Virus record (IMG/VR): IMGVR_UViG_3300033153_002192 | Location: 1-35,947 of that record | Strand: one strand, 5' to 3' | DNA from: a virus | DNA length: 35,947 nt | In this document: positions 1 through 35,947 of the stretch, piece by piece | Layout of the letters: every line of letters starts with the position of its first letter | Position numbering within the stretch: position 1 is the first letter of the stretch | The notes under the pieces: generated by a model | The model's database searches: none | What the model saw: only the letters and a program-made list of their open reading frames with translations | Told to the model about the DNA's origin: nothing | Made by a program: the position numbers and the translations under genes

Positions 1-114
1 AAGAACTGGTAGTTCAGCAGACGTTGTACCTATGGGTATCGACCACAGTTTGAAAGTGGCAACACTATTAGACTACGAAGCACCAGAGTACACAGATATC
101 TATGACTCTAAAAC
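1..114. repeat. Terminal direct repeat, left copy (circular overlap)
   Basis: Bases 1-114 are identical to 35834-35947. Both copies lie inside the major capsid gene and keep its reading frame across the junction. This shows that the contig closes into a circle (or a circularly permuted genome) with about 35,833 unique bases. A genuine T7-style terminal repeat inside the capsid coding sequence would be very unlikely. Confidence 0.95.
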
Positions 115-640
115 GGTTAACTTTGATGAAGTTGTAGAATTGGCTCAGACTATTGCAGGTGCAATGGGACGTAGAGACGATCAGGCAATCATTGATGCAA
201 TGTCAGCAAGTACAAACACTTTCGTTGATGCAGCATTTACCCTCGAAACACTAACAGACGCATCGGAACTACTTAACAAAGTAGAAGCACCAGCAGAAGA
301 CAGATGGTTCGTATGTGACGAAGCAGGACTTAAAGAGTTCCTAGAAACTACTGGTATCACATCAGCAGACTACAACTCAGTTAGACTACTTATGAGTGGT
401 GAGATTGATACATTCATGGGCTTCAAGTTTAAGATCATTGGTTCTAACAGAGCTGAGGGTGGACTTGGTGGTATTGCGTATGCTTTCCATAAGTCAGCAG
501 TAGGTCACGCAGTAGGTATTGACATGAACACAAGAGTAGACTGGGTACCTCACAAGGCATCTTGGTTATCACTTGGTATGTGGAAAGCAGGGTCAATCAT
601 CATTGACACAGAAGGCGTGATTAAAATCACAGCATCTTAA
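1..640 (+). CDS. Major capsid protein, C-terminal part (gene wraps round the window ends)
   Basis: This is the downstream part of the gene that starts at 35673. Joined through the 114-base overlap it encodes 266 residues. The protein should form the icosahedral shell, probably with an HK97-like fold; that fold is inferred from position and general character, not from a motif. Visible here are GRRDDQAIIDAM in a helix-rich segment and a C-terminal part rich in Gly and aromatic residues (GLGGIAYAFHKSAVGHAVG). It follows the scaffold gene and precedes a small decoration-like gene and the tail tubular genes, the T7 order. The frame is open from base 2; base 1 is the third base of a codon. Confidence 0.85.
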   Translation, partial: RTGSSADVVPMGIDHSLKVATLLDYEAPEYTDIYDSKTVNFDEVVELAQTIAGAMGRRDDQAIIDAMSASTNTFVDAAFTLETLTDASELLNKVEAPAEDRWFVCDEAGLKEFLETTGITSADYNSVRLLMSGEIDTFMGFKFKIIGSNRAEGGLGGIAYAFHKSAVGHAVGIDMNTRVDWVPHKASWLSLGMWKAGSIIIDTEGVIKITAS

Positions 641-650
641 GGAGCATAAT

Positions 651-899
651 ATGGCATTTGATAGAAATTATTTCTCAGGAAGCGTAGGAGCAGGGTCATT
701 AGCACCCTCTTTCTATGTGTATGGAACATCAACAGACAACCAGGCAGCAGTAGTTACAGCAGATTATTTTGTTGGACTTATCGGAATTATTGAAGTAGGT
801 GACTTTATCCTAGCAACAGCATCAGACGCATCTGTGCTTTTGGTATGTACGAAGTCAGACGCAGACGAAGTAGACGTAGGTTACGTTGCAGTAGCTTAG
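651..899 (+). CDS. Small capsid-associated protein (decoration or head-stabilising candidate)
   Basis: This 82-residue protein lies 10 bases after the capsid gene with a good ribosome binding site (AAGGAG). It is rich in Ala, Val and Ser, lacks charged clusters, and reads like a compact beta domain (SLAPSFYVYGT, AAVVTADYF, EVGDFILATAS). Small proteins with a YF...GD.I pattern are common directly after capsid genes in tailed phages, where they decorate or stabilise the head. The role is inferred from position and size; no catalytic motif is seen. Confidence 0.55.
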   Translation: MAFDRNYFSGSVGAGSLAPSFYVYGTSTDNQAAVVTADYFVGLIGIIEVGDFILATASDASVLLVCTKSDADEVDVGYVAVA

Positions 900-906
900 T
901 GGATAC

Positions 907-928
907 GTAGCATCTTTCGGGGTGCTAC
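907..928 (+). other. Intergenic hairpin after the capsid and decoration genes
   Basis: GTAGCATC (907-914) pairs with GGTGCTAC (921-928) around the loop TTTCGG: eight base pairs including one G-T wobble. No U-tract follows, so it is not a classical terminator. It lies between the highly expressed capsid pair and the tail adaptor gene, and may be a 3' stabiliser or a partial attenuator that keeps downstream tail genes at a lower level. Confidence 0.5.
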
Positions 929-949
929 ACTATCTGCTAAGGAGCAAAC

Positions 950-1507
950 ATGACAGGAACACCATCAAATATCGCACTCGCATCAAACGCTCTTCTTCTC
1001 TTAGGGCATGAAACAATAGCCAGCTTCACTGAGGGAACAGCAGGGGCAACCATAGCCTCTAATCTATATGAAAACTCATACCTAAGCCAGCTAACCAACC
1101 ATAGATGGGGATTTGCTACCAAGCAACAACAACTAGCAAGATGTTCTACATCACCAGTTGACGGATATACATATGCCTATGTAATGCCAAGTGACTGTAT
1201 ATACCTCATAAAAGCAGATACACGTAATTACAGAGTATATGGGCACATGGTATACACAAACGCTACTACGCTCTATATAGACTATATCTACAGAGTGGAT
1301 GAGGTAAATTTACCGCCATACTTTACAAAGATGTTTGAGTTTTTCCTAGCAGCACAGTTTGCACTTCCTTTAACTGGAGACATTAAAAAAGGCGAATACT
1401 ATTCCAGGATGTATCTAAACGAGCTAAAGAGGGCGAAGTTTGCAGACTCTACGCAAAGCCCTCAAGATACTTTCATAGACAGCCCATACACAGAGGTACG
1501 CTACTAA
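950..1507 (+). CDS. Tail tubular protein A (gp11-like head-tail adaptor)
   Basis: This 185-residue protein resembles T7 gp11, the adaptor ring that joins portal to nozzle. The N-terminus SNIALASNALLLLGHETIASF is the usual helix-rich start of this family, followed by LTNHRWGFA, where family members have a similar Trp motif. The mid-part VDGYTYAYVMPSDCIYL also fits, and the C-terminal helices (FEFFLAAQFALPLTGD) match the family layout. The length is typical. It overlaps the start of the nozzle gene by one base (TAATG), which indicates translational coupling. The start is supported by AAGGAG upstream. Confidence 0.8.
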   Translation: MTGTPSNIALASNALLLLGHETIASFTEGTAGATIASNLYENSYLSQLTNHRWGFATKQQQLARCSTSPVDGYTYAYVMPSDCIYLIKADTRNYRVYGHMVYTNATTLYIDYIYRVDEVNLPPYFTKMFEFFLAAQFALPLTGDIKKGEYYSRMYLNELKRAKFADSTQSPQDTFIDSPYTEVRY

Positions 1508-3414
1508 TGGGTATCGAGCATATTCAAAGCAATCTATCAGGCGGAGAACTTGCACCAGCTCTACACGCTAGAATAGACATAGATAAATATAATACATCGG
1601 TAGCTACAGCAAAGAATGTGGTTATTGTACCTCAAGGTGGATTACGTAGAAGACCAGGGCTTGCAAAGATAACAGACAGTGCAGTAGGTGAAGATGCAAG
1701 ACTAATCCCTTTTGTATTTAACAAGACTCAACAATACCTACTTGTTTATCGTGCAGGGTATGTAGACATTCTACGAGATGGCGAAATAGTAAAAGCAGAC
1801 GTAGCTACTCCATTCTCAACCATGGCAATAGTGGACGAAGTGGATATTATACAATCAGCAGATACCATCATAATGACACATGAGGACTTTGCACCACGCA
1901 AGATGGTAAGAGGTGCTACAGATGCAGACTGGACATTCTCTACCATTTCCTTGACTATACCACTACACGACTTTGCAGGAACGCCATACAGATATGAAAA
2001 CAACGGTGACATTCAGGAGGTGTATGTAAAAATAGGTGATGTTGTATGGAACCATGACGGGGACGCCAATAACGGAACAGACAACAACTATTATACCTCT
2101 CTTACTGATACAGATACAGGAACGCCAGCATCACCTGAACCACGGATAGATTTAGCACAAGAGGACTTTTCGGACACTGGAAACTGGACAAACGAGGGCT
2201 TTGGCAAAGAAGACGTTTGGAGTGCTACAAGAGGATACCCAGCAGCGTGTACTTTCCACATGGGCAGACTATGGTTTGCAGGAAGCACAGACAAGCCAAC
2301 ATCTGTTTGGGGTTCCAGGGTAAGTGGCTTCTTTGACTTTACAGCACAAGGGTTGAGTGGTTCAATACCAGATGATCATGCAATCTTTGATACGATAGAG
2401 TCAGACCAATACAATAAGATAACAAATATCTTTGGAGGAAGAGGGCTGCAAGTATTCACTACTGGAGCAGAATACTTCAATAAGATAGAAATTATCACAC
2501 CAGCCAACTCAGCATGGGAAGCACAGACAGGTTATGGCTCAAAAGGCATAAGACCAGTCTTTATAGATGGTGCAACACTCTTTGTAGACAGCTCAGAGAG
2601 AACCATAAGAGAGTTTGTATACAACTTCAATGAAGATGCACACGTGTCCAACAGTATAACACTACTTGCTTCACACCTATTCACAGAGATAGTGTCAATG
2701 TCGGCGATAAAAGGTACAGATATAGACGTATCGGATTTTGTATACATAGTGAATAGTGATGGAACACTGGCAGTAATGAACACACTCAGGAACGAAAGCA
2801 TACTAGGATGGACACAATGGACTACTGACGGTGAGTTTTTAGACGTTTGTGTTGTGGACAAGTCTGTATACTTCCTAGTAAAAAGAGAGAATGAGTATTT
2901 TATAGAGATGCTTGATGAAGACTCGTACACAGACCACAATGTAGTATATGAAGGTGTAGCAACAGACGAGATCACTACAAGTTTTGACTCGTCTTTAGCA
3001 GCCGTAGAGTTTAAAGTGATAGCAGACTATTCTATGATGCCAGACGACACAGAGAGTGGAGGCAAGTTCACTATCTCAAGAGATGCAACACGCATAGAGG
3101 TAGGACTTAACTACGATGTAGAGGTAACAACACTTCCTTTAAATACTGCTCTACAGAGTGGAGCAACACTACACAGAAGAAAGAGAATAGTCAAAGCAGA
3201 TGTGAATGTATATGAAAGTCTAGGCGTGTATGTAAGAGATATATATGCAAGTGACAGAAAGTTTACAGTCGTACTTGATGAAGCACCTGAGCGATTTACT
3301 GGATTTAGAGAGTTATATCTGCTAGGATATGATAGAATAGTGCAGCTAGAGATAACACAAGAAAACCCACTACCTTTGCTAATTAGAGCAATCGGCTACA
3401 CAGTGGAATATTAG
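1507..3414 (+). CDS. Tail tubular protein B (gp12-like nozzle)
   Basis: At 635 residues this corresponds to T7 gp12 (about 790 residues), the nozzle at the tip of the short tail. The N-terminus reads IQSNLSGGELAPALHARIDIDKYNTS and continues with VVIVPQGGLRRRPGL. The pairing of a GGE(L/F)(A/S)P segment with a GG(L/A)..RPG segment is characteristic of this stabilisation or nozzle family. The rest is beta-rich with YVDILRDGEIV and CTFHMGRLWFAGS repeats typical of the propeller-like body. It follows the adaptor and precedes the ejection proteins, as in T7. Confidence 0.8.
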   Translation: MGIEHIQSNLSGGELAPALHARIDIDKYNTSVATAKNVVIVPQGGLRRRPGLAKITDSAVGEDARLIPFVFNKTQQYLLVYRAGYVDILRDGEIVKADVATPFSTMAIVDEVDIIQSADTIIMTHEDFAPRKMVRGATDADWTFSTISLTIPLHDFAGTPYRYENNGDIQEVYVKIGDVVWNHDGDANNGTDNNYYTSLTDTDTGTPASPEPRIDLAQEDFSDTGNWTNEGFGKEDVWSATRGYPAACTFHMGRLWFAGSTDKPTSVWGSRVSGFFDFTAQGLSGSIPDDHAIFDTIESDQYNKITNIFGGRGLQVFTTGAEYFNKIEIITPANSAWEAQTGYGSKGIRPVFIDGATLFVDSSERTIREFVYNFNEDAHVSNSITLLASHLFTEIVSMSAIKGTDIDVSDFVYIVNSDGTLAVMNTLRNESILGWTQWTTDGEFLDVCVVDKSVYFLVKRENEYFIEMLDEDSYTDHNVVYEGVATDEITTSFDSSLAAVEFKVIADYSMMPDDTESGGKFTISRDATRIEVGLNYDVEVTTLPLNTALQSGATLHRRKRIVKADVNVYESLGVYVRDIYASDRKFTVVLDEAPERFTGFRELYLLGYDRIVQLEITQENPLPLLIRAIGYTVEY

Positions 3415-3422
3415 GAGACGAT

Positions 3423-3866
3423 ATGACACCTCAAACTTATGCAACATACTCAGGAGTTGGTTCGATAATCAGCGGGATAGGTAGTGCTTATGCACAGTCT
3501 CAACAATATAAAATCCAACAGATACAAGCCAAAACAAGAGCAAACATAGCAAAAATGCAAGGGAAACAAGAGTCACTCTCTATGTTAAGAATGTTTAACA
3601 AGGGCATGGCTTCAAATGCAGTTATGGCAGCAGCCCAAGGCAGAAGTGGTGGAAGTGTTGAAGCGATAGCACAAGCATCAGAACAGCAATACAACTGGGA
3701 TATAAACACAGTAGAGCTTAATGCAGAGCTTCAAGCAAGAGGGTATCAGTCACAAGCAGCACAATATGGAGCAGCATCAAGTCAGGCAATGGTTGGTGGT
3801 TCACTAGGTGCAGTATCTGGTGGACTTATGGACATGGGAACATCACTATATAAGATAGGTGGATAA
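3423..3866 (+). CDS. Internal virion protein, gp14-like
   Basis: This 147-residue protein fits T7 gp14, an ejection protein that forms the outer-membrane pore of the DNA-translocating channel. Residues about 8-24 (a Gly/Ser/Ile-rich stretch, GVGSIISGIGSAYA) form a small hydrophobic helix, followed by a long amphipathic Gln/Ala-rich helix and a Gly-rich tail (VGGSLGAVSGGLMDMG). Family members have this small-residue helix plus a Gln-rich coiled coil. It lies between the nozzle gene and the two-gene ejection set, the T7 position. The role is inferred from order and composition. Confidence 0.65.
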   Translation: MTPQTYATYSGVGSIISGIGSAYAQSQQYKIQQIQAKTRANIAKMQGKQESLSMLRMFNKGMASNAVMAAAQGRSGGSVEAIAQASEQQYNWDINTVELNAELQARGYQSQAAQYGAASSQAMVGGSLGAVSGGLMDMGTSLYKIGG

Positions 3867-3867
3867 T

Positions 3868-5907
3868 ATGCCAGGACTACAAGGCTTCGAGCCACAACAA
3901 ACAAAGATAGCACAGCCACAAACCACAAATGCACCAGCAGCAGCAATGGCAGCACAACAAATGCAAACACTATCTGCAAGACTATCAAACTTTTCAAAAG
4001 AAATGTATAGTAATCATGCAGATGTGGTAGCAGACAAAGCCAAAGATGCTGCACTCAAAGACTCAGCAGAGGGCAAACCATACCACAAAGAAGCAGTTTA
4101 CACAGTTTATGGAAAAGCATACAATAACACATTAAGTGCTACGTACGCATCTAATGCAGAGATAGCCATAGCCAAGCAAGCCAAGTCTTTAGCGATAACG
4201 CATGATAACGACCCAGTAGGGTTCAGCAACAGCATGGATGAGTTTGTCAATGGACTAGTCAAAGAAGCACCAACACCTGAACTTAAAACGGTTATAGGCA
4301 TTGGTGGCAAAAAGACAGCACTTGCAGGATATGGAGTACTTGCCAAAGAAGAGCACAATAGAATAAAAGCGTATCAGCAAGAAACATTTGTGCAGGCATG
4401 GGACTTGGCAATACCTCAAATAGTAGATATGCACCATGCAGGGAAAACAGCAGATGCAGACGTTATGCAGCAAGCGAAACTCACACAACTCGATGCAATG
4501 GTAGCGTCTGGTGACATAGATGAAGCTACCAAAGAGAAGTTGATTAAAGATGCGACATTCAAGATAAACTATGGTGTGTCAATGCTACACATGGGGAGCC
4601 TTCTTGATGGTGGCAAAATAGATCAAGCCAAAAGCTACTTAGAGTCACAAGTTCTCACAAGTCGTAAAGATATGGGAGAAGGTGAAAACAAGAAGCATAA
4701 AGCTGACCTCATCAAGATGATGAAAACATTTGAGACAAAACAGAAAGCACACGCAACAGCACAAGGCAAACAAGCTAATCTTTTGCTTGGAGACGCAACT
4801 ACTATTATGGGTAAAGGCAAATCACCTGACAACCTAGAAGAGTTACAAGCTATATACCCTTTTGCCTCAGAAGCACAGCAACACAAGTTTGATGTAAGGA
4901 TTAAGGCATTTGAGATACTAAATGCTTTCAGAGGGAAGTCTACGACAGAGCTTGAAGCAGAATTAACCAAATATAAGACAAGCAAAGAAGCAGATATCGT
5001 AGATGTGAAAGTGCTTGAAGACATAGAGCAGATACTAGCACAAAAGAAAACAGCAGCAAAGAATGATGTAGTAAGTTTGGCAGCACAAGAAGAGTACACG
5101 GACGCACCCCCTATGATGGGAGCAAAAGATGGAGTAGATGCTTTTGTATCTGGTATAGGAATTACTAAACAGAACTCACAAATCATACAAGACATTTATG
5201 GAAGTGATAAAACAGACCTTATGACAAAAGAGGTGGCTCAAAGCTGGGCAGACCACATGAGCAGCCCAGATGTGTCTATAGATAACAAGCTAGGATTTAT
5301 TGATGCAGTCGTGAAAGCACACCCTGGAGAAGCAAACGTAATCTTTAGACAGATAAGTGACAAGAACGCACCTACATTCGGATTTGCTGCACAGCTATCA
5401 CTAGGTGGCAATCAGAAGGCTGCCAAGATAGCACTTATGGGAAAAGGTGCAGATGTTATGCTAGAAAAAGATGTGCTCATAAATGTTAAAAACAAGATAG
5501 GTAATGCGTTTGGTGGGTACAAGAGTGATGTGTACAATAGAAATGTAAGAGGAATTACAGACTACATGAAAGGGCTTGTACTTAATGGTGAAGACGCAGA
5601 CAATGCAAAAGACATCATAGAGGGTTCGATAGGTAAGATAATCACCTACAACAACAAAGATACTGTACTACCACACAATGTAAGCAAGAAACAGTTTGAG
5701 AACTGGCTTGACAATATCGTGATACCAGGCAGACCAGTATTACAAAAAAATATACGTAATGCAACAGACGTTTTTTCTAATGACTATCAGTTTGTGTTTA
5801 AGTCTCCTGGAGAGTACTACATAAGAACTACAAACAAGGGAAAGGCTTTCTTTATACAAGACTCAGAAGACAATACAAAACCGTTTGTTTTAAAGTGGGG
5901 TGACTAA
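3868..5907 (+). CDS. Internal virion protein, gp15-like
   Basis: This 679-residue, mostly helical protein sits in the position and size range of T7 gp15 (747 residues), the ejection protein that forms the periplasmic tunnel with gp16. The N-terminus is Gln/Ala-rich (QQTKIAQPQTTNAPAAAMAAQ). Long stretches of Lys/Ala/Glu helices follow and no enzymatic motif is seen. ATG 3868 is chosen because AGGTGG lies five bases upstream; an in-frame GTG at 3859 would overlap the previous gene by eight bases. The last base of the stop is the first base of the next start codon. Confidence 0.65.
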   Translation: MPGLQGFEPQQTKIAQPQTTNAPAAAMAAQQMQTLSARLSNFSKEMYSNHADVVADKAKDAALKDSAEGKPYHKEAVYTVYGKAYNNTLSATYASNAEIAIAKQAKSLAITHDNDPVGFSNSMDEFVNGLVKEAPTPELKTVIGIGGKKTALAGYGVLAKEEHNRIKAYQQETFVQAWDLAIPQIVDMHHAGKTADADVMQQAKLTQLDAMVASGDIDEATKEKLIKDATFKINYGVSMLHMGSLLDGGKIDQAKSYLESQVLTSRKDMGEGENKKHKADLIKMMKTFETKQKAHATAQGKQANLLLGDATTIMGKGKSPDNLEELQAIYPFASEAQQHKFDVRIKAFEILNAFRGKSTTELEAELTKYKTSKEADIVDVKVLEDIEQILAQKKTAAKNDVVSLAAQEEYTDAPPMMGAKDGVDAFVSGIGITKQNSQIIQDIYGSDKTDLMTKEVAQSWADHMSSPDVSIDNKLGFIDAVVKAHPGEANVIFRQISDKNAPTFGFAAQLSLGGNQKAAKIALMGKGADVMLEKDVLINVKNKIGNAFGGYKSDVYNRNVRGITDYMKGLVLNGEDADNAKDIIEGSIGKIITYNNKDTVLPHNVSKKQFENWLDNIVIPGRPVLQKNIRNATDVFSNDYQFVFKSPGEYYIRTTNKGKAFFIQDSEDNTKPFVLKWGD

Positions 5908-8183
5908 TGGACTTAATAGAAGAAATGCCACTAGGCGACTCGGAGACAACAGAAGAGGCTAGTGGCTTCTCTCTTGGGTACGAGACTGCACAACTCTCGT
6001 ATGGTGAGGGCATAGAAGAGCAAGCCTTTTCAAAGATCACAAAGTCAATGCCTGACTATGTAGAAAATGCAAAGTATTATGATGCTTGGGCAAATGCAAA
6101 TGATTGGACAGCAGGGAATACAAATACTGCAAGGTATGATATGGCAGCCGTTGATGGTACATTCAAACTAAATGAAGACAATGAAGTTGTACTTGGTGAA
6201 AAAGGTGTGATAGGAAGCGAACTGCTTTTTGATATGGACGCAATGAAAGGCATTTTGCTTGCACAGAAGCAAGGCTATACACAAGAGACATTTGACACAG
6301 AATATTCAAGCATAGCCAAACAAAGAGCAGAACAGATAGCCAAACAAAGAGAAGGCACAAGCACTCTTGGGTACATAGGTGGAGTGATAGCAGGACACAT
6401 CACACAGCCTGAGACATTCCAAGAGATAGCAACATCACCAGCAAAAGTAATGGGCTCTACCATACTTAAGGGAATGGGTAAAGCATTTGTAGCTGAGTCG
6501 GCAGTAGGATTAGTCGGAGAAGTTTCAAGAGAGCAGCGCATACGTGAGCACATGGAGAAAGCAAACCTTGAATACACATTATGGGATAGTGTTTCACAAA
6601 TACTCATAGGTGCAGGGCTTGCAGGAACTTTCAGAGCGATAGGAAGTGGAGTAGTGGATGCAAAGACAGCCAGAGAGATAAACAAACGTGTTCCTGATGG
6701 CGCAGATAAAGAACTTGTAAATAGGTTTTTTCAAAGAGAAGAGTACAAACTCACAGCAGACACCAACAAGCACATAGCCATGCAACAAAAAGCACGCACA
6801 GACATGGACGATGGCAAAGATGTTGATATAGGCGACTCAGCCGACATAGACATAAGCACCAAGACAAGCCCAGAAGTCGAAGAGGTAAGCCTTAGAGGTG
6901 AACTTGAACAGCGTGATATAGATAGCGGATATCCTGATGAGATAGAAAACATGGAAGTCGAGATCACAGCAGCTGAGAAGCAACCAATACCAAAAGAGAC
7001 AGAGCCTACTACTGACAAGTATGACGGAATGACTACGCCAGAAGAGGGTGACGCAAAAATATACGACAACTTAGAGGGTGAAGACCTAGAACAATTCAAA
7101 GCTAACGAAGAAGAGATAGCACGAATTAAAAGCCCTAAAGAGGAGGCACCTATAGTAGAGAGCATAGCAACTAGCACAATAGTAGCTAACGCACAAGCTG
7201 CAAAAGGCAGCAAGTATGTTTGGGGAGGTACTTCAATCAAGAACGGTTCAGACTGTTCGGGGTTTGTGCAATCACTCAACAAAGAGCAAGGCATCAATCT
7301 GCCACGCACAGCATGGGGGCAAGCTAAATCAAACATAGGTGAGAATGTCAAACTCAATGATATGCAGATAGGTGATACGATATACTTCAAGCCAAGTAGA
7401 ACTGGCAAGAAGTACGCACCTGTTACACACGTTGGCATTATAACTGGTATGAAAAACGGTAAGTACATTATGACACACGCTAAAGGCAAGAATTACGGAG
7501 TAGTTGAGGAAGAGTTAAGCCAAGCATATATCAATAGATTTTACACAGCCAAAAGATACGGAGATGGCAAAGCCACTACAGATGCACCAACACCAACACA
7601 AGCCGTTGAAGTTGCAGACGTAAAGCCTACACAAGAAGAGACAATCACTCTTAAACAAGAAGCAGAAGACACAGAATACTTCAATCAGTTACAAGCAAAA
7701 GAAGATGCACTTCTTGAAGTTGTGGAAGCACCCAAGACAGACTGGGACGCTATGGAGAGCAAAACAGAGCCTAAGCCGTTTACTCCCAAGCAAAGCAAGC
7801 AGAAAATAGCTGCAAAGACGAAAGCAGAAGAAAAAAGGCAACAACTCGAAAAGCAGTTTGGTGGAGACGAAGACAAAATCAAAGAGGGAATGAAAATTCC
7901 AAGCAAAAAGAAAGTGCTTCCTGATAGCGAAAAGCTATATAAAGGCATGAGCAAAGCAGACATAAAAGAGATAGATGATGCACACATAGCCAAAGTGAAG
8001 GCTAATGCAGAGTTTGTCAAAAACGCGACAGATGAAGAAAAGGCATTTGATGGATTGTCTGACGAAGAACAAATAGCTATTTTGTCATATCTTGATAAGG
8101 AAACCCTAGAGAAAGTAATACCGTTTGGCTTAATTGCAATCATTATGTCAATTATAGAGGAGCACAATAATGGCACTAGGTAA
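5907..8183 (+). CDS. Ejection protein with NlpC/P60 cell-wall peptidase domain
   Basis: This 758-residue protein is an internal virion protein carrying an NlpC/P60 peptidase at about residues 425-550. The catalytic set is visible: Cys450 in GSDCSGF, His508 in VTHVGII and His524 in MTHAKGK, with the upstream YVWGGTS typical of the fold. NlpC/P60 enzymes cut the stem peptide of peptidoglycan, so it should open the wall during DNA ejection. T7 gp16 instead uses a lytic transglycosylase. A hydrophobic, Gly-rich segment (ILIGAGLAGTFRAIGSG) lies near residue 235. The C-terminal third is Lys/Glu-rich and probably disordered. It overlaps the next gene by 14 bases. Confidence 0.8.
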   Translation: MDLIEEMPLGDSETTEEASGFSLGYETAQLSYGEGIEEQAFSKITKSMPDYVENAKYYDAWANANDWTAGNTNTARYDMAAVDGTFKLNEDNEVVLGEKGVIGSELLFDMDAMKGILLAQKQGYTQETFDTEYSSIAKQRAEQIAKQREGTSTLGYIGGVIAGHITQPETFQEIATSPAKVMGSTILKGMGKAFVAESAVGLVGEVSREQRIREHMEKANLEYTLWDSVSQILIGAGLAGTFRAIGSGVVDAKTAREINKRVPDGADKELVNRFFQREEYKLTADTNKHIAMQQKARTDMDDGKDVDIGDSADIDISTKTSPEVEEVSLRGELEQRDIDSGYPDEIENMEVEITAAEKQPIPKETEPTTDKYDGMTTPEEGDAKIYDNLEGEDLEQFKANEEEIARIKSPKEEAPIVESIATSTIVANAQAAKGSKYVWGGTSIKNGSDCSGFVQSLNKEQGINLPRTAWGQAKSNIGENVKLNDMQIGDTIYFKPSRTGKKYAPVTHVGIITGMKNGKYIMTHAKGKNYGVVEEELSQAYINRFYTAKRYGDGKATTDAPTPTQAVEVADVKPTQEETITLKQEAEDTEYFNQLQAKEDALLEVVEAPKTDWDAMESKTEPKPFTPKQSKQKIAAKTKAEEKRQQLEKQFGGDEDKIKEGMKIPSKKKVLPDSEKLYKGMSKADIKEIDDAHIAKVKANAEFVKNATDEEKAFDGLSDEEQIAILSYLDKETLEKVIPFGLIAIIMSIIEEHNNGTR

Positions 8184-10692
8184 AGCAGTAAAAGAGGTCA
8201 TAGGCACACTAGCAGAAGAGGTAGCACAACAAGCACCCAAAAGAAAACCAAGAGTCAAAAGGGTTGAGCTTGACAAGATACCTGATGAAATAAAAGCACT
8301 TCCTGAACAAGAGAGAGTGAAGCAGGCTGATGAGTTTCTAGCAGAAGACAAAAGCCAAGAGTTCTTACAAGTCAGACAAGAGGATATTGCACAAGACACA
8401 AGAGCCACGTATGCAGAAAAAGGCAAAGTTGAAACAAAGCTAGATGTAGAAACAGACGAAGACAAAATATTCAGGCTTGAAGAGCAACAGCGTGACCTCT
8501 ACAACAAAGCAAACAACCTCTCTAAAGAAAAGGAATTAACTTCTGTAATGGAAAGTGAATTCCAAGGAGGCAGAAGTATGTTTGATTCTCTCCTTGATAC
8601 AATAGCATCAACTCCAGGAGCAGGTAAAACATTTAAAAATATAGAGTCTAGAACAGATGCACTTTACACAAGAATAAACTCAGGTATGTTTGACCTCAAA
8701 GAAGCAATGAGGACTAAATGGCTAGGGACTTGGCAAGACCAACCAATCATGGACGATGTTATCAGATACCTGAAAGACGGACAAGAGAGCATACGTGATG
8801 TGGCAAGAAGAGCAGAGATAGTCAAAATAGGAGATCAATGGAAACAAGCAGCAGACCTCACAAGAAACCTAAGAAACAGAGCAGGGGCAAGGATAGGCAA
8901 ACTAGAAGACTGGATAGTGCCACAACATCACGACTCAAACAAGATACGCAAAGCCGGGTATGAAGCATGGAGAGCGTCTATCATTAGTAAATTAGACAGA
9001 CAACGTATAGAAGCTGAACAGTCAGGGGATTTAGAGGGGATACTAGAGTCTGCATATAAAAATATAACCCAAAGACAAGTTGAGGCCGCAGGTGGTAAAG
9101 GCACAAGCGTACTTGCAAAGAGACACGAAGAGAGTAGAGTGCTACACTTCAAAACTGGTGACGACATCATAGATTACAACAAAGAATTTGGCAACAAAGA
9201 TGTATTTGCAACAATGGATGCACATATCAGACAACAATCAAACGAAATAGCAACACTTCAAATATATGGCTCAAACCCAGAAGACACTTTTAACAAAATG
9301 AAAGAACTTGCAAGGAATAACGGTATGGGCGGCACTGCTGAAAAGCACCTAGATAATATGTGGAGAATGTCTACTGGGCAAGCAGACGGTGATGACATAG
9401 TAAGCAAACTAGACGCAACGTTGGCAGCAGTAGGTGGCACTCACAGATCGTTGCAAGTGGCATCAAAACTAGGTTCTGCAACCATATCAGCACTTGCAGA
9501 CATAGGAAACATCATTTTAGGTGCAGGATATCGTGGTTTAAGTTCAGTTAAGATGATGGAAAGAGGGCTAGACACACTTTTACAAGAAGCAGTATCGGTT
9601 GGGAAAGTAGGAAAAAACACAGAACTTGCAAACAGAATAGGTGTAGTGAGCGAGTTTGCATCTGCATCACTAGCTAATAACAGATATGCAGAAGTAGGAG
9701 CAGGAGCAGCACAAAAAGCAGCAGAGGTTGTAATACGAGCAAGTGGACTTGGTTCATATACCAACTCTTTGAGGGTGAGTTTTGGGCTTGAAATGGCTGC
9801 CAATTTTGCAGAGAACTTCACTAAGCAGCTAGATGATACGCCATTTGCAAGACTTTTAAAAGAGTATGGATTTACAAGTGCAGAGTGGAACACAATACGT
9901 GGAACACAAACAAAGTCTGTTAAAAATGCACAATTTATGGACATAAACAAAGTGTATGAAGTTGATGAGGCACTAGGGTACAAACTAAACGAGATGATAG
10001 CTAACGAGATGGACGCATTTGTTGTTATGCCTACAAACAGAACAAGAGTATTTACAACATGGGGGAAGAAAAAAGGAACAGTCAGGGGAGAACTAGCAAG
10101 AAACATGATGTTATTTAAGTCTTTCCCTGTAGCAGTTACCCTTATGCACCTCAAGCGTGTGGGTAAAATAGACTCAAAAATGGGTAAGGTGGCTTATGGA
10201 AGTGCAGTGTTGGGAGTAAATACAATAATGGGCGGGATAACACTATGGGCATACGACACAGTTACGGGCAAAACCACAAGAGACGTAAAAGGCAGAGAGG
10301 CTGAAATGGTTGTAGAGTCTGTTATGAAGTCTGGAGGGCTTGGTATCTTTGGAGACATGGTGCTAGGACAAGCAGATACAAGATATGGTCATAAATGGGA
10401 AACTACCCTAGTGGGAGTGCCCGCAACCACAGGAGAAGATATATTAAAAACTGTAACCGACACAATCAAGGTAGGCTTCGGAGACACCACAGCAAAAGAA
10501 GCTGTAGGGAACGCATACAATATGGCGAAAAGCTATATCCCTGGTCAAAACCTATGGTACACAAGAGCAGTAGTAGAGAGAACAGTAGGCGAGTTTTTCG
10601 GTGAGATGATAGACCCAGACTACCAAAAAAGAGTAAGACGGAGAGCAAAAAGCATGAGAGAAAGAGGACAAGAATACCTCTTAGACAATTAA
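8170..10692 (+). CDS. Large internal virion protein (gp16-like second half)
   Basis: At 840 residues this is the largest ejection protein. With the preceding NlpC/P60 protein it appears to replace the single 1,318-residue gp16 of T7. The first 130 residues are Lys/Glu-rich and helical. The middle contains TWQDQPIMDDVIRYL and a long helical body, and residues 425-560 hold Ala/Gly-rich segments (LGSATISALADIGNIILGAG) compatible with membrane insertion. The C-terminus is strongly basic (QKRVRRRAKSMRERGQEYL). No enzymatic motif is seen. The start overlaps the previous gene in another frame, with GAGGAG just upstream. Confidence 0.65.
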   Translation: MALGKAVKEVIGTLAEEVAQQAPKRKPRVKRVELDKIPDEIKALPEQERVKQADEFLAEDKSQEFLQVRQEDIAQDTRATYAEKGKVETKLDVETDEDKIFRLEEQQRDLYNKANNLSKEKELTSVMESEFQGGRSMFDSLLDTIASTPGAGKTFKNIESRTDALYTRINSGMFDLKEAMRTKWLGTWQDQPIMDDVIRYLKDGQESIRDVARRAEIVKIGDQWKQAADLTRNLRNRAGARIGKLEDWIVPQHHDSNKIRKAGYEAWRASIISKLDRQRIEAEQSGDLEGILESAYKNITQRQVEAAGGKGTSVLAKRHEESRVLHFKTGDDIIDYNKEFGNKDVFATMDAHIRQQSNEIATLQIYGSNPEDTFNKMKELARNNGMGGTAEKHLDNMWRMSTGQADGDDIVSKLDATLAAVGGTHRSLQVASKLGSATISALADIGNIILGAGYRGLSSVKMMERGLDTLLQEAVSVGKVGKNTELANRIGVVSEFASASLANNRYAEVGAGAAQKAAEVVIRASGLGSYTNSLRVSFGLEMAANFAENFTKQLDDTPFARLLKEYGFTSAEWNTIRGTQTKSVKNAQFMDINKVYEVDEALGYKLNEMIANEMDAFVVMPTNRTRVFTTWGKKKGTVRGELARNMMLFKSFPVAVTLMHLKRVGKIDSKMGKVAYGSAVLGVNTIMGGITLWAYDTVTGKTTRDVKGREAEMVVESVMKSGGLGIFGDMVLGQADTRYGHKWETTLVGVPATTGEDILKTVTDTIKVGFGDTTAKEAVGNAYNMAKSYIPGQNLWYTRAVVERTVGEFFGEMIDPDYQKRVRRRAKSMRERGQEYLLDN

Positions 10693-10694
10693 GG

Positions 10695-10700
10695 TATAAT
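10695..10700 (+). promoter_or_regulatory. Candidate promoter (GGTATAAT -10 box) for the tail-fibre cassette
   Basis: A perfect TATAAT preceded by GG lies 18 bases before the tail-fibre GTG start, just after the ejection gene ends. No TTGACA-like box is present at 16-18 bases upstream. The same GGTATAAT core occurs before other operons at 18840, 26437 and 27192. Campylobacterota housekeeping promoters usually show only the -10 box. Confidence 0.45.
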
Positions 10701-10717
10701 AAGCAAAAGGATAAAAC

Positions 10718-11800
10718 GTGTCATTTAATTCAAGCAACCCAAGGTCAGAATGTGTAGCAACAGCAGGACAAACAGTATTTAGTTTCCTCTTCAAGATATA
10801 CGCAACGACAGATATTAAAGTTTACATCACGGCAGTTGGTGAGTCTACACCTGTTCTGCAAACTGAAACAACAGACTATACGGTTGTAATAGACGGTGAT
10901 GCTGGTGGTACAGTGACACTTGTTTCTGGTGCAGCAGAGGACGAAACTATCACGCTGATAAGAAGGCTACCAGTCACACGTTCTGTGGAATATCAAACTA
11001 GTGGCGATTTACTTGCTGCCACTCTCAATGGAGATCAAGAATACCAAACTTATCTCATAGCTGACGGGATGGATGCATTAGGAGCACTAGAGACTGGGGA
11101 CTTCTCCCCGTCTTCGTTTGTTTTGATAGCAGGAGGCACAATGACTGGGCATCTTGGTGTACCATCAGGTGCAACAGGAGCACAAGTTCCACAAGCACAA
11201 AAAGTGGTGCACAAGGCAAACAGCGAAAGTATAACAGGCACAAAAACATTTACAGTAAGTCCTATAGTACCTACAGCAACAGCAGCCACTCATGTGGTGA
11301 ATAAGACTCAAATGGAAGATTATGCCGACTCTGCATCTGCGGCAGTCGTCGTGGATACTCTGATAGTTAATGATACTAAAACCTCTGGAACAGATGGCGG
11401 AACTTTTACTTTAGGGGATTGGAGAACTAGAGATTTAAATACTGTTCAGAATAATGATATTAGTGGAGCAAGTTTAGCCAGTAATCAGATAACTCTTCCA
11501 GCAGGTACGTATTTAGTTATTGCTAGAGCCCCAGCCCATGAAGTAACTAGTCACGTATCTAGGCTATATGACACTACAGGGGCAGCGGAATTAGTATTAG
11601 GGAGTATTGGCTTTTCACAAGCTTCAACCTCAGACTCCGATACAGACTCAAGTATTTATGGTGTCTTCACTATAGGGGTAGAGTCTGTGATAGAGGTACA
11701 ACACCAAAGCTCAGCCACACAAGCTACAGATGGGTTTGGTTCTGCTGGTAGTATGACCTCGAATATTTATACTCAAATAGAATTAAGGAAAACAGCATGA
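10718..11800 (+). CDS. T7-type tail fibre with a different C-terminal receptor-binding domain
   Basis: This 360-residue protein starts at GTG 10718, with AAAGGAT upstream. Residues 1-125 match the N-terminal tail-attachment domain of T7 gp17 (QTVFSFLFKIYATTDIKVYI, then YTV.IDG..GGTVTL and ETITLIRRLPVTRSVEYQ). Residues about 140-205 hold the short shaft motifs TMTGHLGVPSG and SITGTKTFTVSPIVPTA. Residues 215-360 form a beta-rich domain (GDWRTRDLN, SNQITLPAGTYLVIARAPA) like the C1q/TNF-type jelly rolls at phage fibre tips. Codon choice changes from about 11340 onward, with more TTA, TTT and ACT, so the tip looks like an exchanged module. It overlaps the next gene by four bases. Confidence 0.85.
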   Translation: MSFNSSNPRSECVATAGQTVFSFLFKIYATTDIKVYITAVGESTPVLQTETTDYTVVIDGDAGGTVTLVSGAAEDETITLIRRLPVTRSVEYQTSGDLLAATLNGDQEYQTYLIADGMDALGALETGDFSPSSFVLIAGGTMTGHLGVPSGATGAQVPQAQKVVHKANSESITGTKTFTVSPIVPTATAATHVVNKTQMEDYADSASAAVVVDTLIVNDTKTSGTDGGTFTLGDWRTRDLNTVQNNDISGASLASNQITLPAGTYLVIARAPAHEVTSHVSRLYDTTGAAELVLGSIGFSQASTSDSDTDSSIYGVFTIGVESVIEVQHQSSATQATDGFGSAGSMTSNIYTQIELRKTA

Positions 11801-12117
11801 TAGCAATAGCATTACAAAATATAGCCTCAGACTATAAATACAGAGGCTCTCTTACAGAAGATAACAAGCAAGCTTTTGATGCTCTCATAGATTTGGGAGG
11901 TACTAAGCCTTCTTGGGGAGCTATCCAATCAGAAATAGCTTCTCAGCATGGTAGAGATACAGCAGAAGAAGCTCAGCGACAACAAGATAATAAAAATAAA
12001 GCATGGGAAACGCTTGTAATAGATGAGTTTTTTAATATGCTCAAAACAGTTCATGCAGGAGGCACTCCACCAACATTTGAGCAGTTTATAGGTTCGCTAC
12101 CACACCAAGGAGACTAA
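11797..12117 (+). CDS. Small protein after the tail fibre (assembly or chaperone candidate)
   Basis: This 106-residue protein starts within the last codons of the tail-fibre gene (ATGA overlap), so it is translationally coupled to it. The sequence is mixed helical with WGAIQSEIASQHGRDTAEEA and PPTFEQFIGSLP. Small genes directly behind fibre genes are often fibre-assembly chaperones or further tip proteins; that role is inferred from position only. No motif, signal peptide or membrane segment is seen. Confidence 0.45.
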   Translation: MIAIALQNIASDYKYRGSLTEDNKQAFDALIDLGGTKPSWGAIQSEIASQHGRDTAEEAQRQQDNKNKAWETLVIDEFFNMLKTVHAGGTPPTFEQFIGSLPHQGD

Positions 12118-12630
12118 ATGACGCAGCAAAGGTGGGATGAGTCAGACGAAGACTACATAAAGAGAAAAAGAAGGGTCATTGCTTCCTATAGGATGCTTGG
12201 TGTAGGTGGAGGTGCTTACATTGAAGACGAAGTTGTAGCCAACATCTGTGTAACCACTATAGGAACGTCAGGAGACAAACGAGGGTACATTGAAAGCTCA
12301 ATAGGTGAAATATCCCCTAACGCTTCTTACGGTGGTGAGACCATATTCGAGTTTACTTGGGATATTGTTACGGGTGAGTTCATCTTATCCTTTGATGATG
12401 GCACACTTGAACTTACAAACGTATCTCATTTACTTATAAAACACCCAGATGTACCAGACGGGAATATTGCTTTATGGGATAGTTCAGAAACTGCTTATGT
12501 ATTCACAGACCTTACACTAGCACAGACTATCGGAGTTGATGAGGACTATGGTTGTTTCAGAATAGAGTCTGTACCAGTTGAAGCTGTGTTATATAGCTTC
12601 TCAGAAGTATTGAGAGGAACAGCAACATGA
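12118..12630 (+). CDS. Unrecognised fibre-cassette protein
   Basis: This 170-residue protein starts directly after the previous stop. A short charged N-terminus (QQRWDESDEDYIKRKRR) is followed by a beta-rich body with Gly, Thr and acidic residues (GGETIFEFTWDIVTGEFILS). That layout fits a virion surface domain attached through an N-terminal peptide. It lies between fibre genes and overlaps the next gene by four bases. I do not recognise the family; a receptor-binding or fibre-associated role is inferred from context. Confidence 0.45.
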   Translation: MTQQRWDESDEDYIKRKRRVIASYRMLGVGGGAYIEDEVVANICVTTIGTSGDKRGYIESSIGEISPNASYGGETIFEFTWDIVTGEFILSFDDGTLELTNVSHLLIKHPDVPDGNIALWDSSETAYVFTDLTLAQTIGVDEDYGCFRIESVPVEAVLYSFSEVLRGTAT

Positions 12631-12839
12631 TACCTTTATTTGACAGAGAACAACTCAAAGTGGAAATGGTTACAATCAAAGAAATTAAGAAGTTGGAGAA
12701 GATAGAAAATCCAACCAATGCAGAAAAGAAGCTTCTTAAAGACAAACAGAAGAAACTCAAAGATACTAAAGACATATACAAAGCTAAAAAGAAGTTAGAG
12801 AAGCAGATATTAAAAGATGCCCGAAAGGATAGCAAATGA
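12627..12839 (+). CDS. Small Lys/Glu-rich coiled-coil protein
   Basis: This 70-residue protein is almost entirely charged and helical (KKLEKIENPTNAEKKLLKD, YKAKKKLEKQILKDARK). It overlaps the preceding and following genes by four bases each. It has no membrane segment or catalytic motif. It may be a coiled-coil linker or chaperone for the adjacent receptor-binding proteins. The function is unknown. Confidence 0.45.
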   Translation: MIPLFDREQLKVEMVTIKEIKKLEKIENPTNAEKKLLKDKQKKLKDTKDIYKAKKKLEKQILKDARKDSK

Positions 12840-14623
12840 CTGAAGCCGCGAAAGCAATAATCGAAGCAAGACATCCCGAAGGCGAAAGATTTGTCTATAA
12901 CGAGGCAGAAGGTGTATCCCCAGCATTTGAAGATGGTGCATACTCATGTAACGCTGTAGCTCTTGGTGCTTCACATAACAACTCTTATGTAGATATACCA
13001 GTAGATGCTAACACAGAAGCCATACTTTACTATGATAGAGCAAATGAAGAGTTTAAATATACTACTATGGAAATGGTGCTTAATGGTACTTTTGATGAGA
13101 ATATAGATGACTGGGTAACACCAGTATGGATAGATGGTGAAGCAGAAATTTCAGGAAGTACTATATACGGAGACTATCAAATAGTACCAACTATTTCAGG
13201 ATTTGAATATTTTGTAACTGGACGAGCTCGTATAGTAACAGCAGTATCTACTGGTATTAGAATATGTGAAGATGGTGCCTCTGGAACAATACTAGCAGAG
13301 TCTCCAACAACTACCAGCCTTACTATGGTTGGCCTAGAGGTTACTTTTGATGCCACATCAGCAAATTCAGCAGTATACTTAAGGAACAATGCAAGAAATG
13401 TAACTAGTATATGGGATGACATTACTATGCGTCCAACTTCTATGTATAGAATGGAACTCTCAGGCTCAGACTACACAAAGCTAACAGAGATACCGACACA
13501 AGCAGACTTAGACTATCTAACAGCTAACCCAGAAGCACTAAGAATAATGGTAGTGACGGGTGTTGATGATACTAACTTGTCATTTGGTAATGCTGATATA
13601 CAAGACAGCCCCTGGTTTGGCAATGAAGGGCAAAGAGGTGGAGATACTCTCTATAATTATGCACAAGATGACAACTTAACAATAGAAGATTATCAGGCTA
13701 GTTGTCGTACAACCTACGAAAACGAAAAAACAGGCGTATCTAACCTGCCATTCGTACAAGACAGTAGCGGTGTAATCACAGCCAAGACAGATGCAAACAC
13801 TATGGCAACGGATGATGGTGGTAAGTATATTGATACGGGTATTAAACCTAATCTTGATGCAATGACTATTACTCAGAGGATTAGTGGTGAGTTGCAGGAT
13901 TTTGGTAGTGAGTTAGTAGTTAATGGTACTTTCGATACAGCTACTACAGGGTGGACTGCTGACAGTGCAACATTAAGTGTAGATACACAAAGATTAAAAA
14001 TAACAAGTGCAGGGACCTATGCTTCTGCTGAACAAACAATATCTGGACTAGACGAGACAAAAACATATAAACTTGTAGGTGAATTTACAAAAGGAAGCGT
14101 AGCAAATGTTTCTATACAAGTAAGAGATGAAGCAGACACAACAAATATAGAAGTTATACCCTTGAGTATAAGTACTGATTTTCAGGTATCGTTTTCCCCT
14201 GAGGCAGGTGAGACAAGTGTTATATTGAGATTTATAGCAAACCCGGGAAGTACGGGGCAGACACAGTTTTATGATAATGTATCCATTAAAGAGGATTTGG
14301 GACTTATCCAGCGCACAGAAAAAAGAGAACATACTTGGGATGATGAAGCAGTAACCGAAAGCTATCGCATTGACGATGTAGAGCAGTCCTACACACCAGC
14401 AAGACCAAGCACAACAGCTACACTTAAATGTAGTGAGTTACCAATGATAGGGTATCAAGATGATATAACATTGCACCATGATGTAGTGAGGATAAGAACG
14501 GTGTCAGATACTATTGCTGCGTCAGTAGCGTTAGATCAGGCTTACTATGAAGAGCATTACCCTATAACAGAGAACGGTAATGCAATAACAAGTGATGGTG
14601 AAAACCTTTACTTCAGACCATAA
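12836..14623 (+). CDS. Receptor-binding protein with two carbohydrate-binding-like domains
   Basis: This 595-residue protein carries two related modules. The first (about residues 80-200) starts EMVLNGTFDENIDDWVTP and the second (about 358-485) starts ELVVNGTFDTATTGWTADS. Both end in a D(N/D)(V/I)(S/T)(I/M) strand. The NGTFD...W opening and beta-sandwich pattern are those of CBM_4_9-like carbohydrate-binding modules. The C-terminal region has further beta strands. It lies in the tail-fibre cassette and probably contacts surface glycans. The nucleotide sequences of the module starts also match (TTAATGGTACTTT), pointing to internal duplication. Which glycan is bound cannot be seen. Confidence 0.65.
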   Translation: MTEAAKAIIEARHPEGERFVYNEAEGVSPAFEDGAYSCNAVALGASHNNSYVDIPVDANTEAILYYDRANEEFKYTTMEMVLNGTFDENIDDWVTPVWIDGEAEISGSTIYGDYQIVPTISGFEYFVTGRARIVTAVSTGIRICEDGASGTILAESPTTTSLTMVGLEVTFDATSANSAVYLRNNARNVTSIWDDITMRPTSMYRMELSGSDYTKLTEIPTQADLDYLTANPEALRIMVVTGVDDTNLSFGNADIQDSPWFGNEGQRGGDTLYNYAQDDNLTIEDYQASCRTTYENEKTGVSNLPFVQDSSGVITAKTDANTMATDDGGKYIDTGIKPNLDAMTITQRISGELQDFGSELVVNGTFDTATTGWTADSATLSVDTQRLKITSAGTYASAEQTISGLDETKTYKLVGEFTKGSVANVSIQVRDEADTTNIEVIPLSISTDFQVSFSPEAGETSVILRFIANPGSTGQTQFYDNVSIKEDLGLIQRTEKREHTWDDEAVTESYRIDDVEQSYTPARPSTTATLKCSELPMIGYQDDITLHHDVVRIRTVSDTIAASVALDQAYYEEHYPITENGNAITSDGENLYFRP

Positions 14624-14634
14624 AAGGAAATAAA

Positions 14635-15255
14635 ATGGATATTAATGATTACGCAGAAGATGTAGGATTTGGGGACGGTACAAACGTAACCAAGTTTGAG
14701 GCAGACGGTACAATGGCAATAGAAGGTAACGGGACTACATGGGATGATGTAGCAGGAACGATCAACGGAGCTAACCTATCCTCTACAGCAGGAACGGCAG
14801 ATTTTGACTGGGCAGAGAGTTGTGTAGTATTTGAGCCTAGTGGTGACATTACAGATGATGGTGACAGAATTATGATGAATGTGCAAATCCCTCACGCAAC
14901 AAAAGCAGACTCTTCCGCTGAACTTCATGTTCACTATGAGCAAACGGAAGCAGCGACAACACCTAGAACATTCACGGGTAAATACAGACTACAGTCAAAC
15001 GGTGCGGCAAAGACTACATCATGGACAGACTTCTCGGTAGATACCGATGATGGAAACGTGTTATCCTATACTAGTGGTACATTAAACCAGATATGTGAGT
15101 TGGCTTCTGTAGACTTAACTGGTGCAGGTATTAGCTCAACTCTTCAAGTATGGCTTACAAGAAGTGATGCTGAGTCGGGTGATGTTAATGTAACCTTCTT
15201 GGATATTCATGTGGAAACGGACACACTAGGCTCACGCTCAGAATACAGCAAATAG
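14635..15255 (+). CDS. Predicted jelly-roll receptor-binding or fibre protein
   Basis: This 206-residue acidic protein is rich in Gly, Thr, Ser and Asp with alternating beta-strand patterns (TFTGKYRLQSNG, STLQVWLTRSD, VNVTFLDIHVETDTLGSRS). The N-terminus DGTNVTKFEADGTMAIEGNG resembles a short trimerising repeat. Proteins of this kind are common at the end of tail-fibre cassettes and are likely jelly-roll domains. AAAGGAAATAAA precedes the ATG. It is the last virion gene before the lysis cassette. The exact fold is inferred. Confidence 0.5.
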   Translation: MDINDYAEDVGFGDGTNVTKFEADGTMAIEGNGTTWDDVAGTINGANLSSTAGTADFDWAESCVVFEPSGDITDDGDRIMMNVQIPHATKADSSAELHVHYEQTEAATTPRTFTGKYRLQSNGAAKTTSWTDFSVDTDDGNVLSYTSGTLNQICELASVDLTGAGISSTLQVWLTRSDAESGDVNVTFLDIHVETDTLGSRSEYSK

Positions 15256-15263
15256 GATAGACT

Positions 15264-15632
15264 ATGGAAGACGAACACACAACTCCGCCATGCCTAGCCT
15301 GTTCGTCTCATGATGAGCTTGAAAGAACGATCAAGCGTTCCGAGAAAACAAAAGCAACACAGCATAACGAGATACTCATTAAACTTGATAGAACAATAGG
15401 TGATATGCGATGGATGAAAATTATTGGTAACTGGGTATTGGTTACAATGCTTGGGTATTTCATAGCTATAGGAATTTTTCTATTCACAAATGACTACGCA
15501 ACCAATGATGACGTGACAGAAATAAAGAAGAATTTAGACAAGGGTGAAATCCTACATTATCAGAATGAAAATGATATAGCCGGGATGAAATCTAAGATTG
15601 ATTTTATAGTTAAACACGTGAAGGATATATAG
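15264..15632 (+). CDS. Single-pass membrane protein of the lysis cassette
   Basis: This 122-residue protein has a soluble N-terminus with a CLAC motif, a coiled coil (residues 15-50), one transmembrane helix (about 55-75, IIGNWVLVTMLGYFIAIGIF) and a second amphipathic helix. Its stop codon (TAG) shares a base with the GTG start of the putative holin, so the two are translationally coupled. Membrane proteins next to holins can be antiholins or second holins; that is an inference from context. Confidence 0.5.
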   Translation: MEDEHTTPPCLACSSHDELERTIKRSEKTKATQHNEILIKLDRTIGDMRWMKIIGNWVLVTMLGYFIAIGIFLFTNDYATNDDVTEIKKNLDKGEILHYQNENDIAGMKSKIDFIVKHVKDI

Positions 15633-15853
15633 TGAAACCAGATAATGCCTTAAGCAGACTTATAAGACCTACTCTGATGATATGGCTTACGCTTCTGTTT
15701 AGTGCGTTAGCGGTTATCGATGGAAACTTCTTTAGTATGACAATTAAAGAAGCGTACATAACAGTTCTTGAAAGTATTTTAATAGTGGTTTATGGAGCAT
15801 ACTTTTTAGGTAAATCCTATGAACATGGCACTAGAATTACAAGGGGTGAATAA
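15632..15853 (+). CDS. Putative holin
   Basis: This 73-residue membrane protein starts at GTG with AAGGAT upstream. It has two hydrophobic segments, about residues 13-33 (PTLMIWLTLLFSALAVI) and 42-60 (YITVLESILIVVYGAYFLG), and ends with charged residues (KSYEHGTRITRGE). The pattern RP..MIW..LLF..LA and the YGAYF.G.SYEH ending resemble small holins of the gene-transfer-agent 3TM family. It sits upstream of spanins and amidase, the usual place for a holin that times release of the endolysin. Confidence 0.65.
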   Translation: MKPDNALSRLIRPTLMIWLTLLFSALAVIDGNFFSMTIKEAYITVLESILIVVYGAYFLGKSYEHGTRITRGE

Positions 15854-16017
15854 TGATACCACAAGGCAGACAATACTATAAAAATAAAACTGGTGGAAAA
15901 CATAGTATTAAAAATAGTAAGAAATTTCCTTCTTGGTGGGAAGATGTGTGTGAACCTTCCAAGAAAAGAGATAGACAAAAAGTAAAAATAGAAATAAGAG
16001 AATGGTGTGATGTTTAG
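15853..16017 (+). CDS. Small basic protein of the lysis cassette
   Basis: This 54-residue protein (MIPQGRQYYKNKTGG...) starts at an ATG sharing its A with the previous TAA, with AGGGG upstream, and overlaps the next gene by eight bases. It is rich in Lys and Arg and contains SWWEDVCEPSKKRD and a C-terminal EWCDV. The function is unknown. Its tight packing between holin and spanin genes supports it as real. Confidence 0.45.
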   Translation: MIPQGRQYYKNKTGGKHSIKNSKKFPSWWEDVCEPSKKRDRQKVKIEIREWCDV

Positions 16018-16285
16018 TCTACCTCTAAAGGATATGATATATGTTGGAGTCATTATTGCTATACTTGGCTCAACATGGTATATGGCTCATAATTTATATG
16101 ATAAGTATATTTTATTACCTAAGAGAACAATAATAACACTAGAAGCCAATTTAAACACCGTTGGCTCTAAACTTAACGTATGCCATACAGAGTTAGATAA
16201 AAAGCTTCTGAGTGGCTATCTAGAAGCACTAGGAGAAAATAATGATGAAGATATTGTTATCGACTTTAGTAATATTAGCTATTAG
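16010..16285 (+). CDS. Inner-membrane spanin subunit (Rz-like)
   Basis: This 91-residue protein has an N-terminal transmembrane helix (about residues 8-26, MIYVGVIIAILGSTWYMA), then a charged helical periplasmic segment. That is the architecture of an i-spanin, which links to an outer-membrane lipoprotein and fuses the two membranes at lysis. The lipoprotein gene begins in another frame inside its 3' end, the arrangement of Rz/Rz1. ATG 16010 is chosen; an in-frame GTG lies at 16007. It assigns the host to the two-membrane bacteria. Confidence 0.7.
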   Translation: MFSLPLKDMIYVGVIIAILGSTWYMAHNLYDKYILLPKRTIITLEANLNTVGSKLNVCHTELDKKLLSGYLEALGENNDEDIVIDFSNISY

Positions 16286-16526
16286 TGGTTGTTCACAGAA
16301 AATACCAGAGTGTGAACCTCAGCCCTGTATACAAAATTACCCTACTTTACCGGTATACAAAACACCATTCAAAAAGAAAATGACTGAACCCTCTTCTCTT
16401 GGAGGGGGTATGTATGCAATAGTCGGTACTGAGCTTAGAGACTGCCTTAAAACAAATAGCGAGTTAAGACGTATCTGTGATCGGTACAGATTAGGGCATA
16501 TTAAAATAAACAAAGTCTACAAATGA
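16242..16526 (+). CDS. Outer-membrane spanin lipoprotein (Rz1-like)
   Basis: This 94-residue protein begins MMKILLSTLVILAISGCSQ: a signal peptide with lipobox AISGC and the acylated Cys at residue 17. The mature part has Pro-rich and Cys-containing segments (IPECEPQPCIQNYPTLPVY). The first 44 bases overlap the Rz-like gene in another frame. It should be anchored in the outer membrane and bind the i-spanin in the periplasm. At 94 residues it is longer than lambda Rz1. GGAGA precedes the start. Confidence 0.75.
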   Translation: MMKILLSTLVILAISGCSQKIPECEPQPCIQNYPTLPVYKTPFKKKMTEPSSLGGGMYAIVGTELRDCLKTNSELRRICDRYRLGHIKINKVYK

Positions 16527-16624
16527 ACATAATTCTAACAATAGCAGATAAAACAATAACCGTTACAAGACGAGAAGCCAAAAAGCTATATCTGGTTTTA
16601 AAAGAAATATTTGAGGAGAAGTGA
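16523..16624 (+). CDS. 33-residue conserved-looking small protein
   Basis: This short gene (MNIILTIADKTITV..., ending LVLKEIFEEK) begins in an ATGA overlap with the spanin stop and ends over the amidase start. It resembles a short Ile/Thr-rich strand followed by an amphipathic helix. A second small gene at 18221 starts similarly (MNIIPTINYKIITM). The function is unknown; a leader for coupled amidase translation is possible. Confidence 0.4.
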   Translation: MNIILTIADKTITVTRREAKKLYLVLKEIFEEK

Positions 16625-17121
16625 TGCGTCATAAGAAGTTCAGCTCAATAAGTAGAGACTTAACAGATGAAATAAATAATGGTTCTACCTATAAGACAAA
16701 ACGACATATTGATAAAATAATAGTCCATTGCTCTTTCAGCCCACAAGGTAGAGGAGACGATGCACACACTATAGACAAATGGCACTTAGAGAGATGGGGT
16801 AAAAACTCAGGATGTGGGTACCACGTTATTGTGAAAGAAGACGGGACGATACAAAAAGGTAGATGGATGGATTATTCAGGCTCTCATGTAAAAGGTCACA
16901 ATAAGCACTCAATAGGTATTTGTAGGATTGGTGGTATGCGTAAAGATGGTACTCAGAAGATGGACGCTACTAATGCACAAATAAAAGCTATTCGCAAAGT
17001 ATCTAAGCTATTGGCTAGTATGTATGATCTTCCAATGTCAGACGTTATTGGTCACTCCGAAGTCCCCAGAGTTAAAAAATCTTGTCCATTACTAAATATG
17101 AATTCCGTGAGAAATCTATAG
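16624..17121 (+). CDS. N-acetylmuramoyl-L-alanine amidase (T7 lysozyme-type endolysin)
   Basis: This 165-residue Amidase_2 enzyme cuts the bond between muramic acid and the stem peptide. Zinc ligands are His35 (IIVHCS), His144 (VIGHSEV) and Cys154 (KKSCP). Tyr66 (GYHVIVKEDG) and Lys152 match catalytic residues of T7 gp3.5. An N-terminal extension of about 28 residues precedes the domain. No signal peptide is seen, so release should need the holin. ATG 16624 is preferred over GTG 16621 because GAGGAG sits five bases upstream. T7 lysozyme also inhibits T7 RNA polymerase, but no such polymerase is encoded here. Confidence 0.9.
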   Translation: MRHKKFSSISRDLTDEINNGSTYKTKRHIDKIIVHCSFSPQGRGDDAHTIDKWHLERWGKNSGCGYHVIVKEDGTIQKGRWMDYSGSHVKGHNKHSIGICRIGGMRKDGTQKMDATNAQIKAIRKVSKLLASMYDLPMSDVIGHSEVPRVKKSCPLLNMNSVRNL

Positions 17122-17158
17122 AATACTCAACGCTTTAACAACTTGCACACCGAAATAA

Positions 17159-17584
17159 TTAAGTATTGCTACAAATATTAACACGGCTATGGCAAACGAT
17201 ATTGTTTTCATCTATGTATTCCTTTATGTTTGTTCCCACACTTAAATATTCTTTGTATTTTTCTATAGTCCACTTTAGTTTTTGAAAGACTTTCCAACTA
17301 TAGGAGCTCTCGAAATACCGACACAGGTTAATAATAAAATACCTATGCTTCCCGATATACTCCACGAACAGTTTCCCCGTTCTATTATAGGTCAACTGTT
17401 TACGCATATCCTGTATCTCTTTGTGAAGTTGGTCGAATTCAATCGTATAATTCACATATTTTTCCCACAGCTCACCACCGTCAAGCGTATTGATGTAGTC
17501 AAACATATCTCTATTGTCTCTTCTAAGATTAGAGAAATACGGTGGCTGTCTGCCAATTCTCTTTGAGTTGTCTGTGAGTGTCAT
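17159..17584 (-). CDS. Minus-strand HTH-like protein (candidate repressor or switch protein)
   Basis: This 141-residue protein is the only well-supported gene of ordinary length on the minus strand. Residues 6-30 (SKRIGRQPPYFSNLRRDNRD) read like a helix-turn-helix of the type found in small phage regulators, followed by an acidic coiled coil (YVNYTIEFDQLHKEIQDMRK) and a basic, aromatic C-terminal half. GAAAGGGA lies before the ATG. It is divergent from the early operon and faces a control region with a palindromic operator. That position suggests a regulator of the early promoter, but the DNA-binding role is inferred. Confidence 0.65.
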   Translation of the reverse strand: MTLTDNSKRIGRQPPYFSNLRRDNRDMFDYINTLDGGELWEKYVNYTIEFDQLHKEIQDMRKQLTYNRTGKLFVEYIGKHRYFIINLCRYFESSYSWKVFQKLKWTIEKYKEYLSVGTNIKEYIDENNIVCHSRVNICSNT

Positions 17585-17600
17585 ACTTTCCCTTTCAAAA

Positions 17601-17730
17601 GAGAACTCTTAGGTCAGCAGGGTGGAATTGAACCACGTGAGTAGATATTCAAGTACAATTATTCTCTACTATCCCGCACTACAAGGGTCGGACTTGCATC
17701 ATCCGCTTAACTGCTGAACTAAAAGTTCTC
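17601..17730 (-). ncRNA. tRNA-like structured element clamped by a long stem
   Basis: On the minus strand the 130 bases fold into an outer stem formed by 17711-17730 and 17601-17620 (20 pairs with one wobble and one mismatch). The inner 7 pairs act like an acceptor stem (TCAGCAG with CTGCTGA). Inside lie a CGGA/TCCG arm, a CCC/GGG arm whose 9-base loop contains TTGTAG, a long variable-like arm (AGTAGA/TCTACT) and a T-arm GTGG-TTCAATT-CCAC with a canonical seven-base T-loop. It is thus like a class II tRNA, but the D-loop lacks GG, the anticodon stem is short and CCT follows the discriminator position. It is in the sense strand of the HTH-gene leader. Confidence 0.4.
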
Positions 17731-17731
17731 A

Positions 17732-17795
17732 TTTAGGGTGCATAAGGAGGAGGTATTTATTGAAAGGGATTAAATAAAATAGTATGCACCCCAAA
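17732..17795. repeat. Inverted repeat enclosing an orphan ribosome binding site
   Basis: GGGTGCATA (17736-17744) is the exact reverse complement of TATGCACCC (17783-17791); with one mismatch the arms extend to 13 bases. The plus-strand loop holds the strong AGGAGGAGG signal at 17745-17753, but only a four-codon frame (TTG start at 17759) follows. It directly abuts the tRNA-like element. It may be a leader hairpin of the minus-strand transcript or the remnant of a lost plus-strand gene. Confidence 0.55.
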
Positions 17796-17810
17796 TCAAG
17801 ACTTACCACC

Positions 17811-17816
17811 ATTATA
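17811..17816 (-). promoter_or_regulatory. Candidate minus-strand promoter (-10) for the HTH-like gene
   Basis: Read on the minus strand, 17816 to 17811 is TATAAT. It would start a leader of about 220 bases containing the two hairpins before the HTH-like gene at 17584. No good -35 box is seen at 16-18 bases. It lies back to back with the strong plus promoter at 17853-17881. Confidence 0.35.
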
Positions 17817-17852
17817 CATAGATAACCTTAGATAAGTATTAATACAAATGTA

Positions 17853-17881
17853 TTGACAATGATTGTCTAATCTGATACAAT
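17853..17881 (+). promoter_or_regulatory. Strong sigma70-type promoter of the early operon
   Basis: TTGACA (17853-17858) and TACAAT (17876-17881) are separated by exactly 17 bases. The start of transcription would be near 17888, just before the ribosome binding site AAAGGA of the RHH gene at 17899. It is the only promoter here with both boxes near consensus at ideal spacing. Confidence 0.75.
17855..17867. promoter_or_regulatory. Palindromic operator candidate over the -35 box
   Basis: GACAATGATTGTC is a perfect 6+1+6 palindrome that overlaps the -35 box and spacer of the early promoter. A dimeric repressor bound here would block RNA polymerase. The string TATTGACAATG recurs at the promoter at 22334, where only the left half-site is kept. 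Candidate binders are the divergent HTH-like protein and the RHH protein encoded at 17899. Confidence 0.55.
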
Positions 17882-17898
17882 ACGAGTAAAGGATATAT

Positions 17899-18060
17899 AT
17901 GAAAAAAGCAGATACCCAAATGCAGATAAGATGCAATACAGAATATAAAACCATATTGGCACTGGCAGCTAAAAAAAATAACGTATCTTTGTCTAATTAT
18001 GTTTTGATTGCAGCACTCAATAAAGCCAAAAAAAATAAAAAGGAGTGGGTTGATGTATAA
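17899..18060 (+). CDS. Ribbon-helix-helix regulator (Arc/CopG-like)
   Basis: This 53-residue protein is the first gene of the early operon. A short strand, QMQIRCNTEYK, is followed by two helices, TILALAAKKNN and SLSNYVLIAALNKAK, the RHH pattern of Arc, Mnt and CopG dimers. A Lys-rich tail follows. RHH proteins bind operators as dimers of dimers. The gene lies directly behind a promoter with a palindromic operator, so autoregulation is likely. P22 uses Arc/Mnt in its immunity switch; whether this acts likewise is inference. AAAGGA precedes the ATG. Confidence 0.7.
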   Translation: MKKADTQMQIRCNTEYKTILALAAKKNNVSLSNYVLIAALNKAKKNKKEWVDV

Positions 18061-18089
18061 TAAACAATCTTGGCCACCCGTCATATAGG

Positions 18090-18224
18090 GTGAAAGTCAT
18101 ATTAGCAAACTTTATTTTTTATACATTCTTAGGACTAACAGCCTATTTTGTTACACCTCTTGTCCTTTTGTTGTTGGTAGCAGTACAAGGGTTCACAGAA
18201 AGAAAATGTAAGAAAAAGAAATGA
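18090..18224 (+). CDS. Small hydrophobic membrane protein
   Basis: From GTG 18090, 44 residues are encoded: a hydrophobic stretch of about 33 residues (LANFIFYTFLGLTAYF, then VTPLVLLLLVAVQ), enough for one long or two short membrane helices, ending in a basic tail (ERKCKKKK). An 11-codon frame (ATG 18053, with AGGAG upstream) ends at 18088 right before the GTG, so translation may restart after it. The basic tail should stay inside. Small membrane proteins early in phage operons often act in exclusion, but no function can be read here. Confidence 0.45.
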   Translation: MKVILANFIFYTFLGLTAYFVTPLVLLLLVAVQGFTERKCKKKK

Positions 18225-18307
18225 ACATAATTCCAACTATAAACTATAAAATCATAACCATGATGGACACCGAGACTAAGAAAGATAACAAAAATGAAAA
18301 AAAGTAA
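18221..18307 (+). CDS. 28-residue small protein
   Basis: The frame MNIIPTINYKIITMMDTETKK... begins in an ATGA overlap with the previous stop and ends over the next start. Its N-terminus resembles that of the 33-residue product at 16523. It could be real or serve only to couple translation. The function is unknown. Confidence 0.25.
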   Translation: MNIIPTINYKIITMMDTETKKDNKNEKK

Positions 18308-18524
18308 ACTAAGAAACAAAATACAAATACTCGAGGATGTGGAACATTTACTAATTGTAGAAAATAGTAATCTGCACCTTTTAATTAATGCACTACGCAA
18401 TATAAGTGTGGATGTAGCAGAAAAAAGATTTAGAACCATACAGAGAACCGTCTCAAAATTGCAACTAGACATTAAAGAAAAAGACAACACGATTAAAAAC
18501 CTACTAAAGGATAAAAAACAATGA
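18294..18524 (+). CDS. Small coiled-coil protein
   Basis: This 76-residue protein is almost all helix, with Leu heptads (IQILEDVEHLLIVENSNLHL) and a basic C-terminus (KEKDNTIKNLLKDKKQ). It overlaps the next gene by four bases (ATGA). It belongs to the early operon between the RHH gene and the Cys-rich gene. The family is not recognised. Confidence 0.5.
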   Translation: MKKSKLRNKIQILEDVEHLLIVENSNLHLLINALRNISVDVAEKRFRTIQRTVSKLQLDIKEKDNTIKNLLKDKKQ

Positions 18525-18829
18525 TGTCTCAAAAAGAAGCACTAGCACTTGTGGAAGATACAGCCATTTTTGCTACTGACCCATTGGAATATGCAAAAAC
18601 TATTGTTAGGGTTATTTATGTAGACGTTGATCTTAAAAGCGGTGTCTGTGGAAACTGTTGTCATATGTATACTCATATTGGCACACTAGGAACAAGAGAA
18701 TCGAGATATACCTGTGAGCTAAAAAGTAATGGGCAACACTCTTTTAATGAAGCAATATCATACCAAGTTATGTCTGTTGAAAAAGATTTCGGTTGCAATA
18801 AATTCAGCCCTAAAAAGGACAAGCATTAA
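18521..18829 (+). CDS. Cys-rich, probably metal-binding early protein
   Basis: This 102-residue protein has Cys43, Cys46, Cys47, Cys65 and Cys92 in CGNCCHMYTH, YTCELK and FGCNKF, suggesting a zinc or iron-sulfur site. The first 35 residues are helical. Similar short CGNC...C...C proteins occur in phage early regions without known function. It is the last gene before the structured replication leader. ATG 18521 is used; an adjacent ATG lies at 18524. Confidence 0.55.
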   Translation: MMSQKEALALVEDTAIFATDPLEYAKTIVRVIYVDVDLKSGVCGNCCHMYTHIGTLGTRESRYTCELKSNGQHSFNEAISYQVMSVEKDFGCNKFSPKKDKH

Positions 18830-18839
18830 CTAAACATGG

Positions 18840-18845
18840 TATAAT
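18840..18845 (+). promoter_or_regulatory. Promoter (extended -10) for the replication cassette
   Basis: ATGGTATAAT contains a perfect TATAAT with the extended -10 TGG. No clear -35 is seen. Transcription would start near 18852, placing a hairpin at the very 5' end. A matching ATGGTATAAT occurs at 27192. Confidence 0.55.
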
Positions 18846-18847
18846 AC

Positions 18848-18943
18848 AACAACGCATTGAAAGATGTGTTGTTATGATTTGTAACTAAAAGTAAGTCCTA
18901 GTTCGAGTTCCCGCCAACCGACTTGGCTAGGCTTTACTTTTAG
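18848..18943 (+). promoter_or_regulatory. Structured leader RNA of the replication operon (two hairpins)
   Basis: The first hairpin pairs AACAACGCAT (18848-18857) with ATGTGTTGTT (18864-18873), ten pairs with one wobble. The second pairs CTAAAAGTAA (18885-18894) with TTACTTTTAG (18934-18943), then CCTAG (18897-18901) with CTAGG (18927-18931), then CGAGTT with GACTTG, leaving a C-rich apical loop. No U-tract follows either stem. The 160-base untranslated leader before the replication genes suggests RNA-level control such as antitermination or copy control. Confidence 0.55.
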
Positions 18944-19008
18944 GTATAAAGAGTTGGCACTCTACTTAAAACACCTATTCAACTTTTTTTAATTGTTAAG
19001 GATTTAAC

Positions 19009-19344
19009 ATGACTAACATAGACCGTGAAAATGCTGTACTTGCATCATTTTTATACGCAGATGATATGGGTACAGACAAAAAACAATCTTTTGAGCTAGA
19101 TAGTAGAATTTTTACCTCATCATACAGAAGAGCAACAGCAAACAAGATCAACGATGAAACCAATAACGATAAAATGTACGGGTACTTATCTGTAACACTA
19201 CAAGACTTGACAGCCAACACTATGTATGAACAAGAGTGGATTAATATACTAGCACAAACACCTCTTCCTTTTAGTATGGCAAAAAGAATACACAATGATC
19301 TTATAGTAGAGTTTAATAACAGAATAGCAAAAGGATTAAGGTAA
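19009..19344 (+). CDS. DnaB N-terminal-domain-like protein
   Basis: This 111-residue helical protein looks like the stand-alone N-terminal domain of replicative helicase DnaB. It begins DRENAVLASFLYADD, comparable to the E.AVLG.LL of DnaB, and continues LDSRIFTSSYRRATANKIND, comparable to the D.F....H..I...I of that domain. No ATPase motif is present; that part is supplied by the gene at 19895. AAGGATTTAAC precedes the ATG. Its stop overlaps the initiator gene start by one base. The DnaB assignment is by pattern only. Confidence 0.5.
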   Translation: MTNIDRENAVLASFLYADDMGTDKKQSFELDSRIFTSSYRRATANKINDETNNDKMYGYLSVTLQDLTANTMYEQEWINILAQTPLPFSMAKRIHNDLIVEFNNRIAKGLR

Positions 19345-19904
19345 TGGCAACTAAAGGAATATGGGTAAATATAGATATCATGAACGACACAAATCTAACT
19401 GCAAATGAGAAGTTTTTATTGGCAGAGGTAGATCAATTATCATCTCTTGAAGATGGTTGTTATGCATCAAATAATCACTTCGCAGAACTTATAGGAATTA
19501 CTAGAGCAAATGCTTCAAGAACTATAGGAAATCTTGTAAAAAAGAAGTATATAATAAGTAGTATCAAGATGGGTACACGTAATCGTGAACGTAGTATCAA
19601 AATGATAAAGACGTACTATCAAAATGATAATAGGGTAGTATCAAAACGACAAGAGTCTAAAGAGAATAAACAATCTAATAAACAAATAAAGAAACAAGTG
19701 CCTACGATAGAAGAGATAGAAGCTTATATAAAAGAGAAGGAGCTAGGTGTATCAGCAAGTAAATTCTTTAACTACTTTGATGCAGGTAATTGGATAGACA
19801 GTAATGGTAAAAAAGTCAAGAATTGGAAACAAAAATTACTTACATGGGATAATCATGCTAAGCCCACAGATGCACCAAAAAAGAAAGAGCGAATATGGGG
19901 TTAG
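19344..19904 (+). CDS. Winged-helix replication initiator (lambda O/DnaD-like)
   Basis: This 186-residue protein has an N-terminal winged helix (about residues 15-75: LTANEKFLLAEVDQLS, then NHFAELIGITRANASRTIGN with the recognition helix, then LVKKKYI). A basic, low-complexity linker follows (about 76-125) whose DNA carries four iterons. The C-terminal segment (PTIEEIEAYIKEKELGVSA, then FFNYFDAGNWIDSNGKKVKN) resembles the tail of phage replisome organisers that contact a helicase or its loader. The arrangement is that of lambda O: it should bind the iterons and recruit the helicase encoded next. It overlaps the ATPase gene by ten bases. Confidence 0.75.
   Translation: MATKGIWVNIDIMNDTNLTANEKFLLAEVDQLSSLEDGCYASNNHFAELIGITRANASRTIGNLVKKKYIISSIKMGTRNRERSIKMIKTYYQNDNRVVSKRQESKENKQSNKQIKKQVPTIEEIEAYIKEKELGVSASKFFNYFDAGNWIDSNGKKVKNWKQKLLTWDNHAKPTDAPKKKERIWG
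19559..19650 (+). repeat. Iteron array inside the initiator gene (candidate replication origin)
   Basis: Four direct repeats with core TATCAAAATGATAA are spaced in helical register: TAGTATCAAGATGG at 19559, TAGTATCAAAATGATAA at 19592, TACTATCAAAATGATAA at 19614 and TAGTATCAAAACGAC at 19636. Start-to-start distances are 33, 22 and 22 bases. The array lies in the linker region of the initiator gene and is followed by a purine-rich, AT-rich stretch (19651-19700), as in lambda ori inside gene O. Confidence 0.75.
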
Positions 19905-20854
19905 AAGCAAAAGCAAAACAAGCATTTGAATTAAAAAACAAATACATACTTGAATATGACAGAGACAACATAAAAGAAGCTAAAAAATTAGAGATGCAAT
20001 ATCTCACATTAAGAAGAGAAGTTTTAACTGAGATTGATAATACTGCACTTAGACAGAGATCAGAACCTATATCCATAGTAAGGGAAAGAGTATTAAATAA
20101 AAAAAAGCCTAAGCGAATAGAAACAGGGATAAGAGAACTTGATTATGAGTTGGTAGACAATCAAATGAAGAAAAGAGAGATAAAGGGAGGCTTTGCACTT
20201 GGTAACTTTATTCAGATAGCAGGAAGTAGAGGCAGCGGGAAGAGTTCTATTATGATGAAGATACTAACCGGGTTTAGTAATTATGAAAAAACGTGTTGGT
20301 TTGATTTTGAAATGGGTGAGAGTAGGGTAGTTGAGAAACTAAACGATTTTACGCACAATGACAATAATTTGCTTTATTATTCCTCATCAAGACAGTTGAG
20401 TGATGTGGTAGATGAGATAAAACTACTCAATGCGATGGGGGTTAATCACTTTGTGGTTGATAGTGCTATGAAAATTATCGTGCCAAACCTAGATAACTAC
20501 AATAGATTTTCTGTGATCAGCTCTGAACTATCATCACTCACAAGCTCATTAGGGATAAATATATACATGATTAACCAAATGTCACAAGAAAGTGAAAAGA
20601 CAGGTATTTTGGCTATTAAGCATGGGAATGACGCAGAATATGACGCAGACTTTATTTTTTATATTGTGCAGATGAGGTCAAAAGATAAGAACGATAATTT
20701 AATGACAGATGATTTTGATATGCCTATTTACGATGACGACAGTAGATTATTAAAATGTACAAAAAACAGACAAGATGATCGCCTGTTCTCGGTTATTATT
20801 CAGAAGAGTTCCATTTTTGGGATAGTGCCAGAAATCATACCGTTTCAAGGATAA
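19895..20854 (+). CDS. DnaB-like (RecA-fold) replicative helicase ATPase
   Basis: This 319-residue protein carries a RecA-fold ATPase. Walker A is GSRGSGKSS (110-118), the segment CWFDFEMGE (about 134-142) matches the SLEM motif of DnaB with Glu139 as catalytic base, Walker B is NHFVVDS (184-190), and IYMINQMSQ supplies the sensor Gln. CTKNRQDDRL near the C-terminus corresponds to the DnaB KNR finger region. The first 90 residues are helical and basic. It lacks the DnaB N-terminal domain, which seems to be encoded at 19009. It should unwind DNA at the phage origin, or act as a helicase loader. Confidence 0.7.
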   Translation: MGLEAKAKQAFELKNKYILEYDRDNIKEAKKLEMQYLTLRREVLTEIDNTALRQRSEPISIVRERVLNKKKPKRIETGIRELDYELVDNQMKKREIKGGFALGNFIQIAGSRGSGKSSIMMKILTGFSNYEKTCWFDFEMGESRVVEKLNDFTHNDNNLLYYSSSRQLSDVVDEIKLLNAMGVNHFVVDSAMKIIVPNLDNYNRFSVISSELSSLTSSLGINIYMINQMSQESEKTGILAIKHGNDAEYDADFIFYIVQMRSKDKNDNLMTDDFDMPIYDDDSRLLKCTKNRQDDRLFSVIIQKSSIFGIVPEIIPFQG

Positions 20855-20858
20855 CTAC

Positions 20859-20915
20859 ATGAACAGACATAACAAGCAGAAAAAAGTCACACAGATGATA
20901 GGAGGGGTGAGATGA
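20859..20915 (+). CDS. 18-residue leader-type frame
   Basis: The frame starting ATG 20859 (MNRHNKQKKVTQMIGGVR) ends over the start of the DUF1064 gene, whose strong GGAGGGG site lies in its last codons. It may couple translation of the nuclease to the helicase gene. It is too short to judge on its own. Confidence 0.2.
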   Translation: MNRHNKQKKVTQMIGGVR

Positions 20916-21352
20916 ATAAATACAAAAATAAAAAATGCTCAACCATCTTTCATGGAGACAAATACAAGTTCGACAGCAAGGCAGAGATGGACTATTTTGA
21001 AAAGCTTGGTGAGAGACTAGAGGACAAAGAGATAGAAACACTAACACTACAGCCACGCTACTACATCTCAGACGGTTTCACGATAGCCACAAATAAAACC
21101 AAAAGTGGGAAGAGTCGTATTGGTGCGATGGTTTACACACCAGATTTTAGCTACATTGAAAACGGGAAACTGATTGTTGTTGAGGTTAAGGGTAAAATCA
21201 CGACAGACTATAGGATGAGATTGAAGCTCTTTTTAGCACATGGGTACACATTGTATGGGGTGAATACGTTTATCGAGGTCATTAAGGGCAAAGAAACGTT
21301 TTATGAGTGTAGTAGCGTGCAGAGTGTTACAACTAAAAAGAAAAAGGATTAA
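20912..21352 (+). CDS. DUF1064 phage nuclease (PD-(D/E)XK type)
   Basis: This 146-residue protein matches DUF1064: NKYKNKKCSTIF at the N-terminus, KFDSKAEMDYFEKL with Glu25, LTLQPRYYI, then VYTPDFSYI with Asp78 and VVEVKGKITTDYR with Glu91 and Lys93. Glu25, Asp78, Glu91 and Lys93 form the expected PD-(D/E)XK active site. Members are thought to be structure-specific endonucleases, for example cutting Holliday junctions. It lies between helicase and DpdA-like genes and has a strong GGAGGGG ribosome binding site. Confidence 0.75.
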   Translation: MNKYKNKKCSTIFHGDKYKFDSKAEMDYFEKLGERLEDKEIETLTLQPRYYISDGFTIATNKTKSGKSRIGAMVYTPDFSYIENGKLIVVEVKGKITTDYRMRLKLFLAHGYTLYGVNTFIEVIKGKETFYECSSVQSVTTKKKKD

Positions 21353-21354
21353 AA

Positions 21355-21600
21355 ATGAACACATACAAACTAAATTTTGCAAGTACTTGCCCTAATGACA
21401 ATGCAGTAGATAATTATAAGCTCACGATAAAAAGCAAGAAAATCATCATGGTTGAAGATATACTTGAGGTGGTGGCAGAAATAAAAAAAGAAGCAAAATA
21501 TCAGGAAGAGATACACGATACCCTAAAAAAGAATTTTCCAGAAGCAAAAATTAAAATGGTTGGGTGGCATTTAGGAATAGAGATAACAACCAAATGCTAA
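21355..21600 (+). CDS. Small protein coupled to the DpdA-like gene
   Basis: This 81-residue protein (YKLNFASTCPNDNAVDNYKL..., ending GWHLGIEITTKC) has a beta-alpha-alpha-beta look: N-terminal strands, two acidic/basic helices and a last strand. Its stop lies seven bases inside the next gene. It is not a QueD homologue, since the HGH-type zinc motifs are missing. The tight coupling suggests a partner of the transglycosylase-like enzyme, but this is inferred from position. Confidence 0.5.
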   Translation: MNTYKLNFASTCPNDNAVDNYKLTIKSKKIIMVEDILEVVAEIKKEAKYQEEIHDTLKKNFPEAKIKMVGWHLGIEITTKC

Positions 21601-22325
21601 AATATTATGGAACACCACTAACACCATTAAAAACTTTTAACGAAGTTATGCTTGGTAGAAGATGTTTAATCCCATACCCTAGACCACAAGACCTAAAAAG
21701 GGCATTAAAAATATGTGAGGGTATCATTATTGATAATGGGGCATTTACGATATGGAGACAAAACGGACTTCTGGAAAAAGGCTATTTTGAGTGGGATGAT
21801 TATTATGACTTTCTTGTAGACATTAAAAATGATATAGATTTTTTCTTTATACCCGATGTGATAGACGGAACAGAACTTGAAAATGATAGACTTATTCAGG
21901 AGTATCAATATATAAATTATCACGATAGAGACGAAATGAAAGGTGTTCCTATATGGCACATAAATGAAAGCATGGAAAGACTTGACAGGCTAATGGGTGA
22001 TTTTGATTTTATAGCAATAGGTTCTGCTGGTGAATTTGCACAGCTCGGTACTCCACAATGGGAGCAAAGAATGGATGAAGCTATGAGAGTGTTGTGTGAT
22101 AAAGAGGGATATCCAAAAGTAAAAATACATATGCTTAGGTGCTTAGACCCTAAAATATTTACACGGTTTCCATTTTATAGTGGTGACAGCACAGCACTAG
22201 CACAAAATCATAAGAGAGATGGATGGAGGCAGATAGTTGATCGTATAGAGAAGTACGACAGCCCAGAGAAATATGAATTTAGAAAATTTTATGAAACAAA
22301 ATGCCTGTTCGGAGAAGAAATCTAA
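21594..22325 (+). CDS. DpdA-like tRNA-guanine transglycosylase family enzyme (DNA base exchange candidate)
   Basis: This 243-residue protein reads as a compact TGT-family barrel of the DpdA type, enzymes that replace guanine in DNA by 7-deazaguanine derivatives. Visible motifs are MLKYYGTPLTP, IIIDNGAFTIWRQNG (Asp47), FFFIPDVIDG (Asp88), VPIWHINES (His122), FIAIGSAGEF, KIHMLRCL (His179) and YSGDSTALAQNH (Asp198). The Asp residues are candidates for nucleophile and base. ATG 21594 is chosen because the family begins with this YYGTP segment. No preQ0-synthesis genes (folE, queD, queE, queC) are seen, so the substrate would come from the host. A tRNA-directed or other role remains possible. Confidence 0.65.
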   Translation: MLKYYGTPLTPLKTFNEVMLGRRCLIPYPRPQDLKRALKICEGIIIDNGAFTIWRQNGLLEKGYFEWDDYYDFLVDIKNDIDFFFIPDVIDGTELENDRLIQEYQYINYHDRDEMKGVPIWHINESMERLDRLMGDFDFIAIGSAGEFAQLGTPQWEQRMDEAMRVLCDKEGYPKVKIHMLRCLDPKIFTRFPFYSGDSTALAQNHKRDGWRQIVDRIEKYDSPEKYEFRKFYETKCLFGEEI

Positions 22326-22333
22326 CTTTACTA

Positions 22334-22363
22334 TTGACAATGGTATATATCATATGCTATACT
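22334..22363 (+). promoter_or_regulatory. Sigma70-type promoter for the recombination genes
   Basis: TTGACA (22334-22339) and TATACT (22358-22363) are 18 bases apart, with TGC directly before the -10 box (extended -10). Transcription would start near 22370, just before the gene at 22390. The string TATTGACAATG is shared with the early promoter at 17853, so both may answer to the same regulator. Confidence 0.6.
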
Positions 22364-22389
22364 GTGGTATCTAAATTGAAAGGTAGATT

Positions 22390-22602
22390 ATGAAAATAGA
22401 GACATTGGTAGAAATGATGGAGCAAGAAGAGTATCAGGTATTAACTTGTGGAGAATTTGCAAAACTTGTGCGAGACTCTGGGGTGATTGAGATGGAAAGT
22501 ATGGAGGGAAACAAGAAGTCTGTAGGAAATGAACTTGATTTTTTAACTGATCCAGAATGGCAGCCAACGAGTGTGACGCATCATACGAATAGGGATAAAT
22601 AA
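22390..22602 (+). CDS. Small acidic early protein
   Basis: This 70-residue protein begins MKIETLVEMMEQEEYQVLTC and has acidic helices and a polar tail ending THHTNRDK. It is the first gene after the promoter at 22334 and shares one base with the start of the Erf gene. The segment EYQVLTCGEFAKLVRDSG resembles a short helix-turn-helix but is too weak to call. The function is unknown. Confidence 0.5.
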   Translation: MKIETLVEMMEQEEYQVLTCGEFAKLVRDSGVIEMESMEGNKKSVGNELDFLTDPEWQPTSVTHHTNRDK

Positions 22603-23174
22603 TGAAAACAAGTGAAAATGTAGAGCAACTATTTAAAGCATATGTGGATTGTTCGCCAGAACTTATAAATATAGGCAAAGACTCTACGGGATATGGGTAT
22701 AACTATACGAGCCTAGAAAAGCTTATAGAGCATACTAAGCCTATACTGCATAAGCATGGATTGGCAATTATACAGATGAACATACCTAATGGCATACTTA
22801 CAAGAATGGTTCACACTTCTGGTGAATGGATGGAGTCAACCTTTACTGGTGAAGTTGTAAGCTTAGCAAAGATGAATGAGTATCAAGTACAAGGCTCTCA
22901 AAGTACATACTATAGACGCTACTCATGGGCTTCTATTTGTGGCATAGCTTCTGACGATGATATGGACGCTCAAGGTGAGCAGACACCACCACCAAAACCA
23001 ATACCCAAAGCAACCCAAGATGATGTTTTAACCATACAGAGCCTAATCACTCAAACAAACTCAGACATGACTAAGTTCTTATCTGTGTATAAAGTTGCAA
23101 AGCTTGAAGACCTAGATAAGGGACAAGTGGAGTCTGCCGTTACACTTTTGACTAAGAAGCTAGGAGGTAGATAA
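22602..23174 (+). CDS. Erf-family single-strand annealing recombinase
   Basis: This 190-residue protein matches the ERF family (P22 Erf), which pairs complementary single strands and can circularise phage DNA. Signature parts are YGYNYTSLEKLIEHTKPILH, GLAIIQMN, HTSGEWMES and GSQSTYYRRYSWASICGIAS followed by DDDMDAQG. A Pro-rich linker (TPPPKPIPK) leads to a helical C-terminal tail. Its neighbours, NinB at 23356 and SSB at 26731, complete a lambda/P22-like recombination set. No paired exonuclease is seen, as in P22. Confidence 0.85.
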   Translation: MKTSENVEQLFKAYVDCSPELINIGKDSTGYGYNYTSLEKLIEHTKPILHKHGLAIIQMNIPNGILTRMVHTSGEWMESTFTGEVVSLAKMNEYQVQGSQSTYYRRYSWASICGIASDDDMDAQGEQTPPPKPIPKATQDDVLTIQSLITQTNSDMTKFLSVYKVAKLEDLDKGQVESAVTLLTKKLGGR

Positions 23175-23359
23175 TGCGTAAATTTGAGTCATTGCCACAA
23201 CATATACAAGTAGCAATCAACGGAAAAGAACGCTGTGAGAAAGCCAGAGAGCTAGCAAGCAACGAGAAGCACGATGATACTTTTTATCAAGGCAAGGCGA
23301 CAGATAATACGTTTAACTTTGATAAAAAAGAGATCAACAGCTTTATGGAATTATTATGA
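23174..23359 (+). CDS. Small protein between erf-like and ninB-like genes
   Basis: This 61-residue polar protein (QHIQVAINGKERCEKARELA, then an acidic/aromatic tail with NFDKKEINSFMELL) shares bases with the flanking genes at both ends. It has no signal peptide or catalytic motif. Its place inside the recombination operon suggests an accessory role, but I do not recognise it. Confidence 0.5.
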   Translation: MRKFESLPQHIQVAINGKERCEKARELASNEKHDDTFYQGKATDNTFNFDKKEINSFMELL

Positions 23360-23808
23360 AAATAGTTAAACACGGTGCAGAGTGGTATCTCCTCCAAGAG
23401 AAAGACGAGGAGATCATCCTCACGCCACTTGACCCAGAGAGAGCGTATGAGGTTAAAGACAAGACGACCAAAGCAAGAACCGTGAAACAAAACAGTTCTA
23501 TGCATAAGTATTATTCTTTAGTTTCAAAAGCCCTTAACGATGGCGGCTTCTCAGTTCAAAAGGTAGTCGCACTCTTCACGAAAGCAGATATTCATTGGAC
23601 GATGTTGAGCGTGAAAGATGTTATTTGGCGAAACATTCAAATGGCTATATTGAAAAAGAAGTCAACCACGACACTAGACACTAACGAGGTGACGAAAGTT
23701 TATAAGTATGTAGACTTTTATCTGACGGACAAGGTGGGAATTGAGAGCATAGCTTTTCCATCCATTGAGTCTATGATATTTGAGCAGAACTATAAGGAGC
23801 AAAAATGA
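23356..23808 (+). CDS. NinB-like recombination mediator
   Basis: This 150-residue protein shows the NinB pattern: ARTVKQNSSMHKYYSLVSKA, DIHWTMLSVKDVIWRNIQ, KKSTTTLDTNEVTKVYKYVD and IAFPSIESM. NinB (Orf of lambda) binds SSB-coated single strands and helps strand-annealing recombinases. Its location two genes after an Erf-like gene, with an SSB further on, fits that role. The length is typical. It overlaps neighbours by four bases at both ends. Confidence 0.8.
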   Translation: MKIVKHGAEWYLLQEKDEEIILTPLDPERAYEVKDKTTKARTVKQNSSMHKYYSLVSKALNDGGFSVQKVVALFTKADIHWTMLSVKDVIWRNIQMAILKKKSTTTLDTNEVTKVYKYVDFYLTDKVGIESIAFPSIESMIFEQNYKEQK

Positions 23809-24050
23809 AATATGTCTTATTGATGTTGCCAATACTTGCTATTTCGGGAACATATTGGACACCACGCAGTGCCGTTATGAGCGGGTTTAGTGTGGAGCAT
23901 ATATGTAAAGAGGGAGTACAGGTTGTACGATTTACTAAAAATAAACAAGTATTTGAGCAACCCTACTGCTATAATCAAAGCTCGTGGGATAGTGATTGTT
24001 TACATGAGCCTATACGTTGCTACTCAGAAGATAAAAAGGACACAAAATGA
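23805..24050 (+). CDS. Secreted small protein with four cysteines
   Basis: This 81-residue protein has a hydrophobic N-terminus (MKYVLLMLPILAISGTYW) that looks like a signal peptide. The mature part has four Cys (EHICKEG, QPYCYNQ, DSDCLHE, IRCYSED), enough for two disulfides in the periplasm. AAGGAG lies upstream and it overlaps the RHH gene by four bases. An early exported protein might act in superinfection exclusion, but no function can be read. Confidence 0.55.
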   Translation: MKYVLLMLPILAISGTYWTPRSAVMSGFSVEHICKEGVQVVRFTKNKQVFEQPYCYNQSSWDSDCLHEPIRCYSEDKKDTK

Positions 24051-24226
24051 CACTACAACAAGAGATAGACGAAATGGTTGGCACTAAGAAGCCCTACAGC
24101 ATGAAATACTACAAGCACGACATAGAGAAGCTTGATAAGATAGCAAAGTCTAAGGGTGTATCGAGACAGAAGCTTTTGGATTTAGCACTCAAGAGACTTT
24201 TGAGAGATATGGAGGGGGGGGGATAA
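24047..24226 (+). CDS. Second ribbon-helix-helix protein
   Basis: This 59-residue protein has the RHH pattern: strand KPYSMKYYKHDIEKLDKIA, then helix GVSRQKLLDLALKRLLRDM. It ends in Gly-Gly-Gly coded by a run of nine G bases. RHH proteins are small DNA-binding regulators and often autoregulate. It overlaps the secreted-protein gene by four bases. A change in the G run would alter its last residues and the site in front of the next gene. Confidence 0.55.
   Translation: MTLQQEIDEMVGTKKPYSMKYYKHDIEKLDKIAKSKGVSRQKLLDLALKRLLRDMEGGG
24214..24222 (+). repeat. Homopolymeric G9 tract
   Basis: Nine consecutive G bases lie at the 3' end of the RHH gene, seven bases before the ATG at 24229, inside its ribosome binding region. 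In an AT-rich genome such a run is exceptional. Poly-G runs of this length are the classical phase-variable tracts of Campylobacter and Helicobacter. Slippage would change the RHH C-terminus and the spacing of the next ribosome binding site. Confidence 0.75.
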
Positions 24227-24228
24227 CT

Positions 24229-24411
24229 ATGAAAATAGAAATCACAAAAGCACAGCTCAAGGCTATCATAAACTTAAAAGAAGATGCGCGTGCTATGGTG
24301 GGAAGTGCAGATGCTGAGTCAGATAAGCTATGGATTAAATACATTAAATTAATTGAAAGAATGTTGGGAAAAAATAGCGAAGTAATCGGAATACACAAGG
24401 ACACAAAATGA
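24229..24411 (+). CDS. Small helical protein downstream of the G tract
   Basis: This 60-residue protein (MKIEITKAQLKAIINLKEDA..., with MVGSADAESDKLWIKYIKLI) is a strand followed by two helices. Its only ribosome binding region is the G9 tract. It overlaps the next gene by four bases. I do not recognise the family; similar short helical proteins are common in early regions of phages of this group. Confidence 0.5.
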   Translation: MKIEITKAQLKAIINLKEDARAMVGSADAESDKLWIKYIKLIERMLGKNSEVIGIHKDTK

Positions 24412-24569
24412 CAGACCTAGAAGACCTTAAAAGGCTAAACGATGAAGAAGAGGCAAGGCTCGATTTAGAGAAAGCTAAAAAACAAGAGAGAGACCACTTT
24501 TTAGCTGATGTTACTATTGTGATACTGTTTCTTTGTGTTGTGATTATGGCTATTGTTTTTGGCTTGTGA
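24408..24569 (+). CDS. Small tail-anchored membrane protein
   Basis: This 53-residue protein has an acidic/basic N-terminal helix (MTDLEDLKRLNDEEEARLDL) and one C-terminal transmembrane helix (about residues 31-53, TIVILFLCVVIMAIVFGL). The charged part should face the cytoplasm. It starts in an ATGA overlap with the previous gene and its stop shares a base with the next start (TGATG). The function is unknown. Confidence 0.5.
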   Translation: MTDLEDLKRLNDEEEARLDLEKAKKQERDHFLADVTIVILFLCVVIMAIVFGL

Positions 24570-25030
24570 TGAATACAAAACTATTTAGCAAGACGATGCT
24601 TATCACGGTACTTCACTATGCAGAACACGCAAATAACAACACATACAATAAAGACTTCATTGTAAGGCTTAGAGGTGCAATCAATGGATATTTGACATTC
24701 CATAAACTAAATACTAAAGAGTCACAGCAAGTCATTGAGATAGGCAAGAGAGAGTTTATAACAAAGCTTAAAGAGACAGAAATCGACTACTCGGTGCACT
24801 TAATGGCATTGATGGAACACTGGGTTAAACTGATACCAAAAGAGGACAGGCGAAACGCTTTGAATATCTCAGACAAAAAGATATTGCAAAACAAGAGCAA
24901 ACTGATACTTGATATGCTGCAGCTCAAAAGTAGAGACAAAGATGAATATAACAGAGTTAAGCTGATTGTATCAGATAGTGAACTTGTGGCTAAGAAGTAT
25001 GCTTATTATTTAAGTGAGGAGTTGAGATGA
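24569..25030 (+). CDS. Helical early protein upstream of the methyltransferase
   Basis: This 153-residue protein is mostly helical (KLFSKTMLITVLHYAEHANN, LMALMEHWVKLIPKEDRRN, LILDMLQLKSRDKDEYNRV). ATG 24569 is preferred to upstream in-frame starts because they lie inside the membrane-protein gene. It overlaps the methyltransferase start by four bases and has GAGGAG near its end serving that gene. I do not recognise it; a role linked to the methyltransferase is possible. Confidence 0.5.
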   Translation: MNTKLFSKTMLITVLHYAEHANNNTYNKDFIVRLRGAINGYLTFHKLNTKESQQVIEIGKREFITKLKETEIDYSVHLMALMEHWVKLIPKEDRRNALNISDKKILQNKSKLILDMLQLKSRDKDEYNRVKLIVSDSELVAKKYAYYLSEELR

Positions 25031-26334
25031 AGATAGCAACAGCCTTTTCAGGCGGTTTTGGTTCGATAGAATTTGCTATGAAATGCGAGAATATAAAACA
25101 TGAAGTTGTGTTTGCGTGCGAATGGTTAGACCCCCAGAGAAAATCATATTTACACAATCACGGAGAGCCTACAAGCAATTTCTATAAAGATATTAGAGAT
25201 ATGGACGGAACTAAATATAAAGGAGAGATAGACCTTTATCATTTAAGCCCACCATGTCAAAGCTATTCACTTGCAGGAAGACGAGGAGGTGCAGCAGACG
25301 AAAGAGGAGGGTTGATGTTTTCTGCTATAAAAAGCATTAATGAAGTCCAACCAAAGATGTTCACTATCGAAAATGTGAAAGGCTTACTAAGTTCAAATGG
25401 TGGTGAAGATTGGAAAAACATTCTAAGCGATGTGAGATCACTCAAAGGGTACACGGTTCAATATGGAGTAATGAACGCAAAAGACCAGGGAACACCACAG
25501 AATCGTGAACGTTTGTTTATCGTTGGGTTCAGAGGTGAGTGTATGCCTATGCCTTTCCCCTCTGTGACGAAACTTGATAAGTGTTTGGCAAATGTTCTTG
25601 AAGATGAAGTTGATGAGAAGTATTATTTAAGTAAGAAGGCAATCGCAAACTTCATAAAAAAAGATAGCGATCCAAACAACAATATGAGTATACAAGCTTT
25701 TCACAGTAGGGAGGATGATTATTCTGCAACAATAACTGCGAGATACAACAAGCGTGGAATAACAGACCCATACATACTTGAAAGCATAAATAAGATCGGA
25801 TTTATAAACCAAGATACCCAAGCATCACAAGTATTTAGTTCAGACGGAGTTTGCCCATCATTATGTGCAGGAACACATGGATATGCACAAGGATATATAG
25901 CAGAACTAAAGCAAATAGGGAACATAGACCAAAAAGGACATAACAGTTTATGGGGAAGAGTATATGATCCGGACGGCATAGCACCAACACAAAATGCAAA
26001 AGGTGGTGGTGGTGGTGGTGCAAAGACTGGATTAGTTTTAGTAGATCAACCACATAAAGATTTTCCTTACGGAATTATTGAAATAGATGGCGAATATTAT
26101 GCTGTCAGACGTTTAACACCAAGAGAGTGTAGCCGTGTTCAAGGTGACTTCAACGATATGTTTAAACAAGGTGATGCAAGTGATACAAAACTGTACGAGT
26201 TTGTAGGTAACGCAATGGACATATCAACCACACGAAATCTACTTAAAACCATGTTTGCTCATAAGGTAGAGTTTGGAGAGCCACAAGAACCAAGCTTTGT
26301 TAGGTCAGAGACGGCACAAAAGAGTTTGTTTTGA
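25027..26334 (+). CDS. DNA (cytosine-5) methyltransferase
   Basis: This 435-residue enzyme transfers a methyl group from AdoMet to cytosine C5. Motif I is TAFSGGFGSIEFAM, motif IV SPPCQSYS (catalytic Cys77), motif VI TIENVKGL (115-117 ENV), motif VIII QNRERLFIVG, and motif X YEFVGNAMD near the C-terminus. The target-recognition part contains related units such as FSSDGVCPSLCAGTHGYAQ and YDPDGIAPTQNAKGG, the latter ending in six Gly coded by a GGT run. No restriction enzyme is adjacent, so it is an orphan, likely for protection against host restriction. Confidence 0.9.
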   Translation: MKIATAFSGGFGSIEFAMKCENIKHEVVFACEWLDPQRKSYLHNHGEPTSNFYKDIRDMDGTKYKGEIDLYHLSPPCQSYSLAGRRGGAADERGGLMFSAIKSINEVQPKMFTIENVKGLLSSNGGEDWKNILSDVRSLKGYTVQYGVMNAKDQGTPQNRERLFIVGFRGECMPMPFPSVTKLDKCLANVLEDEVDEKYYLSKKAIANFIKKDSDPNNNMSIQAFHSREDDYSATITARYNKRGITDPYILESINKIGFINQDTQASQVFSSDGVCPSLCAGTHGYAQGYIAELKQIGNIDQKGHNSLWGRVYDPDGIAPTQNAKGGGGGGAKTGLVLVDQPHKDFPYGIIEIDGEYYAVRRLTPRECSRVQGDFNDMFKQGDASDTKLYEFVGNAMDISTTRNLLKTMFAHKVEFGEPQEPSFVRSETAQKSLF

Positions 26335-26436
26335 GACTCCAAATATTACAATATAAAGTGATGTTTCGTACAGCAACAAGTTTAGAAATATTCGAACTTT
26401 GGTTGCTTAAAAACCATCATTTACACAAATAAACGG

Positions 26437-26442
26437 TATAAT
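26437..26442 (+). promoter_or_regulatory. Candidate promoter (GGTATAAT) for the SSB operon
   Basis: A perfect TATAAT preceded by CGG lies in the 221-base gap after the methyltransferase. No -35 box is seen. The transcript would start near 26449 and carry the pseudoknot at 26477-26546 in its leader. Upstream, GCAAC-AAGTT and AACTT-TG-GTTGC (about 26370-26406) can form a bulged hairpin. Confidence 0.45.
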
Positions 26443-26476
26443 GCAGAAGCGTAACGTGAGTTATTAATCAAGTTTT

Positions 26477-26549
26477 CTTAAAGATGTTGTTTCTTCTTTC
26501 CAAACGGCAGGGCAACATCATCTTTAAGAATAATAAGACCGTTTGGAGG
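26477..26549 (+). promoter_or_regulatory. H-type pseudoknot covering the ribosome binding site
   Basis: Stem A pairs CTTAAAGATG (26477-26486) with CATCTTTAAG (26519-26528), ten perfect pairs. Stem B pairs CCAAACGG (26500-26507), which lies in the loop of A, with CCGTTTGG (26539-26546), eight perfect pairs. The two stems interlock as a pseudoknot. The right arm of B overlaps the Shine-Dalgarno GGAGG (26545-26549) of the gene at 26556, so folding would hide the ribosome binding site. An alternative pairing of GATGTTG with CAACATC is also possible. Confidence 0.7.
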
Positions 26550-26555
26550 TTGCAA

Positions 26556-26738
26556 ATGACTAAACAAGAAATAGAAAAAGCAATTAGCTTTAAAAAAGAG
26601 CTAATCATGGAAAAACTTAATCAAAAACACAAAATCATAAAAATACTATCGGAGTACGAAGAAGATTTGTTTGAATTACAAAATCTTCTGAAAGAATGCA
26701 TCAATTTGAATTTAGATAAGGAGCTATCACATGAATAA
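26556..26738 (+). CDS. Small coiled-coil protein under pseudoknot control
   Basis: This 60-residue protein is helical throughout (EIEKAISFKKELIMEKLNQK, LFELQNLLKECINLNLDKEL). ATG 26556 is chosen because GGAGG lies seven bases upstream; an in-frame start at 26484 would be inside the leader structure. It overlaps the SSB start by eight bases, so control of this gene should pass to SSB by coupling. The family is not recognised. Confidence 0.55.
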   Translation: MTKQEIEKAISFKKELIMEKLNQKHKIIKILSEYEEDLFELQNLLKECINLNLDKELSHE

Positions 26739-27168
26739 AATATCAATAATTGGAACATTAACAGCACAGCCAGAGACAAAATATACCACATCAGGAACAG
26801 CCATAACATCATTTTCGGTAGCATGGAATGAAAGCCGTAAGCAGCAAGACGGCAGCTACAAAGATGAAGTACACTTTTTTCAAGTCACAGCATGGGCAAA
26901 AAAAGGTGAGGTAATCCAGCAGCACTTCGGAAAAGGGAGCAGAATAGCCATAATAGGCAGACTCCAACAAGACAGATGGGAAAAAGATGGGCAAAAGCAT
27001 AGCAAAGTATATGTAACGCTTGAAGATTTTGACTTTATAGACCGCAAACAAGACGCACAGCCACAAGAAGACAGAGGGTATTCAAATCCTAGCCCACAAT
27101 ACGCACCACCTCAGCAAAACCAACCGTCAAACGTACCAGAAATTGACATCACAGAAATACCCTTTTAA
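26731..27168 (+). CDS. ssb: Single-stranded DNA-binding protein
   Basis: This 145-residue protein has the SSB OB-fold (NKISIIGTLTAQPETKYTTS, FSVAWNESRK, VHFFQVTAWAKKGEVIQQHF, GRLQQDRWEKDGQKHSKVYV), a Gln/Pro/Asn-rich linker and the acidic tip DITEIPF, like the DDDIPF tip of bacterial SSB that binds partner proteins. It coats single strands during replication and supports the Erf/NinB annealing path. Translation is coupled to the small upstream gene. Confidence 0.9.
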   Translation: MNKISIIGTLTAQPETKYTTSGTAITSFSVAWNESRKQQDGSYKDEVHFFQVTAWAKKGEVIQQHFGKGSRIAIIGRLQQDRWEKDGQKHSKVYVTLEDFDFIDRKQDAQPQEDRGYSNPSPQYAPPQQNQPSNVPEIDITEIPF

Positions 27169-27191
27169 TCCCTTTTTGATATTTAAAATGG

Positions 27192-27197
27192 TATAAT
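27192..27197 (+). promoter_or_regulatory. Promoter (extended -10, ATGGTATAAT) before the HNH gene
   Basis: TATAAT with the extended -10 TGG sits 19 bases before the ATG at 27216 and just after the SSB stop. The ten-base string ATGGTATAAT is the same as at 18836-18845. No -35 box is visible. It should drive the gene set from 27216 to 29695 and possibly the packaging genes. Confidence 0.5.
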
Positions 27198-27215
27198 TAC
27201 ACAAAGGACATTATT

Positions 27216-27713
27216 ATGGAAACAAAAAAATGTAGAGAATGTAATATTGAAAAACCTCTATCTGAATACTATAAGCATAAAGAAATGTTTGACGGTCATT
27301 TAAATAAATGTAAAGAGTGTGTCAAGAGTAGGGTTTCTAGGCATAGAGAAGACAATATCGAAGCAATACAAGAGTATGACAGAAATAGACCTAACTCAAA
27401 AGAACGCTCTAAAAAAAATAATGAGAGGGTAAAAAACTACACAGGTAAACAAAAAGCCAACTATGATACAAAAAGAAAAAAATGGTTTTCAAAAAACAAG
27501 AACAAAAAAATAGTAAACACATATTTGGCAAACGCCATAAGAGGCAAGCGAAAAGAAAAAGGAACAGAGTGCGAGCATTGTGGGGATAAAAATATCCCTT
27601 TAGACGGACACCATCCAAGCTATTTAAATCCACTTGATGTTATATGGCTGTGCAAGCCATGTCACGGAGCAGAGCATAAAAAAATAAATGCAATAAAAAG
27701 AGGGGTAGCATAA
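27216..27713 (+). CDS. HNH endonuclease with N-terminal zinc finger
   Basis: This 165-residue protein has a CxxC...CxxC zinc finger at its N-terminus (KKCRECNIEKPLSEYYKHK, NKCKECVK), a Lys/Asn-rich linker and a C-terminal HNH nuclease (ECEHCGDKNIPLDGHHPSYL, then WLCKPCHGAEHKK). HH in DGHH and the H of CHGAEH are the expected metal and catalytic residues. It may be a free-standing homing-type nuclease or act in replication. It stands alone behind its own promoter, between SSB and small genes, which fits later insertion. Confidence 0.8.
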   Translation: METKKCRECNIEKPLSEYYKHKEMFDGHLNKCKECVKSRVSRHREDNIEAIQEYDRNRPNSKERSKKNNERVKNYTGKQKANYDTKRKKWFSKNKNKKIVNTYLANAIRGKRKEKGTECEHCGDKNIPLDGHHPSYLNPLDVIWLCKPCHGAEHKKINAIKRGVA

Positions 27714-27901
27714 TGAGTCACGAAATACGAAACCAACTAGGCAACACACTAATAGACCAGGATATCATAGACGAGATAACCTACGCAGTTGAAAAAGACC
27801 TCACATATACATACTTCGACAAAACAAAAATAATCATAGACAGCACAAAGGTAGTAGATGGGGAAAGGGTAACACGAGTGTACATAGAGGGGATAGAATA
27901 A
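27713..27901 (+). CDS. Unrecognised 62-residue protein
   Basis: The product (MSHEIRNQLGNTLIDQDIID..., ending DGERVTRVYIEGIE) has an N-terminal helix and a C-terminal beta hairpin. The start and stop codons overlap the neighbouring genes by one base each (TAATG). It has no membrane segment or catalytic motif. The function is unknown. Confidence 0.5.
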   Translation: MSHEIRNQLGNTLIDQDIIDEITYAVEKDLTYTYFDKTKIIIDSTKVVDGERVTRVYIEGIE

Positions 27902-28179
27902 TGAAGACAGAAGATGATTTTAGACAAGCAAAAATGAAGCTAAAACTTACAAGCTCTCAACTCAATATAAATACAAGTAAAAATGATGTGACAGAGTATG
28001 ACTTATATTTTTCTAGACAAACAACATATGAAAATAGTATGTGGCTATGTTTAGTGAAGAGAGATAAAGACGGCAACAATATAATGCAGTTGGATTTTGA
28101 TGATATCCCTAAAAAGACAGTCAAGAAAATGATAAAGAAGATGCAAAAGATACTAGACGCCAAAATGAGTACCAAATGA
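27901..28179 (+). CDS. Unrecognised 92-residue basic protein
   Basis: The product starts MKTEDDFRQAKMKLKLTSSQ, has a beta-rich middle (EYDLYFSRQTTYENSMWLCL) and a very basic C-terminal helix (KKTVKKMIKKMQKILDAKM). The basic helix could bind nucleic acid. It overlaps the next gene by four bases. The family is not recognised. Confidence 0.5.
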   Translation: MKTEDDFRQAKMKLKLTSSQLNINTSKNDVTEYDLYFSRQTTYENSMWLCLVKRDKDGNNIMQLDFDDIPKKTVKKMIKKMQKILDAKMSTK

Positions 28180-28550
28180 CAAATTTGTGTAAAGAATGTG
28201 GTGATTACTTCACAGCCAGACGCTCAAACGAAACTGTATGTGGTTCAGTATGTAAAAAAGCCCACGCAAACAAACTATACAAAGCAAAATACACAAAAGG
28301 TGGATATAAAAAAGTATCACCTGTTACAAGAGTATGCACAATCTGCGAAACCTCATTCGAGACACGAAACAAAATGCAGAAGTGTTGCAGTTATGAGTGT
28401 AGTGATGTGAATAGACGTGTATCTGCAAGAAAGCTGCATGATAGTGGCAGATACAACAAGCCTACAAAGGAGAAGCTGCCAATAAAGGCTATAGACCCGT
28501 CTCTTTTGGTACGTGGACGGAAGCATTATGAAGGGATAGGTGCATTATGA
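28176..28550 (+). CDS. Double zinc-ribbon protein
   Basis: This 124-residue protein has two similar zinc-binding units: CKECGDYFTARR with VCGSVCKKAHAN, and CTICETSFETR with KCCSYECSDVNRR. Each has two Cys pairs, a form common in small phage DNA-binding or nuclease-accessory proteins. The C-terminal part is basic (TKEKLPIKAIDPSLLVRGRK). The unit duplication is visible within the gene. It overlaps its neighbours by four bases. Confidence 0.6.
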   Translation: MTNLCKECGDYFTARRSNETVCGSVCKKAHANKLYKAKYTKGGYKKVSPVTRVCTICETSFETRNKMQKCCSYECSDVNRRVSARKLHDSGRYNKPTKEKLPIKAIDPSLLVRGRKHYEGIGAL

Positions 28551-28885
28551 AGATATCAAAAGAGCTACTGAGTGAAGTGTTAGGTGAAAACATTAGAGGA
28601 GTAAAAGATAAACAACCATCAGAAAGAATGCTCTATTTTAGAGTACAAAGCGGAGTAACTAGACAAATCAACATCCACGAACTAGCACATAAATGTAAAG
28701 AGTGGGCTTATAAAAGTTATGGACTTAGTATATGGAGTGGATATAGTTTTGACGATGAGTGTTTTACTTGCGAAGTATATGAAGATGGTCAAACATCTAG
28801 TGAAACTTATTGGGCAGCGAACACAGAACCCGAAGCATTCTTCAAAGCGTGTGAGTGGATACTAGAGCAAAAGGCTACAAAATGA
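28547..28885 (+). CDS. Unrecognised 112-residue protein
   Basis: The product (MKISKELLSEVLGENIRGVK...) has an N-terminal helix, a strand and helix with HELAHKCKEWAYKSYGLSIW, and an aromatic/acidic body (DDECFTCEVYEDGQTSSETY) that ends with FFKACEWILEQ. The HELAH string resembles a metallopeptidase HExxH, but here it lies in a short protein without other features of such enzymes. It overlaps the next gene by four bases. The function is unknown. Confidence 0.5.
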   Translation: MKISKELLSEVLGENIRGVKDKQPSERMLYFRVQSGVTRQINIHELAHKCKEWAYKSYGLSIWSGYSFDDECFTCEVYEDGQTSSETYWAANTEPEAFFKACEWILEQKATK

Positions 28886-29058
28886 AGCACAAAATCGAAA
28901 CAATGACGCTAAATCAAGTTCAAGTATTCAAGAAGCAGATATCACTAAGTTCTGCACCAAGAGAGACTAAGACGGAATTGTATGAAGAGTGCGAGAAGAG
29001 AGAAAAGCAACTTGATTTAAGCACAGCCACAGTTGTTAAGGCGAGGACAGACAAATGA
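28882..29058 (+). CDS. Small helical protein
   Basis: From ATG 28882, 58 residues are encoded (MKHKIETMTLNQVQVFKKQI..., with a Glu/Lys helix and a polar tail). The start overlaps the previous stop (ATGA) and the stop overlaps the next start. No motif is seen. The function is unknown. Confidence 0.45.
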   Translation: MKHKIETMTLNQVQVFKKQISLSSAPRETKTELYEECEKREKQLDLSTATVVKARTDK

Positions 29059-29270
29059 AGAAAACCTCATATCTCTACAACATAAAAGCCAAAGAACTAG
29101 AGGGTATGGAATATTTTGATGCGTTGAGGTATAAAAAGAAAGCTGGTGAGAAACTGTTTAGGCATTTATTCTTTTTACATAACCCTACAGAGGAAGAAAC
29201 AGACCGTCTGTTCTGGGTGAGAAAAAGTATAGAGCATACTACCAAATTATTGGAAGAACGCTATGACTAA
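29055..29270 (+). CDS. Small helical protein
   Basis: This 71-residue protein (MKKTSYLYNIKAKELEGMEY, then AGEKLFRHLFFLHNPTEEET and LFWVRKSIEHTTKLLEERYD) reads as three helices with a Tyr-rich start. It overlaps the preceding gene by four bases and the HNH-like gene by eight. The family is not recognised. Confidence 0.45.
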   Translation: MKKTSYLYNIKAKELEGMEYFDALRYKKKAGEKLFRHLFFLHNPTEEETDRLFWVRKSIEHTTKLLEERYD

Positions 29271-29583
29271 ACAATCTCAACTAAGCAAAAACAGACAAAA
29301 GAACCCAAAGAAACTATCCCAAATAGAATATCGTTTATATATAGACTTTGTAAACGAGAGGTTTCACGGCATTTGTCAAAGTGGTTGTGGACGTAACGCA
29401 TCAGACATACACCACGCTTATTATGGAGCAGGAGGTAGAGATGATAGATATATCACATCAATATGCAGAGAGTGTCACCACACAATACATCATGGTACAG
29501 ACATAGACAATGCAAGCAGGCTTAAGCTTTTGTTCAAGACTATAGGCAAAAAGAATTGGAAGGAATATAGCACGGATGTATGA
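29263..29583 (+). CDS. HNH-like nuclease of the NinG/DUF968 type
   Basis: This 106-residue protein has a Cys pair (GICQSGCGRNASDIHHAYYG), the DIHHAYYGAGGR motif with the catalytic His pair, and ICRECHHTIHHGTD with a second Cys pair and His residues. That order is typical of small HNH recombination nucleases of lambdoid phages. It may cut branched or recombined DNA. It lies just upstream of the packaging genes, where HNH proteins also assist terminase in some phages. Confidence 0.65.
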   Translation: MTKQSQLSKNRQKNPKKLSQIEYRLYIDFVNERFHGICQSGCGRNASDIHHAYYGAGGRDDRYITSICRECHHTIHHGTDIDNASRLKLLFKTIGKKNWKEYSTDV

Positions 29584-29695
29584 AACAAAGGCACAAAAAA
29601 GTGAACGGCTGAAAAAAGAGGCAGCTTCGGAAATTAACGATAGGTATAGAAACCATAAGCTGTGGCAAAAAGACGTGAAGAAGAAAAAGAGATGA
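29576..29695 (+). CDS. Small basic 39-residue protein
   Basis: The frame MYETKAQKSERLKKEAASEI...WQKDVKKKKR starts inside the 3' end of the HNH-like gene, with AAGGAA about ten bases before the ATG. It is a charged helix with a strongly basic end. It fills the gap before the terminase small subunit gene. It may be real or just a coupled frame. Confidence 0.35.
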   Translation: MYETKAQKSERLKKEAASEINDRYRNHKLWQKDVKKKKR

Positions 29696-29714
29696 GATTA
29701 GGGTATACTAAGTA

Positions 29715-30056
29715 ATGAAATTAACTGAAAAACAAAAGCTTTTCTTGGAACACTTTGAAACAACAGCAACAAACATAAAACAAACTTGTGAAAAAATAGG
29801 TGTGTCAAGAAGTAGATATTACGAATGGTACAAAGTAGACACATTTAAAAAGTTGGTGGATGATATAGTTGAAGGACTCATTGATGATGTAGAGTCTCAA
29901 CTGTACTCAAACATCATGGATGGTAAAGAAGCAAGTATCTTTTTCTTTTTGAAAACACGTGCCAAACACAGAGGGTATGTAGAGAAACAAGAGATTGACA
30001 TGAAAGCTACTCAAGACGTACACTACTATGCACCTAAAAAAGATAAGACTAAATGA
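29715..30056 (+). CDS. Terminase small subunit
   Basis: This 113-residue protein has an N-terminal HTH typical of terminase small subunits (LTEKQKLFLEHFETTATNIK, then CEKIGVSRSRYYEWYKVDTF), a central helical oligomerisation part and a basic tail (YYAPKKDKTK). It should recognise the packaging site and pass DNA to the large subunit, whose gene starts four bases before its stop. In T7 the terminase genes are at the genome end; here they precede the portal. Confidence 0.75.
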   Translation: MKLTEKQKLFLEHFETTATNIKQTCEKIGVSRSRYYEWYKVDTFKKLVDDIVEGLIDDVESQLYSNIMDGKEASIFFFLKTRAKHRGYVEKQEIDMKATQDVHYYAPKKDKTK

Positions 30057-31375
30057 CATGGAAGCCAACACCTAAGCAAGAGTTATCCCTTGAAACTACA
30101 GCAGATGAGGTTCTGTTTGGAGGCAGTAGAGGAGGTGGCAAAACAGATGCAGCACTTCAATGGCTACTATACGACATCAACAACAAAGCATTAAGACAGC
30201 TTGTGATTAGGCGTAATGCAACAGACCTTGCAGACTTCGTGGATAGAGCAAGAACAAAATATACACCACTTGGTGCAAAAGTATCAGGAAACCCAGCAGT
30301 TATAACTTTCCCATCAGGTGCAACAATCTACACAGGACATCTAGCAACACCAGACGCATACACTAAGTACCAGGGATGGGAGATACACCGCCTACTTATG
30401 GAAGAAGTCACTCACATACCCACAGAGAAACTATATGAGAAGCTGCTAGGTTCACTTAGATCAACAGTGCCAGGAATAAACACACAAGTATTCTTAACTA
30501 CAAACCCAGGTGGTCAAGGGCATGAGTGGGTAAAAGACAGATTTAAAATAGATAACAAACCACCAGGCATTAAGTTTGAAGTGGATGGAAAGACCAGGAT
30601 ATACATACCAGCAACAATCAGGGACAATATACACCTAATGGATGCAGACCCAGGGTATTTAAAATACTTGGAGTCGTTACCTCCAGGACTACGAGAACAA
30701 TGGTTGGATGGTTCATGGGATGATATGGACATAGAAGGAGCGTACTATATCAAGCAGATGAATATAGCTGCAAAAGACGGACGCATCACAACAGTACCTA
30801 TAGAGTCTTCACTTAAAACCTTCACATATTGGGATTTAGGGATAGCAGACGCAACAAGTATATGGGTAATACAATCAAACGGTAGAGAGATTAGAGCAGT
30901 AGCATACTACGAGAACTCAGGAGAGGGATTAAAGCACTATGTGAATTGGCTGCATGATCTTCGAGACAAATATAATATTACATACGAAGGTCACTACTTC
31001 CCACACGATATAAGAGTAAGAGAGTTAACCACTGGGCAGTCAAGAGAGACAGCACTGCGAAAGATGGGGCTTGCAGTAAGACTTGTGCCAAACAAAGGAC
31101 TTATGGACGGTATCGAGGCAGGCAGAAACATTATAGGGCGTGTATGGTTTGATGCAGATGCGTGTAAGGATGGTATCAAAGCACTCAAGAACTACAGAAA
31201 AGAGTTTGACGAGAAGCACAACACTTTTAAAGACAAGCCTTTACACGACTGGGCATCACATGGAGCAGACGCATGGAGATACTTTGCGTTGAGCTGGCAT
31301 GATGATATGGATAAAACACGCATACATAGCGTAAATAAACAAGGGAGCAGTAATGACTGGAATATCTTTGACTAA
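30053..31375 (+). CDS. Terminase large subunit
   Basis: This 440-residue protein is the packaging motor. Walker A is GGSRGGGKT (23-31), Walker B is HRLLMEEVTH (about 112-121), and FLTTNPGG is the coupling motif. The C-terminal nuclease begins FTYWDLGIADATSIWV with the first metal-binding Asp and ends in DWASHGADAWRYFAL with the last. The family is the PF03237 type found in headful and P22-like podophages. It ends within a short gene at 31353. Confidence 0.95.
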   Translation: MTWKPTPKQELSLETTADEVLFGGSRGGGKTDAALQWLLYDINNKALRQLVIRRNATDLADFVDRARTKYTPLGAKVSGNPAVITFPSGATIYTGHLATPDAYTKYQGWEIHRLLMEEVTHIPTEKLYEKLLGSLRSTVPGINTQVFLTTNPGGQGHEWVKDRFKIDNKPPGIKFEVDGKTRIYIPATIRDNIHLMDADPGYLKYLESLPPGLREQWLDGSWDDMDIEGAYYIKQMNIAAKDGRITTVPIESSLKTFTYWDLGIADATSIWVIQSNGREIRAVAYYENSGEGLKHYVNWLHDLRDKYNITYEGHYFPHDIRVRELTTGQSRETALRKMGLAVRLVPNKGLMDGIEAGRNIIGRVWFDADACKDGIKALKNYRKEFDEKHNTFKDKPLHDWASHGADAWRYFALSWHDDMDKTRIHSVNKQGSSNDWNIFD

Positions 31376-31520
31376 AGAAGAGCAGGAAATATTTGACAAG
31401 TGGACTAAAGAGCAGATTTATGAAGCATACCTATTAGAAGTAAAGCACTCAAAGATGCTTAATGTGGAAGTCAATAGATTAAGAATAAAAATGGCAGAGG
31501 TGAGGTTTTCTGTACGATGA
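31353..31520 (+). CDS. Small coiled-coil protein after terminase
   Basis: This 55-residue helical protein (MTGISLTKEEQEIFDKWTKE..., with HSKMLNVEVNRLRIKMAEV) overlaps the end of the terminase gene by 23 bases and the next gene by four. AAGGGAG precedes its ATG. Such small coiled-coil proteins are common between terminase and portal genes. The function is unknown. Confidence 0.5.
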   Translation: MTGISLTKEEQEIFDKWTKEQIYEAYLLEVKHSKMLNVEVNRLRIKMAEVRFSVR

Positions 31521-31852
31521 ATATCTTAGCTGTTATCAGAGGACATAAAGCAGCAGGCAAAGAGCATGGGTTCAATCCTACATGGTGGGATGCTATACGC
31601 GATACCATAACAGATATACTACACTACAACATCATTACCAGGCTAGACTCATATATAGTTTATGAAGTAGTGCATAAAAGGTGTGTTGACAGTCGTGTAG
31701 CTCTCGTTACGAGCATTTATGTACCCAAGAAACACAGAGGTAAAGGCTTTGCAAGTCTACTATTGGATGCCATACCTGAGAAAATAGTTATAAATGATAG
31801 GGGGAAACATGGGCAAATTAGCCAACTTGTTATCGCAAGAAGAAATATTTAG
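31517..31852 (+). CDS. Short GNAT-type acetyltransferase-like protein
   Basis: This 111-residue protein has the acetyl-CoA-binding part of GNAT enzymes: ALVTSIYVPKKHRGKGFASL with the R-G-K-G loop. The N-terminal part is short compared with typical GNATs (about 150 residues), and the C-terminal strands are brief. Podophages often have such a protein just before the portal gene, possibly virion-associated. It overlaps the next gene by 44 bases. The substrate is unknown. Confidence 0.6.
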   Translation: MNILAVIRGHKAAGKEHGFNPTWWDAIRDTITDILHYNIITRLDSYIVYEVVHKRCVDSRVALVTSIYVPKKHRGKGFASLLLDAIPEKIVINDRGKHGQISQLVIARRNI

Positions 31853-32156
31853 CGGCGGCATCACTCCAAATTGGAAGTACGCACTAGATAACGGCTTCAC
31901 TAAACTCTACGACAATGCTATACTTAACTACTATGTTAAAGACAACATTTGTGTCATAAATTCAGGCTCTATTGAAGACAGCACTTTCCCAAAAAGTATG
32001 CTAAAAGACATAAAAACACTCATTTTAACCCATAAAAGCGTGATAATTAGCTCAAATGTAGCAAGTATAGGCAATTACCTAAAGAAGCACAATTTTAGTT
32101 ATAATGCAGAAAACAGGTGCTACATGAAGGGCATTTTGTTAAACACAAAAGGATAA
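31809..32156 (+). CDS. Second GNAT-neighbour protein, unrecognised
   Basis: From ATG 31809 (AGGGGG upstream) 115 residues are encoded. The sequence is mixed alpha/beta (LANLLSQEEIFSGGITPNWK, NYYVKDNICVINSGSIEDST, LKKHNFSYNAENRCYMKGIL). The last part resembles the C-terminal ending of GNAT or FemAB-like folds. Its frame overlaps the GNAT-like gene, so the pair may be halves of one function, but this is only a possibility. Confidence 0.45.
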   Translation: MGKLANLLSQEEIFSGGITPNWKYALDNGFTKLYDNAILNYYVKDNICVINSGSIEDSTFPKSMLKDIKTLILTHKSVIISSNVASIGNYLKKHNFSYNAENRCYMKGILLNTKG

Positions 32157-32160
32157 CAAC

Positions 32161-32448
32161 ATGGGAATAATCACAGCAGCAGCAATAGTTGGAGCAGCAG
32201 CAACAGGGTATAGTGTGTATCAAGCAGGAGAAGCAGCAGACGATGCAAAGAGAGAAGCAGCTAAACAACAGAAGATCATTGATGAACAAAACGAGAGAAT
32301 GAGAAAAGAGAAAGAGAAGCAGGAAAAGGCAGCAGCCGAAAGACGCACAAGACTTCAAAGCAATGAGATGTTAAGTGGAACAGAGACAGGCATCATGAAC
32401 TCTAGCGAAACTTCACTACTTGGAGGTACTGGCGATGTTCCGAAGTAA
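32161..32448 (+). CDS. Small virion-type protein with membrane-like N-terminus
   Basis: This 95-residue protein begins MGIITAAAIVGAAATGYSVY, a small-residue hydrophobic helix, followed by an Ala/Glu/Lys coiled coil and a Gly/Ser tail (MLSGTETGIMNSSETSLLGG). T7 gp6.7/7.3-type proteins placed before the portal gene have similar features and are minor virion components. The role is inferred from position. It overlaps the next gene by 14 bases. Confidence 0.5.
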   Translation: MGIITAAAIVGAAATGYSVYQAGEAADDAKREAAKQQKIIDEQNERMRKEKEKQEKAAAERRTRLQSNEMLSGTETGIMNSSETSLLGGTGDVPK

Positions 32449-32674
32449 CGAATACTCAAGACTCAGAAACAATAGCAACGGTGAAGATGTAATCATTCTA
32501 CCTAACGAGAAATTTGAAGCGTTTGAGGGTAATTATACAGTAACATCATACGCAAGAGTGCTTGGAGACGATGGTAGTCAGTTATTCTTGAGATCAGGTG
32601 ATGTAATCAAAGGGATAGGCACAGTTAAAAAGAAACGTGCCAAAAGAAAGGTAGTACAAAATGGCAAAGACTGA
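32435..32674 (+). CDS. Small protein before the portal gene
   Basis: From ATG 32435 (GGAGGT eight bases upstream) 79 residues are encoded: beta-rich N-terminal part (MFRSNEYSRLRNNSNGEDVI, ARVLGDDGSQLFLRSGDVIK) and a strongly basic C-terminus (KKKRAKRKVVQNGKD). An in-frame TTG at 32420 is less likely. It overlaps the portal start by 14 bases. The function is unknown. Confidence 0.5.
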   Translation: MFRSNEYSRLRNNSNGEDVIILPNEKFEAFEGNYTVTSYARVLGDDGSQLFLRSGDVIKGIGTVKKKRAKRKVVQNGKD

Positions 32675-34199
32675 TTATGAAAAGCTGATTAAGCGTGTCA
32701 ATGCTGCGAAAGCCAACAAAGCACTCTGGGAACACCACATCAGAGAGTGCTACAGATATACAATGCCACAGCGTAACACTATAGACAAATATAGCAAAGG
32801 GGCAAAGAAGAGAGAGTATGTCTTTGACTCAACAGCAGAGGAAGCACTTGAAGACTACGCCACACGCATGGAACTTGAACTTGTGCCACCTAATCTATAC
32901 TGGATGAAACTCGAAGTAGGTACAGACATACCCGAAGAGGAACACGAGGGGGCTAACGAATACTTAGAGAAGACAACCGAAGTGGTATTTAACCATATTC
33001 AATCAAGTAACTTCTCGTCTCAGATACATGAAGCGTTTCTTGATCTTGGTATTTCAACAGGTGCAGTGATAGTAGAAGCAGGTGATGGGATACAATCATC
33101 ATTAAACTTTAGATGTGTATCTTTGTCTGAGCTGATACTAGAGCAGTCAAGTAAAGGGATAGTAGATACAGTATTCAGAGAGTTTATGCTACCAGCTATG
33201 GACGTCCCAAGTATTTGGAAAGATGCGAAACTCAGTGATGAACTTAAGTGTATCATCAAAGATACTCCTACAGCAGAGGTAAGTATCTTAGAGGGTGTAT
33301 ATCTTGAAGATGACAAATATAGGTCAGTCGTAATCTATCAAGCAGATAAACTCTTCCTTATAGACCAAGAGGTAGGCTCTAATCCGTGGGTAATCTTTAG
33401 AGAGTCAACGATACCAGGTGAGACATTTGGACGTGGTAGAGTAATGAGAGCGCTACCAGACATCAAGACACTTAACAAGATGGTAGAAGACCACCTGAGG
33501 TCAGCATCATTCACAGCTAACCCAATCTACACAGCAACAGATGATGGAGTTATTAACCCATACACAGTAAGGCTACAACCTGGTACAGTGATACCAGTAG
33601 GCTCAAACGCTAATGATAACCCGACACTAAGACCATTGCCACAAGCAGGCGACTATCAAGTGCTACAGTATGATATCAGGGCATTACAAGATAGAATTAA
33701 AACAATACTCATCAGTAAGCCATTTGGAAACATTGAAGAGTCTCCAGTTAGAACAGCTACAGAGATGAGTATCAGAAACGCTGATTTAGCCAAGTCTTCA
33801 CTAGGTGCTGCAGGTAGAATACAAAATGAACTACTTGAGCGACTTATTGCAAGATGTGTGTATATTCTTAAACAAGCAGGGAAGATAGCAGAGTTTAAAG
33901 TAGATGGTAAAGAAGTAGCTATTAAGTTCACATCACCAGCAAGTAGAAGCCAAGACGAAAGCCAACTTGCACAGTATGGTAGATTTAGTGAAATGATGGC
34001 TATATTTCCACCTGAACTTGTAGGCAACGAGATTAGAGTAGAAGATATCCCTGGAAACATAGCAGATATACTTGGACTTCCATCATCAATCAAGAGATCA
34101 GCAGAAGAGAAGCAGGAAAGAGCACAACAAGCACAACAACAACAGATGCAACAACAGCAAATGGTGGCACAAGAAATGGCAGCCAAGGAGCAGAAATGA
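32661..34199 (+). CDS. Portal protein (T7 gp8-like head-tail connector)
   Basis: This 512-residue protein matches the T7-type connector: DYEKLIKRVNAAKANKALWE, CYRYTMPQRNTIDKYSKGAK, VFDSTAEEALEDYATRME, LELVPPNLYWMKLEVG, and later WVIFRESTIPGETFGRGRVM and TATEMSIRNADLAKSSLGAA. It forms the twelve-subunit ring through which DNA is packed and ejected. The C-terminus is a Gln-rich run (QQAQQQQMQQQQ) likely disordered or a coiled coil. The length is close to T7 gp8 (536). Confidence 0.9.
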   Translation: MAKTDYEKLIKRVNAAKANKALWEHHIRECYRYTMPQRNTIDKYSKGAKKREYVFDSTAEEALEDYATRMELELVPPNLYWMKLEVGTDIPEEEHEGANEYLEKTTEVVFNHIQSSNFSSQIHEAFLDLGISTGAVIVEAGDGIQSSLNFRCVSLSELILEQSSKGIVDTVFREFMLPAMDVPSIWKDAKLSDELKCIIKDTPTAEVSILEGVYLEDDKYRSVVIYQADKLFLIDQEVGSNPWVIFRESTIPGETFGRGRVMRALPDIKTLNKMVEDHLRSASFTANPIYTATDDGVINPYTVRLQPGTVIPVGSNANDNPTLRPLPQAGDYQVLQYDIRALQDRIKTILISKPFGNIEESPVRTATEMSIRNADLAKSSLGAAGRIQNELLERLIARCVYILKQAGKIAEFKVDGKEVAIKFTSPASRSQDESQLAQYGRFSEMMAIFPPELVGNEIRVEDIPGNIADILGLPSSIKRSAEEKQERAQQAQQQQMQQQQMVAQEMAAKEQK

Positions 34200-34417
34200 C
34201 AGAAGCACAAATGAAGAAAAAATCTATAGAGATACATAAGCAGACAGTCGGCACATTTACAGCTCCAATGGGGGAGAAGTGGCTAGACAGAGCTAAAGAA
34301 ACTTTTATGGATAGACCCATATATAAAGATGGGCTAACATTTGAACAAGTGGCATTTAGGCAAGGTCAAGCCGATGTCATTCGACAGATACTTATAGAAA
34401 TAGACCGAAGCAAGTAA
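34196..34417 (+). CDS. Small protein between portal and scaffold
   Basis: This 73-residue protein (MTEAQMKKKSIEIHKQTVGT..., with DGLTFEQVAFRQGQADVIRQ) is mostly helical and starts in an ATGA overlap with the portal stop. The FRQGQADVIR segment resembles small proteins found at this place in other podophages. Its role is unknown; a head-assembly or minor virion role is inferred from position. Confidence 0.55.
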   Translation: MTEAQMKKKSIEIHKQTVGTFTAPMGEKWLDRAKETFMDRPIYKDGLTFEQVAFRQGQADVIRQILIEIDRSK

Positions 34418-34462
34418 ATACACGAGCTGTATTCTCGTTAAACTGCACTTAGGAGATACTCA

Positions 34463-35152
34463 ATGTCAGAAGAAACGACAACGACCTCGGAAAGTACAGA
34501 AGCTTCCGAAACAACAACAGAAGCAACAGTAATAGACCAAACAACAGGTGAAGAAACGATCACAACCTATGTAAATGGCAAGTATGAGAGCGTATCTGCA
34601 CTTGAAGATGGATACAACGAGCTACAGAAAAGCTACTCTCAGAAGCTAGGTGGATTTGATGGAGCACCAGAAGCATACGAATATGCAGAGGGCGTAGAAA
34701 GTACACCAAGAATAGAAGCACTGGAGAAGTGGGGGAAAGATAACCAACTATCGAACGATGGCATCAACTCACTCATAGCTATGGATGCAGAAGCAACTAA
34801 GGCGACAAGTGACGCATGGATAGCAGAACAGAAAGATATTCTAGGGAAAGATGCAGATACTAGGCTAACTAATGTAGCAGACTGGGCGAAGGCTCAAGTA
34901 GGTGAGGACTATATGACAGCATTTAACGGAATGATAACATCTGCAAAAGGTGTGGAAATGATGGAAATGTTTATGAAGAACTCACAAGGCGTTGCACCTA
35001 CAGTACAGAAGTCAACTCCACAAGCTGCGAGTAAAGAGCAACTACATGAGATGAGATATGCTATAGATAAGAACTCAGGTGAAAGACGTATGAGTATAGA
35101 CCCAGCATACAGAGCCAAAGTAGAAGCAATGGAAGCTGAGTTGCACGGCTAA
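34463..35152 (+). CDS. Capsid scaffolding protein (T7 gp9-like)
   Basis: This 229-residue acidic protein has a Thr/Glu-rich disordered start (EETTTTSESTEASETTTEAT), then KYESVSALEDGYNELQKSYS and a helical body, and a C-terminal helix with SIDPAYRAKVEAMEAELHG. This layout, with DPAYR near the end, is typical of T7-type scaffold proteins that guide capsid assembly and leave before maturation. It lies between portal and capsid genes as in T7. Confidence 0.8.
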   Translation: MSEETTTTSESTEASETTTEATVIDQTTGEETITTYVNGKYESVSALEDGYNELQKSYSQKLGGFDGAPEAYEYAEGVESTPRIEALEKWGKDNQLSNDGINSLIAMDAEATKATSDAWIAEQKDILGKDADTRLTNVADWAKAQVGEDYMTAFNGMITSAKGVEMMEMFMKNSQGVAPTVQKSTPQAASKEQLHEMRYAIDKNSGERRMSIDPAYRAKVEAMEAELHG

Positions 35153-35250
35153 CTTTTATCTAAGTAAGTACCTATAAAATATGGTATTCCTATAATTGCT
35201 ATAGCGAATACCAACAAGTTGACTATCGTCTCTCCTATTGCGTAAAACAT
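35149..35250 (-). CDS. 33-residue minus-strand membrane protein
   Basis: On the minus strand an ATG at 35250 preceded by AAGGAGAT opens a frame (MFYAIGETIVNLLVFAIAII..., ending YFIGTYLDKS) with one transmembrane helix. It ends over the scaffold stop codon. The ribosome binding site is excellent, but the gene is short and opposite to its neighbours. It could be a small membrane effector. No promoter is obvious. Confidence 0.4.
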   Translation of the reverse strand: MFYAIGETIVNLLVFAIAIIGIPYFIGTYLDKS

Positions 35251-35350
35251 TCTATCTCCTTTAGTTCCAATAAGACAACCACAGTTGTGTGTAGCTTTCT
35301 CTTATCAGAGTGATTGCGTAAGCATACCAAGAAGATAGATATTTTGTCAA

Positions 35351-35507
35351 CGTGAATAACTTTCAATATGTGAATAAGATGTGAATAACTCCATGATATG
35401 TGAACAACTTTCACAAAATACAACAATAATGCCAATATATATGCGAATAACTACTCTTTGATGTGAACAACTATGTGAATAACTAAAAAAGAATTAAGTT
35501 ATTCACA
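35351..35507. repeat. Cluster of Campylobacterota-type DnaA boxes (origin or regulatory region)
   Basis: Nine-base boxes matching TTATTCACA (or its complement) occur at 35351-35359, 35369-35377, 35380-35388, 35399-35407 (TGTGAACAA), 35442-35450 (TGCGAATAA), 35462-35470 (TGTGAACAA), 35474-35482 and 35499-35507 (opposite strand). Most are followed by CT. The TTCAC core is the DnaA-box core described for Campylobacterota. The region is AT-rich and non-coding. The rest of the 520-base gap (35251-35350) shows only a short ACAAC/GTTGT hairpin. Confidence 0.75.
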
Positions 35508-35515
35508 TACATTTG

Positions 35516-35524
35516 TGATATAAT
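35516..35524 (+). promoter_or_regulatory. Extended -10 promoter for the capsid operon
   Basis: TGATATAAT combines TATAAT (35519-35524) with the TG of an extended -10 box. No good -35 is present. The last DnaA box (35499-35507) lies where a -35 element would be, so DnaA binding could influence this promoter. The transcript leader before the capsid ATG is about 140 bases. Confidence 0.5.
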
Positions 35525-35593
35525 GGGGCTAGAATATTAAACTCTAGACACCTCTCACGAGCCTAATCTGTTTAAGTGTTCCAAGTGTATTTG

Positions 35594-35632
35594 CATTTGA
35601 AGCCTTGAGTCGGTCAAGGACACCTCCAAATG
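35594..35632 (+). other. Two-tier hairpin in the capsid mRNA leader
   Basis: CCTTGA (35603-35608) pairs with TCAAGG (35614-35619) around GTCGG, and outside it CATTTG (35594-35599) pairs with CAAATG (35627-35632). No U-tract follows. The element lies 40 bases before the capsid ATG. It may stabilise the capsid mRNA or control its translation. Confidence 0.5.
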
Positions 35633-35672
35633 ACGAAGCAATAAACCATTTTAAAACAGACAAGGAGAAGTT

Positions 35673-35947
35673 ATGTCTCAGAATTTATCTGGCGTAGCAC
35701 AAGAGCAGTTTGACAGCGAAGTAAAACACGCATATCAAGGGCTTAAAACACTTAGAGAGTGTGTAAAAGTAAGAAACAATGTAGTCGGTGACAAATACGA
35801 CTTTAGATTGATGGGTAAAGGTCAAGCAACACAAAGAACTGGTAGTTCAGCAGACGTTGTACCTATGGGTATCGACCACAGTTTGAAAGTGGCAACACTA
35901 TTAGACTACGAAGCACCAGAGTACACAGATATCTATGACTCTAAAAC
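35673..35947 (+). CDS. Major capsid protein, N-terminal part (continues at base 1)
   Basis: ATG 35673, preceded by AAGGAGAAGTT, opens the capsid frame; the first 91 codons lie here and the frame continues into the left end through the 114-base overlap. The N-terminus is MSQNLSGVAQEQFDSEVKHA and runs into a segment rich in basic residues (ECVKVRNNVVGDKYDFRLMG). The full protein is 266 residues, shorter than T7 gp10A (345). It follows the scaffold gene after a 520-base regulatory gap. Confidence 0.85.
   Translation, partial: MSQNLSGVAQEQFDSEVKHAYQGLKTLRECVKVRNNVVGDKYDFRLMGKGQATQRTGSSADVVPMGIDHSLKVATLLDYEAPEYTDIYDSK
35834..35947. repeat. Terminal direct repeat, right copy (circular overlap)
   Basis: This is identical to bases 1-114; see the left copy. 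The frame of the capsid gene is kept across the joint. Confidence 0.95.

Follow-up and report, generated by a model that had tools for sequence, protein, structure and literature searches.

A tRNA-like fold on the minus strand of a viral genome sequence, lying just upstream of a ribosome-binding site (RBS), raises the question whether it is a tRNA gene, a remnant or mimic of one, or part of a regulatory leader. The window, i.e. the whole stretch of DNA that was analysed (35,947 bases), is a viral contig with a 114-bp direct terminal repeat and, judged from this repeat, is probably a complete genome. Its genes include those for podovirus-like head-tail connector, terminase, tail, holin, spanin-like, amidase, replication, ERF, and methylase proteins as well as an SSB gene recognised by sequence; no tRNA genes were found in it with ARAGORN. 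The closest relatives of the window are IMG/VR contigs. Two contigs, L015 and L016, share 80% identity with it in the ATPase, and both stop before the region of interest; the two come from one metagenome and share their end point, which lies 299 bases upstream of the ATPase. Protein scans of bacterial genome contigs for a host returned nothing. Rfam searches over the window and its relatives gave no match at the gathering threshold and chance-level matches only below it.

The clamped structure on the minus strand is real, and the elements listed in the first-pass annotation (acceptor-like stem, T-loop on GTGG/CCAC, long arm, TTGTAG-containing loop, and outer stem) were all recovered there. In the computed folds, the clamp pairs GAGAACTTTTAG (17730-17719) with CTAAGAGTTCTC (17612-17601) through 12 pairs including one G-U (pair probability of the 5' arm 0.98-1). 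A 1x1 mismatch separates it from the acceptor-like stem, in which TCAGCAG (17717-17711) and CTGCTGA (17614-17620) form 7 pairs (pair probability 0.97-1). The interior holds the arm CGGAT-GATGCAA-GTCCG in the D-arm position (17689-17705, probability 0.93-0.96), the TTGTAG arm with 3 pairs and a 9-nt loop (probability 0.37), the long arm AGTAGA/TCTACT in the variable-arm position (17640-17670, probability about 0.64), and, read from the sequence, the T-arm GTGG-TTCAATT-CCAC (17622-17636). The part resembling a tRNA 3' half reads GTGGTTCAATTCCACCCTGCTGA. The whole inverted repeat is 24 nt long and 88% complementary, and the closed domain covers about 138 nt (17734-17597) with a stem of about 20 pairs.

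For the domain (17734-17597), a folding energy of -45.5 kcal/mol was computed versus a shuffle mean of -28.4 kcal/mol (z -4.9), with 0 of 500 shuffles being as stable, and a 171-nt segment around it gave a z of -4.45 against shuffles. The 90-nt interior alone reached a z of +0.16, i.e. a stability not above chance. The gain in stability is due to the 12 pairs of the clamp and the 7 pairs of the acceptor-like stem, both of which form with a probability close to 1.

A stem of this kind might carry a T-arm by accident. According to this explanation, the domain would simply be a long stable stem, such as an RNase III site or a transcript-stabilising structure, which would fit the shuffle-like stability of the interior, the lack of matches to tRNA models, and the occurrence of an unrelated long clamp in the relative L022. 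What speaks against it is how rarely a strict T-arm would arise in this position by chance. All invariants of a tRNA T-arm (G53, T54, T55, C56, R57, A58, Y60, and C61) are present at tRNA spacing from the acceptor, and the 7-bp acceptor follows directly after T-stem position 65, with CTGCTGA next to CCACC and paired with TCAGCAG. When defined strictly (4 Watson-Crick pairs, G53-C61, TTCRANY), a T-arm occurred once in 485,400 strand-bases from 14 stretches of the phage group, and this one site was the domain itself. In a test devised post hoc, shuffles of the interior produced the arm in place at a rate of 2.5e-6 (strict, a single event) to 5e-5 (loose). Coincidence is unlikely even with a generous correction for other noticeable motifs, and the reading of the domain as a plain stem is accordingly rated as very improbable. 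Whether through descent or through selection, the T-arm genuinely resembles that of a tRNA, and the rest of the cloverleaf is ordinary.

A tRNA gene was ruled out. Neither ARAGORN nor the Rfam tRNA model RF00005, the latter a covariance search of the kind that had been suggested as a check and taken to E values up to 10, matched the domain as a tRNA, with all 14 control genomes being positive in the tRNA search. The D-arm rule (A14, G18, G19, and A21) failed, the arm in that position having no GG in its loop, and so did the anticodon arm rule (5 bp, 7-nt loop, and U33). The acceptor-like stem is followed by CTA in place of CCA, and a C-C mismatch occupies position 49-65; the abnormal D-loop and CCA had been recognised correctly in the first reading. 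Relaxed ARAGORN settings yielded only unspecific matches on both strands. An arrangement with TAGTTCAGCAGTTAAGC as D-arm was attractive by eye, but it consumes the acceptor strand and loses the T-arm spacing, and no arrangement with an intron that was tried by eye restored a D-arm. Compared with a bacterial class II tRNA, the domain shares the T-arm and 7-bp acceptor at exact spacing and a long extra arm, whereas it has no GG D-arm, no anticodon arm with a 7-nt loop, and no CCA, and it carries the outer 12-pair clamp in addition. The earlier proposal of a tRNA mimic or decayed tRNA therefore stands for the T-arm and acceptor half, whereas the whole fails every tRNA test.

Decay would mean that the 3' half of a tRNA was captured, inserted in the leader, and drifted, with the clamp forming around it and without a function of its own. 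The intact T-arm and acceptor next to a degenerate remainder could be seen as a trace of such an event, and the domain is present in one genome only, with the leader occurring in relatives without it. However, a mismatch-free 12-pair outer clamp is not expected to be gained during decay, the survival of just the acceptor and T-arm while the remainder is gone can also be held against it, and no matching tRNA was found. Decay is therefore considered quite unlikely.

No other copy of the domain was detected in relatives by motif scan and nhmmer (0.92 million bases of fetched loci) or in phage and plasmid collections; the one match from the phage collection, 40 nt within a gene of a Helicobacter prophage, was at chance level (E 0.04). 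Since a single genome carries the domain, its pairs are not backed by covariation. For conserved pairing in relatives, which had been named as a further check, the domain thus offers no second copy to compare, whereas the adjoining hairpin held up in an analogous comparison. Absence at the same place in relatives, together with the 24-nt inverted repeat (88%), might also point to a small MITE-like mobile element of 138 bp with 24-nt terminal inverted repeats that inserted between hairpin and RBS. Against this, a second copy is absent from the window, the relatives, and the phage and plasmid collections, and there is no obvious target duplication, which leaves a mobile element highly unlikely.

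The domain is flanked upstream by a hairpin and downstream by the RBS of a gene that runs leftward and encodes a 141-aa product. Arms A (17783-17804) and C (17723-17744) of this hairpin, all on the minus strand like the elements below, pair over 22 nt at 82% and enclose a loop of 38 nt. Within the loop, segment B, UCCCUUUCAA (17760-17769), is a perfect 10-nt complement of segment F, UUGAAAGGGA (17589-17598), which contains the Shine-Dalgarno (SD) sequence. On the 3' side of the hairpin lies the C/U-rich CCUCCUCCUU (17744-17753), which recurs in relatives. Arm C has a dual use, as its CCC can pair with the RBS and its GAGAACTT is also part of the clamp. The clamp adjoins C on its 5' side and F on its 3' side, and closing it therefore brings hairpin and RBS next to each other. 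A TATAAT at 17811-17816 is a weak candidate -10 box for the leftward leader, without a good -35 and not among the matches of a consensus promoter scan; it would put the transcript start near 17805, just before arm A.

Constrained folding, with pseudoknot energies excluded, gave -68.9 kcal/mol for pairing of C with the RBS, -67.7 kcal/mol for B with the RBS, and -67.6 kcal/mol for A with C, and the clamp was closed in all of them. The GGG of the SD sequence was paired at 0.75-0.88. Pairing of B with F while A and C are paired requires a pseudoknot. Three leader folds with different partners thus lie within 1.3 kcal/mol, and switching of the leader is therefore plausible.

Evidence for pairing of the loop with the RBS came from related phages. 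Among 163 deduplicated gene starts with an upstream hairpin in the fetched relatives, in which leaders were both found and counted, nine had a loop matching their own RBS over at least 8 nt, with 0.73 expected. When the RBSs were permuted among genes, which controls for composition, none of 1000 permutations reached nine, and the maximum was five. Loop and RBS co-vary, because the matches persist with differing sequences. This covariation-like evidence suggests that loop-RBS pairing is selected, be it in cis (as a pseudoknot or by refolding) or via a released antisense RNA. It also lends weight to the "regulatory RNA in the leader" of the first-pass annotation, since an RBS-complementary hairpin loop that recurs with changed sequences, evidence absent from that annotation, supports it. 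Of wider reach than the domain itself is this set of phage leaders in which loop and RBS are complementary.

The nearest equivalent was found in L002 (6285-6199, minus strand), where a hairpin without the tRNA-like domain stands directly before the RBS of a leftward early gene. It has an outer stem, an inner stem with the loop CCCCUUUUCA, CCUCCUCCUU on its 3' side, and the loop-RBS match UGAAAAGG. Two such hairpins occur in tandem in L022 and one more in L046, and the five hairpins of this type fold alone to one architecture. In L022 (15458-15804, plus strand), a 21-nt clamp encloses a 144-nt interior unlike the domain of the window and is followed by two tandem hairpins with C/U-rich loops; GAGCTT is repeated at each junction, and a 71-aa gene lies downstream. 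A search of all viral contigs with the C-rich-loop pattern gave 30 matches, with the hairpin present only in two relatives that were already known. The genes behind equivalent leaders differ (MUG113/T5orf172-like, YopX, and unknown), and a common regulated function is therefore not evident.

A smaller hairpin type precedes the SSB-containing operon in the window (26475-26530, plus strand), L023 (5663-5725), L022 (11029-10970, minus strand), and L046 (2813-2748, minus strand), and also an early gene in L015 (3638-3695). The loop and the RBS of whichever gene comes first match over 7-11 nt, and both sequences and first genes differ among the genomes.

Other possible elements were noted in passing. 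In L046, a hairpin AGTAGCA-TTGGTTTTCC-TGCTACT (8103-8153, plus strand), whose loop is complementary to GAAAACCAA beside the RBS, lies downstream of a larger C/U-loop hairpin (7961-8048). In L038 (815-897, plus strand), the hairpin loop CTTGGTCGTGCTTC is complementary to AAGCACGA, which immediately precedes the RBS of a 391-aa open reading frame. L002 (7050-7150, plus strand) has two mutually exclusive, riboswitch-like stems with GAGTGTCCAAGC in common before the replication initiator gene. In the window, a 26-nt imperfect inverted repeat (18878-18950, plus strand) precedes the gene at 19009, and its loop GCCAAC is complementary to GTTGGC just downstream.

Taken together, we favour, with moderate confidence, translational control of the leftward 141-aa gene by a 5' leader of about 220 nt, in which the RBS of this gene would be masked. 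If the leader is transcribed, the upstream hairpin would present loop segment B, which would pair with segment F and so mask the RBS, and arm C could serve as an alternative partner. The clamp, closed in every low-energy fold, would hold hairpin and RBS side by side across 138 nt, so that masking, which in relatives would take place over about 20-40 nt from hairpin to start codon, might still be workable over this distance. The clamp domain could then be an insertion that the leader tolerates or an additional module by which the geometry is preserved. For the trigger that opens the RBS, we infer three candidates, namely the order of folding during transcription (with A-C forming first), the action of a protein, and cleavage within the T-arm domain.

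Regarding the last of these, the T-arm may be a handle for a factor that binds or cuts RNA. As a tRNA mimic, the minihelix of acceptor and T-arm would be recognised by RNase P or another tRNA enzyme, and cutting or binding would separate the antisense hairpin from the gene or free the RBS. The T-arm invariants at exact spacing, hardly expected by chance, argue for such a mimic, as do its position between an RBS-complementary hairpin and the RBS and the precedent of c4, which is processed by RNase P in phage P1 (PMC5320573). RNase P would be the natural candidate, because c4 is RNase P-processed and has loops that cover an RBS. However, unlike in an ordinary RNase P substrate, the acceptor flanks are base-paired by the 12-pair clamp, and this extension makes simple RNase P cleavage at the acceptor end less likely. 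The CCA or RCC after the acceptor is also missing, D and anticodon parts are absent, and there are no copies in relatives. A mimic is thus a tentative and rather unlikely explanation, and sensing of an enzyme or RNase P action on the T-arm may be regarded as a candidate role only. An equally tentative place is given to the combined proposal that the tRNA minihelix on its long clamp would be a host tRNA-enzyme sensor or processing site that sets the masking of the RBS by the loop, within a so far undescribed family of leaders of early phage genes, in which the loop co-evolves with the RBS of whichever gene stands first.

The gene behind the leader (17159-17584, minus strand) had been called a regulator in the first reading, which the searches did not bear out: the 141-aa product had no family match and only weak relatives in early operons of the phage group, in L022 (E 1e-4 in one record) and, via L022, in L015 and L016. 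These homologue genes have no leader of their own. At the sensitivity used, no relatives were found in phages, plasmids, viral contigs, or bacterial genomes. An AlphaFold model was mainly helical and poor (mean pLDDT 67). That the product might be a regulator is inferred from an adjacent divergent promoter with a palindrome and from a possible helix-turn-helix seen by eye. This promoter is strong and sigma-70-like (TTGACA, 17, TACAAT; 17853-17881, plus strand) and serves the rightward genes, and the palindrome GACAATGATTGTC (17855-17867) overlaps it as a candidate operator. Divergent from the 141-aa gene, a 53-aa ribbon-helix-helix-like protein with weak TacA1, NikA, and MobA matches is encoded at 17899-18060 (plus strand).

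Among known systems, the c4 RNA of phages P1 and P7 offers the closest comparison. Its gene precedes that of the target on the same strand. The P1 RNA is an RNase P substrate, and its loops cover an RBS (PMC5320573, PMC12197685). The leader shares with c4 (RF01695) a hairpin loop complementary to a downstream RBS (10 nt; a shared transcript is presumed) and the location in a phage regulatory region. In contrast to the a'/b' pair of c4, it has one loop match, it has a T-arm domain between hairpin and RBS, and it is presumed to act in cis, whereas c4 is a processed antisense RNA. The C4 model had no match in the leader at E 10, and the best reading may be that the leader works like P1 c4 RNA, outside that family.

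In T4 gene 32, a leader pseudoknot 67 nt upstream of the start nucleates gp32 binding, and spreading covers the RBS (PMC3014915). The leader of gene 32 (SSB) in T4, T2, and RB69 is likewise a structured phage leader before an RBS, and one leader family of this phage group stands on the SSB-containing operon (26475-26530 in the window and its counterparts in relatives); however, in the phage group it is the loop that complements the RBS, and different genes come first behind the element. In the T4 genes e, soc, 49, and I-TevI, the SD sequence is held in a helix in longer transcripts (PMC3014915). The SD sequence is predicted to be in a helix here as well, but the helix of those genes is local, whereas in the leader the SD sequence would pair with the loop of a separate hairpin further upstream, across a closed domain. 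If the proposed mechanism is true, early operons of this phage group would be under leader hairpins with loops that track the RBS of whichever gene is first, a compact and easily rewired translation switch with no Rfam family match in the stretches searched. The T-arm in one of these leaders would offer a cheap and direct test of a host tRNA enzyme as a phage trigger. A review of T4 from 2010 described the gene 32 pseudoknot as possibly the only viral example in translation autoregulation (PMC3014915), and next to this single example a leader family backed by covariation-like evidence would make a useful new system.

Follow-up and report, generated by a model that had tools for sequence, protein, structure and literature searches.

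A probable in-gene iteron origin in a phage PF13730 initiator gene, and its counterparts in related initiators

The initiator gene and its neighbourhood

The window (the whole 35,947-nucleotide stretch of viral DNA that was analysed) carries on its plus strand a replication initiator gene of 186 codons (19344-19904), assigned from Pfam and PHROG matches and an AlphaFold2 model. Its product matches PF13730 (HTH_36; E=4.9e-6, 26.7 bits, above the gathering cut-off of 25), the replication initiation protein family phrog_19658 (1.8e-11) and the O-like phrog_678 (9e-7). Neither PF04492 (Phage_rep_O, the lambda O family) nor PF06970 (RepA_N) is present among its seven Pfam matches at E<=0.1; as controls, lambda O itself matches PF04492 at 5.7e-36, and the rep protein of locus L358 matches PF06970 at 2.5e-32. 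The AlphaFold2 model (mean pLDDT 80.6) predicts a winged helix at approximately residues 1-90, a disordered linker at residues 92-118, and a helical C-terminal domain at residues 121-172. The top Foldseek matches of the model are entries 4pql and 4pt7 (E about 1e-2, 7.8e-3 for 4pql, prob 1.00), which we take to be N-terminal domains of RepA_N initiators, and the Rep-DNA entry 5kbj ranks below them. Alignment of the initiator with 4pql by VIA-align gave Z 9.2 over 90 residues, a score tied with those of unrelated generic winged helices, and the family profile searched against solved structures gave weak matches, mostly to winged-helix proteins.

The next gene on the plus strand (19895-20854), which overlaps the end of the initiator gene, encodes a DnaB-like RecA-fold helicase of 319 amino acids (PF03796, 9.4e-7; phrog_19 DnaB-like replicative helicase, 1.5e-11). 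Genes for DUF1064/Holliday-junction-resolvase-like, Erf, NinB-like and SSB proteins lie further downstream. A PHROG search of 30 ORFs, complemented by a Pfam search of 20 of them, found no DNA polymerase, and therefore DNA synthesis is likely to be carried out by a host polymerase. The T7-like particle proposed in an earlier note on this DNA is backed by a portal match (PF12236, 2.3e-84) together with tail, internal-virion and T7-capsid-assembly-like matches.

Several other features of the window were recorded. A queuine tRNA-ribosyltransferase-like gene (21564-22325; phrog_887, 1.4e-55) is possibly part of a 7-deazaguanine DNA modification pathway, and a C5-cytosine DNA methyltransferase (PF00145, 4.3e-53) is encoded at 25027-26334. 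At the left edge (1-640), the match to a major head protein begins at profile position 71 of 294, and an open frame crosses the joined ends of the record (1 / 35947); the record ends were probably cut within the capsid gene. GC skew, suggested earlier as a check on the origin, has no clear turning point at the repeats described below; it follows gene strand and is uninformative for the origin. Where the skew goes negative (17159-18084), there are two small minus-strand ORFs (17159-17584 and 17839-18084), which have no family match at E<=0.01 and possibly constitute a regulatory switch.

The repeat array and the A-rich tract

Within the initiator gene, a 14-mer of the GTAGTATCAAAATG type occurs four times on the plus strand, with starts at 19558, 19591, 19613 and 19635, so that the spacings are 33, 22 and 22 bp; the copies read GTAGTATCAAAATG(ATAA), and the whole array occupies 19558-19652. 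Copy 2 (19591-19608, dyad at 19595-19607) and copy 3 (19613-19630, dyad at 19617-19629) are identical to TATCAAAATGATAA and contain a perfect dyad with 5-bp arms, TATCA-AAA-TGATA. Copy 1 (19558-19571), 33 bp ahead of copy 2, and copy 4 (19635-19652), which reads TATCAAAACGACA, retain the left arm TATCA, and their right half is degraded. The array has the highest TRF score of 27 rows in the window (88, the next being 46), and its chain score is 53, whereas the best scores elsewhere in the window are 36 and 38 and those of 12 length-matched Markov-1 genomes do not exceed 37. Thus the four repeats reported in the earlier note are confirmed, with their spacings, as the strongest repeat array of the window.

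The placement of the repeats in the linker-coding part of the gene, also proposed earlier, holds for copies 3 and 4, which encode residues 90-96 and 98-103 of the disordered linker, but not for copies 1 and 2, which encode residues 72-76 and 83-89, in the wing of the winged helix. The reading frames of copies 1 to 4 are 1, 1, 2 and 0; therefore the iterons are not a peptide repeat, and that reading was ruled out. A reading of the in-gene repeats as DnaA boxes (TTATNCACA) was likewise ruled out, there being no match to TTWTNCACA within 19344-19904.

Directly after the array, as the earlier note had described, lies a purine- and AT-rich tract (19653-19700, plus strand), with 75% A+T (97th percentile among 48-bp windows), 58% A (99th percentile) and a purine content at the 95th percentile. 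The tract is a putative unwinding element. Within it the sequence AATAAACA is present twice, 12 bp apart (19665-19672 and 19677-19684). Plasmid Rep proteins are reported to bind, in tracts of this kind, repeats carried by a single strand (PMC4081077), and DnaD is reported to bind one strand at oriC (PMC10201434).

Arrays in related PF13730 initiators

An alignment of ten PF13730 initiators was used as the scan query. The first scans gave 160 loci (80 of at least 548 viral loci and 80 of 100 genome loci), from which, with earlier loci included, 172 genes were identified by HTH profile and 104 remained after filters for length (at least 120 amino acids) and redundancy. The second scans (80 of at least 565 loci and 80 of at least 559) gave 160 genes, of which the 52 unlike the first set were kept as a second, non-overlapping set. 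A 14-bp repeat with at most three mismatches at a lag of 22 bp is found in 57.7% of the 104 first-set relatives among the matches listed, compared with 17.4% of synonymous shuffles of the same genes and 2 of 186 control genes (1.1%), which are other ORFs of the same loci. Lags of 21, 23, 43-46 and 65 are likewise raised in the first set. In the second set, lag 22 is present in 35 of 52 genes.

When an array is defined as three or more copies within the gene at spacings of 19-25 bp, 66 of the 104 first-set genes among the matches listed possess one, 21 have two copies, and 17 have none by this rule; L031, which is truncated, and L035 (LE1) have no array. The spacings in the first set are 22 bp (71 cases), 23 (40), 21 (30), 24 (18), 20 (12) and 25 (2), and the copies occupy three reading frames in 28 arrays, two in 32 and one in 6. 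The second set has at least three copies in 34 of 52 genes and two copies in 14, and every one of these 34 arrays uses more than one frame. The window shares this trait of the family, with three copies at 22 bp and a further one at 33. The check proposed earlier, whether the repeats persist in relatives as the linker protein drifts, gave a positive answer that goes beyond the question: the spacing of about 22 bp is preserved although both the linker protein and the iterons themselves differ in sequence. These counts suggest that in-gene repeats approximately 22 bp apart are widespread in the PF13730 initiator family.

The initiator-like genes of L001-L020 often have in-gene repeats with a TRF period near 11 or 22, seen without a null comparison, and many share with the window only a C-terminal KxxNWKQK-like motif, their N-terminal domains being different. 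Short PF13730 genes that stop shortly beyond the winged helix and seem to have no array were seen in L140, L145, L146, L150, L151, L163, L174 and L180, which are GC-rich, mostly Verrucomicrobia-related contigs; several of these genes have a GGGGGTATGAAGAAAACTTC-like 3' end in common.

An AATACA-type element beyond the arrays

An AATACA-type element, counted as AATACA, AATAACA, AATANACA or AATANNACA, is found within 90 bp past the array in 52 of the 66 first-set genes with arrays, in at least two copies in 45, whereas the 90 bp ahead of the array contain it in seven genes and never in two or more copies. Markov shuffles gave means of 13.6 (at least one copy) and 2.7 (at least two), with maxima of 23 and 8. 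The steps between elements are 15 bp (26 cases) and 12 bp (14 cases). The second set is similar: the element lies past the array in 31 of 34 genes and is repeated in 29 of 34, compared with 7 and 0 ahead of the array and 8.9 and 1.8 in shuffles. Among loci of more than 50% G+C, AATACA occurs within 75 bp in 13 of 13 arrays; when codons for the same protein were redrawn from the rest of each gene, 0.46 were expected (at most 2 in 200 draws), so the element is held at the DNA level, although it keeps mostly to one frame (49 of 55), as a constraint on the peptide would also produce. In the window the element takes the form AATAAACA, at 19665 and 19677.

The recognition helix and the iteron sequence

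The residue scored in the recognition helix is the one after its conserved Ser. Across the 66 arrays of the first set, E at this position is accompanied by TTCGR iterons in 20 of 21 cases and Q by iterons of the TTTAG/TTAAT class in 9 of 10. This association was found by looking, and the second set was therefore collected. There, at least two TTCGR copies are present in 8 of 8 genes with E and 0 of 44 others (under a stricter rule, with ties broken against E, five of the eight E genes scored CGG), and the TTTAG/TTAAT class is found in 20 of 21 Q genes versus 10 of 31 others. With the two sets pooled, TTCGR accompanies 28 of 30 E residues and 1 of 126 non-E residues. The window has R with TATCAAAAYGA, and three other loci (L036, L044 and L053) have R with ATCAAA-type iterons. 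The E/Q label changes eight times on the best tree, which was built from 78 columns and is weak, with one independent pair on supported branches, so common descent may underlie the association. A single recognition-helix residue tracks the iteron sequence, although not independently of phylogeny.

Apparent exchange of the initiator and its iterons

Close relatives, at 38-55% identity, have arrays mostly at 22 bp with different iteron sequences, exemplified by the TATCAAATTGAA type in L036, CTTATCGAATCGACAAG in L037, CCTAAACAAAACGTCAAG in L038, the TTACTAAAACAGCAA type in L039 and TATCAACTCAGGTTGAT in L046. The sister phage G007 (the contig of L038) resembles the window in its portal (81% identical), Erf (80.5%) and tail protein (60-77%); its iterons, at 22/22, are unlike those of the window in sequence, and no match to the helicase was found in its locus. 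L024 and L025 have a helicase that is 80% identical but an unrelated initiator tail, which bears a separate 22-bp repeat in the corresponding position (1.9 copies in L024, TRF score 84). At L026, next to a helicase 47% identical, a third iteron sequence is found at 22/22. A search of these helicase relatives (L024-L027) for the initiator of the window gave no match at E 10. The reading offered for L024-L026 is that the initiator has been exchanged. Given the different iterons of G007 and the unrelated initiators beside similar helicases, the initiator and its iterons thus behave as one cassette, a replication module being exchanged among phages whose structural genes are otherwise held in common; because both lie in one gene, origin and specificity domain would move and diverge together.

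Interpretation of the array as a replication origin

Taken together, a PF13730 gene, helically phased dyad iterons, and an A-rich tract with in-step repeats form an architecture that appears to be conserved family-wide while the iteron sequence varies. From this comparison of sequences, the array is very probably the replication origin of the phage, lying within the gene that encodes its initiator.

The explanation that most merits weighing against this one, although it is improbable, places the origin at 35351-35507, where host DnaA would act on a cluster of boxes, and leaves the in-gene repeats to serve something else. Within 157 bp the cluster, of AGTTRTTCACA type, has eight 9-mers that match the DnaA box consensus TTATNCACA with no more than one mismatch (four are perfect TTATTCACA), and it includes a 16-nt inverted pair. 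It sits between the scaffold-like and capsid genes. However, the sister phage G007 has no TTRTTCACA in its entire record, while its in-gene array is present, and no box array was seen in the part examined downstream of the scaffold-like ORF; a promoter-like sequence, TGATATAAT, just downstream of the cluster is equally in keeping with transcriptional control. The region could serve as an origin that depends on DnaA or as a regulated promoter. It is less probable still that the in-gene repeats are not an origin and act as operators for repression of the initiator gene itself or of the helicase gene: the winged-helix fold is common in repressors too, and a protein bound within its own gene could block transcription, but the repeats are mid-gene and not at a promoter, the A-rich element lies on the same side past the array in 52 of 66 genes, the family is classed as replication initiation, and lambda and pSK41 offer precedents for mid-gene binding sites that are origins. 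Operator and origin roles could coexist.

Two further explanations are hardly credible. One is that the repeats arose by chance or as a by-product of a repetitive linker protein, for which it may be said that a lag-22 signal survives in 17% of synonymous shuffles across the family and that 3 of 1000 synonymous shuffles of the initiator gene of the window reach its chain score of 53. Against it, 22 is not a multiple of 3 and the copies are spread over more than one frame in 60 of 66 and 34 of 34 arrays, and lag 22 is found in only 2 of 186 control genes. The other is that in-step phasing serves intrinsic curvature through phased A-tracts, for example at a packaging or recombination site. Most iterons do have an AAA or AAAA core, and lambda iterons are described as intrinsically bent (PMC7466680), but within each array conservation takes in the arms as well as the A-tract, and the arms vary with the recognition helix.

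If the array is the origin, the N-terminal winged helix would bind the iterons on one helix face and bend or wrap the DNA, the adjoining A-rich tract would melt, and the flexible linker and C-terminal domain would recruit the DnaB-like helicase encoded next door, with DNA synthesis falling to the host polymerase.

A broader proposal, which we hold tentatively and at somewhat less than even chances, is that PF13730 phage initiators have one compact in-gene origin grammar: three to six dyad iterons at 22 +/- 2 bp, followed by a strand-specific AATACA-type element every 12 or 15 bp, which the initiator (perhaps through a DnaD/DnaB_2-like C-terminal domain) would read as single-stranded DNA and so position the helicase. 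A code carried mostly by one residue, with E reading TTCGR, Q reading TTTAG/TTAAT and R reading the TATCAAAAYGA of the window, would let the cassette change specificity. If this is true, a change of specificity would make related phages compatible or let them escape origin-directed attack. The analysis as a whole turns one suspected origin into a testable rule, that the origin of a large phage initiator family can be found by reading the initiator gene, with origin specificity partly predictable from one residue; it may be of use in annotating origins in uncultured phages and could yield small orthogonal replicons. No report of the 22-bp rule, the AATACA element or the recognition code for PF13730 phage initiators was seen in the open-access literature searched, most subscription papers lying outside it.

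Comparison with known in-gene origins

The probable origin of the window may be likened to lambda ori and to RepA_N plasmid origins, without membership in the lambda O family. The iterons of lambda and Stx phages are described as mid-gene inverted repeats bound by O, with an AT-rich region adjoining (PMC7466680). In lambda (NC_001416), they are annotated within O at 39034, 39054, 39078 and 39101. Lambda ori and the window are alike in having four dyad iterons with an AAA core within the initiator gene, past its winged-helix part, an A-rich tract beside them, and a helicase-recruiting gene downstream. They differ in initiator family (PF04492 for O, PF13730 for the window), in spacing (20, 24 and 23 bp versus 33, 22 and 22 bp) and in the next gene, which encodes the loader P in lambda and the DnaB-like ATPase in the window; the HTH profile gave no match to lambda O at E 1e-3. 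Of the lambda-like origin claimed in the earlier note, then, the layout stands (in-gene dyad iterons, an A-rich tract, a helicase gene next), but the protein family is another. The available text of a report on Stx-phage replication regions (PMC8951638) mentions HTH_36 proteins there, without the word iteron.

Among plasmids, pSK41 has Rep boxes centrally in rep, with a linker encoded by the origin DNA and an N-terminal winged helix, according to a review (PMC5703833). RepA_N replicons of this type resemble the window in all three respects and differ in their family, PF06970, to which the protein of the window has no match. The rep gene of pUSA03, which shows at L358:509-650 a 23-bp repeat in 3.8 copies followed by a 15-bp repeat, resembles the window in having an iteron-like array and then a shorter repeat. 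In the same review pUSA03 is named as a pfam13730 hybrid type (PMC5703833); its rep matches PF06970 in the record examined, and it was dropped as a hybrid and served as a RepA_N comparison. For pPR9, the review describes a pfam13730 domain that, together with its origin, replaced the RepA_N block on a pSK41 backbone as one unit of approximately 500 bp, giving autonomous replication and compatibility (PMC5703833); the hybrid Rep has the same Pfam domain as the window, but belongs to a plasmid and not a phage. In PLE satellites, the RepA DNA-binding domain and the origin are reported to covary and to be swapped together as a module (PMC8263062), but their origin is intergenic, whereas that of the window would be in-gene. 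In light of the experimental precedents in lambda, pSK41 and pPR9, the in-gene arrangement is already known, and the window alone is an ordinary new example of it. The phages HU1, Skulduggery, vB_LspM-01 and phiSa2wa_st5 differ from the window in iteron sequence (for example TTCGGAAAA), in the C-terminal domain and in the gene for the helicase or loader, but share with it a homologous winged helix, in-gene iterons approximately 22 bp apart, and an AATACA-type tract.

Follow-up and report, generated by a model that had tools for sequence, protein, structure and literature searches.

A pair of overlapping genes found in a viral DNA stretch of 35,947 nucleotides, which is referred to as a whole as the window, may constitute a two-gene 7-deazaguanine kit in which DpdA would insert preQ0 taken from the host and a small partner protein would tailor this base, a reading to which a probability of about one half is given. 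The identities of both genes, the predicted fold, the invariant residues and the near-absolute linkage between partner and dpdA have been computed in this work. The DpdA part of the kit is already known and the new part is the 81-residue partner, whose fold, catalytic-looking residues and near-absolute link to dpdA have no earlier description in the accessible literature (most subscription papers and preprints lay outside this search).

Genome context of the gene pair

The ends of the window share a 114-bp direct repeat (positions 1-114 and 35834-35947), and this terminal repeat makes it probable that the record is a complete genome, circular or circularly permuted, of 35,833 bp. The genome is podovirus-like and apparently complete, with head, tail, connector, terminase and lysis genes present, and its head-tail adaptor has its closest counterparts, with roughly 30% identity, in phages of Pelagibacter, Methylophilales and Vibrio. 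The gene pair is located in the early-gene block, amid replication and recombination genes, with a DUF1064 nuclease gene at 20912 and an Erf-like annealing protein gene at 22602.

Both genes are on the forward strand. The first one (21355-21600, ATG start) codes for P0002, an 81-residue member of phrog_37496 that is predicted to be a T-fold protein of the QueF-Like type, and the second one, dpdA (21594-22325, ATG at 21594), codes for P0001, a 243-residue base-exchange enzyme of the DpdA/TGT family (phrog_887). The two open reading frames and their seven-base overlap were confirmed as given in the preliminary description, the shared bases being exactly ATGCTAA at 21594-21600, and the dpdA frame stays open 5' of its ATG up to a GTG at 21564. 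The same genome contains a DNA methyltransferase gene (phrog_116, phrog_363; 25027-26334), a second possible DNA modification, and phage MED16 likewise combines dpdA with an adenine methyltransferase.

Identity and predicted active site of DpdA

The 243-residue product is identified by its homologs as a DpdA. P0001 matched PHROG 887, annotated as 'queuine tRNA-ribosyltransferase', with an E-value of 3.8e-55, and this family is common to P0001 and the DpdA proteins of phages CAjan, Dp-1, MED16 and 7-11. In a direct comparison with CAjan DpdA, BLASTP returned an E-value of 5e-12 and the profile matched at 1.4e-17, and the identity of P0001 to MED16 gp38 and 7-11 gp32 amounts to 34% over 188-206 residues. 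Relatives of P0001 were detected by tblastn in 159 GenBank phage records; neither P0001 nor P0002, used as a single query on viral contigs, recovered a relative, and alignments were needed as queries. In GenBank OR850331.1, a 1.7-kb entry under the name of Staphylococcus phage SA 1298 Kay, the dpdA resembles the one found in BTP1-type phages of Salmonella, and this entry is likely mislabelled or contaminated.

The PHROG match and the alignments with the CAjan and Dp-1 proteins have borne out the DpdA/TGT family membership, and the three motifs that had been noticed in the sequence are present as DNGAF (residues 47-51), PDV (87-89) and GDST (197-200). Residues D47, N48, G49, P87, D88, D198 and S199, together with H179, are invariant in alignments of 12 and 40 sequences. 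In the CAjan alignment, DNGAF falls on LDSGAF and GDST on CDSS, with the DpdA-type His in register, and the Dp-1 protein aligns likewise. The predicted catalytic Asp47 (codon at 21732-21734) is placed on the Asp of LDSGAF, His179 (22128-22130) on the His of KLHAFG, and the predicted nucleophile Asp198 (22185-22187) on the Asp of SCDSS in CAjan and of SADST in Dp-1.

Structural prediction had been proposed as a check on this identity, and it has agreed with the assignment without being specific for it. The AF2 model of P0001 (pLDDT 84) is a TIM barrel that matches many TGT chains with Z scores of 12.5-13.2 in VIA, but comparable scores are reached by other TIM barrels: PdxJ leads the VIA comparison (Z 14.2), Cap10 (9NTN) reaches Z 13.6, on par with the TGTs (about 13), and Foldseek places tryptophan synthase alpha on top with TGTs just below. 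Because TGTs are not singled out by the fold search, it is the sequence homology that carries the assignment to DpdA, and the fold agrees with it.

Possible supply of the base and other genes adjoining dpdA

Six-frame HMM searches of the record at E<=1 gave no match to PF01227 (FolE), PF01242 (QueD/PTPS), PF04055 (radical SAM, QueE), PF06508 (QueC), PF14489 (QueF) or PF02592 (YhhQ/Vut_1), and control genomes gave positives in the precursor-gene searches. The earlier statement that the phage has no folE, queD, queE or queC is thus upheld for an apparently complete genome. The host, which had been proposed as the source of the precursor, is plausible in this role: QueC is encoded in 22 of 22 bacterial genomes carrying the gene pair, and therefore those hosts can make preQ0.

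At 32 of the 92 dpdA loci a gene of the Vut_1/YhhQ family (preQ0 transporter) lies next to dpdA, which suggests salvage; examples are found at 3220-3693 of L006, 1721-2251 of L007 and 3735-4211 of L058. In a previous survey, YhhQ was uncorrelated with any phage group (Hutinet 2019, PMC6884629). In 14 loci (L019, L025, L040, L044, L047, L049, L051, L053, L056, L061, L068, L077, L081 and L087) dpdA is adjoined by a T-fold gene of the PTPS/QueD family (PF01242), whose product is unlikely to be an ordinary QueD because the usual Cys before HGH is missing, and which is possibly a second partner type for phages that have DpdA only. A mutual exclusion between the phrog_37496 partner and this QueD-like partner (both present in 0 of 92 loci) was also considered, and it was not significant once near-duplicates were removed (Fisher p=0.31).

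Predicted fold and conserved residues of the small partner

The only sequence assignment of P0002 is phrog_37496 ('unknown function', E=1.6e-13), and no significant sequence match was found in Pfam, NCBIfam or PDB for the protein or for its family. A structure prediction built from 18 family members has given an AF2 model with pLDDT 94.2 and the order strand-strand-helix-helix-strand-strand (bbaabb), that is, a T-fold. When the PDB was searched with this model in Foldseek, the top 13 matches were all QueF-Like (E about 1e-4, probability 1.0), and VIA aligned 81 of 81 residues with QueF-Like (5JYX/5K0P) at Z 12.5 and rmsd 1.4 A, with lower scores for GTP cyclohydrolase I (Z 11.4) and B. subtilis QueF (Z 9.8).

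Across 91 phrog_37496 sequences, Asn2, Phe8, Glu34, Glu51, His72 and Gly74 do not vary and Cys12-Pro13 is conserved at 99%, with the Cys in 90 of the 91. In QueF, Cys55 (B. subtilis) is the catalytic residue that forms the thioimide, Glu97 anchors the base and Glu78 is a motif residue (PMC5372742). An hhalign comparison with phage QueFs, a weak match with a probability of 8%, places Cys12-Pro13 on their thioimide Cys-Pro, so that the predicted nitrile-attacking Cys12 (codon at 21388-21390) falls on Cys59 of Dp-1 QueF, the equivalent of B. subtilis Cys55. From this register and the aligned ranges (residues 1-81 on 10-99), we infer that Cys12 corresponds to Cys21 of QueF-Like. Glu51 (21505-21507), at the start of helix 2 and predicted to anchor the base, and Glu34 (21454-21456), at the start of helix 1 (residues 33-45), would occupy the fold positions of QueF Glu97 and Glu78, respectively; the invariant His72 is encoded at 21568-21570.

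The NADPH-binding motif of QueF, defined as E(S/L)K(S/A)hK (PMC5372742), is not present in P0002 (VEDILEV) or in the family (VEHIxTA), the motif Lys being missing. The site of the QueF general-acid Asp, seven residues past the Cys, is occupied by Ile in 92% and by Val in 5% of the family, and P0002 itself, alone in the family, has an Asp there (Asp19). PF14489 matched none of 20 family members, as was the case for the window record. Since the motif Lys is absent and the general-acid Asp is replaced in nearly all of the family, P0002 is predicted to be a T-fold protein of the QueF-Like type that is nevertheless neither QueF nor QueF-Like by the defining residues of these enzymes. Its predicted fold with the invariant Cys indicates that it probably performs chemistry on a 7-deazaguanine.

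Linkage of the partner and dpdA

Linkage was searched with the small protein alone, without dpdA, and 24 loci in bacterial genomes and 79 in viral contigs were obtained. In 102 of these 103 loci, raw counts in this analysis being inflated by near-copies in the samples, dpdA directly adjoins the partner on the same strand, with the partner upstream in 91 loci and downstream in 11, and the stop and start codons mostly overlap. The sole partner locus without dpdA (L122, 5914-6384) is carried by the Cupriavidus necator plasmid pSym; its invariant Cys has changed to His, and this orphan T-fold copy is probably a decaying relic. Conversely, a profile made from three P0002 relatives has detected the partner at 22 of the 92 dpdA loci sampled, about a quarter. 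The question raised earlier, whether the small gene always accompanies this type of DpdA, is thus answered affirmatively in the direction from partner to dpdA but not in that from dpdA to partner.

Four GenBank phage records contain the partner (Epa33 twice, RHph_X2_30 and Mae-JY30), all with dpdA next door. Partner copies also occur in Pseudomonas and Burkholderiales genomes, and the gene pairs in bacterial genomes are mostly located amid phage-like genes. Mapped on a tree of dpdA, the partner label requires 16 switches, of which well-supported branches force at least six, and therefore the pairing recurs and was not inherited once. In the enterobacterial temperate phages that were sampled, dpdA has no such partner, and the partner was found nowhere in the genomes of MED16 and 7-11; the MED16 gene immediately 5' of dpdA and the 7-11 neighbours were considered as the same partner and ruled out on comparison.

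The partner is missing in L013, which contains the nearest relative of the window dpdA. In this locus an endonuclease-like gene with an AP2-like C-terminus (2199-2924) is directly upstream of dpdA, in the place of the partner, and could be a replacement. A gap of about 200-230 bp separates partner and dpdA in L023, L024, L134, L166 and L167, and a small XRE-type HTH regulator gene (2218-2604) lies between both genes in L023, the one locus in which the gap was read.

Proposed function of the pair and alternative explanations

What follows on the substrate used, the product formed, the sequence of reactions and the role of DNA as target is our inference. In a TGT-type reaction expected from its homology, DpdA would swap guanine in the phage DNA for a host-made 7-deazaguanine, most likely preQ0. 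P0002 would be a minimal T-fold enzyme related to the archaeal QueF-Like, whose Cys12, by analogy with that enzyme, would attack the nitrile group of preQ0, either as the free base or after its insertion into the polynucleotide, to form a thioimide that would be resolved by ammonia (giving G+) or by water (giving ADG), and not by NADPH. In described systems, QueF-Like converts the preQ0 of tRNA to G+ by way of a thioimide on Cys21 that is resolved with free ammonia (PMC5485725), deletion of the CAjan dpdA gene removes dPreQ0 from the phage DNA (PMC6884629), and the DNA of MED16 and 7-11 contains dADG at 0.02-0.13% of G (PMC8306585, PMC6884629).

The two-gene kit is considered the best explanation, with support from the DpdA family membership and the active-site match to CAjan, the dADG in the DNA of MED16 and 7-11, the predicted QueF-Like-type fold of the partner, the invariant residues, the linkage and the recurrence of the pairing, the YhhQ-family neighbours and the QueC of the hosts. 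Several findings stand against it. The sequence homology between the partner and QueF is weak, as indicated by the 8% hhalign probability, and the chemistry of the partner may differ from that of QueF-Like, given that Ile has replaced the general-acid Asp in 92% of the family. The partner is missing beside most dpdA genes, and its absence from MED16 and 7-11 does not prevent these phages from making dADG. The very low modification of known DpdA-only phages also speaks against DNA as the target, and genome-wide protection can be taken only as a possibility.

The preliminary description had suggested that the small protein could be a specificity or delivery subunit of DpdA, and a non-catalytic role of this kind, or that of a preQ0 carrier in which the T-fold is a mere binding scaffold, would suit a small protein whose gene shares bases with dpdA and is hardly ever found apart from it. 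Purines and pterins are known ligands of T-folds, and the lack of conservation of the QueF-Like acid Asp in the partner family points in the same direction. A scaffold, however, would not need invariant Cys12, Glu34, Glu51 and His72, the single member without the Cys is also the single member without dpdA, and most dpdA genes do without any such subunit, so that this role is unlikely and a QueF-Like-type T-fold with an invariant Cys is preferred. A role of the partner as a QueF of the reductase type, producing the preQ1 that DpdA would insert, is very improbable, since the family is devoid of the NADPH-binding motif, even though it shares the fold superfamily of QueF and true QueFs occur in phages Dp-1 and HVTV-1, which have dPreQ1 in their DNA.

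Concerning the target, it is unlikely that the pair acts on a molecule other than DNA, either tRNA, on which QueF-Like itself works, or a protein N-terminus, as in the deazaguanylation of type IV CBASS. The equal match of the DpdA model to TGTs and Cap10 would fit this, as would the binding of a 7-amido-7-deazaguanine-modified protein by Cap10, a member of the TGT family (PMC11996544), and the tiny dADG levels in the DNA of known DpdA-only phages. These points are opposed by the sequence homology and active-site match to CAjan DpdA, the enzyme on which dPreQ0 in DNA depends, and by the dADG that accompanies the same-family DpdAs of MED16 and 7-11 in DNA. The shorter C-terminus of P0001 compared to CAjan DpdA (243 versus 306 residues) and the very low modification in MED16 and 7-11 might also mean that both genes are near-silent morons and that dpdA, as a relic, has lost most or all of its activity in the window phage, but this is very unlikely in view of active-site residues that are all kept in the aligned relatives, of the hundreds of relatives that exist, and of an operon with the partner that is repeated and conserved.

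As a more general and tentative proposal, phrog_37496 would represent a minimal T-fold enzyme that has so far gone unrecognised and differs from both QueF and QueF-Like; it would finish the DpdA-placed base derived from host preQ0 to G+, ADG or an undescribed 7-deazaguanine, and T-fold partners (phrog_37496 and the Cys-less QueD-like protein of 14 other dpdA loci) would be general tailoring modules of DpdA-only phages. These phages are the largest group suspected of having 7-deazaguanine DNA (PMC6884629, PMC8306585). The partner provides a concrete enzyme candidate, with Pseudomonas phage Epa33, Rhizobium phage RHph_X2_30 and Microcystis phage Mae-JY30 as isolates, and a family listed as 'unknown function' gains a functional hypothesis. 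If the proposal is true, phages with the two-gene kit may carry a decorated DNA base so far overlooked.

Comparison with known systems

With 76 phages, those having DpdA and no preQ0 genes outnumber every other group in the survey of Hutinet et al. 2019 (PMC6884629), so the DpdA-only state is already known and not new. The window phage, with dpdA and without FolE, QueD, QueE and QueC, belongs to group 3 ('singleton DpdA') of that study. It resembles the Pantoea phage MED16 (DpdA/TGT_1 cluster) and the Salmonella phage 7-11 in having a phrog_887 protein, no preQ0 synthesis genes and an assumed supply by the host, and it differs from both in the possession of the small partner. The DpdA of the Escherichia phage CAjan is homologous to P0001, with the active-site motifs aligned, but it is 63 residues longer and CAjan, unlike the window phage, makes its own preQ0 (PMC6884629). 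Cap10 of type IV CBASS has in common with P0001 the TGT-family TIM barrel (Z 13.6), whereas its ligand is a protein with a modified N-terminus and it acts together with the QueC-like Cap9 (PMC11996544), and the window genome has no QueC-family match.

Among T-fold proteins, the QueFs of Dp-1 and HVTV-1, phages whose DNA contains dPreQ1 (PMC6884629), operate in a phage 7-deazaguanine pathway, as is proposed for P0002, and have the Cys-Pro that aligns with that of P0002 at the low hhalign probability already given; these QueFs pass PF14489 and retain both E(S/L)KSLK and the Asp that follows the Cys, whereas the window record lacks PF14489. The closest structural counterpart is QueF-Like of Pyrobaculum calidifontis (5JYX/5K0P), with which P0002 is predicted to share the T-fold over its whole length, the Cys after strand 1 and independence from NADPH. 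Both proteins are 17-18% identical with no significant sequence match, the general-acid Asp is not conserved in the phage family, and P0002 is encoded beside dpdA in phages whereas QueF-Like is found in archaea with arcTGT.

Follow-up and report, generated by a model that had tools for sequence, protein, structure and literature searches.

What are two perfect stems that cross each other doing in front of a gene for single-stranded DNA-binding protein (SSB)? The question is raised by the window, the whole stretch of DNA analysed here, which is a virus record of 35,947 bases. In it, a gap of ~220 bases separates a C5 cytosine methylase gene from the 60-aa gene in front of ssb, and contains a TATAAT hexamer, a small hairpin (P0) and the crossing stems.

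Crossing stems before the ssb operon

The first-pass annotation of this DNA had reported two perfect, crossing stems of ten and eight pairs in this gap. Both are present and both are perfect, and they proved slightly longer than claimed, with 12 Watson-Crick pairs in stem A (TTCTTAAAGATG, 26475-26486, with CATCTTTAAGAA, 26519-26530) and 9 pairs in stem B (TCCAAACGG, 26499-26507, with CCGTTTGGA, 26539-26547). The 5' arm of B lies inside the loop of A, and its 3' arm lies 3' of A. Stem B had been described as ending in the GG of a GGAGG Shine-Dalgarno (SD) sequence; it does run into this sequence, and the exact extent of the overlap is GGA (26545-26547), the first three bases of GGAGG (26545-26549). 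The small gene overlaps ssb, as had been stated. Because ATC is duplicated in its 3' arm, stem A can alternatively be read as 8 bp, a 3-nt bulge (ATC) and 7 bp, and this bulged reading, called P1 below, is the version conserved in relatives. With stem B called S2, the features of the locus are as follows.

25027-26334: C5 cytosine methylase gene, 5' neighbour of the gap
26437-26442, plus strand: predicted promoter -10 element, TATAAT, called from sequence, no -35 match
26451-26464, plus strand: P0, small 5' hairpin GTAAC-GTGA-GTTAT, near where the transcript is predicted to begin; part of the minimum free-energy fold
26475-26489, plus strand: P1 5' arm, outer TTCTTAAA (26475-26482) and inner GATGTTG (26483-26489); architecture kept in 16 elements
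26490-26498, plus strand: L1, pyrimidine-rich loop TTTCTTCTT; in relatives it holds the 3' side of a helix, P3
26499-26507, plus strand: S2 5' arm TCCAAACGG (stem B)
26508-26512, plus strand: L2, CAGGG; GG or GGG is common here among relatives
26513-26530, plus strand: P1 3' arm, inner CAACATC (26513-26519), bulge ATC (26520-26522) and outer TTTAAGAA (26523-26530)
26539-26547, plus strand: S2 3' arm CCGTTTGGA (stem B), taking in the GGA of the SD
26545-26549, plus strand: SD, GGAGG, partly within S2
26556-26738, plus strand: 60-aa coiled-coil-like first gene, ATG at 26556, overlapping ssb
26731-27168, plus strand: ssb, single-stranded DNA-binding protein (Pfam PF00436 SSB, E 5.6e-27)

A chance origin had been thought unlikely, and 300 dinucleotide shuffles of the window agree: perfect crossing pairs totalling at least 21 bp arose at 0.003 per window, whereas crossing 8x8 pairs as such arose at 0.77 per shuffled window. 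Only one strong crossing pair is found near ssb in the window, and the nested fold alone is more stable than that of shuffles (z -2.4).

The hexamer at 26437-26442 may serve as the -10 element of a promoter. TATAAT-like hexamers (5-6 of 6 matches) occur in ten related ssb-region elements, where they end 31-52 nt before P1, and a small hairpin sits at the P0 position in most related elements, with weak shuffle z-scores. No terminator-like site was found.

Used as a search query, the 60-aa protein returned no relatives; it is weakly similar to the product of a 62-aa gene before ssb in a related contig, G002. A coiled-coil N-terminal family recurs among the first genes before ssb (window 26556-26738; L299 5902-6090; L431 2623-3120); its L299 and L431 members are clearly related and the window member only weakly. 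L431 has a long version of the protein, G002 and the window have short ones. The window DNA showed no similarity to named phages, and the neighbouring 112-aa protein, as a query, matched one named phage only and zero plasmids.

Relatives with the same architecture

Relatives were found by terminase, by the neighbouring protein or by SSB, and structure played no part in their choice. The terminase search gave 15 viral contigs, among which the closest relatives carrying ssb were G001, G002, G007 and G013. Three of these four (G001, G013 and G002) have the element at the start of the ssb cluster, in front of its first gene: a hairpin of ~16 bp whose 3' arm bulges by 3-4 nt and whose loop pairs over 7-11 bp with the SD of that gene. 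A single AT-rich match in G007, which also has ssb, is probably due to chance, as is an AT-rich match in L208. In G001 and G013 the upstream flank is near-identical and the pseudoknot sequences differ; a 25-base exact piece upstream of the element is found in these two viral contigs only.

The neighbouring-protein and SSB searches added further elements, for a total of 16 in 14 phage records, leaving out repeats of the same record. They share an architecture in largely different sequence, namely a hairpin of ~15-16 bp, a bulged 3' arm (3 nt in all elements except G013, with 4 nt) and a loop pairing with the SD. Not all are independent, since L449e and L427e hardly differ in sequence and G001, L483 and L431 resemble one another at 87-88%. 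Upstream of ssb the element is single in the relatives, not tandem.

Covariation in relatives had been named by the first-pass annotation as a check on its pseudoknot, and two-sided changes were found between near homologues. For example, between the window and L427 a T-A pair of P1 becomes C-G, and S2 changes from TCCAAACGG/CCGTTTGGA to CCTCCTAAAG/CTTTAGGAGG; further two-sided changes are seen among the window, L427 and L445, and between G001 and L483, L431 and L438. Together with the conserved position, this covariation strongly supports the reality of the SD-hiding pseudoknot.

A strict descriptor required a stem of 14 pairs or more with a 3-nt bulge, 6 or more in each half, and an S2 of 7 or more that ends in the SD at proper spacing. 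Composed after the first elements were known and applied to loci picked by protein similarity, it gave 20 matches, 12 of them distinct, in 1.76 Mb of loci; over 20 locally shuffled copies it gave 1. Tallies of canonical pairs across the whole set of elements are circular, because the descriptor selected for pairing, and were excluded from the evidence. The weight rests instead on the enrichment over shuffles, the conserved place and the two-sided changes between near homologues. Judged from these sequence comparisons, the element is almost certainly an RNA structure kept by selection and a real control element.

In most relatives the architecture extends to a third helix, P3, formed between the purine-rich sequence that flanks P1 on its 5' side and the loop immediately 3' of the P1 5' arm. 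The pairings are AAGAGT/ACTCTT (G001, G002), AGAGC/GCTCT (G013), AAGAA/TTCTT (L426, L427), CGAAGC/GCTTCG (L429) and GAAGT/ACTTC (L440). P3 lies outside the descriptor's selection criteria, and its true pairs beat pairs swapped between elements with a permutation p of ~1e-5 over 15 elements, some of them related; seven other region pairs gave p 0.16-0.79 in the same test. The window has only AAG/CTT at this place, which is not significant, and P3 is therefore left unclaimed there. In most relatives P3 and S2 together would give a compact double pseudoknot, and the 3-nt bulge may bend P1 so that the loop and both flanks can meet. The linkers of the second G002 element seem not long enough to let every stem form at once, so that the stems may be alternatives there.

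Nine of the 16 elements precede ssb, one (L429) precedes an operon running from ERF to SSB, four precede operons of the ERF or Rad52-like kind, and the two in L438 and L445 come immediately after ssb. Thus 14 head operons with ssb and/or an ERF/Rad52-like single-strand annealing gene, and 10, the window's included, head ssb-containing operons; two of the four annealing-operon elements (L449e and L427e) are the near-copies. Most of ~98 ssb loci, including several close ones (L435, L433 and L441), are without a detectable element. A looser search for crossing stems without the SD upstream of ssb gave nothing convincing at 21 other loci, and for ssb loci from genome contigs no resembling element appeared among the top descriptor matches. 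In a scan of viral contigs for the exact S2-arm pattern, the loci ranking high by descriptor among the matches listed were unlike the element.

A probable translational gate and its alternatives

The best explanation as a whole, to which we give a probability of roughly 0.7, is that the element-bearing virus is a tailed phage and that the element, in the 5' leader of its ssb operon, acts in cis as an RNA gate in which a pseudoknot hides the SD. The P1 hairpin, ~15 bp long and bulged by 3 nt on its 3' side, would present a loop that pairs with the downstream SD to form S2, and the P1/S2 pseudoknot would keep ribosomes off the first gene and, through the overlapping start and stop codons, probably off ssb too. 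In the nested-only ensemble of the window the first SD bases are unpaired with a probability of 0.58-0.93, so that the pseudoknot is what would occlude the SD. Of the leaders that were folded, about half, including that of the window, leave the SD largely unpaired when S2 is absent; the remainder already have part of the SD paired in nested structures. The S2 duplexes come to -9 to -20 kcal/mol as a crude sum of energies, in which P1 and S2 carry a fixed penalty of 9.6 kcal/mol. Such a duplex, added over the SD, would plausibly lower translation initiation at the first gene and, via the overlapping genes, at ssb. We infer a regulated gate rather than a constant throttle.

An unlikely alternative is that the element activates translation as a ribonuclease site, a host double-strand ribonuclease (e.g. 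RNase III) cutting the bulged P1, untying the pseudoknot and freeing the SD in a manner comparable to T7 early leaders. In nearly all elements the ~15-bp stem carries a 3-nt asymmetric bulge at one fixed position, which, together with the early-operon location, would suit such a site, but P1 is shorter than typical RNase III substrates and the conservation of S2 and P3 would be left unexplained. That the 5' hairpin and the tight pseudoknot protect the mRNA 5' end against 5'-to-3' decay, with SD hiding secondary, seems quite improbable. P0 does lie near the point where the transcript is predicted to begin, structure extends through the whole leader and the shape is conserved without the sequence; however, an element that only protected would have no need for S2 to include the SD, as it does, though the descriptor demanded this.

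A metabolite riboswitch, in which a ligand would stabilise or release the pseudoknot, is very unlikely. The first-pass annotation had offered a ligand-binding switch as one option, and SD-sequestering pseudoknots do occur in riboswitches, the SD of the preQ1-II and SAM-II classes being occluded by an H-type pseudoknot. Here, however, loops and junctions vary strongly and offer no invariant pocket, no Rfam family matched at gathering score and no riboswitch class at E up to 10 (window region) or 5 (relatives), and the controlled genes are those of DNA replication and recombination. It is just as improbable that the paired segments act as DNA, in an inverted-repeat operator or a single-stranded DNA structure: each TCTTWAAGA half of stem A is close to a palindrome in its own right and a single-stranded DNA role was weighed by the STAXI authors for pseudoknots near ssb genes (PMC2864571), but every element points the same way and closes with an SD followed by a start codon, replacements giving G-U pairs are seen on the coding strand, and TTCTTWAAGAT and the S2 sequences are not enriched elsewhere in the window, where an operator reading of TTCTTWAAGAT at up to 1 mismatch was rejected for want of enrichment.

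If the element is an SD-hiding gate, the leading, though tentative, candidate for its trigger would be feedback by the operon's own single-stranded DNA-binding proteins (SSB, ERF), which would recognise shape and not sequence, like T4 gp32. The idea is limited by the position of the element after ssb in L438 and L445 and by its absence from most ssb loci. Control by a metabolite or by the small coiled-coil protein is less likely than feedback by SSB or an annealing protein. The coiled-coil protein had also been put forward earlier and is now disfavoured: near-identical pseudoknots precede three different first genes in G001, L483 and L431, which argues against control by the product of the first gene, and in L426 the element lies directly before ssb with no leader gene. 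More speculative, and in our judgment doubtful, is the larger proposal of a widespread, previously undescribed class of double-pseudoknot operators, built of P1 bent at its 3-nt bulge, P3 from the 5' flank and S2 from the SD, by which phages would couple SSB and annealing-protein synthesis to the level of free protein through shape recognition, leaving the sequence free to turn over.

Comparison with known leaders and other SD-hiding structures

The element belongs to the general kind of SD-sequestering structured leaders, in that the SD is paired in a conserved structure across the 16 elements. The nearest working likeness is the gene 32 operator of T4 and RB69, a leader pseudoknot with relaxed sequence and stringent structural needs, which in T4 adjoins a GIY-YIG endonuclease gene (PMC535899). 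The window likewise has a pseudoknot in the 5' leader of a phage ssb operon, and the first gene in G002 encodes a GIY-YIG-like T5orf172/MUG113 protein, recalling the T4 neighbour. The T4 pseudoknot, however, is ~28 nt long and does not hide the SD: the SD region on its 3' side is unstructured and contains UUAAA repeats, and the blocking is done by gp32. Here, by contrast, S2 itself includes the SD, P1 has a bulge and is much longer, and similar elements are also found in front of annealing-protein operons. No UUAAA repeats are found between the window pseudoknot and the ATG, and the SD lies in S2. Because the T4 SD region is unstructured, the element is not a member of the gene 32 operator type.

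STAXI (RF01728) comprises pseudoknots near ssb and other DNA-handling genes (PMC2864571) and is alike in its position near ssb, but it occurs as two or three tandem copies, often with UUCG loops, whereas the present element is single and fused to the SD. The STAXI covariance model matched nothing at its gathering score, and relaxing E to as much as 10 for the window region and 5 for six loci brought no match either; Rfam 15, with its known riboswitch classes, held no family match to the element in the window region or the relatives. RBS-sequestering hairpins limit translation of T4 genes and homing endonucleases (I-TevI, segB, mobE; PMC2988022); there too a phage leader structure hides the SD, but by simple hairpins, unlike the loop-flank pseudoknot conserved here across phages and gene types. 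With preQ1-II and SAM-II the element shares an SD within a pseudoknot, and differs in having no conserved ligand pocket and no Rfam match. No description of this element came up in searches of open-licence papers.

Translational feedback by a phage SSB is known in detail mainly from T4. A structure-conserved, sequence-variable leader in small phages, common to SSB and annealing operons, would give a second, simpler system, in which one could ask how a non-specific single-stranded DNA-binding protein locates its own mRNA. Moreover, the element represents an RNA family that is missed when searching by sequence, since the shape is conserved and the letters are replaced.

Other SD-hiding structures were seen along the way. 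On the minus strand of the window (17584-17800), a second long-range pairing hides the SD before a leftward 141-aa gene: a loop, CCCTTTCAA, pairs with TTGAAAGGG at the SD, within a hairpin GGGTGCAT/ATGCACCC whose loop also holds CCTCCTCC. A tRNA-like stretch (T-arm-like GGTTCAATTCC) lies between the pairing arms; ARAGORN makes no call there. In relatives, leaders of leftward or annealing operons have a hairpin, often with an inner hairpin, whose recurring loop resembles an anti-Shine-Dalgarno sequence (CTTCCTCCTTT or CCTCCTCCTTT), as in L355 (minus strand, ~10717-10830), L357 (15640-15837), L360 (7970-8045) and L380 (minus strand, 13110-13211); in some leaders this loop pairs with the SD of the first gene too. 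Simple H-type pseudoknots with unbulged stems and a hidden SD are found in L410 (1351-1415), L378 (10099-10166) and L380 (minus strand, 16294-16359), and two of these three precede AP2-domain genes resembling homing endonucleases.

Follow-up and report, generated by a model that had tools for sequence, protein, structure and literature searches.

The major capsid gene of the phage genome IMGVR_UViG_3300033153_002192 is preceded by an array of eight DnaA-type boxes. The best explanation of this arrangement as a whole, to which we give a probability of about 0.6, is that the array is an operator bound by host DnaA within an exchangeable cassette that drives head genes. Such arrays suggest that host DnaA may control when virus particles are built; if this is true, the host replication initiator supplies the timing of late phage genes. 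Promoters controlled by DnaA and clusters of its boxes are known kinds of system. No account of DnaA boxes at late or capsid promoters of phages was found in the open-access literature, and on this basis an exchangeable cassette of such boxes at head-gene promoters looks like a new form of a known kind. Throughout, the window is the whole stretch of 35,947 nt, L numbers are viral loci and G numbers are host-class genomes.

An array of DnaA-type boxes upstream of the capsid gene

The sequence-only reading had described eight dense boxes in 157 bases, mostly in one orientation, in an AT-rich non-coding gap before the capsid gene, and all of this was confirmed. The boxes lie at exactly 35351-35507, seven on the minus strand and the last one inverted on the plus strand (Table 1). 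Six of the eight are perfect matches to TTRTTCACA, boxes 1 and 5 have one mismatch each, and the TTCAC core (positions 4-8 of the 9-mer) is kept in seven, with TTCGC in box 5; a longer 12-mer, AGTTRTTCACAT, recurs in the array. The gap (35153-35672) has 27-31% G+C around the array, and the only ORF of at least 60 aa in it, a mechanically called TTG frame of 66 aa on the minus strand, was not taken as a gene. Downstream of the array come a predicted extended -10 promoter, a leader and the capsid ORF. Since matches to the box pattern with up to one mismatch are at chance number over the whole window (31 versus a mean of 29.2 expected), the signal is their clustering: TTRTTCAC occurs seven times per 157 bp in the array and at most twice in 200 order-3 Markov genomes.

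Table 1. Features of the window discussed in the text.
Feature	Positions	Strand	Remarks
Major capsid gene, remainder	2-640	+	continues across record ends
O-like (lambda-O-like) replication initiator	19344-19904	+	
Four iterons inside O-like gene	19558-19652	+	start spacing 33, 22, 22 bp
DnaB-like helicase	19895-20854	+	
Scaffold-like gene before gap	34463-35152	+	weak Phage_T7_Capsid assembly match, below cut-off
Element U, 5' boundary motif (TTCTTAYCAGA..TTGCGYAAGCATAYC)	35295-35333	+	shared with L108, L100, L020/L101, L104
GTCAA motif	35346-35350	+	directly before box 1; same junction in L108, L100, L162, L165
Box 1 TTATTCACG	35351-35359	-	1 mismatch
Box 2 TTATTCACA	35369-35377	-	
Box 3 TTATTCACA	35380-35388	-	
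Box 4 TTGTTCACA	35399-35407	-	
Box 5 TTATTCGCA	35442-35450	-	1 mismatch; reads TTATTCACA in L108
Box 6 TTGTTCACA	35462-35470	-	
Box 7 TTATTCACA	35474-35482	-	
Box 8 TTATTCACA	35499-35507	+	inverted; over -35 position, same place in L108 and L100
Extended -10 TGATATAAT	35516-35524	+	predicted; -10 kept in relatives L005, L010, L020
Capsid leader	35525-35672	+	covarying hairpin CCTTG 35603-35607 / CAAGG 35615-35619
Major capsid gene, first part	35673-35947	+	first 91 aa match major head protein phrog_3437, E 5e-11

The end of box 8 is 11 bp from the TATAAT of TGATATAAT, so that a box overlaps or adjoins the core promoter, as expected of a DnaA-controlled promoter, in the window and likewise in L108 and L100. 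The distance from the last box to the -10 varies between cassettes, from 11-12 bp in these three to 6 bp in L020 and in L004 (degenerate box), about 28 bp in L165 and about 50 bp in L104.

The boxes resemble DnaA boxes of Campylobacterota

Three epsilonproteobacterial consensuses with a TTCAC core, as given in PMC5043019 (A. butzleri HTWTTCACW, S. denitrificans HHATTCACA and W. succinogenes TTWTTCACN), are all matched by TTATTCACA. The box alone leaves the host unfixed, because it also fits the general E. coli consensus used in the same source, TTWTNCACA. We additionally searched 397 genomes of the class of G001, a Campylobacteraceae MAG, for two 12-mer-type boxes within 30 bp (GTTRTTCACAT-N0-30-GTTRTTCACA). 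Four genomes had a match. In three of them (G089, G302 and G398) it flanks dnaA; in the fourth (G416) it is close to the end of a contig, and no dnaA was visible there. A backwards control pattern gave no match in the 397 genomes. Host box composition was taken from clusters of at least three boxes (73 boxes) at 30 dnaA loci, namely L124, which itself belongs to the best-scoring of 150 genomes, and 29 others from these. These boxes prefer A/T at position 3, A at 9 and T at 10, which, with the flanks, are the only informative positions because the search fixed TT-N-TTCAC; position 3 in the phage boxes is A or G. Spacing between same-strand boxes in the phage arrays (n=59, one cluster per locus at 22 chosen loci) was mostly 11-12, 18-23, 30-32 or 43-44 bp, with none at 14-17 or 24-29 bp, and same-orientation boxes at host dnaA loci (n=42) were mostly 11-12 bp apart. 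Spacings of about one, two, three and four helical turns are as expected for DnaA molecules aligned on one face.

By comparison, the identification of the boxes as Campylobacterota DnaA boxes is well supported, in agreement with the sequence-only reading of the core. The array shares its TTCAC-core 9-mer and its clustering with the epsilonproteobacterial oriC clusters described in PMC5043019, and its AT-rich gap and similar spacing with the host dnaA loci that we examined; it differs in that those oriC clusters adjoin dnaA and the phage array, judged from its sequence alone, lies at a capsid promoter. A CRP-type palindromic site was also considered and does not fit the spacing, the only opposite-strand neighbour pair being 24 bp apart.

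The phage and its probable host

The phage carries a podovirus-like set of portal-like, tail, terminase and capsid genes. The nearest named phages by portal infect Pelagibacter, Methylophilales and Vibrio, at about 30% identity, and no DNA-level relative of the window was found in the phage collection. The two ends of the record share an exact 114-bp repeat, which falls inside the capsid gene, and the record is therefore probably a complete circular or permuted genome. Matches of the DnaB-like helicase to phage records numbered 52 (38 Helicobacter, 13 'Bacteriophage sp.' and one Sulfurimonas), and the best 20 of the 52 all have Helicobacter or Sulfurimonas hosts. From this we infer a host in the Campylobacterota, and we go no further because the O-like gene matches phages of other hosts and the capsid relatives sit in MAGs labelled with many taxa; these mixed labels left a host call from genomes with capsid relatives unsettled, the helicase being more informative. 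No DnaA domain IV was found in the phage. Three named controls, Helicobacter phage KHP30, prophage Hsp11_5569 and Sulfurimonas phage SNW-1, are without such an array.

The array behaves as an exchangeable promoter cassette

From 5' to 3' the cassette consists of element U, GTCAA, the eight boxes and the extended -10. In the lineage of the window, the same leader and -10 also occur in L010 and L005, which lack the boxes. L020, whose portal is 78% identical to that of the window, differs from L010 in a stretch of about 290 bp, which holds element U and six strict boxes and ends exactly at TATAAT; on both sides of it the two sequences align. In L108 the array lies between terminase and portal (phrog_156) genes and has eight boxes at the spacing of the window, the same inverted box and the same -10, with 194 of 252 positions identical in the aligned stretch. 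Among its relatives, L179 and L180 (portal 98% identical) have no boxes and carry another upstream element with the palindrome TGATTAAGTTAATCA, which resembles TGATTAAGTCAATCA of L010, and L181 (portal 96%) has neither boxes nor palindrome element. L108 was the only one with an array among the 75 portal relatives examined, itself included (75 of 80 scanned; L197, L210, L219, L228 and L251 had little upstream DNA and were left out). Lastly, L165 has a box array before its scaffold and capsid genes, and six relatives with capsids 50-78% identical have at most one box each, some of them with short upstream DNA (seven of eight scanned including L165; L264 left out); L258, with a capsid 78% identical to that of L165, is its cassette-absent counterpart.

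Conservation in related phages, proposed earlier as a check, was mostly absent among capsid relatives, but the geometry is kept between unrelated phages. At least two strict boxes upstream of the capsid were found in 2 of 79 capsid relatives (L020 with six and L004 with two plus a degenerate one; 79 of 80 scanned, L076 left out as having no upstream DNA and several others having short upstream DNA). In the window, L108 and L100 the boxes follow one another at 18-11-19-43/44-19/20-12-24/25, degenerate boxes counted, and the positions invariant in all three amount to 64/72 in boxes, 43/85 in spacers, 37/61 in the 5' flank and 14/23 in the 3' flank. Between the window and L108 alone, identity is 66/72 in boxes, 59/83 in spacers and 64/84 in flanks. 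Furthermore, L162 and L165 share another cassette (262/373 aligned; score 266 versus at most 58 in 100 shuffles), and L020 and L104 share a third. Comparison at E 1e-6 detected no protein relationship within the pairs window/L108, L020/L104 and L162/L165, a test limited by short contigs (L108 4.2 kb, L165 5.1 kb, L020 8 kb). These comparisons indicate that the arrays pass between unrelated phages as ready-made parts of promoters. If so, promoter-upstream cassettes are exchanged independently of the genes that they drive, and near-identical phages with and without the cassette are natural swap experiments.

Other modules were seen at the same site. The near-palindrome TGATTAAGTYAATCA is an alternative module in two unrelated phage lineages, at about 5660-5720 in L010 and before the -10 in L179/L180. 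Several promoter cassettes, with DnaA boxes or lacking them, are bounded on their 5' side by element U (TTCTTAACAGAAGGTTTGCGTAAGCATATC); it also occurs without boxes in L267, L271, L272 and L274, and in L271, L272 and L274 a third module, AGTTTTRSTGTATAGCTTTTARCCAATTA.., lies between it and a promoter. The element U pattern is absent from the 397 host-class genomes. As an RNA structure it was unconvincing (six folds, z-scores -0.05 to -1.53), and it is perhaps a protein site or a recombination boundary.

Arrays in other viral contigs

Two pattern scans of viral contigs (28 and 29 stretches) and one inverted-pair scan (13) yielded L083-L110 and L155-L178. At least four boxes within 300 bp were present at 24 of these loci, some on the same contig. 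Box-pattern matches inside ORFs led us to set aside L097, L098, L107, L110, L171, L176 and L177; L085 and L099 were kept although a crude ORF caller flagged them too. Head or packaging genes neighbour the arrays in L087, L095, L099, L101 (the same as L020), L104, L108, L157, L162, L165 and L168, together with L175, an L168 look-alike, and, by similarity, L103. The gene that follows the array encodes the capsid in the window and L020, the portal in L108 and the scaffold in L162, L165 and L104. Other arrays lie on the early-gene side (L160, L167 and probably their relatives L091-L093) or near replication genes (L106, helicase; L166, primase; L089 and L172), and immediate neighbours were uninformative in L083, L085 and L100. 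The PHROGs scans covered selected flanking proteins, and these neighbour lists carry no claim of head-gene enrichment. The DnaA arrays of phage contigs are not of one kind, because in L157 (2500-3100) the DnaA boxes, which precede terminase genes, are accompanied by three iteron-like CCTATATTGTGGGRTTT repeats, a combination that is a possible phage-plasmid origin.

Two further observations were made on these contigs. In IMGVR_UViG_3300028490_000029, which holds L085 and L099, the same three-box stretch occurs twice, before two different genes. The head-morphogenesis gene of L104 (258-2072) has its head-protein match broken by a long insert that looks intein-like.

Predicted control of the capsid promoter

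The operator reading leads to the following scheme. Host DnaA would bind the same-face boxes cooperatively, in steps of about 11-12, 18-20 and 43 bp, and would extend to the inverted box 8, covering the -35 position of the extended -10 promoter, so that bound DnaA would set whether host RNA polymerase starts the capsid transcript. We lean towards repression early in infection, because box 8 lies over the -35 region; since promoters with an extended -10 can work without a -35, DnaA might also activate from upstream. Replication from the O/iteron origin would then multiply the boxes, eight per copy, and DnaA would be titrated and repression relieved, which would couple capsid synthesis to phage copy number; the same titration could also starve the host oriC. 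DnaA binding, promoter activity, the sign of control and titration are all what we infer here.

Of the three functions offered by the sequence-only reading, a tie between late transcription and host DnaA fits best, because cassettes are exchanged directly upstream of the head-gene -10 in unrelated phages, with the control itself predicted from sequence. Against promoter control, most capsid relatives manage without the array, some arrays lie away from head genes, the distance between last box and -10 varies among cassettes, and the three named control phages have no array. DnaA is described in PMC8203912 as both an activator and a repressor of transcription: it represses its own promoter, an effect relieved by extra boxes via titration, and it activates ori-lambda transcription. 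The autorepression of dnaA provides a model for repression relieved by extra boxes, with the difference that in the phage the extra boxes would come from phage replication. Similarly, ori-lambda resembles the case predicted here in that host DnaA acts on transcription in a phage with an O-type origin; the lambda sites covered in PMC8203912 act on replication-region transcription, whereas our array sits upstream of a head-gene promoter as an eight-box, swappable cassette. A wider scheme can be put forward tentatively, in which Campylobacterota phages trade cassettes upstream of the head-gene -10 and the DnaA cassette is a copy-number sensor, its titration switching on capsid and portal genes and stopping host initiation without a phage late activator.

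Alternative readings of the array

The array might instead be a datA-like sink that mainly soaks up host DnaA and stops host rounds, its place at a promoter being incidental. It has eight boxes in one place, with almost none elsewhere in the genome, a spacing like that of host dnaA-flanking arrays, and counterparts in several parts of phage genomes; like datA, it is a multi-box cluster outside an origin. A sink would not need to sit at a promoter, yet the cassette is gained and lost just upstream of the head-gene -10 in three lineages, and box 8 lies identically over the -35 region in the window, L108 and L100, all of which makes titration as the main function unlikely. Both datA and P1 oriR are DnaA-box clusters outside oriC, as the array is, but datA is not a promoter and the P1 boxes are part of an iteron origin, so that the array differs from both.

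It is quite unlikely that the array is a second or auxiliary origin, at which DnaA would open the AT-rich array and load phage or host helicase, and this part of the sequence-only reading is disfavoured. The dense same-strand boxes and low G+C do resemble the array upstream of dnaA in G089, and some other phage-contig clusters have iteron-like neighbours, as in L157; however, an O-like initiator gene with internal iterons lies about 15.7 kb away in the phage, GC skew does not switch lastingly near 35.4 kb, and close relatives are without the array, some of them with another promoter element at the same spot. The marks of a chromosomal oriC, a dnaA neighbour and a GC-skew minimum, are absent at the array, and the initiator and iterons expected beside a phage origin are both at 19.3-19.9 kb. 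Iterons inside an O-type initiator gene are the layout of lambda, and this gene is therefore a better origin candidate than the array; its iterons are the likely phage origin. The O-homologous region of the L010 phage likewise has three 22-bp repeats. As the main origin the array was also rejected as unlikely, given the phage's own O gene and iterons, the lack of a lasting skew switch and its gain and loss between relatives.

That the site is merely DnaA-box-like and serves as the operator of a phage-coded or other host regulator is very unlikely: several small window proteins without a family match could supply such a regulator, but the same site occurs in phages that share no detectable protein relationship, and it agrees in sequence and spacing with the boxes beside host dnaA genes. 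A chance cluster or assembly artefact, for which the chance level of single boxes genome-wide could be cited, is already refuted by the recurrence of the eight-box geometry in two other contigs, and none of the 200 simulated genomes exceeded two TTRTTCAC per 157 bp.

Other features of the genome

The leader RNA hairpin has five pairs, four of them with compensatory changes, and 97.6% of cells paired in an alignment of 17 sequences from capsid upstream regions, a subset of the window, L003, L004, L005, L010, L011, L013-L016, L018-L023 and L036. Its covariation score was higher than in all 500 shuffles and in every slid version, and it is flanked by the conserved motifs AGAYACCTC..GAGCCT..ACACC. 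Rfam gave no gathering-level match, the leader hairpin included, and one meaningless sub-threshold match. Additionally, the phage has a queuine tRNA-ribosyltransferase-like gene at window positions 21564-22325 (phrog_887, E 1e-55).
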